25,931 nt of DNA from a virus (IMGVR_UViG_3300025108_000338:1-25931), one strand, 5' to 3'; counted from the first letter of the stretch, positions 1 through 25,931 are shown. Numbers and translations: made by a program. The notes: generated by a model from the letters alone, not told the origin.

Positions 1-269
1 CATTTAGCTTAGAGACTGCAATAAGTATTGCTGTTACTATAGCTTTAATAGTAGGGATGTGGTATTCCTTGCAAGCTGAAATACAGTTAGCTAAAGAACT
101 ACCTGAGCCAGAAGTATCACGTATGGAATACGATTTAAAGGATCAAATGATTCGTGACTCAATATTAAATACAGAAGGCAAAGTAGATAAATTAGAAGAA
201 AAAGTTGATGACATTAAAGAAGATACACGTAGCATTAATGAAACTCTTCTTAACATGAATAACAAATAG
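1..269 (+). CDS. C-terminal part of a membrane-anchored coiled-coil protein (holin/lysis candidate), 5' end outside window
   Basis: The reading frame is open from the left edge (first full codon at base 3) to a TAG at 267-269. The ATG at 57 lies inside the hydrophobic segment, so it is unlikely to be the true start. The visible part opens with one membrane-spanning stretch (ISIAVTIALIVGMWYSL). A charged region follows whose end has heptad-like spacing (VDKLEEKVDDIKED), suggesting a short coiled coil. A single N-terminal membrane helix followed by a helical tail is seen in small phage lysis proteins (XhlA-like, Rz-like) and in many unassigned marine phage proteins. It is followed 12 bases later by the next gene, which has its own AGAGG site. 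The membrane topology is visible; the lysis role is inference. Confidence 0.7.
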   Translation, partial: FSLETAISIAVTIALIVGMWYSLQAEIQLAKELPEPEVSRMEYDLKDQMIRDSILNTEGKVDKLEEKVDDIKEDTRSINETLLNMNNK

Positions 270-281
270 AGGTGTTTAATT

Positions 282-668
282 ATGAAGAAATATTACAAAT
301 TACTTTGTGGCTTATTTGGTGCAGTATTATTACTATCGCCATTGCATTCACAGTCAGTTAATTTAAAAAACTTTGCACAAGTACAAGCATTATATGCAGA
401 AGATTGTGCGGTAGTTCAAGTAAACGCCTCCTGGAATTATAAAAACAGAGTAAAGGTAGAGAAGTTATCTGAGTTATGTTATATAGGTGAAATAGATTTA
501 ACTAATAAAAATATAGGTGCTGTCATTCAAAAAGAATGGAGCATTAAAGTTGTACCTACTATTATTATTTTTAAAAAAGGTGTAGAAGTAATGAGATATG
601 AAGCTGGAATATCTATGACTTTTGACGAGCAAGAAGTATTCGATAAAATTAAAAAAGAAATTAAATAG
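282..668 (+). CDS. Exported thioredoxin-fold protein lacking the CxxC active site
   Basis: This 128-residue protein has a signal peptide: K2-K3, a hydrophobic core around residues 6-20 and a likely cleavage near residues 22-25 (LHSQS). The rest follows the thioredoxin pattern. It has a strand ending in A49-S50-W51, where WCxxC is expected, and the cis-proline strand VVPT (P92) followed by IIIFKKG. The positions of both catalytic cysteines carry other residues (W51-N-Y-K-N), so disulfide exchange is not expected. Only C9, C42 and C66 are present, and C9 lies in the signal peptide. Start: ATG at 282 with AGAGGTG upstream. Redox-dead thioredoxin folds act as chaperones or polymerase partners, but the signal peptide suggests a periplasmic place here. 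It sits between a membrane protein and virion genes. Fold call is fairly secure, function unknown. Confidence 0.72.
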   Translation: MKKYYKLLCGLFGAVLLLSPLHSQSVNLKNFAQVQALYAEDCAVVQVNASWNYKNRVKVEKLSELCYIGEIDLTNKNIGAVIQKEWSIKVVPTIIIFKKGVEVMRYEAGISMTFDEQEVFDKIKKEIK

Positions 669-671
669 TGT

Positions 672-700
672 TTGGAAACAAAAAATAATATACATATATT
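672..700 (+). promoter_or_regulatory. Candidate sigma70-type promoter for the late structural genes
   Basis: TTGGAA at 672-677 (4 of 6 bases of the -35 consensus) and TATATT at 695-700 (5 of 6 of the -10) are separated by 17 bases. They lie in the 67-base gap between the thioredoxin-fold gene and the lysine-rich gene. The surrounding DNA is very AT-rich, so chance matches are common, but the spacing is ideal and the gap is unusually long for this tightly packed block. Confidence 0.4.
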
Positions 701-707
701 ATGTATA
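689..707. repeat. Palindrome over the -10 region, ATACA-N7-TGTAT type (copy 1)
   Basis: Bases 689-696 (TATACATA) and 700-707 (TATGTATA) are perfect inverted complements around a 3-base centre. The core at 690-706 has the form ATACA-N7-TGTAT. The same 17-base form occurs at 22701-22717 at the other candidate promoter. It covers the -10 box here, as an operator would, and it could also fold as an RNA hairpin. No T-run follows on the + strand, so it is not an ordinary terminator. Confidence 0.45.
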
Positions 708-735
708 AAAATTAATATATAGAGGAGAGTATAAT

Positions 736-1059
736 ATGAAAGTACCAAAAAACTCGAAAACAAAAATTGAAACAAAAACAAAACCAAAAGCAAAAAAATT
801 AACTTTTAAACAAGCTTTTAAACTTAACAAAGATAAAGGTAATAAAACCTTTACTTGGAATAATAAAAAATTTACTACTCAAACTAAAGACGAGGTAAGT
901 AAAAAAGGAACTAGATCAACGATTAGTAAATTAAAAAAGAAAAAAAGAGCTGATGTTAAAAAAGCAAAAGGATTTAAAGCTAAAAGAAAAATAAGAAAAG
1001 CATTTAGAAAAGCTAAAAGAACTATAAAAAAATCAAATAAAATAGCACGTAAATACTAG
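736..1059 (+). CDS. Small lysine-rich phage protein with an FxxAFxxxxxxGxxxFxWxxKxxTT motif
   Basis: This 107-residue protein is extremely basic, with long runs of K and R, and almost certainly binds nucleic acid or another acidic partner. Residues about 24-48 contain a motif with F, AF, G, F-T-W and K-x-x-T-T at fixed spacing. I associate it with small proteins of many phages, usually near the capsid genes, and I know of no proven function. The C-terminal half is nearly all K/R/A helix. Start: ATG at 736 after GAGGAGAG. It follows the candidate promoter at 672-700 and precedes another basic protein by 11 bases. Role in DNA condensation or as a minor virion component is inference. Confidence 0.6.
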   Translation: MKVPKNSKTKIETKTKPKAKKLTFKQAFKLNKDKGNKTFTWNNKKFTTQTKDEVSKKGTRSTISKLKKKKRADVKKAKGFKAKRKIRKAFRKAKRTIKKSNKIARKY

Positions 1060-1070
1060 GGGGGGTAATT

Positions 1071-2087
1071 ATGGCAATAACAAAATATAAAAAAGAAGAT
1101 CATAAAAAGCTTGCAATAGGTGCATTAAAAGCTGGAGCTACGGTAGTAGGAGGAGCAACAGCAATAGGTGTAGCAAGAACTGCAATACCACCTATTATAA
1201 AGTATAGCGGTAAGGCTATAGCAGGTGTAGGTAAAGCTGCATATACAGCTGGATCAACAGGTTTAGGTATTACCAAAGTACCTGGTATAATTAAATCAAT
1301 TCCAGGGGCTGCTAGATCAACTGGTAGTGCTATAAAAAATTTACCAAGTAATGTAAAATCGAGAGCAAATAATGTAGTAAAAGGGTTGCAACCTAATTTA
1401 GGTAACATAGGTAAAGGAATGGATTTAAATATATCTGGACCTAAAACATTATCAAGGACAGCATCATTACCTACAAAAAGTATTACATTTGATTTTAACT
1501 CACCTAAAGTTGTAACAGATACACAAAGTACTGGTAAAAGAACTGCGGCAATTAAAAAGAAATTTAATTCTAATTTACCTGTAGATGTAAAACCTTCACA
1601 ACTTCCTACCAAAAGAGGACCTAGTACTTTTGTACAAAGTGGTACTAGCTCAAGAAATCCTACAACGGGTGTAATGGAAAAGGTAGTAAGGGAAGTTAAA
1701 GGGCCTAAAGTAGGTCAAGGTTCTGTTTCTAATGTAAAAAATGCTGGCAATGTAAAAAATACTAGTCGTTCTAGTAATAGAAAAATACAAGGTATAGTAA
1801 ATAAAGCTGAAAAAACATTAAGTTCTAAAGCTCAAAGAGGTGCTAGCAATCAAGTAATTAAACAAACTGCAATTAAAGCAGGAAAAGATATAGCTGCACA
1901 ACAAAAAAAGACTGTTGTTAAACAAGGTCTTAGATACGGAGCAAAGAAAGTAGCTAAAAGAGCTGCTGCTAGTAGTTTAGCATTAATACCAGGAGTAGGA
2001 ATACCTTTAGCTGCAGCAGCAAATGCAGCACTAACAGCCAATGACATATATACAGTTGGTAAAGCAGTAAAACGAAGAACATCATAA
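1071..2087 (+). CDS. Basic, Ala/Gly-rich protein with hydrophobic segments at both ends, probable virion component
   Basis: I do not recognise a family for this 338-residue protein. Residues about 13-65 are Ala/Gly/Ile-rich and could form membrane-active helices (for instance GALKAGATVVGGATAIGVA). Residues about 300-325 form another hydrophobic stretch (SSLALIPGVGIPLAAAANAA) ending in a basic tail. The middle is low-complexity, rich in S, T, N, K and V, and basic. Start: ATG at 1071 behind a GGGGGG site. It lies between the lysine-rich protein and a coiled-coil protein in the late block. Terminal hydrophobic segments in a basic structural-block protein would suit a minor capsid or DNA-ejection protein, but this is inference. 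Confidence 0.55.
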   Translation: MAITKYKKEDHKKLAIGALKAGATVVGGATAIGVARTAIPPIIKYSGKAIAGVGKAAYTAGSTGLGITKVPGIIKSIPGAARSTGSAIKNLPSNVKSRANNVVKGLQPNLGNIGKGMDLNISGPKTLSRTASLPTKSITFDFNSPKVVTDTQSTGKRTAAIKKKFNSNLPVDVKPSQLPTKRGPSTFVQSGTSSRNPTTGVMEKVVREVKGPKVGQGSVSNVKNAGNVKNTSRSSNRKIQGIVNKAEKTLSSKAQRGASNQVIKQTAIKAGKDIAAQQKKTVVKQGLRYGAKKVAKRAAASSLALIPGVGIPLAAAANAALTANDIYTVGKAVKRRTS

Positions 2088-2109
2088 GATAACCGAAGTA
2101 GGAGAGTAA

Positions 2110-2310
2110 ATGGCTAAAGAAGTAAAAGTCGATTTAAAAGAACAGGCTACCAGTCAAATGGCAAGTATGGTAGAGCAACACAATAGTTTAGTTAGTGAAA
2201 TACAAGAAGCTAACGGACGATTAACTGAAATTAAAAATATGATTATAGAGCATCAAGGATATGTGAAAGGCCTAGAAGCGTGTGAAGAATCATGTCAGGA
2301 GAAAAAATAA
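2110..2310 (+). CDS. Small coiled-coil protein
   Basis: This 66-residue protein is predicted helical almost throughout, with heptad-type spacing in residues about 18-52 (VEQHNSLVSEIQEANGRLTE). Two cysteines near the C-terminus (C58, C62) lie four residues apart. Start: ATG at 2110 after AGGAGAG. Its stop TAA at 2308-2310 shares its last base with the ATG of the next gene, so the two are probably translationally coupled. Such short coiled-coil proteins occur as scaffolding helpers or spanin-like proteins; nothing here decides between them. Confidence 0.6.
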   Translation: MAKEVKVDLKEQATSQMASMVEQHNSLVSEIQEANGRLTEIKNMIIEHQGYVKGLEACEESCQEKK

Positions 2311-2462
2311 TGGGACCAATATTAGGAAAGTTATTAGCAAAGTTAGGTACTGAAAAAGTACTTAAAGCTATCGTACTACATTTAGGAGAGGCCTTAGTAG
2401 CTAAGTCTTCAAATAAATTAGATGATAAGCTATTTGCAGAAATTAAAAAAGCACTTAAATAA
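2310..2462 (+). CDS. 50-residue amphipathic helical protein
   Basis: This short gene fills the gap before the phosphatase gene. The ATG at 2310 overlaps the previous stop (TAATG), and an AGGAG site lies at 2297-2301, eight bases upstream. An in-frame ATG at 2292 is less well placed. The 50-residue product (MGPILGKLLAKLGTEKVLKA...) alternates Leu/Ile/Val with Lys and Glu, giving one long amphipathic helix, and ends in KKALK before TAA at 2460-2462. It could be peripherally membrane-bound or a helical partner of a virion protein. No family recognised. Confidence 0.6.
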   Translation: MGPILGKLLAKLGTEKVLKAIVLHLGEALVAKSSNKLDDKLFAEIKKALK

Positions 2463-2474
2463 TAGGAGGTTTCG

Positions 2475-3242
2475 TTGAAACTAAAAAAACGTGGTATAGT
2501 AATACCTGATCAGCATTATCCATTAGAAGATAGAGCTGCAGTAGAGTGTGTTAAAAAAGCAATCTTGAAAATTAAACCTGACGTATTTGTAAACTTAGGT
2601 GATGTTGGAGAGTGGGAGTCTGTATCTGCTTGGAGGTACAAAGACAAGAAGTTACCACCTTTAGAGTTTCAACTTCCTATTGTAAATGAAGATATAAGAT
2701 TAGTAAATGAAGGACTGGATGAGTGGGATGAGTTATTGGAGAAAGTTGGATGTAAAGAAAAGTATTTACTTCAAGGTAACCACGATCTCTGGTTGGATAA
2801 TTTTGCTAACAAGTATCCTTATCTTAGTGATTACAGCTTTTTTAAAGCATGTAAAATCAAAGAAAGAGGATATACTTACACAGAATACAACCTACCTATC
2901 CAAGTAGGTAAGTTGGTATTTTTTCATGGTGCGTTTGCAACAACATACCATGCAAAGAAACACTTAGAAACATATGGTGAGAATGTAATGTATGGACACG
3001 TACATGACATACAACGTCATACTATGACAAAGCTTAATAGTAACATTGGTGCTTGGTCTATGGGATGTTTAAAGGACATGTCACACGAAAGCAATAAGTG
3101 GTTAAAAGGTAGACTGCATAACTGGGGTCATGCTTTTGCTATAGTTGATTGGTATGACAATGGAGAATTTAAAGTAGAGACAGTTGAAATTACAGATGGT
3201 AAAACTTCTGTATGGGGAGAAATTATAGATGGGAATATATAA
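2475..3242 (+). CDS. Calcineurin-like metallophosphoesterase
   Basis: This 255-residue protein carries the full two-metal signature of the calcineurin-like family. D12-x-H14 lies in VIPDQHYP, G42-D43 in NLGDVGEW, G101-N-H-D104 in LLQGNHDLW, H151 after a hydrophobic strand, and G174-H-x-H177 in MYGHVHD. These residues bind a pair of metal ions and hydrolyse phosphoester bonds. The start is TTG at 2475, chosen because a perfect AGGAGG (2464-2469) lies five bases upstream. Placed among virion genes, it may process DNA or nucleotides or act on a host phosphoprotein; the substrate cannot be read from the sequence. Its 3' end overlaps the next small gene by 14 bases. Confidence 0.88.
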   Translation: MKLKKRGIVIPDQHYPLEDRAAVECVKKAILKIKPDVFVNLGDVGEWESVSAWRYKDKKLPPLEFQLPIVNEDIRLVNEGLDEWDELLEKVGCKEKYLLQGNHDLWLDNFANKYPYLSDYSFFKACKIKERGYTYTEYNLPIQVGKLVFFHGAFATTYHAKKHLETYGENVMYGHVHDIQRHTMTKLNSNIGAWSMGCLKDMSHESNKWLKGRLHNWGHAFAIVDWYDNGEFKVETVEITDGKTSVWGEIIDGNI

Positions 3243-3417
3243 TACATCAACAGGAAAAGGACAAGAGTTTCAAGGTACTTCTATTGGCGACAGCAGGAGA
3301 AAGTATAATTTAAAAACTAAGTCAAACAAAAAGGTAAAGCTTATTGATATGAACGAAGTTACCAGGGGTAATGTAATTTGTAATAAGCTAAAAATAGCTT
3401 GTGCCAAAGTTAACTAA
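3229..3417 (+). CDS. Small hypothetical protein overlapping both neighbours
   Basis: A 62-residue frame begins at the ATG at 3229 with GGGGAG upstream. It overlaps the end of the phosphatase gene by 14 bases and the start of the next gene by 17. The product is polar and basic, without recognised motifs, and its end lies on the hairpin at 3385-3400. Without it there would be a 158-base gap, unusual in this block, and the ribosome site supports it. No family is recognised, so moderate confidence only. Confidence 0.5.
   Translation: MGIYNTSTGKGQEFQGTSIGDSRRKYNLKTKSNKKVKLIDMNEVTRGNVICNKLKIACAKVN
3385..3400 (+). promoter_or_regulatory. Hairpin abutting the GTG start of the neck/tail gene
   Basis: AAGCTA and TAGCTT form a perfect 6-bp stem around an AAAA loop, ending at the base before the GTG at 3401. 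There is no Shine-Dalgarno sequence in the usual place, so translation of the 797-residue gene probably depends on ribosomes arriving from the overlapping upstream gene. These would unfold the stem. Confidence 0.4.
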
Positions 3418-5794
3418 ACATATAAACAACTTTAGTGGTGGCTTAAATAATAATACTAACTCTAAAGATTTGAATGATAATGAATTTCAAATCTTAGATA
3501 AATTATCAAATGAGGTACCAGGTAAGATTACAATGAATGGATCTGCTGTAGCTGAAAACATAGGTTCAAATGCAATATCAAGTATAGATGATTTGAATTT
3601 CGGTAATGGTTTATTATACACAAACTTAGATAGAAACTTAGGAGCTGCTCAAACAATTAGTGAAACAGAGTATTTTTTTATTAATGATACTACTAATAGT
3701 ATTGTGCGTATCTATGATATTACAACCCCTGCAGTAGAATCTAATACCATTAATTATGGTGCTTCTTCAAGCAAGGTTGACATGTATACTATAGATGGGC
3801 AGACAAGAGTTGTTCCTCACTATGGAGCATCAGATAATAAAGCTAAAGTACTTGGATATTATAAATTTAATAGAAAGTTAGGTGCATCATCTACAAATCA
3901 AGATATTAACAATGAAGTTACAGCTACATATAGAGATGAAGATTTATATTTAGCTCCTATACAAAGAAGTGGTTCTTATAATTACGACAAAGATGCATTA
4001 AACTCTAAACAAGCTTTTTTTAATCCTACACAAGAGTCTGAGTTATTTATGTGGGATATACAAAATGGTGACTTTTCGGGGGATACTAGAAAATTATCTT
4101 TAACTGCACCTACGGTAGAAAATATACTAGATAATTATGGTAGCGGTACTGAATATACAGTTGCAAAACAAGGATCTATGGCTATCTTTGCTTACACTAG
4201 AAACGATGACTTAGATGATTCAAATGGTAATATTACATTTTATGCAGACAAAAGATATGGTATTTGGGCTACAAAAGTATATGCTAATTACGATAATGAT
4301 TCTAATAAAAGTGAATCTCATCCAGTTTATTTAGGAGAGATATATCAAAAAACTAGAAGTACAGATAAAGTGCAACCCTTACACCTTGCTTTAATAGGTA
4401 GGATGGGAGATAAGTCTCCAAGGTATGCAGGCTTTAAACTTTATTACGCTTTAATGGATAACTGGTATACTTCAGGTTCACCAAATTACATAGACTCAGC
4501 AAGTAATATAGGGGTTAAGTATTTATTAGCAGAAGTAGACTTTGAAAAAGGTTTAAGATTTGGTGGAAGTACTTCTTATGAAGCTTTTGACACAGATATA
4601 TTTGATAGCCAAGAACAATTTATTTATCCTAATTCTGCATATAGCACTGTTCCTGTTGACAATGTTTTATCGGGACGTACTGTAGCTAATCTTTCTATTA
4701 AGGAACCTTTACTGCAAGAAAAAGGTAGCGTTATAGGAGATTTTAATACAGGATTTAAAACTTCTACTATTATAAATAGAAGAGTATATGCTGGTAATAT
4801 ACAATATAAAGATAGTAAAAATAATTTAGTTACTAAATCTGACAGAGTATTAAAGTCACTACCAAATAAATTTGATTTTTTTCCAGAAGATTCTTTTATA
4901 GATGTAGAAGTAGAAGATGGAGATAGTGTAATAAAGCTAGAATCTATAGGTAATAAATTATTACAATTTAAAAGAAATAAATTATTTATTGTAAACGTTT
5001 CACGTGACATAGAATTTCTAGAAGCTACTATAGATTATAAGGGCGTAGAAAAAGATTACCATGTAGTTAAGGGTGAAGGGTTTGTAGCTTGGTTTAATAC
5101 TTATGGTGCTTATTTATATGACGGAGAAAGAATTAATGAACTTAGTATAGGTGGAAACGGTCAGCCTAAATTAGCTAATTGGTCTAGTGACTACTATCAC
5201 GATGACAATATTATAGGTTATTTACCTATAAGTAAAGAATTAATTATTCTTAAAAAAGGTGGTAACTCATTATATTATGATTTGAAATCAGAGTCATGGA
5301 GAACCGACGGTATTAAACTTACTATTGATGCAACTAACTTTGTTAATGATAGTAGTGGTCAATTGAAATGGTTTCATAAAGTTTTAGGAATTAATGGCGA
5401 TCCAAATAGTATTAATAGAACTAAATGGAATCCTTCAGAATCATCAATTAGTGGTAGCCCTACAATATTTAAAACAAAACTATATGATATGGACACACCT
5501 AACACTTCTAAAAATTTTAATACTATTTATATAAATTATAAAGGTGGAACTAACGGAGCTAACGTTACTATGAAAGGTTTTGGAACTAGAAAAGACAATA
5601 CAGATCTAGGCGTAACTACTATAGGTGCATTAGAAAGCACAGGAAGTACCTTTAAAACGGCTAAATTGCCCCTTCCTAGCAGTTTCAAGAACTTACTTAG
5701 CATGGGTATCCAATTAGACGTAACTAATGGCTTAAACGTTGGATTTGAAATTAACGATATTCAAATAGTTTACAGGACAAAGGTGAACAGTTAA
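3401..5794 (+). CDS. Large beta-rich neck/tail (stabilization-type) structural protein
   Basis: This 797-residue protein starts at GTG 3401. Its N-terminus, with the KHINNFSGGLN patch followed by a D-N-E-F-Q-x-L segment and N-E-x-P-G-K, resembles phage proteins annotated as stabilization, neck-ring or tail-tube proteins. The centre (about residues 500-600) repeats short strands. One is a LLQFKRNKLFIVNVS strand, and GEGFVAWFNTYGAYLYDGE then reads like a blade of a beta-propeller. No membrane segments or coiled coils are seen. It lies downstream of small capsid-type genes and upstream of lysozyme and internal virion genes, as expected for a neck or tail component. The start is unusual: GTG, no ribosome site, a hairpin directly before it, and a 17-base overlap with the upstream gene. 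A beta-propeller virion protein is likely; its exact place is inferred. Confidence 0.68.
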   Translation: MPKLTKHINNFSGGLNNNTNSKDLNDNEFQILDKLSNEVPGKITMNGSAVAENIGSNAISSIDDLNFGNGLLYTNLDRNLGAAQTISETEYFFINDTTNSIVRIYDITTPAVESNTINYGASSSKVDMYTIDGQTRVVPHYGASDNKAKVLGYYKFNRKLGASSTNQDINNEVTATYRDEDLYLAPIQRSGSYNYDKDALNSKQAFFNPTQESELFMWDIQNGDFSGDTRKLSLTAPTVENILDNYGSGTEYTVAKQGSMAIFAYTRNDDLDDSNGNITFYADKRYGIWATKVYANYDNDSNKSESHPVYLGEIYQKTRSTDKVQPLHLALIGRMGDKSPRYAGFKLYYALMDNWYTSGSPNYIDSASNIGVKYLLAEVDFEKGLRFGGSTSYEAFDTDIFDSQEQFIYPNSAYSTVPVDNVLSGRTVANLSIKEPLLQEKGSVIGDFNTGFKTSTIINRRVYAGNIQYKDSKNNLVTKSDRVLKSLPNKFDFFPEDSFIDVEVEDGDSVIKLESIGNKLLQFKRNKLFIVNVSRDIEFLEATIDYKGVEKDYHVVKGEGFVAWFNTYGAYLYDGERINELSIGGNGQPKLANWSSDYYHDDNIIGYLPISKELIILKKGGNSLYYDLKSESWRTDGIKLTIDATNFVNDSSGQLKWFHKVLGINGDPNSINRTKWNPSESSISGSPTIFKTKLYDMDTPNTSKNFNTIYINYKGGTNGANVTMKGFGTRKDNTDLGVTTIGALESTGSTFKTAKLPLPSSFKNLLSMGIQLDVTNGLNVGFEINDIQIVYRTKVNS

Positions 5795-6030
5795 TGTACA
5801 AAAGAAAAAAAAGTTTATTAAGTTCTATAAATTCTATGATAGATGACGGTAAAAGAATAGAAGAAGTAAAGCAACAATACGAAACACCTATTAAAACATC
5901 TGAACCTATACCTGATAATAATAAAGGTGCTGACGGTGACAGAAAGGTAGTAAAAGAATCAGATGGAGAATATTTATATATAAAAAGTAGTGGAAGATGG
6001 ATGAAACTACAACTACAGGAGGTAGAATAA
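5794..6030 (+). CDS. Small protein with a C-terminal GEYLYIKSSGRWMKL motif
   Basis: This 78-residue protein starts at an ATG sharing a base with the preceding stop (TAATG), with AAGGTG upstream. It has a basic, helical N-terminus (residues 1-30) and a polar acidic linker. It ends in a short beta hairpin-like motif in which Y, L, K, G, W and L are regularly spaced. I recall similar G-x-x-Y-L-x-x-K-x-x-G-x-W endings in small phage structural proteins. Its stop overlaps the next ATG. A minor virion protein is the best guess; no function is assigned. Confidence 0.55.
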   Translation: MYKRKKSLLSSINSMIDDGKRIEEVKQQYETPIKTSEPIPDNNKGADGDRKVVKESDGEYLYIKSSGRWMKLQLQEVE

Positions 6031-6410
6031 TGGCTACAGAAGCACAGAATATTATGCAAAGCTTTAGAGCGGCTGATGAAAGAGAAAGAGTTAAAGATGA
6101 AAATCGTTTATTATTTGGTGGAGATAATTATATAGGTGGAGTTGCTGGTTTTGTTACAGATGCAGCAGCTGGAATGTATGCTGCTACAACAGCAATGAAC
6201 TCTGTAGAAACAATTAAAAACATTACAGACCCTAGAGATTTTAAAGAAATGACTGCTGATTCTATGAAAGAGCTATCAATAGATCCTAGTTTTATGAATA
6301 AGTTTAAAGAAGATTTAGTAAAAAGCTATAGAGATGCTGTTTCTTTATATAGTGATAAAATTAGAACAGATATTGGTAATATAAAATTAAACATGACAGA
6401 AAAATCTTAA
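6030..6410 (+). CDS. Small helical protein, probable virion component
   Basis: The ATG at 6030 (MATEAQN) is preferred over an in-frame ATG at 5997. AGGAGG lies at 6017-6022, seven bases upstream, and the ATG shares a base with the previous stop. This gives 126 residues. Residues about 30-55 contain a mildly hydrophobic Ala/Gly stretch (GVAGFVTDAAAGMYAATTAM), and the rest is charged helix. No family recognised. It sits directly before the lysozyme gene, separated by one base. Confidence 0.58.
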   Translation: MATEAQNIMQSFRAADERERVKDENRLLFGGDNYIGGVAGFVTDAAAGMYAATTAMNSVETIKNITDPRDFKEMTADSMKELSIDPSFMNKFKEDLVKSYRDAVSLYSDKIRTDIGNIKLNMTEKS

Positions 6411-6411
6411 A

Positions 6412-6906
6412 ATGATTATACCTGGAGACATATCATTTAGACAAAAACTTTATGATCACATTAAATTGCGTGAAGGTTATAAAAACGTAGTCTATTTAGA
6501 CACATTAGGAAAACCTACTGGTGGTATAGGACACTTACTAAGTTCTTCTGAACGTAAAACATTTCCTTTGGGTTGTATAATAAAAGAAAGTATTATAAAA
6601 GAGTGGTATGATAAAGACATACAAAAATCTTTAGACGCATGTAATGAACAGTGTAAGATATTAAATGTATTTAATACTGAATTTAAAATTGCTTTAACAT
6701 CTGTAAATTTTCAACTTGGTACTAAGTGGTATAGAAAGTTTCCATCAGCTTGGAAAGCACTATGTCATAACGATTACGATAAAGCTATGGACGAAGTTTT
6801 ATATGCTAACAAGAAAGAAAAAAAATATTCTAAATGGTACAAACAAACACCTGTAAGAGTAAAAGATTTTATAACAGCAATAGAAAATATTAAGGAGAGT
6901 ATTTAA
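6412..6906 (+). CDS. GH24 (T4-type) lysozyme / endolysin
   Basis: The 164-residue product has the T4 lysozyme signature. REGY carries E21, YLDTLGK carries D30 and PTGGIGHLL carries T36. The spacing (9 and 6 residues) is identical to the E11/D20/T26 triad of T4 lysozyme. It cleaves the beta-1,4 bond between N-acetylmuramic acid and N-acetylglucosamine in peptidoglycan. The length is that of the family. There is no signal peptide or membrane segment, so for lysis it would need a holin; a candidate membrane protein ends at 269. Its position among internal virion genes also allows a role in cell-wall penetration during DNA entry. No clear ribosome site precedes the ATG, which follows the preceding TAA by one base, so coupling is likely. 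Confidence 0.92.
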   Translation: MIIPGDISFRQKLYDHIKLREGYKNVVYLDTLGKPTGGIGHLLSSSERKTFPLGCIIKESIIKEWYDKDIQKSLDACNEQCKILNVFNTEFKIALTSVNFQLGTKWYRKFPSAWKALCHNDYDKAMDEVLYANKKEKKYSKWYKQTPVRVKDFITAIENIKESI

Positions 6907-7205
6907 TGATTCAAGATAAAATAAAAAAAAGAACTAAAACTGACCCTATGTTAGAAGGAACTAATCAACCTGGTGAATTAGCAGATACTCCTAAGTTTCC
7001 AGCTGGTGTACAAGACCCTGTTTTATTTGAGCAAGGAGTAGATCAACCTGGAGAGCTAAAAGATACTCCAGTAGAACCTAATGAGCAATTTTTAAAAGAT
7101 ATAAAAAAACAAGTCTCACAAGAAACTGCATCAAGATTTGTGTTGTTAGATGTTTTAGATGACTTGGGGTTAGAATTTAATTCATTTGAAAAGGAGAGTA
7201 AGTAA
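6906..7205 (+). CDS. Small acidic proline-containing protein with a repeated QPGELxDTP motif
   Basis: This 99-residue protein holds two copies of a 10-residue unit, NQPGELADTP (residues 20-29) and DQPGELKDTP (residues 46-55), 26 residues apart. Elsewhere it is acidic, with a basic N-terminus (KIKKRTK) and a helical C-terminal part. The ATG at 6906 follows AAGGAGAG and overlaps the lysozyme stop by one base. The repeated unit looks like a linear binding motif for a partner protein. No family recognised; a scaffold or virion-adaptor role is only a guess. Confidence 0.55.
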   Translation: MIQDKIKKRTKTDPMLEGTNQPGELADTPKFPAGVQDPVLFEQGVDQPGELKDTPVEPNEQFLKDIKKQVSQETASRFVLLDVLDDLGLEFNSFEKESK

Positions 7206-7909
7206 TGGGCGGAGGAAATGTAGGAACTAGTTTTGGTAACTTAGGTGGAGGTGCTGTAAGTAATTCTTATAGTGACAGCAGTACTGGTTTTAACACTGGT
7301 TCTTCTAATAGTTTACAATTTAGAAATATGTCAACACCTAACTTTTCAGCAATGGCCGCTCAACCTCCATCTGGAGGTAGTGCATTTATGTCAGCATTGG
7401 GAGGCATAGGTGGTGCATTAGCTGCAGCTAACCCAGTTATAGGTGCTGTAAGTGCTATAGCAGGATTCTTTACTAGTATGAGTGCTAGAAGAAGAGCCAG
7501 AAGGCAAGCAAGAGCACGTAAAAGAAGAGCAATAAAATCAGAAGATTTGTTAATGGGTGCAGCAAGAAACGTTGTTAGTGATATTAAACAACAGGACTTG
7601 TTTACTGGTAGAGCATTTGATATAGCTCAGCAAAAAGGTGTTCGTAGCTATACTGGTAGCATGCGTGAAGGTAATATACAATTAGGAGCAACCAACTTAG
7701 CTGGTTCAGGTTCTGGTTTAAGACAGATACAACAAATGAATCAAGAGTTTAGTAGTGCTCAAGATGCTGCAACATTAGGTTTAGAGTCTGATAGATATCA
7801 ATTAGATCAACAAAAAGAATCTAGACTAAGAGACATACAAAGCAATTTACTTGAATTATCTGCACACAGTGGTAGAAATATGAACGTTTTAGACATGATG
7901 GAGGATTAA
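7205..7909 (+). CDS. Probable internal virion (ejection) protein, T7 gp14-like architecture
   Basis: This 234-residue protein has a Gly/Ser/Asn-rich N-terminus (1-60) and a hydrophobic segment at about 62-90 (GGIGGALAAANPVIGAVSAI). A strongly basic R/K patch follows at about 95-112, then a long glutamine-rich helical region to the end. This order matches small internal core proteins of T7-like phages (gp14), which line the channel across the outer membrane during DNA ejection; the comparison is by architecture, not by a motif. The ATG at 7205 follows AAGGAGAG. It precedes another helical protein and the giant protein, giving a three-gene set like gp14-gp15-gp16. Confidence 0.6.
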   Translation: MGGGNVGTSFGNLGGGAVSNSYSDSSTGFNTGSSNSLQFRNMSTPNFSAMAAQPPSGGSAFMSALGGIGGALAAANPVIGAVSAIAGFFTSMSARRRARRQARARKRRAIKSEDLLMGAARNVVSDIKQQDLFTGRAFDIAQQKGVRSYTGSMREGNIQLGATNLAGSGSGLRQIQQMNQEFSSAQDAATLGLESDRYQLDQQKESRLRDIQSNLLELSAHSGRNMNVLDMMED

Positions 7910-7910
7910 G

Positions 7911-8633
7911 ATGGCGTATTCAGAAGATACATTATCTGCATTAGCTGAGTTAGCAAGAGCAACTGGTGCATTAAAAGAGAGCACGGGTAAAGAAAAAGAT
8001 GATGCTAGGCAATTAGCTATGGGTTTAATACAAGCACAAACAGTTGCACAAATGCAAACACATAGTGCTATTGAGCAAGCAAGATTTGAACAAAATCAAG
8101 AGTATACTAAAGAAGCTATGGTTTCATATAAAAATATATTAGATAAAAGAGTTCTATTAAAGGGCTTAGAAACTAAAAATATAGATGCATACAATAAAGC
8201 TATAGAGGGAATGACTGAAGAAGAAATTGAAGAAAGAGAAGATTTGTTAGGTGGTACTGGTAATTGGTTTGGTTTTGGTAAATCTGGACAAATAAGAAGA
8301 GATTTTAAAGACATGGTTAATGAAAACGATAAAATGTTAAATGAAAGTTTAGCATCTTTTACTGGTATTATAGCTAAGAAAAAAATATTAGGACCAGATT
8401 CTCCTATAATAGATGGCACTAAACAGGAACTACTAACATTAAGACAAGGAATTTTAAATGCAAAAACTGCAGTAGAAACTGCTGGTTTGTTTGATCCTAG
8501 TGAAAGAGAAGGTGATTATGGTAAGCCAGCTAGTGCTGTAATTGAATTTTTTAGTGAAGGGGAAGTATCATTATTAGAAAGAGCTGATGAACAAATAGAA
8601 GATATAGACACATTAATATCGCTGCTAGACTAA
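7911..8633 (+). CDS. Helical protein, probable second internal virion protein
   Basis: This 240-residue protein is almost wholly helical and charged, with long A/Q/E-rich helices in residues 1-110. A short turn-rich piece around residues 115-130 contains GGTGNWFGFGKSG. A helical C-terminus is rich in D and E. It starts at ATG 7911 with ATGGAGGA upstream and ends directly before the ATG of the giant gene. Its place between the gp14-like protein and the giant protein suggests an ejectosome part (gp15-like position). No sequence family is recognised. Confidence 0.52.
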   Translation: MAYSEDTLSALAELARATGALKESTGKEKDDARQLAMGLIQAQTVAQMQTHSAIEQARFEQNQEYTKEAMVSYKNILDKRVLLKGLETKNIDAYNKAIEGMTEEEIEEREDLLGGTGNWFGFGKSGQIRRDFKDMVNENDKMLNESLASFTGIIAKKKILGPDSPIIDGTKQELLTLRQGILNAKTAVETAGLFDPSEREGDYGKPASAVIEFFSEGEVSLLERADEQIEDIDTLISLLD

Positions 8634-11600
8634 ATGAATTTTAATAACCCTACCTTAAAACAGCTAGATAGCTTAGTACGTCAAAAAGAAATTGAGCCAC
8701 AAGAATATTTCAATCGCTTGGAATTAGCTTATCGTACTAACCCTACTTCTTTTACAGAAGAAGAAGTTGACTATATAGAAAAGCAGTTTAAAAAAGTTGA
8801 TATTAAATTTAATAGAGACATGAAAGCTGCTGATGCTAACCTATTGAGTACAATGAATCAATTTACTAGTGGTTTAGTAGAAGGTTTTACTACTCTAGGG
8901 TGGGCAGAAGAACCTGACACTACTGCTGAATCTATTGCAAACAAACTCGGACACTTAATAGGTTTTGCTCCTGACGTTGTAGCTTCGTTTTTTTCTATGG
9001 GTCGTTACATTCCTATTGCTGCAGCTAAGAGAGCTGCTATTACTGGTACTAGTGTTACTAGAGCTGGTTTAAGTGCAGCTGCTGACAAAGCTCCTGGATT
9101 TCTACGTAAAGAAATAGGCCCTAAAACATTTACATTGCAATCAATACCTATGAAAGTATCTGATTATGTAGTAGAACAATCTAAATCTTATTTAGGTAGT
9201 TCAAGTTTAGTGGCAGGTGGGTATCTATCTAAGGGTATATTTGCAAATAAAAAGTTTAGAAATATAGGTGAACAAGGTATACATCTAGGTGTAGCATTAG
9301 GAGTATCAGCATGGAAAGATGGTCCAAAGGGTATGATGGATTCTGCTATGCATGGAGCTGCTGCTGGTGCATTGTTTGGTACTATAGGTAATTATGTTAA
9401 CGTTGGTAAGATGTTACAAAATCCTAAGACAAGAAAGTATGCAGAGAATAGAATTAAAGATGTAGCTGCTGAAGTATCTAAAGATGCAGCAAAGCTTGAA
9501 GGTTTAAACATGATGATTAAAGGTACCTTAGGTTCTGTAGCACAAGGTGGTATGTCTACAGCACAAGGATTACCTGTACCTGAACAAGTGTATGAATACT
9601 TATTAGGTGCATTCTTTGGTGCTACTGCACGTTCAGCTGGTTTTGGAGATAGAACTAAGTTTATTATGAAGAATGATTACAAGAATTATAAACTTGGTAT
9701 GACAGAAAAAGAAGCTATTGAGGTAGCTAGAAAAGATCCAGATTTCCAAGCGTTAGAAAAAAGCGATCAGCAATATGTAGAAACTTACATAGCTAAGGTA
9801 GTAGCAGAAAAATTTAATGCTCATGCTCCTATTATGTCTAACCTACAACAAATACCAGAGATAGATGCTGCTATAAAAAAACTAGGAATAAATCCTGACA
9901 CCATTACACAACCAGAATTTGAAAGAGTATTTAAACAAGTACAACAAGATAGGTCTGCTGCATCATTACCAAGTGCTGATAGTATAAAAATAAATAGACC
10001 TGTACCTGCAGAAGAACCTTTAGATACTATAGTTAAAAAAAGATCTAAAGATAGTTTAGCTAATGAAGTTCTTTCTAATAAAATAGATGTAGAGTTGTCT
10101 GAAATGATTGAGATGACAGGTCAAAGAGATTTAAATGAACCTAAACATGTTATAAAGAATAGAGATTTAGAGTTAATAGCTAAAGATATTAGAGAAATAT
10201 CTGGAGCTAAGCAAGGTGATATAGGGAAGGGTATAGATGAAATAAATGTTACTATAACAAAAATAGCAAAAGAAAATAATTATGACCTTAATAAAGTTAT
10301 TTCTGGAATTAGAAAAACATATAGCAGATTACCTTCAAATTATTTTTCTGAAGCTGGTGGTAATAGAAATAGATTAGGTAGTTATTTAAAACTTAAAAAA
10401 TATTTTGATAAAAAAACTGACTATGAAATAGATTTATCTGGAGACATTATAGATATAAGAGAAATACCAGGGCAAGATATTAATGGTGAAGTATTAGGTG
10501 GTGACAGGCCAGCTAATAAATATAATAAAACATTTCCAGGTGATCCTTTAAAAGCCAGACTAGTACTTAGAAAAGCTTTTGTTAAAAGTGGTACAACAAA
10601 TGTAGGTCCTGAAAGAACTGTTATAGATACATTTAAAAGAACTTCTGGTGGGCCATTAGATTATGTTAATCCAGGTAAAAAAGTAAAGAACAGTCCTACT
10701 GAACCAATAGCAGACAACTTTACACCAGTAGTACAAGCAAAATTAGAAGCAGCTTTAAATGAAAAAGGTTTATATATTTATGGCGGTAGTAAAGACAATG
10801 GTACTTTATTATTACATAGATACCCTATTACAGATATAGTAGGTCAAAACTTTTTTCCTAAGACTATGCGAGATTTATTTTTTAAAGACTTGCTAACAAA
10901 TACAGGCGTAAATATTAAAGTAAGGGATAAAAAAACATTTTCTAATATATATTATTTAATGGTTGAGTCTGGATTATTAGATCCTTCTCTACAGTTTACG
11001 CAAAAAGCTTCTAGTGATAGACTGATTAGTGCAGTTAAACAATACCTAAAAGAACCTTTGTATGCAAATCTACAAAAATTTAATAAGTATTCTAACTTAG
11101 CACAGGGTGCAGATATACCTTTAGAGAATGTAGACTTTACAAATACTTTATCTAAACAAAACGGTCAATTTAATATGGTTATGGTAAAAGATTTTACAGA
11201 CCCTATGTTTAACAACTCTCCATCTGGTACTGATGCAGCTGTAATAGCTAGAAAAAATGTATTTGATATTATACAGACTAAAAACTTTAGACCTGCTAAT
11301 AATGGATTTTTAAAATTAGTAGGATATAAAGGACCTGAATACGGAGAAAATCCTGTAGGTAATATACTATTAAAGACAGGTACGTTTAGAGCTACAACTG
11401 CACAGAATAAATTTATGGTAGATAACAATATAGATTTTATTGTACCAGAATCTGCAGCTAAAACACAACTTGGATTAAAATTACACACATTAAACTTTGA
11501 TAAAGAATGGTCTGCATCAGAGTCATTAGAACCATTTAGAATGAAACCAGATGAACTGTATTTAAATATGGGTGTGTATGAAAATGATTTAAAAATAAAC

Positions 11601-14600
11601 AAACCTGCTCCATTTCAGAAACAAATATTAGATAAAATAAATACAGCACAATTAGGTCCTGACTTATCTAGAACTTTAATAGATGATTACCAACAACTAT
11701 CGCAAAGATCTTATGAAGGAAATGCTGTAGAGACTGCTAAATTTAACCAAGTAATAGCTGACATAACATCTGGTAGAATAAAAGAACTACCTAAAGATTA
11801 TAGTTTTGATGTAAACGATATTAGTATTAATTCTATAAATGATATTATATCAAGAGACCTTACTAGTCCGCTTGCAACTGAAACAATAAAAAAAATACTT
11901 AACAGAGGTAGAGAAGACTATAGAGAGCTAATGTTGGAAACTACAGATGAAGTAGCTGGTAATATAATGGGCATAGAAGTTTATGAAGTTCCAGATATAC
12001 TAGCTAAGCTAGACTATAATCCAGGTATATTGTTACAACCTAACGTAAAACAATTTGTAGACAAAGCTTTGATTAGATATAGAACAGCAAGAGTAGTACA
12101 ACCTTTAATTCAAAATTCTACTACTGGTAAACTTGGACCTAGAGATGCTGAAACATTTGCAAGACATCCAGAATTAAATGACAATACTTTTATGTTAGGT
12201 AGAGACTTTGCTAAAAATTATAATGTAAAATTACCAGAACAATATGGTGGTGAACAAACATTAGAGCAAGCGTTTACTAAATTTAAAGATACTAAAAACT
12301 ATACACAGACTGCTAGAAATGAAATAGGAGAAGCGTTAGAATTTATGTTAGTACGTTCACCTAATAGTAGTAATGGTGGTGTAAGAGTATTATCCTTTGC
12401 AGGTTTTGTAGATAGAAAAGGATTTAGTGTTATAACTACATCTAAAAATGATTACTATCTTGGTGGTGCAGATAAAGATGCTGACTCTGTTTCTATATAT
12501 CAAAACATGCCTAAGAGTTTTAAAGAATCATTTAAAAAATATGATAATGAATTTCAAATAACTAAAGATGTATTATATAACTTTGAAAAACCTTCTGAAA
12601 TATTTAAAGAGTTTGTAAAAGAAGTAGAAAGTATATCTCCTGAAGTTGACTTTGCTAATCTAGTTAATACAAATGAAAGAATAAATGTAGCTAAGATGGC
12701 AAGACGTGGTAAACAACAGATGGGTGTTATTGTAGATGCTATGACACGTATGCAAAACATAGCTGAAGTAATACAAGCTAGACAAGGAGTCTTTGAAACT
12801 AATTTACATTCATTTGAAATGACACCAGATGTAGCAGCAATAAGATTAAAGGATACATTACCAGGTAGAAAGGGTAAGCTTTCATCTACTGAAATGGCAA
12901 AACAATTACAGTTAGATAGTGTTAACGTTGTAAATCTTATGGCTGACTCTGCAAACTTTACTAAAATAGAATTTTATAATAAAATTATAAACAAAGTATG
13001 GGATACTTATTTTACTGTAGATTCTGTAAGTGGTAAATCTAATATATCGTGGGGTAAACAATCTTACAATGTAAAAGATAAGCGTAATTATTTTAAAGAT
13101 ACAGATCATTTACATTCTTTAAGATTAATTGAAAGTGTGCATAACGATTTTTATAAGATGAATGGTGATGCTATTAAACGTATAGAACGAAGTGATTATT
13201 TAGCTGAATCATATTTAAATAAACTAGGAAATGACATACCGTTTTATTCTAACATTGCTAAAGCAGTAAGAGAAACTCCTGACTTTTTTGTAGATCCTTA
13301 TAAGTTTTATTTTAATGAAGCAGCTAGAAAGAATTTAGAAATATCTAACATAGATGATTTAGGTGTTGTAAGACTTCATATATCTAAACTAAGAGAACTG
13401 ATTAAAGGTGACAAAATGTTTAAAAGGTTTGGTATGCAAGATTATTGGACTACTCATATTGAATTAGATAAAGATTTAAAAAGATTAACAGATGCTGAGC
13501 CTTATCATATGCATGAAAAACTAATGGACTATCAAGGTATATTCTATAGTATGGGTAAGAGCAAAGAGTTTATAAGAGAAGCAGCAAGTACTGGATTAGG
13601 AAGTGAAACAGCAGAAAAGATTGTTAAGAATGTTATGGATACAACATATAATATAAAAGGTTATTGGCACTCTGAAGTACAGTTACGTGGCATAGGTAAC
13701 ATGCAAGGAGAAAGAGTTGTAACAGTAAAAGATATGAACAATATTATTATGAGACTTAAAGATAAATATAAAAATGCATACAAGCCAGAGACCTACGAAC
13801 AAATAGAAACTTTAATAGATAGTTGGTTACTCAGTAGAGATTTCAGATCTACATCATCAGATTTATTAAAAAGAGCAGAAGAAGATTTAGCTATTGTCAA
13901 CAAAAAAATTAGAAGACAAGTACAACGTTTAGTAGAACTAGGTAATAACTCTGGAGAGAGCGTAGAGCTTGCTCGTTACATGAAAACAAAGGCTGCAATA
14001 TATAATAAACTTAGACCAACTTTAAATTTTGCATACAAATCTATAGCAATAAAAGAATCTAATAGAAAAACATTCTTTAAAGACCAATATAAAATGTTGC
14101 AAGAGATTACTGAAAACATAACTCAACAAATTAAAATGCCAGAAGAAAAAATTAATCTTAAAAAATTCTTAGAAGAAGAAATACCTTTTGATGTAGCAGA
14201 AGAGTTACCAGATAATTATGATACTAGTAATAGTAGAACTTATGATACTTCAGAAGGTCAAATTAAAAGACCTAAACTTTCAGATCAGCAACAAATAAGT
14301 GCAGACGCACAAGAAAGATATAACAAGCAATATCCAAATAATATTAACAATAGATTTAAAAAAGATACACAAACCGTAGAAGATAAAGTGCAGACTACTA
14401 ATGATATTATGAATGAAATATTACCACAGTTTGATTGGTTGAAAAAGAAATTGAAACCTAATGAACTTGTAACAGATGAAGCTGATATAGAAATAGAAAG
14501 AACTAGAAATATTATTTCTAAAAACCCTTCTTCTATATCTAGATTTGAAGAATTTTTTATTGATTTAACGTTTAGATTAGAAGGTATTGGTAGAAGATTA

Positions 14601-17600
14601 AACACGTTAACAACTCAAGACTTAAAAATGTTAAACAATGCATTAGAAGAAAGATTTAGTGCTAAAAGTATTATAGATAAAACTACTGGTAAAATAATTG
14701 TTAAGCCTGGTTGGATAGATCAGATGCTAAACTATAAAAAAATTAGTGAGAAGCTAGAAACTTTTGAAGAGTTAGAGTATATTAAAGCTGCAGTACCTGT
14801 TATAGATAAATTTGGTCAACAAAAACCTAGGACTATGAATATTATTGTACCAACTAGCACTTTAGAATATGGTAGAAAAAGAATAGATAAGTTTGATACG
14901 TTACAAAAACTAATGTCTTCTGGTATTGAAGCACAGCATAATGGATACTATAATTTTTTAGGTATAGATAATGCTAACTTACAGAGACATAAAGATTTAT
15001 TAGTAGAGCATGCTTGGAATGTCAATGAATATCAAAACGGACAATACCCTTCTAATGAAAGATCTGTTGAAGCTAAAAAAAGAATTAAAGCAGCTTATAA
15101 TGACTCAACAAATGCTATAACTAAGTTAAAAGGTATAAAATTTCCATGGGCTACTGAAGGTAAATCTGAAATGATAGACGCTTTTACATATGCTAAAAGA
15201 TTAGCTAGTAAATTTGAAAAAGATTTAGGACAAATTAATCAATCATATATAAAGAGTAATCATAAAAAGATTAGAGCTTATCTATCTAAACAAAAAGTAA
15301 AATTAGATTTGTATAAAAATACAAAACAAGATAGATTATTTGAAGGTAAAAGTAAAACAGAAATTGAAAAAATGGTAGACAGTGGTGAGATGACTGGAGT
15401 TGAAGCAACATCTAACATGGAAAAAATGTTTTTAAATTCATTTGGTCTTATTAGAAAAGAAATAGTAAGTCTTATGTTTAAAAAGTTTGACTTAGAAGCA
15501 GCACCAGATAGAACTATTTTTCAAGATTTCTTCAGTGTAAATGATTTCTTTTTCATTAAATACCATATGCAAATAAGAGATAGAATAGAAATGGCTTATC
15601 CTAAAATAGATTTAGATAGACCTTTAAATCTTAAACAAAAAGAAATCGTTGAATCCTTTATTAAAAGAGAGATGGGTAAGGCTTCCTATGCTAAACACAT
15701 TGTTGGTGACGTGTATAGGGGATATATGCCTCGTATGGGGCACTATGATGTAGCTGCTAACATACCTGAGATACAAAAGTTTATGAAAAAACAAGTAGAA
15801 AGAAAAATTAAAGAAGTTAGTAAACCAGGTAATCATAAAATGTTGCCATTAGATTTACGTATGGCTGTTGAATATAAAGAGATGACAAAGCAAGAAGCTA
15901 TACGTGTTTATAAATCTACGTTACTTGCTAGGTTTGAAAGAAATGCTGAGAACAATGCTACTAATGGATCGTTAGAATCGGAAGCTCAAGTAAGAGATTT
16001 GTTTACAAGAAGTAATTACAAAGGATATGTTGGTGAATATACAGCATCTATGTTTAAAAATAGAAGCGATGCGTTTATTCCTTTTTATAAAAAAGATTTA
16101 GATATTATTAAAAGATATAAACAACAATTAGTTAAAGCACATTTAACAAACTTAGCTGGTTTTAGTTCAGAACTATTGTTAAGAAACTTTGACAAAGTTA
16201 ATAAGAAAGAAAAGTTTGCAGAAAATTGGTCAAGATTTATGAGAGACGCCTTTACTAATATGATAGGTATGTCTAATTACAGAGCATTAAACATTCATGG
16301 TATTGAAAAGAAAGATCAAGCTTTGTATAAACGTTACATAAAAAACAAACTATCTAGAAAGAAAATGCTTTTAAGCGTAGCGGATAAAGAAAAAATATTA
16401 GATTTTGAAATAGCTATACGTGTTAATGGTGCTGAAAAAGAAAATATATTAATGAGAGCTAACAACAATATTGAAGTAGCTAAGAAAGAAGTTAATAATT
16501 TACGTATGACTAGAGCTAAAAAATTAGCACAAGATGTTAATGTAACAGGTAAGTATGGATCTCTTTATCATGTTACTAGTGATGAGTCTGCAGTAAAATT
16601 CTTTGGAGGAATTAATAAATTATTTGGTGGTAAACTTTTTGGTGACCTACCTAGTGTAGATCCTAATACAGGTGCTGGTGAAGCAGATAGACGTAATGCT
16701 GTGTTATCTAGAATAAGAGGGCTTAGTGACTTAGAAGGTAGGTTTGAATTACTGTCGTTGTTATCTCACCCTAAAACAGCTATTACTAATGTATATGGTG
16801 GTACTGTTAATACTATTGCTGACACAGGCTGGAGTGCTTTTAGAAAAGCCAATAGTACTAAAGATGTATTATCTATGATGCAATCTATGAATGCTGAATT
16901 TACTTTTGTAGATGCAACTACTGGTGCAAAAAAGAAAAGAGGTTTTGAATCTAGACAAGATATAGATGCTTGGTTAGAATCATTAGGTGTGTATGATCAG
17001 ATGTTTTTAGACATGGTATCTTTAGATAGAAACTTTGGTAAAGCTGGTGTTCGTAAGTTCTGGGAAGAATTTATTTCTCGTATGAATAAAAGCTATAAAG
17101 AAGGACAAATACTAACTAAGGCTACTAGTGAACAGATAGAAAAGAAAACTTTAAGAGAAGTAGCAAGAGACTTAAAGGTTGATGTACCTATTGTAGAGTT
17201 TGGTGCATTACCTATGAAATGGTCAGAGCGTAAGCTACGTGGTAATGCATTCTTAGCTAACTATATTAATATGAGAGATAATGTATTAGGACCTATTAAA
17301 GAACAAGTACCATTTGATAGTCCTGTTCTAATTAATTATGCATTGAAAGGTGTTGAGTCTTCACAGTTTATGTATCAAGCTACATTTAGACCTAACTTTG
17401 CTAACACTTCTTTGGGTCGTGTACTTACTAGATTCCAACCTTATGCATGGAACAGTGTAGGTAGACGTCTAAAATTATATAAAGGTGCTAGACAATCAGA
17501 ATGGAATAGAGATGTATTAGCTAATAAAAAGTTTCAAAGACAATTTACTATGGATTTAATGTCCTTAGCATTAGCTAATATATTTATAGCTAGTATATTT

Positions 17601-17999
17601 GAATACGCTTTATCACCACCTATGTCTTGGATGCAAGATACAGCTGCTTTATTATTTGGTGACAAAAAAGAACGTGACCGTGCTTTCTTTAGTTCTTACC
17701 CTCACCCAGCATTAGCTCCATTACAAATTGTAACACCTCCTATTGGACGTTTTGTAATGCAACCTATAACCGCTATACTAAATCAAGACTTTCAAACCTT
17801 TACTGATTACACTCTATATAGTTACTTTCCTTATGGTAGATTATTTAGAGATGTAAAAAGAACGTACAATAGTCCTGCTATGGCTCCAGATTATTTAACT
17901 GGATTACCTTTACATCAGATACACGAAGCTCGTAGAAGTAAGATAGAAGAACAGGAACTAGTAGATATGGAAGCAGACTATTCTTTATTTGAGGACTAA
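8634..17999 (+). CDS. Giant virion protein with an embedded two-barrel (DPBB) RNA polymerase core
   Basis: This 3121-residue protein ends the late block. Residues 1-330 hold helical, partly hydrophobic segments such as LGHLIGFAPDVVASFFSMG, typical of large marine phage virion proteins. Residues about 860-1450 read like a two-barrel RNA polymerase. The first-barrel candidate runs from T866-D867 through K899-G900 and K914 to SAAK943. The second barrel has R1241-x-P1243, 39 residues before D1280-K-D-A-D1284, the metal-binding D-x-D-x-D loop. MGVIVDAM (M1363) and A1437-D-x-x-x-x-x-K1444 then match the helices after the loop in RDR-type enzymes. The middle (1700-2450) is charged helix. The C-terminus has a hydrophobic helix at about 2975-3000 and aromatic patches. 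It would be packaged, injected and used for early transcription. The glycine usual in DxDGD is alanine here. The polymerase call rests on motifs only. Confidence 0.75.
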   Translation: MNFNNPTLKQLDSLVRQKEIEPQEYFNRLELAYRTNPTSFTEEEVDYIEKQFKKVDIKFNRDMKAADANLLSTMNQFTSGLVEGFTTLGWAEEPDTTAESIANKLGHLIGFAPDVVASFFSMGRYIPIAAAKRAAITGTSVTRAGLSAAADKAPGFLRKEIGPKTFTLQSIPMKVSDYVVEQSKSYLGSSSLVAGGYLSKGIFANKKFRNIGEQGIHLGVALGVSAWKDGPKGMMDSAMHGAAAGALFGTIGNYVNVGKMLQNPKTRKYAENRIKDVAAEVSKDAAKLEGLNMMIKGTLGSVAQGGMSTAQGLPVPEQVYEYLLGAFFGATARSAGFGDRTKFIMKNDYKNYKLGMTEKEAIEVARKDPDFQALEKSDQQYVETYIAKVVAEKFNAHAPIMSNLQQIPEIDAAIKKLGINPDTITQPEFERVFKQVQQDRSAASLPSADSIKINRPVPAEEPLDTIVKKRSKDSLANEVLSNKIDVELSEMIEMTGQRDLNEPKHVIKNRDLELIAKDIREISGAKQGDIGKGIDEINVTITKIAKENNYDLNKVISGIRKTYSRLPSNYFSEAGGNRNRLGSYLKLKKYFDKKTDYEIDLSGDIIDIREIPGQDINGEVLGGDRPANKYNKTFPGDPLKARLVLRKAFVKSGTTNVGPERTVIDTFKRTSGGPLDYVNPGKKVKNSPTEPIADNFTPVVQAKLEAALNEKGLYIYGGSKDNGTLLLHRYPITDIVGQNFFPKTMRDLFFKDLLTNTGVNIKVRDKKTFSNIYYLMVESGLLDPSLQFTQKASSDRLISAVKQYLKEPLYANLQKFNKYSNLAQGADIPLENVDFTNTLSKQNGQFNMVMVKDFTDPMFNNSPSGTDAAVIARKNVFDIIQTKNFRPANNGFLKLVGYKGPEYGENPVGNILLKTGTFRATTAQNKFMVDNNIDFIVPESAAKTQLGLKLHTLNFDKEWSASESLEPFRMKPDELYLNMGVYENDLKINKPAPFQKQILDKINTAQLGPDLSRTLIDDYQQLSQRSYEGNAVETAKFNQVIADITSGRIKELPKDYSFDVNDISINSINDIISRDLTSPLATETIKKILNRGREDYRELMLETTDEVAGNIMGIEVYEVPDILAKLDYNPGILLQPNVKQFVDKALIRYRTARVVQPLIQNSTTGKLGPRDAETFARHPELNDNTFMLGRDFAKNYNVKLPEQYGGEQTLEQAFTKFKDTKNYTQTARNEIGEALEFMLVRSPNSSNGGVRVLSFAGFVDRKGFSVITTSKNDYYLGGADKDADSVSIYQNMPKSFKESFKKYDNEFQITKDVLYNFEKPSEIFKEFVKEVESISPEVDFANLVNTNERINVAKMARRGKQQMGVIVDAMTRMQNIAEVIQARQGVFETNLHSFEMTPDVAAIRLKDTLPGRKGKLSSTEMAKQLQLDSVNVVNLMADSANFTKIEFYNKIINKVWDTYFTVDSVSGKSNISWGKQSYNVKDKRNYFKDTDHLHSLRLIESVHNDFYKMNGDAIKRIERSDYLAESYLNKLGNDIPFYSNIAKAVRETPDFFVDPYKFYFNEAARKNLEISNIDDLGVVRLHISKLRELIKGDKMFKRFGMQDYWTTHIELDKDLKRLTDAEPYHMHEKLMDYQGIFYSMGKSKEFIREAASTGLGSETAEKIVKNVMDTTYNIKGYWHSEVQLRGIGNMQGERVVTVKDMNNIIMRLKDKYKNAYKPETYEQIETLIDSWLLSRDFRSTSSDLLKRAEEDLAIVNKKIRRQVQRLVELGNNSGESVELARYMKTKAAIYNKLRPTLNFAYKSIAIKESNRKTFFKDQYKMLQEITENITQQIKMPEEKINLKKFLEEEIPFDVAEELPDNYDTSNSRTYDTSEGQIKRPKLSDQQQISADAQERYNKQYPNNINNRFKKDTQTVEDKVQTTNDIMNEILPQFDWLKKKLKPNELVTDEADIEIERTRNIISKNPSSISRFEEFFIDLTFRLEGIGRRLNTLTTQDLKMLNNALEERFSAKSIIDKTTGKIIVKPGWIDQMLNYKKISEKLETFEELEYIKAAVPVIDKFGQQKPRTMNIIVPTSTLEYGRKRIDKFDTLQKLMSSGIEAQHNGYYNFLGIDNANLQRHKDLLVEHAWNVNEYQNGQYPSNERSVEAKKRIKAAYNDSTNAITKLKGIKFPWATEGKSEMIDAFTYAKRLASKFEKDLGQINQSYIKSNHKKIRAYLSKQKVKLDLYKNTKQDRLFEGKSKTEIEKMVDSGEMTGVEATSNMEKMFLNSFGLIRKEIVSLMFKKFDLEAAPDRTIFQDFFSVNDFFFIKYHMQIRDRIEMAYPKIDLDRPLNLKQKEIVESFIKREMGKASYAKHIVGDVYRGYMPRMGHYDVAANIPEIQKFMKKQVERKIKEVSKPGNHKMLPLDLRMAVEYKEMTKQEAIRVYKSTLLARFERNAENNATNGSLESEAQVRDLFTRSNYKGYVGEYTASMFKNRSDAFIPFYKKDLDIIKRYKQQLVKAHLTNLAGFSSELLLRNFDKVNKKEKFAENWSRFMRDAFTNMIGMSNYRALNIHGIEKKDQALYKRYIKNKLSRKKMLLSVADKEKILDFEIAIRVNGAEKENILMRANNNIEVAKKEVNNLRMTRAKKLAQDVNVTGKYGSLYHVTSDESAVKFFGGINKLFGGKLFGDLPSVDPNTGAGEADRRNAVLSRIRGLSDLEGRFELLSLLSHPKTAITNVYGGTVNTIADTGWSAFRKANSTKDVLSMMQSMNAEFTFVDATTGAKKKRGFESRQDIDAWLESLGVYDQMFLDMVSLDRNFGKAGVRKFWEEFISRMNKSYKEGQILTKATSEQIEKKTLREVARDLKVDVPIVEFGALPMKWSERKLRGNAFLANYINMRDNVLGPIKEQVPFDSPVLINYALKGVESSQFMYQATFRPNFANTSLGRVLTRFQPYAWNSVGRRLKLYKGARQSEWNRDVLANKKFQRQFTMDLMSLALANIFIASIFEYALSPPMSWMQDTAALLFGDKKERDRAFFSSYPHPALAPLQIVTPPIGRFVMQPITAILNQDFQTFTDYTLYSYFPYGRLFRDVKRTYNSPAMAPDYLTGLPLHQIHEARRSKIEEQELVDMEADYSLFED
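11220..12965 (+). other. Two-barrel RNA polymerase catalytic region within the giant protein (residues 863-1444)
   Basis: This is the part that carries the polymerase-like motifs. The order SGTDAAVIARK, GFLKLVGYKG, ILLKTGTFR and PESAAK parallels the first barrel of RDR/QDE-1 enzymes (TDG, then QIRxGGxKG, then a Lys). LVRSPNSSNGGVRVL followed by LGGADKDADSVSIY parallels their TRNPCLHPGDVRVL and SDLDGDLY strands. The parallel is by eye and from memory of those families. The expected catalytic residues are D1280, D1282 and D1284, with K899/K914/K943 as candidate barrel lysines. Confidence 0.68.
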
Positions 18000-18008
18000 T
18001 ATCTTTTT

Positions 18009-18026
18009 TTCGGTGGCTGAATTTTT
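18009..18026 (+). terminator. Weak candidate terminator after the giant gene
   Basis: TTCGG and CTGAA form a 5-bp stem (one G-U pair) with a TGG loop, followed by five T residues, ten bases after the stop of the giant gene. The stem is short, so termination may be weak or factor-dependent, but it is the only hairpin-plus-T arrangement between the two converging blocks. Confidence 0.3.
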
Positions 18027-18042
18027 ACCTCGCCTCCTCTTT

Positions 18043-18183
18043 ATTATTCCCTCTCCGTTCTTAATTTAACGCCAACCAAATTAAGTACTGCATGTTGCTC
18101 TTTTAGGTGATAACCATTAACCTTGGGCAATGTGGAATTAACCACTCGACTCCTTTTAAGTCGCATTATAGAGAGGGAATAAT
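18043..18183. ncRNA. Candidate structured RNA between the converging gene blocks
   Basis: Bases 18043-18055 (ATTATTCCCTCTC) and 18171-18183 are perfect 13-bp inverted complements enclosing 115 bases with no gene. Inside are hairpins at 18060-18085 (8-bp stem CTTAATTT, 10-base loop), 18132-18145 (GTGG/CCAC) and 18147-18163 (CGACT/AGTCG, 7-base loop). A possible long-range stem pairs 18091-18098 with 18127-18134; it uses two G-U pairs that work only on the + strand. A closing stem around several arms is typical of a folded RNA. The stretch from 18001 to 18227 holds no convincing open reading frame. Strand and class are unknown; it does not match tRNA or tmRNA layout. Confidence 0.4.
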
Positions 18184-18187
18184 TGTC

Positions 18188-18221
18188 AGGACAGATGACA
18201 AGTTAACGAAACATCTGCCCT
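18188..18221 (-). terminator. Hairpin just past the end of the leftward operon
   Basis: Bases 18188-18197 and 18212-18221 pair over ten positions. The one imperfect pair is a G-U on the - strand but a mismatch on the + strand, favouring a - strand RNA. The loop is 14 bases and contains GTTAAC. It begins seven bases past the stop of the last leftward gene (18228). No T-run follows, so it may protect the mRNA 3' end or work with a factor rather than terminate by itself. Confidence 0.35.
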
Positions 18222-18227
18222 ATAATT

Positions 18228-18377
18228 CTAATTAGACTCTTCTTTTTCTCGATATTCTTCAGTAGTAAACTCTCCCCAGTCTTTACAACCAGTACATAAA
18301 GCTATATACATACCTTCTGTTTCTGTTTCTACTGGTTCTGATGCTGGACTACCGTTTGTGCATATAGTACATTCCAT
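18228..18377 (-). CDS. 49-residue four-cysteine (zinc-binding) small protein
   Basis: A short gene read leftward from the ATG at 18377-18375 to TAG at 18230-18228. The product begins MECTICTNGS and later has LCTGCKDWGEF, so two C-x-x-C pairs (C3/C6 and C28/C31) are arranged as in a small zinc ribbon. The rest is acidic. AGAGGAGAC lies upstream, and its ATG shares one base with the stop of the preceding gene, so it is the last gene of the leftward operon. Zinc-ribbon mini-proteins of phages often bind host enzymes or nucleic acid; the target is unknown. Confidence 0.72.
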   Translation of the reverse strand: MECTICTNGSPASEPVETETEGMYIALCTGCKDWGEFTTEEYREKEESN

Positions 18378-18562
18378 TATAAAGTCTCCTCTAGCTCGTT
18401 TACACGATCTAACAACTCTGCTAACACTACGTGTTCTATCTTACTTACAAAAGGTGCTTTCTTATAATTAACTAAAGCAGACTTTAATAGTAATACTTCT
18501 GCAGGATTATAAAACTCTAATACAAATTGTACTTGATCTTCAACTCCTATATATTGGCTCAT
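18377..18562 (-). CDS. Small acidic hypothetical protein
   Basis: This 61-residue protein is read leftward from 18562. GAGGT lies seven bases upstream of the ATG, which overlaps the previous stop (ATGA). The sequence alternates short hydrophobic segments (VQFVLEFYNPAEVLLLKSAL) with acidic helix, and ends with VNELEETL. No family recognised. The overlaps on both sides place it in the replication operon. Confidence 0.6.
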   Translation of the reverse strand: MSQYIGVEDQVQFVLEFYNPAEVLLLKSALVNYKKAPFVSKIEHVVLAELLDRVNELEETL

Positions 18563-18723
18563 TTAGATACCTCACATTCTTTATCATTAACAACATCAAA
18601 AGAATAATCGGTCATGTCATGTTGATCTTCTGATTTTCTAATTACTTCTATGTCTTGTTTATCTTGTTCTTGTAATATTTTTTTAGCTAGTGACATGATA
18701 GCTTGTATTTCTCTTTTATCCAT
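18559..18723 (-). CDS. 54-residue hypothetical protein
   Basis: A short gene read leftward from the ATG at 18723. Its start overlaps the end of the nuclease gene by eight bases, and its TGA at 18561-18559 overlaps the next ATG by four. The product (MDKREIQAIMSLAKKILQEQ...) has an amphipathic N-terminal helix and an acidic tail ending ECEVSK. The ribosome site is weak, so translation is probably coupled to the nuclease gene. No family recognised. Confidence 0.58.
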   Translation of the reverse strand: MDKREIQAIMSLAKKILQEQDKQDIEVIRKSEDQHDMTDYSFDVVNDKECEVSK

Positions 18724-19066
18724 CTTCATTAGATTTCATCTCCTTTTCTATTTTAATTAATCTAATCCATTCTTTATATGGTATTACAGCTAGTGCTTCT
18801 TTGCGATCCATACGTGTAACAACTAAGTCTACATCATCTGCGTGATGTTTAGGATATAACCATTGTGCAATCTTTTTTTTCATTTTAGCTTGGACTGCAT
18901 ATCCTTCAACTAAACAATCAACTTGTTCAGATTTACCTAATGCTTTACCATTGGAGGCATAGGCTCTCTCAGCAGAGAGCCCTTCCTCTTTAGCAATGTT
19001 AACACATTCTCTTTCAAGGTTATTACCACGTATTTTATTTTTATGCGTCATAAACTTTACCATCAT
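18716..19066 (-). CDS. PD-(D/E)XK nuclease, Holliday-junction-resolvase-like
   Basis: This product of up to 116 residues shows the core of the PD-(D/E)XK nuclease fold. An N-terminal helix carries acidic residues (NNLERECVNIAKEEG, E18/E20), then a strand with D50 in SEQVDCLVEG. Ten residues later Q59-A-K61 stands in place of E-x-K (a variant known in this superfamily), followed by a strand VDLVVTRM and a helix. Length and layout suit small phage resolvases or VRR/Hjc-like endonucleases that cut branched DNA. Two starts are possible: M at 19066 (MMVKF, 26-base overlap with the upstream gene) and M at 19051 (MTHKNK, 11-base overlap). Neither has a strong ribosome site, so coupling is likely. 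It lies downstream of the primase-helicase, fitting recombination or concatemer processing. Confidence 0.65.
   Translation of the reverse strand: MMVKFMTHKNKIRGNNLERECVNIAKEEGLSAERAYASNGKALGKSEQVDCLVEGYAVQAKMKKKIAQWLYPKHHADDVDLVVTRMDRKEALAVIPYKEWIRLIKIEKEMKSNEDG
18962..18981 (-). other. GC-rich perfect hairpin inside the nuclease gene
   Basis: GGCTCTCT and AGAGAGCC form an 8-bp perfect stem with a 4-base loop, far more GC-rich than the surrounding DNA. It falls on codons for GLSAERA of the nuclease. It is coding sequence, so the stem may be chance, but on the mRNA it would be among the most stable local structures in this AT-rich operon. Confidence 0.35.
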
Positions 19067-19250
19067 TAACTAAAGTAGTATTCCAACTTCTAAATGTTAA
19101 ATGTATTTGTTTATTATCTATACCCATAAAAATACCACGATGCTTACCTAATTGTTTGGTAACATACCAACCAATATCAAACACACTAAAGCATCTTATT
19201 TTTGTTTGATAAACATTCTTATCACTTTTACTTCTAATTACTTTAAACAT
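19041..19250 (-). CDS. Small hypothetical protein
   Basis: This 69-residue protein is read leftward from the ATG at 19250, with AAAGGAGAGG upstream, one of the better ribosome sites of the operon. The sequence looks beta-rich (strands around VIRSKS, IRCFSVFDIGWYV, GIFMGIDNKQIHLTFR), without recognised motifs. It lies ten bases after the primase-helicase gene and overlaps the nuclease start. Function unknown. Confidence 0.62.
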   Translation of the reverse strand: MFKVIRSKSDKNVYQTKIRCFSVFDIGWYVTKQLGKHRGIFMGIDNKQIHLTFRSWNTTLVNDGKVYDA

Positions 19251-19260
19251 AACCTCTCCT

Positions 19261-21054
19261 TTATATTTCTATTCGTTTAAATGTCATTGTTTCAGGTTGA
19301 AATTCTGTAACAAATTCTAGCTTACCATCGTCTCTTGATTTTTCTGACTGAATAGTTCTATAAACTTCGTTACGATTTCCTTTAAGTACAATAACTTTAT
19401 CAGCTTTTTGTACTACATTAGACGAACCTTTTAATGAATGCAACCCTACAGTACCTTGTGCTGCACTAGCTTTATTCAAATGATGAACAGCAAATATTAA
19501 AGTGTTGTTACGTTGTGCTATTTGTTTTAAAGCATCTATAACTACATTTTGTTTTTGTATTTCACCATCAAATCTATCTACTTGCATTTCGTCTGTTGTA
19601 TCTACAACAAGTATGTTAGGTTGATACTGTGCTACTACTTTCTTAACAGCTTCAATCTCTGGTGCTATAACCATAATTTTAATATGATCTAACATGTCTT
19701 TAGCACTAAAATCTGGATTGCTTTTGTATTGATTTTGTACCCACTCAGCTGTTTGTCCTTTAGCTATCTGAACAAATCGTCTCCAAATTAATATTTCATT
19801 CATTTCTAATGATAGAAACAAAGTATCTTTCTTTGACTGTGTTACTAAGTTTTGTACAAAAGCAGTCTTACCCATACCAGTATCACCACTAAAGACAACT
19901 AGTTCTCCAGGTTTAAACAAGTAATCAGGTCCACCTGGAAATACATCATTAATGTTTACACTACGCTCTGTAAAGTCTTTCATAATGTACTCTGTAAATG
20001 TATCTTCTAATGAATCTACATCTCTAATATCAAGTACATAATCTTTACGTTTAAAGTGTATACATTTTGGATCGCAATATTCCATTAAAATTGCATCGTC
20101 ACAACCATATATATATTGATTGTCGTATACATTCATAACAGTTCTTTCGATTTCTGATGTATTTAATTCATTTTGTGCCCATTTAATCATACCGTTTAAT
20201 GTAACTATGAATGGTATTCCAGCTCTTTTCCAAGAACTTATCATACGCATCATGTTTTTATTTCTTGAACCTTGACTAGGTCCTTCATTAAATATATGCT
20301 GAACACATGTAACTACTGAATTAGTTTCACCGCTTCTAGTTGGTGTGAGACTAGCTGTATTGTTAAGACTTGATATAATAGATGATTGTAAATATGGATC
20401 TATTATAACGTCTTGTGAGTTTAATGTTGCATAGAAGTTTGGTTTTGTTTTAACATATTGATTATAAGATTGCTTTGATTTAGCTATCTTACAAACTTCA
20501 TCATATGATATAGTCCAGATATCTTCTAAAGGTATCCACACTTTATACAAATTAGTCTTTTTATTTAACGACCAATTAGATCTTATGATTCTAGTTTTAT
20601 CATATATGTTATCACCAAAACTAAAATGTTCACTTAGAGTTGCTTTAACTTTAACATGTAAGTTTTTATTAGGTTGAAACCCAAAAATGTTAAGTAACTC
20701 GACATGATAACCGCTACCACTAAACCAAACATTAACGTGGTTGCTATCAATACCAAAATCAAACAACTCATTACAAACATGTCTAAGATAATTTTGTAGA
20801 TTTTCTCCATCAATATCTCCTTTATCCACATCTATAATTATTCTATTAGGATACACTAAACCGTTATATCCTTTAACACTTTTATTAGTTATGACATGTG
20901 TTGTAAACGTATCATCAAACATATAATATGACTTATACATTTCTTTATTAAAAGCATTCTTTTTTTCTAATTCAAGATAATCATTAAATGGTATTATTGT
21001 ATTTCTATTTGATAAACCATCTTGAACTACTTCTACTACTTTGTTATTTTCCAT
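19261..21054 (-). CDS. Primase-helicase: archaeo-eukaryotic-type primase fused to an SF4 (DnaB/Twinkle-like) helicase
   Basis: This 597-residue protein combines both replisome engines. Residues about 45-210 carry the archaeo-eukaryotic primase motifs: D75-x-D77 in IIIDVD, S112-x-x-x-x-H117 in FSGSGYHVEL, and a basic strand RIIRSNWSL. Residues about 250-335 resemble a PriCT-type linker, with GSRNKNMM and a cysteine/histidine set (C318, C327, C331, H333) that could bind zinc. Residues 375-597 form the hexameric RecA-like helicase, with Walker A G390-x-x-x-x-G-K396-T, Walker B ILVVD485, and a motif VHHLNK followed by GSSNVVQKAD. It would unwind the fork and make primers. The ATG at 21054 overlaps the preceding gene by 19 bases. 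T7 gp4 uses a TOPRIM primase; here the primase half is of the other superfamily. Confidence 0.85.
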   Translation of the reverse strand: MENNKVVEVVQDGLSNRNTIIPFNDYLELEKKNAFNKEMYKSYYMFDDTFTTHVITNKSVKGYNGLVYPNRIIIDVDKGDIDGENLQNYLRHVCNELFDFGIDSNHVNVWFSGSGYHVELLNIFGFQPNKNLHVKVKATLSEHFSFGDNIYDKTRIIRSNWSLNKKTNLYKVWIPLEDIWTISYDEVCKIAKSKQSYNQYVKTKPNFYATLNSQDVIIDPYLQSSIISSLNNTASLTPTRSGETNSVVTCVQHIFNEGPSQGSRNKNMMRMISSWKRAGIPFIVTLNGMIKWAQNELNTSEIERTVMNVYDNQYIYGCDDAILMEYCDPKCIHFKRKDYVLDIRDVDSLEDTFTEYIMKDFTERSVNINDVFPGGPDYLFKPGELVVFSGDTGMGKTAFVQNLVTQSKKDTLFLSLEMNEILIWRRFVQIAKGQTAEWVQNQYKSNPDFSAKDMLDHIKIMVIAPEIEAVKKVVAQYQPNILVVDTTDEMQVDRFDGEIQKQNVVIDALKQIAQRNNTLIFAVHHLNKASAAQGTVGLHSLKGSSNVVQKADKVIVLKGNRNEVYRTIQSEKSRDDGKLEFVTEFQPETMTFKRIEI

Positions 21055-21290
21055 CCTTTTACTTTCCTATTCGTATGTTCAATTTCTTCTAAACTTATGC
21101 CGTGTGCTTTTAAAGAATTACTTTCACGTATCTTTCTAAATGCCCTAGCATAAGTACTTGCAGTGTGTAATTTTTGGTGAGCAAGCCTACCATACAATGG
21201 TAAGCTGCTTTCCAAATCGTAACTATAAAACATAGGACTTTTAGCTTTTATACTTTTAATCCAAGCAATTACGATGTCTTGAGCTGTCAT
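21036..21290 (-). CDS. Small basic protein, possible winged-helix DNA-binding protein
   Basis: This 84-residue protein has an N-terminal helix (MTAQDIVIAWIKSIKAK) and a central segment with HTASTYARAFRKIRE that looks like a recognition helix. It ends in a short strand, KGWKITK. The layout resembles small winged-helix proteins, and the product is basic. It shares a base with the stop of the SSB-like gene and overlaps the primase-helicase start by 19. It may help load the helicase or regulate transcription, but I do not recognise the family. Confidence 0.55.
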   Translation of the reverse strand: MTAQDIVIAWIKSIKAKSPMFYSYDLESSLPLYGRLAHQKLHTASTYARAFRKIRESNSLKAHGISLEEIEHTNRKVKGWKITK

Positions 21291-21829
21291 TAAAATGGTA
21301 CCTCTTGACCATCAAACTTCTCTTTGACTTGTTGAACAATAGGATCTTCCTCATTACTTCCTTTATCGAAGTCTTTTGGATAGCCTTTAGATATCTGTTG
21401 ATTAAAACGTGACTCTAATTGCTCTTTACCTTCTGGACTAGACAATACACCCCAAGTATTACGCTTGTATTTACCTGAAGATTTGTATGTTATACAACAA
21501 ACATTCTTACCCATTAAAGATTCTAGTGATTTAGTATCTAAGATACCTGAGTCACTAACATTTAGATCACACTTTGCAGCTACAAACAACGTATTTAAAT
21601 CATCTGGATAAGACAATCCTGTTACTACGCCATTTGTATCTTTATCAAAGTTTTGATTTACAAAACTAGTATAAGTATATCCATTACCAACATCTGTTAG
21701 CTGTACTTTTAAACTCATATCTGTGTATTGTGAATCCATTACTTGAACATCTGTAATAGTAGTATCATTAACGAAATAATTTCTCATTGTTGAACTAGAA
21801 TTACTATGTTTTGTACCATTAATAGCCAT
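21290..21829 (-). CDS. Probable single-stranded DNA-binding protein
   Basis: This 179-residue protein begins with a beta-rich domain (about 15-130), with strands such as ITDVQVMDSQYTDMSLKVQL, as expected for an OB fold. A charged, flexible tail then ends in K-F-D-G-Q-E-V-P-F. Bacterial SSB proteins end in an acidic tip finishing with D-I-P-F, which recruits partner enzymes; the final V-P-F after acidic residues is a close analogue. Its position between the annealing protein and the primase-helicase fits. No strict SSB signature exists in the core, so the call rests on fold pattern, tail and context. Its start shares a base with the upstream stop. Confidence 0.65.
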   Translation of the reverse strand: MAINGTKHSNSSSTMRNYFVNDTTITDVQVMDSQYTDMSLKVQLTDVGNGYTYTSFVNQNFDKDTNGVVTGLSYPDDLNTLFVAAKCDLNVSDSGILDTKSLESLMGKNVCCITYKSSGKYKRNTWGVLSSPEGKEQLESRFNQQISKGYPKDFDKGSNEEDPIVQQVKEKFDGQEVPF

Positions 21830-22092
21830 TACGCCTCCATTCCTGTACGATTATCATTAATATAGTCTTGGTTTTTTTCACTGATAGCATCTTGCATTGA
21901 ATCATTATGATTTTCCATAAACTCTTCTAATGATTTTGTTGTTTGATCTGTATCAATGTAGTTATATCCATACTGACCTTCGTTATATGCTACTCTTACA
22001 AGTAAATAATCACCATGGTCATTACTAATATATTGAATGTCTCCTTCATTCATGTCTGATATTCTGTGCTCACTAGGCAGTTTCTTTGACAT
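21829..22092 (-). CDS. Small acidic hypothetical protein
   Basis: This 87-residue acidic protein starts at 22092 with AGGAAG upstream and overlaps the annealing protein gene by 20 bases. The N-terminal half looks beta-rich (GDIQYISNDHGDYLLVRVAY) and the C-terminal half helical and acidic. It does not end in a di-glycine, so there is no reason to see a ubiquitin-like modifier in it. Its place between recombination genes suggests a DNA-metabolism accessory; no family recognised. Confidence 0.6.
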   Translation of the reverse strand: MSKKLPSEHRISDMNEGDIQYISNDHGDYLLVRVAYNEGQYGYNYIDTDQTTKSLEEFMENHNDSMQDAISEKNQDYINDNRTGMEA

Positions 22093-22648
22093 TTTTACTT
22101 CCTTCCTCTATTTGATTTTGAAAGTAATCTCTGCAAGTATTAACTCTTATTAGTGTATCAAAATACCCATCTTCTCTTTGCTTTAGGTATTTAAGATAAC
22201 TTTCATTACCTATAATATCTTTAGCTTTACTTGCTAACGCATCAAGACCTGTTAGATCTTTTACTTTAACATGAGATTTTGCTTGTGCTGCTTTAGCATT
22301 ATCTACTTCATCTTTAGAAGCTATTGAATAACCTCCACCAAATCCAGCAAATGCTAATGCTCTACCAACTGCAGATGTTTCACAGTTTTCTAATGCTGAT
22401 GTTTTATTAACAAATCCTGTATTGTCACGTTCAGCTGCGTAACCAGTATAATACATGTCAGGATTGTTTTCTTTGTCAGGATATACAGTTGACTTGATTA
22501 AGTATTCATTACATCTTTCACCTGATGGTGTGTCTGTAATATTGTTTACTGATACAAGATGACTTTCTATTGTAGAAGTAGGATATTCTGATAAGAATGC
22601 CTCTACACGATCTTTTACTTCTGTATATTCTTTACCTTTGAACTTCAT
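22073..22648 (-). CDS. Phage recombination protein of the ETSAVGRALA type (probable ssDNA annealing protein)
   Basis: This 191-residue protein holds the hallmark segment ALENCETSAVGRALAFAGFG followed by IASKDEVDNA (about residues 85-115). It occurs in many phage recombination or ssDNA-annealing proteins of the Erf/Sak kind. The N-terminal 80 residues look like beta strands and helices typical of that domain, and the C-terminus is charged helix. It would pair complementary single strands during recombination-dependent replication, working with the SSB-like protein encoded two genes downstream and the nuclease. The ATG at 22648 has AAGGGA upstream. It is the first gene after the promoter near 22700, so it heads the replication operon. 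Confidence 0.68.
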   Translation of the reverse strand: MKFKGKEYTEVKDRVEAFLSEYPTSTIESHLVSVNNITDTPSGERCNEYLIKSTVYPDKENNPDMYYTGYAAERDNTGFVNKTSALENCETSAVGRALAFAGFGGGYSIASKDEVDNAKAAQAKSHVKVKDLTGLDALASKAKDIIGNESYLKYLKQREDGYFDTLIRVNTCRDYFQNQIEEGSKNVKETA

Positions 22649-22697
22649 TTAGTTCCCTTTCGTTTCATGTTCATATTATGCTCTTATTGAGCCCTGT

Positions 22698-22726
22698 AAT
22701 ATACAAATAAATTGTATATAAATCAA
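22698..22726 (-). promoter_or_regulatory. Candidate promoter of the replication operon
   Basis: Read leftward, TTGATT (22726-22721) and TATATT (22703-22698) match sigma70 -35 and -10 boxes in 4 and 5 of 6 bases, with an exact 17-base spacer. The expected start near 22691 leaves a 5' leader of about 42 bases before the ATG at 22648. It lies in the only long gap of the leftward block. The -10 sequence is the same as in the candidate promoter at 672-700. Confidence 0.45.
22699..22719. repeat. Palindrome over the promoter, ATACA-N7-TGTAT type (copy 2)
   Basis: ATATACAA (22699-22706) and TTGTATAT (22712-22719) are perfect inverted complements around five bases. The inner 17 bases (22701-22717) have the form ATACA-N7-TGTAT, as at 690-706. 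Here the palindrome overlaps the -10 box and spacer of the leftward promoter, where a dimeric repressor would act. Confidence 0.45.
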
Positions 22727-22727
22727 C

Positions 22728-22793
22728 AACTAATATGCGGGTCTACTTGTAAGTAGTGGATATAGATGAGGTATAATAACCCGCATGTTAGTT
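22728..22793. repeat. 15-bp inverted repeat with a nested hairpin between the E1-like gene and the replication promoter
   Basis: Bases 22728-22742 and 22779-22793 pair over 15 positions with one G-U or mismatch at the sixth; the inner 8 (ATGCGGGT/ACCCGCAT) are GC-rich. The 36-base loop begins with a second perfect stem, CTACTT-GT-AAGTAG (22743-22756), stacked on the first, and ends with TATAAT (22772-22777). It starts eight bases past the stop of the E1-like gene and ends one base before the -35 box of the replication promoter. It may be an mRNA 3' structure, an operator, or a structured replication or polymerase recognition site. No T-run follows on either strand. Confidence 0.6.
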
Positions 22794-22800
22794 TATTTAT

Positions 22801-23451
22801 TTAACTTACAAATCCTGTAGAGTTTAATGACATTGTTTGAAAATTAAAAGAAAATTCTTTCAAGTAAGGTTCTTCTTTAATAATCTGTTTTATATTATTA
22901 CATATAAAACTACCTGTCATATTACTACAGTAACTAGTAGCTCTGGCATTGCAAGGATCATCATCACCTTCATCATCGCTATACCAATGTGATTTGTATT
23001 GTGATAGAGTAGGTTGTTTCAAAGTATACTGTTGATAATGTTCAGCACCCATTCTTCCGTCTATAAGAACGTCTGGTTTTTTATCTTTGATTATATTTTG
23101 AACTGCTTCTAATCTATCTTTCATTGAGTCAAATCCTAGTATGACTATGTTTTTATCTTCTGGTTGATATCTTTCAAACCTTTGATTATAACACTCTACA
23201 TCTATTGAAGGATTAATAGCAATCAATCTATCTTTTAATGCATCTACTTTGGATTTATTTAAATCATTTCTATCATATATTGAAACTCCTATGTTAGGAC
23301 TTTCTACTATATCCATATCATAAAGATAGATACGACTTGCACCCATCTTTACTAATGTTACAGCTGCGGCACTACCTATAGCACCGCAACCTAAGAAATG
23401 ATATGCATACTCATCGAAACTATTTATTATTCCTGAGTATCTTTCATTCAT
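22801..23451 (-). CDS. E1/ThiF-like ubiquitin-activating-type adenylyltransferase
   Basis: This 216-residue Rossmann-fold protein has the ThiF/E1 nucleotide-binding start FLGCGAIGS (G21, G23, G26). The strand end IYLYDMDIVESPN follows (D45, D47, N53), then K66 and K68 in LNKSKVDALKDRL, INP, D108 in GFDSMKDR, and D131-G-R-M. Such enzymes adenylate the C-terminal glycine of a ubiquitin-like protein. C167 and C175 precede MTGSFICNNIKQII, where E1-like proteins often have their cysteines. The usual N-L-x-R-Q after the second Asp is replaced by N-I-G-V-S, so the catalytic arginine must come from elsewhere or activity is altered. It is short compared with MoeB/ThiF. The ATG overlaps the JAMM gene stop by four bases (ATGA), so the two are coupled. 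Confidence 0.82.
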   Translation of the reverse strand: MNERYSGIINSFDEYAYHFLGCGAIGSAAAVTLVKMGASRIYLYDMDIVESPNIGVSIYDRNDLNKSKVDALKDRLIAINPSIDVECYNQRFERYQPEDKNIVILGFDSMKDRLEAVQNIIKDKKPDVLIDGRMGAEHYQQYTLKQPTLSQYKSHWYSDDEGDDDPCNARATSYCSNMTGSFICNNIKQIIKEEPYLKEFSFNFQTMSLNSTGFVS

Positions 23452-24317
23452 TTAAAACTCCCTTCCCATGTTGTTTGTTCTACCATGGTATTTATGTCAA
23501 AGTTTGTTCCTTTGCTGTATATGTATGAATCAGCTAATACTATATTAATTACTGAATCTAACATAACCTTGTCAAGAACACCTACTCTTAACTCACTCTT
23601 CTTTGCACCGAGCTTTCTATTTAAATTACCTAATCGTTTACGACACATGCTGTAATCATCATCCATAGTATAATCTTGTAAGATATCATCTATTTCTGCT
23701 TCAAGTTGTACTTTTTCTTCGTCTTCTTTATCTGCCCACAACTGAACTTGATTCTTAGTTATTTTACGACTTGTATCCCAATTACTACCCCAACCTACAC
23801 TAGTTTTTATAACTGATGATGGTTTTGTACATAACTCTGCCACATTGTCACTAATATACTTAGGCATTTCTACAGTTTTACTTTCTATTTCTACTACTGT
23901 ATCAACTTGCGTACCTGTTTTCCAGTCACTTATGCGTAGTATCTGTTCTTCTTTTAGGTTTATAACTAATGAAAAGTCATAGTCAGTATGTTGATCTTGT
24001 TCAATAGCAGTAGTATCTGTAGCTGACCAAAATACACCCATAGTATGATGACTATGCCACCAGCATAGCCAATAAGGTTCTTTACCATGTTTAATTTCTG
24101 TTTCAGTAAAGTACTTACCCATTGCTTCTTTAGTTATATCTGTATTACCAGCTGTAATTTCTTGCTCTAGTATTACAGGTTCAGTGAATACAAATTGATT
24201 ATTTATATACTTAACAACCATATATCCACCTATTTCACTTTGATATTCATCCCAAGCATGTCTAGCATAGTGTTGTAATGTTGTCCAATCTTCATTAGAC
24301 ATTATGAATTTACTCAT
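23448..24317 (-). CDS. JAMM/JAB metallo-isopeptidase (deubiquitinase-like)
   Basis: This 289-residue protein has an intact JAMM zinc site: E28 in SEIGGYM, then H88-x-H90-x7-S98-x2-D101 in WWHSHHTMGVFWSATD, exactly the family pattern. JAB proteases cut isopeptide or peptide bonds after ubiquitin-like modifiers and can also mature their precursors. The protease domain fills residues 1-150. The C-terminal part has an acidic helical stretch (about 195-240) and unknown segments that may bind a partner. AGAGG lies upstream of the ATG at 24317, one base after the preceding stop, and its stop overlaps the E1-like ATG. This is not beside tail genes, so the lambda gpK type of JAB protein is unlikely. 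Confidence 0.88.
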   Translation of the reverse strand: MSKFIMSNEDWTTLQHYARHAWDEYQSEIGGYMVVKYINNQFVFTEPVILEQEITAGNTDITKEAMGKYFTETEIKHGKEPYWLCWWHSHHTMGVFWSATDTTAIEQDQHTDYDFSLVINLKEEQILRISDWKTGTQVDTVVEIESKTVEMPKYISDNVAELCTKPSSVIKTSVGWGSNWDTSRKITKNQVQLWADKEDEEKVQLEAEIDDILQDYTMDDDYSMCRKRLGNLNRKLGAKKSELRVGVLDKVMLDSVINIVLADSYIYSKGTNFDINTMVEQTTWEGSFK

Positions 24318-24318
24318 T

Positions 24319-25931
24319 TTAACCTCTTTCCATTAATTGTTGTTCCATAGCAGTCATTATTTCTGATGCTGATTGAACTGTTATTGTTTCATTATCTGTT
24401 CCAAATGGTAAGTCAGATTCTTCTGCATAAACAAATGGTTCATTTAGATTGTCTATAACTTCATCTAAAGTTGAATCATTGCTTTGTTCTACAGTTTCTT
24501 CTACTTTAAATAATCCTTTCATTTTGTAAGGACTATCTTCACCATATACTGTATTTAACACTCTAACCATGTCATTATATAAACCATAGTTTCTAGTAAG
24601 ACATTTATCTGTATCTAACATATCTACAGATGCTTGTATACTGTCAAACAAATAGTTTTGTAATTGTTCTACATGAAATGGCTCTACTGTATCTATAGTT
24701 AAGTCAGGATCACAAACATCTCTAAGCTGCATAATAGAAGGTATCCAATTCTTGTCTGTAAATTCCCAGCCAAATGTATACACTTCACTATCATCATCCC
24801 ACTTATAACCTAGCTCTTTTACAAATACAGCATTAGACATGCTTTGATGTCTCCAACTACTATCAGTAGCATAAGGTCCTGGCTTATGAACATTAGATAC
24901 ACCATGCATAGATAATACATTTTCATGCATAGTTTTAATTAACATCTGACCTGAATCTATTAAGATTCTTTCATCCCATTGATCTGCTGGTAATGTAGTT
25001 AAACTATAACTAATATTGTTTAATGGATTAGTAGTTGTTATGCAATAAGTTTGCCATTGATCTAATAATCTTACTAAATCTACAAAATCTAATCTTGTAA
25101 AGGCATCTTTTATTTCATTATCCATATTACCATAACATACATTTTTCCCATTGAGCTCAAGATCAAACATTCTTAATGTTTCTGCACCATTGTTGCCACT
25201 TACAAATGGATGTTTAATATTATTGCTTTCTGAGTAATGTGATGAAATATGATTAGCAAATCTAAAATGTTGTCTGTTAGTAGACAAACCATTAGATATT
25301 AGATATCTATCTATTTCATTTTCTATGTTATATTTACTACCTGAATATAATGTATTATGATTTAACTGATCAAAGCTTTTAACTTGTAACTCTTGAAACA
25401 AAAGATACAATGGTATATTGAAAGATAAATATAAATCATCTTCTAAATTTACTACACCATAAGCTTCTATATCAGGCTTATCTACATTCACTACTGTTAT
25501 TTTAGGATTTTTGTATTTTAAATTTAAACATACATTACCTGTTAGAAACTTTAACATATCTTTTTGTGATGATGTTAATGATTCATCTGTTAACCTATCG
25601 AATGTTTGATATTCAAAATAAAATTCATGCTCTAAGTTAGGTACTAAATCAAATATTAACTTTGCTTCATTTACTTTGTCTTTAAATAAACTAAAAGTAT
25701 TATTTATAGTTTCTTTAGCAACTTCAAGATCTCTATCTGTTGTAATGCCTTGATTTCTAAGAACTTTTAATTGATTTTCTATATTAATTAACGCTCTTTT
25801 AAAATTCTTTTTATTCCAAGACATATGCTCATCTCTGTTAAACATAGTTTCTAAGCTACCAGTTTTGTTGTATTGATGAAGTCTTGTAATTAATACTTCT
25901 TTTACAATTTCTTTGTATCCTGGTTGCCATC
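24319..25931 (-). CDS. Large protein with an E2-like patch, 5' end outside window; partner of the JAMM and E1-like genes
   Basis: The frame is open from its stop at 24319 to the right edge. The in-frame ATG at 25845 has no ribosome site, and 28 clean codons precede it in the window (WQPGYKEIVKEVLITRLHQY...), so the true start is probably outside. Counting from that ATG, K211-H212-P213-F lies 25 residues before N232-G-K-N-V-C237-Y-G. This resembles the H-P-N ... G-x-I-C-L signature of E2 (Ubc) enzymes, with C237 as candidate active cysteine. The Y-P-x-x-P-P loop of classical E2s is not seen. The C-terminal 250 residues are unassigned and end in an acidic tail. It is read directly before the JAMM gene, one base apart. 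The E2 call is inference from a short motif plus neighbours. Confidence 0.55.
   Translation of the reverse strand, partial: WQPGYKEIVKEVLITRLHQYNKTGSLETMFNRDEHMSWNKKNFKRALINIENQLKVLRNQGITTDRDLEVAKETINNTFSLFKDKVNEAKLIFDLVPNLEHEFYFEYQTFDRLTDESLTSSQKDMLKFLTGNVCLNLKYKNPKITVVNVDKPDIEAYGVVNLEDDLYLSFNIPLYLLFQELQVKSFDQLNHNTLYSGSKYNIENEIDRYLISNGLSTNRQHFRFANHISSHYSESNNIKHPFVSGNNGAETLRMFDLELNGKNVCYGNMDNEIKDAFTRLDFVDLVRLLDQWQTYCITTTNPLNNISYSLTTLPADQWDERILIDSGQMLIKTMHENVLSMHGVSNVHKPGPYATDSSWRHQSMSNAVFVKELGYKWDDDSEVYTFGWEFTDKNWIPSIMQLRDVCDPDLTIDTVEPFHVEQLQNYLFDSIQASVDMLDTDKCLTRNYGLYNDMVRVLNTVYGEDSPYKMKGLFKVEETVEQSNDSTLDEVIDNLNEPFVYAEESDLPFGTDNETITVQSASEIMTAMEQQLMERG

Follow-up and report, generated by a model that had tools for sequence, protein, structure and literature searches.

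The viral DNA analysed here probably carries three genes of a four-gene, phage-encoded pathway for the reversible conjugation of a ubiquitin-like protein (Ubl) to other proteins, with the fourth gene just beyond its end. The window, i.e. the whole stretch of DNA analysed, is a 25,931-nt (25.9-kb) IMG/VR record classed as virus, and has genes for an E1/ThiF-like activating enzyme, a JAMM peptidase and an E2-like protein at its right end. Sequence comparisons directly show four genes that keep a constant order, are inherited together and encode invariant active-site residues; from these we infer E2 activity with thioester transfer, trimming of the Ubl, its isopeptide conjugation and the existence of targets. 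The known bacterial Ubl pathways have been studied mostly as anti-phage defences; here a full pathway appears to be encoded by phages themselves, whose replication module constantly includes it. Bacterial viruses may thus use reversible protein tagging within their own core biology, and the question of the origin of ubiquitin systems gains a viral branch.

Genomic context of the gene set

The three coupled genes of the initial annotation, for the E1, JAMM and E2-like proteins, were confirmed at their stated place and lie on the minus strand; the E1 and JAMM genes overlap by 4 nt, and a gap of 1 nt separates the JAMM and E2-like genes. The start at 25845 proposed for the E2-like gene was wrong, since it is an internal site and the gene crosses the window edge. 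Genes beyond this edge were read from contig L002 (IMGVR_UViG_3300006789_000113), which is of the same virus type, overlaps the right end of the window by 9,610 bases with 99.96% identity and extends past it. The relevant features, in window coordinates, are as follows.

19261..21054, minus strand: primase/DnaB-like helicase, anchor of the replication module (PF03796, E=6.8e-12; phrog_19, E=3.4e-24)
22073..22648, minus strand: gene downstream of E1 (unannotated family phrog_11717, E=9e-29)
22801..23451, minus strand: single-domain E1/ThiF-like activating enzyme of 216 aa (PF00899 ThiF, E=6.6e-20, above the curated cut-off)
22951..22953, minus strand: E1 C167, candidate thioester Cys in C-x-x-[KR]-x-T, invariant in 34 E1s
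23374..23391, minus strand: E1 nucleotide-binding motif GCGAIG(S), invariant or nearly so
23448..24317, minus strand: JAMM/Prok-JAB metallopeptidase, 289 aa (PF14464, E=1.2e-6, above the curated cut-off)
24015..24056, minus strand: JAMM motif H-S-H-x7-S-x-x-D, H88 to D101, 100% conserved in 69 relatives and the crAss JAMMs
24234..24236, minus strand: JAMM catalytic Glu, E28, 100% conserved
24319..25931, minus strand: E2-like protein, truncated at its 5' end by the window edge; the complete protein has 602 aa (L002:7719-9527)
24601..24603, minus strand: another invariant Cys of the E2-like protein, C415 (508-aa frame) or C509 (full length), often in C-x4-C-x5-C; invariant in 54-56 relatives
25135..25137, minus strand: invariant Cys of the E2-like protein, C237 (508-aa frame) or C331 (full length), following H-P-[YF]-[IV]

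The proposed phage setting beside replication genes was also borne out: besides the primase-helicase, the window encodes RusA, an endolysin and a holin, and the gene for the terminase large subunit lies about 5 kb upstream in L002. Host contamination was rejected on account of the terminase and the other phage genes nearby. In relatives, the slot downstream of E1 is taken by Erf-like or Sak4-like ssDNA-annealing proteins (phrog_2324, phrog_124). A search of Rfam gave no match.

Conservation, co-inheritance and biological role

Scans of IMG/VR yielded 222 relatives with the E1 as query and 405 with an alignment. The complete four-gene set was present in all 50 of the fetched, non-identical contigs whose sequence upstream of E1 was 3.9 kb or longer, the Ubl being detected by clustering in 47 of these and by pattern search in the other 3. 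Gene order is constant: after Ubl, E2-like, JAMM and E1 come a gene for recombination, which is Erf-like, Sak4-like or of an unassigned family, and then the primase-helicase gene. Where contigs contained enough sequence, adjacency was observed for the JAMM gene in 70 of 70 and for the E2-like gene in 56 of 57. Protein distances among the four members are correlated (r 0.58-0.86), as they are with those of the helicase (r 0.45-0.70), against permutation null maxima of at most 0.16. Chance co-location was rejected given this adjacency and the co-varying distances. Of the four proteins, the E1 varies least, with a median identity of 56%, and the E2-like protein most, its 19% being lower even than the 29% of the helicase.

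When prokaryotes were scanned with the E1, at one genome per species, three weak matches only were returned and no bacterial source of the cassette came to light; the cassette therefore appears to be a property of phages. Plasmids gave general ThiF matches only, and tblastn searches of annotated phages with the JAMM and E2-like proteins gave no match.

That all well-covered members have the set, and inherit it along with the helicase, probably favours a core phage function over an accessory anti-defence cassette. The initial annotation had suggested counter-defence, and in such a scheme, which would include superinfection exclusion, the phage would tag or untag virion proteins of rival phages, or components of immunity systems of the host such as Bil and CBASS. 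The bacterial relatives CBASS Cap2/Cap3 and Bil do act against phages (PMC10097602, PMC11354881, PMC13373217). The fast divergence of the E2-like protein relative to the E1 (median identities of 19% and 56%) would fit changing targets. Anti-defence cassettes, however, are usually patchy, whereas this set occurs in every well-covered member, is inherited with the replicative helicase and is located among the replication genes, and nothing observed points directly to a defence target. We therefore regard a counter-defence role as unlikely, and favour a role in core phage biology.

The E2-like protein

The E2-like cluster comprises 66 of the fetched sequences. The H-P...G-K-N-V-C patch noticed previously is real (KHPFVSGNNGAETLRMFDLELNGKNVCYG), and its Cys, C237/C331, is invariant in 54-56 relatives that are mostly just 13-57% identical. 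In most members this Cys is part of a stretch of the form [HF]-P-[YF]-[IV]-x...-[NTY]-[VI]-C-[LFYT]-[GD], followed by W and T-x-P-[LY]-N, and in compact members it stands in a canonical-looking HPx...N-V-C-L-x context. The HPN-like context expected of the active-site Cys in the E2 (UBC) superfamily is thus present. Comparison by hhalign of the core of the E2-like protein with three canonical E2 sequences gave a score of 20.9, against a mean of 11.2 and a maximum of 16.7 in 60 shuffles; the signal spans 27 columns only, with HPYI..NVC paired with HPNI..SIC and C331 opposite the active-site Cys of UBE2D2. The accepted E2 family PRTRC-B reaches 26.1 when tested likewise. Aligned directly with PRTRC-B, the E2-like protein scored 17.1, below the shuffle maximum of 17.6, and neither the Cap2 E2 nor crAss gp78 gave a convincing hhalign signal.

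Searches of PHROGs, Pfam and NCBIfam assigned the E2-like protein to no family, with no match to PF14460, and a profile search of the PDB with its core gave no match. The AlphaFold (AF2) model of the full protein (pLDDT 82) found no significant match in the PDB with Foldseek (best E=2.9) and, among viral models, unnamed relatives only; the long insertions in the subfamily of the window may account for the lack of a PDB fold match. Of the three findings that would have refuted the initial annotation, two did not materialise, as a modifier gene exists and neither rhodanese nor MoaE was detected in 28 contigs. On the remaining one, the lack of an E2 fold around C237, the motif and the profile agree with an E2, whereas the predicted structure retrieved no E2 from the PDB. 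The claim of a complete conjugation and deconjugation set carried by the phage beside replication genes is supported, the E2 identity of the large protein being suggested by motif, position and a modest profile signal.

Should the large protein not be an E2, the Ubl might be conjugated directly, in the manner of SAMPs, or transferred by the E1 only, with the large protein acting as substrate, adaptor or E3-like platform. The model without a PDB fold match and the confinement of the profile signal to the motif are consistent with this. Nevertheless, the invariant Cys in its canonical-looking HPx...N-V-C-L-x surroundings, a profile signal comparable to that of PRTRC-B, and an operon position identical to that of BilB and PRTRC-B make such a role quite unlikely.

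The activating enzyme, the JAMM peptidase and the Ubl

The assignment of the first gene product to the E1/ThiF family, already made in the initial annotation, is supported by its PF00899 match. Its profile matches in the PDB are UBA6, UBA5, MccB, ThiF, MoeB, Cap2 (E=1.2e-9) and Citrobacter BubCD (E=4.8e-8). It has neither a rhodanese domain nor a separate Cys domain, and no CxxC zinc pairs. The GxGxxG motif and the Asp, Asn and Lys expected of an E1/ThiF adenylation site are present, residues G21, G23, D45, D47, N53, K68 and D108, together with R4, being invariant or nearly so. Missing is the Arg of N-x-x-R-Q, replaced by V56 in the family of the window and by G in crAss phages. In the alignment this position corresponds to the Arg of N-L-N-R-Q in UBA6, and by analogy with MoeB Arg73 it would be an ATP contact; loss of the canonical ATP-contact Arg is a real departure of the phage E1. 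The thioester Cys of canonical E1s lies in the motif C-T-[IL]-[KR]-x-[FT]-P. Because of its resemblance to this motif, a catalytic role is proposed for C167, which lies beyond the end of the PDB alignment and whose invariance in the 34 E1s, including those of crAss and Flavobacterium phages, extends to crAss001, DAC15 and Fpv1.

The JAMM peptidase has, as claimed, every metal ligand: the JAMM/MPN+ signature (Glu plus H-x-H-x7-S-x2-D) is present, and E28, H88, H90, S98 and D101 are 100% conserved in 69 relatives.

A small beta-grasp protein ending in Gly, which had been suggested as worth seeking to the right of the window, is encoded in L002 (7359-7661) directly upstream of the E2-like gene. 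Extrapolated to the window scale, this Ubl gene would lie at about 26185-26487, beyond the right edge. The protein has 100 aa and ends in Gly-Gly (...NRNSKRGG). Its relatives are mostly of about 65-115 aa and have K-[TVR]-G-G or a similar sequence at the C-terminus, where neither Gly varies; 29 of 51, such as that of L024 with its end ...KTGGIV, carry 1-59 more residues after Gly-Gly, and the other 22 stop there. At least those 29 therefore need a protease, for which the adjoining JAMM peptidase is the natural candidate, whereas the Ubl of the phage studied here already ends in Gly-Gly, so that its JAMM peptidase is better explained as a deconjugating enzyme.

Comparison of the Ubl profile with MoaD/ThiS gave E=7e-7 and a score of 37, where 80 column shuffles reached 14 at most. 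Compact and long members of the family are linked by profile comparison at E=1.2e-14, and one compact member passes the Pfam ThiS cut-off (E=1.3e-4); the best match of the family profile in the PDB is MoaD (E=0.027). The AlphaFold (AF2) model of the L002 protein (pLDDT 84) contains one beta-grasp, and nearly all of its top 50 PDB matches are ubiquitin, FAT10, NEDD8, SUMO, other Ubl domains and MoaD. The E values of these matches are weak, starting at 3.6e-3, with probabilities mostly >0.9, and the matches are uniformly of one fold. Homology to MoaD/ThiS is thus strong and the predicted fold ubiquitin-like, and the modelled beta-grasp and the C-terminal Gly-Gly are those of a modifier of the ThiS/MoaD superfamily.

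A sulfur carrier system, previously raised as a possible better explanation of the JAMM-E1 pair, would involve formation by the E1 of a Ubl thiocarboxylate for tRNA or metabolite thiolation, trimming of the precursor by the JAMM peptidase as in siderophore-type operons, and a large protein acting as acceptor or tailoring enzyme; while the Ubl is nearest by sequence to MoaD/ThiS, the E1 is scored by ThiF/MoeB models, and operons with Ubl, JAB and E1 have been linked to sulfur (Iyer et al., PMC1779556), this is very improbable because rhodanese domains and MoaE are both absent from the 28 contigs tested and the E2-like partner is constant, with its invariant Cys in an HPx...xC motif; furthermore, the E1 has no CxxC zinc pairs, no metabolic partner gene was seen, and JAB-linked E1s are argued to behave more as true E1s do than classical ThiF or MoeB (PMC1779556).

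Proposed pathway

In the conjugation pathway that we propose, the JAMM peptidase would trim residues beyond Gly-Gly where the Ubl carries them, and the E1 would adenylate the Gly-Gly end and probably hold the Ubl through a thioester at C167. From there the Ubl would pass to C237/C331 of the E2-like protein, which would join it to target proteins; the JAMM peptidase would also remove it from these. Since the set forms an operon together with the recombination/replication module and the two are inherited jointly, the pathway would most likely regulate proteins of replication or host take-over during infection. More tentatively, a large group of tailed phages may possess, as a core and vertically inherited component of their replication module, a Ubl conjugation system that also has counterparts in crAss-like phages; reversible tagging would then regulate phage replication or host take-over by means of a new E2-type enzyme with two invariant Cys, maybe combining E2 and E3 functions. 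We see this broader picture as possible rather than established.

Relation to known systems

The phage set resembles Bil in having Ubl, E2(-like), JAMM and E1 genes in one operon, the E2 status of the phage protein being inferred, and in the order suggested by the letters A-D (Ubl, E2, JAMM, E1). Both would have a single E2, no E3, and trimming of the Ubl by a JAMM peptidase, as described for BilC (PMC11354881). Unlike Bil, the set is phage-encoded; its Ubl has one beta-grasp domain, of about 65-105 aa, instead of two in tandem, and its E1 is a 216-aa ThiF domain, whereas the Bil E1 has an inactive and an active adenylation domain and a Cys domain. The Bil E2 features a CEHH motif (C followed by E at +6 and by H at +8 and +13; PMC11354881), and neither E nor H is found at these places after C331 of the phage protein, which is moreover large (430-740 aa in the family) with extra domains.

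The PRTRC cassette consists of a Prok-E2_D protein (B), a JAB protein (A) and ThiF, and shares the gene order E2-JAMM-ThiF with the phage set (L093, L094). The E1 and JAMM profiles are related (E=1.8e-8 and 2.6e-5), and [IV]-C-x-G with a downstream W...T-x-P-x-N-like stretch occurs in both E2s. However, the phage E1 scores 20.8 bits against the PRTRC_ThiF cut-off of 144.75, and the phage E2-like protein lacks a PF14460 match.

CBASS Cap2/Cap3 and Bub share E1 homology and a JAB peptidase with the phage set, which differs from both in its separate Ubl gene and in that E1 and E2-like proteins are encoded by separate genes in all loci, with no E1-E2 fusion such as the Cap2 of type II CBASS. No CD-NTase was noticed among the neighbouring genes. 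Membership of Bil, Bub or CBASS, systems to which the initial annotation had compared the set, finds no direct support. With ThiS/MoaD and ThiF/MoeB the set has in common the Ubl fold, the Gly-Gly end and an adenylation-type E1; it adds the E2-like and JAMM proteins and has no rhodanese or MoaE partner. As the tested defining features of Bil and PRTRC were not found, we file the set as a new phage variant; the best reading is that it works like Bil and PRTRC and belongs to neither. Iyer et al. 2006 (PMC1779556) already knew of Ubl and JAB in another setting, the assembly of phage tails. Among the papers searched on crAssphage or phage genomes and ubiquitin, none describes the set, though a description may exist elsewhere.

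Related genes and possible counterparts in crAss-like and Flavobacterium phages

Homologous E1 and JAMM proteins are encoded by crAss001 (gp79-gp78-gp77-gp76), DAC15, bajarodcaudo virus 1 and cr85_1. The E1s of crAss001 and Fpv1 are about 25-30% identical to that of the phage set and have the same invariant Cys, and the link through the E1 to crAss and Flavobacterium phages is solid. Directly upstream of the crAss E1-JAMM pair is an uncharacterised gene with an invariant H-x-H...C-x-G, and ahead of this a protein with a beta-grasp-like N-terminus ending in ...KIKSGA, followed by a further domain. By position and motif, crAss gp78 and gp79 would be equivalents of the E2-like protein and the Ubl; profile comparison did not support the former equivalence, and the crAss Ubl-like domain has at best a weak profile signal to the Ubl (E=0.003) and none to MoaD or ubiquitin.

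Cultured carriers, namely crAss001 (Bacteroides intestinalis), DAC15 (B. thetaiotaomicron) and Fpv1 (Flavobacterium psychrophilum), make viral Ubl tagging of proteins directly testable. The related genes in cultured phages are labelled 'thiamine biosynthesis' or 'hypothetical'. In Fpv1, the E1 is accompanied by an interrupted JAMM gene and by the H..C protein.

Variation in and beside the Ubl cassette

The slot 3' of the E1 gene (window 22073-22648) is occupied by unrelated ssDNA-annealing proteins across the relatives, which are Erf-like, Sak4-like or unassigned, and this variability suggests that the recombinase has been swapped beside a fixed Ubl cassette (genes for Ubl, E2-like protein, JAMM peptidase and E1).

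Throughout the E1 family of the window, the arginine of the N-x-x-R-Q adenylation motif is replaced by valine (V56), and the E1 of crAss-like phages carries glycine at this position; the remaining residues of the ATP site are retained despite this loss. An E1 gene with a product about 30% identical to that of the window, was found on a 3.7-kb contig from a Spirochaetia MAG bin (L089:133-792), which may be a phage contig within this bin.

An interruption of about 1 kb breaks the JAMM gene of Flavobacterium phage Fpv1 (L085:4007-5000) immediately 5' of the L-I-H-S-H catalytic motif. An Rfam search did not find an intron, and the interruption contains, on the opposite strand, a gene for a LAGLIDADG homing endonuclease (PF00961, E=3e-10). 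A mobile intron or an insertion placed at the codons of the active site is the probable explanation.

The E2-like protein and its relatives share a second invariant cysteine, C509 in full-length numbering (window 24601-24603), distant from the E2-like motif and forming part of C-x4-C-x5-C in many members. This residue could be structural, bind metal or serve as a second acyl carrier.

Other genes of the window

Two further genes were noted, the larger lacking any Pfam or PHROG family assignment; its first 1789 aa gave zero tblastn matches against 50,697 annotated phage records.

8634-17999, plus strand, 3121-aa ORF
2475-3242, plus strand, calcineurin-like metallophosphoesterase (phrog_221, E=5e-26)
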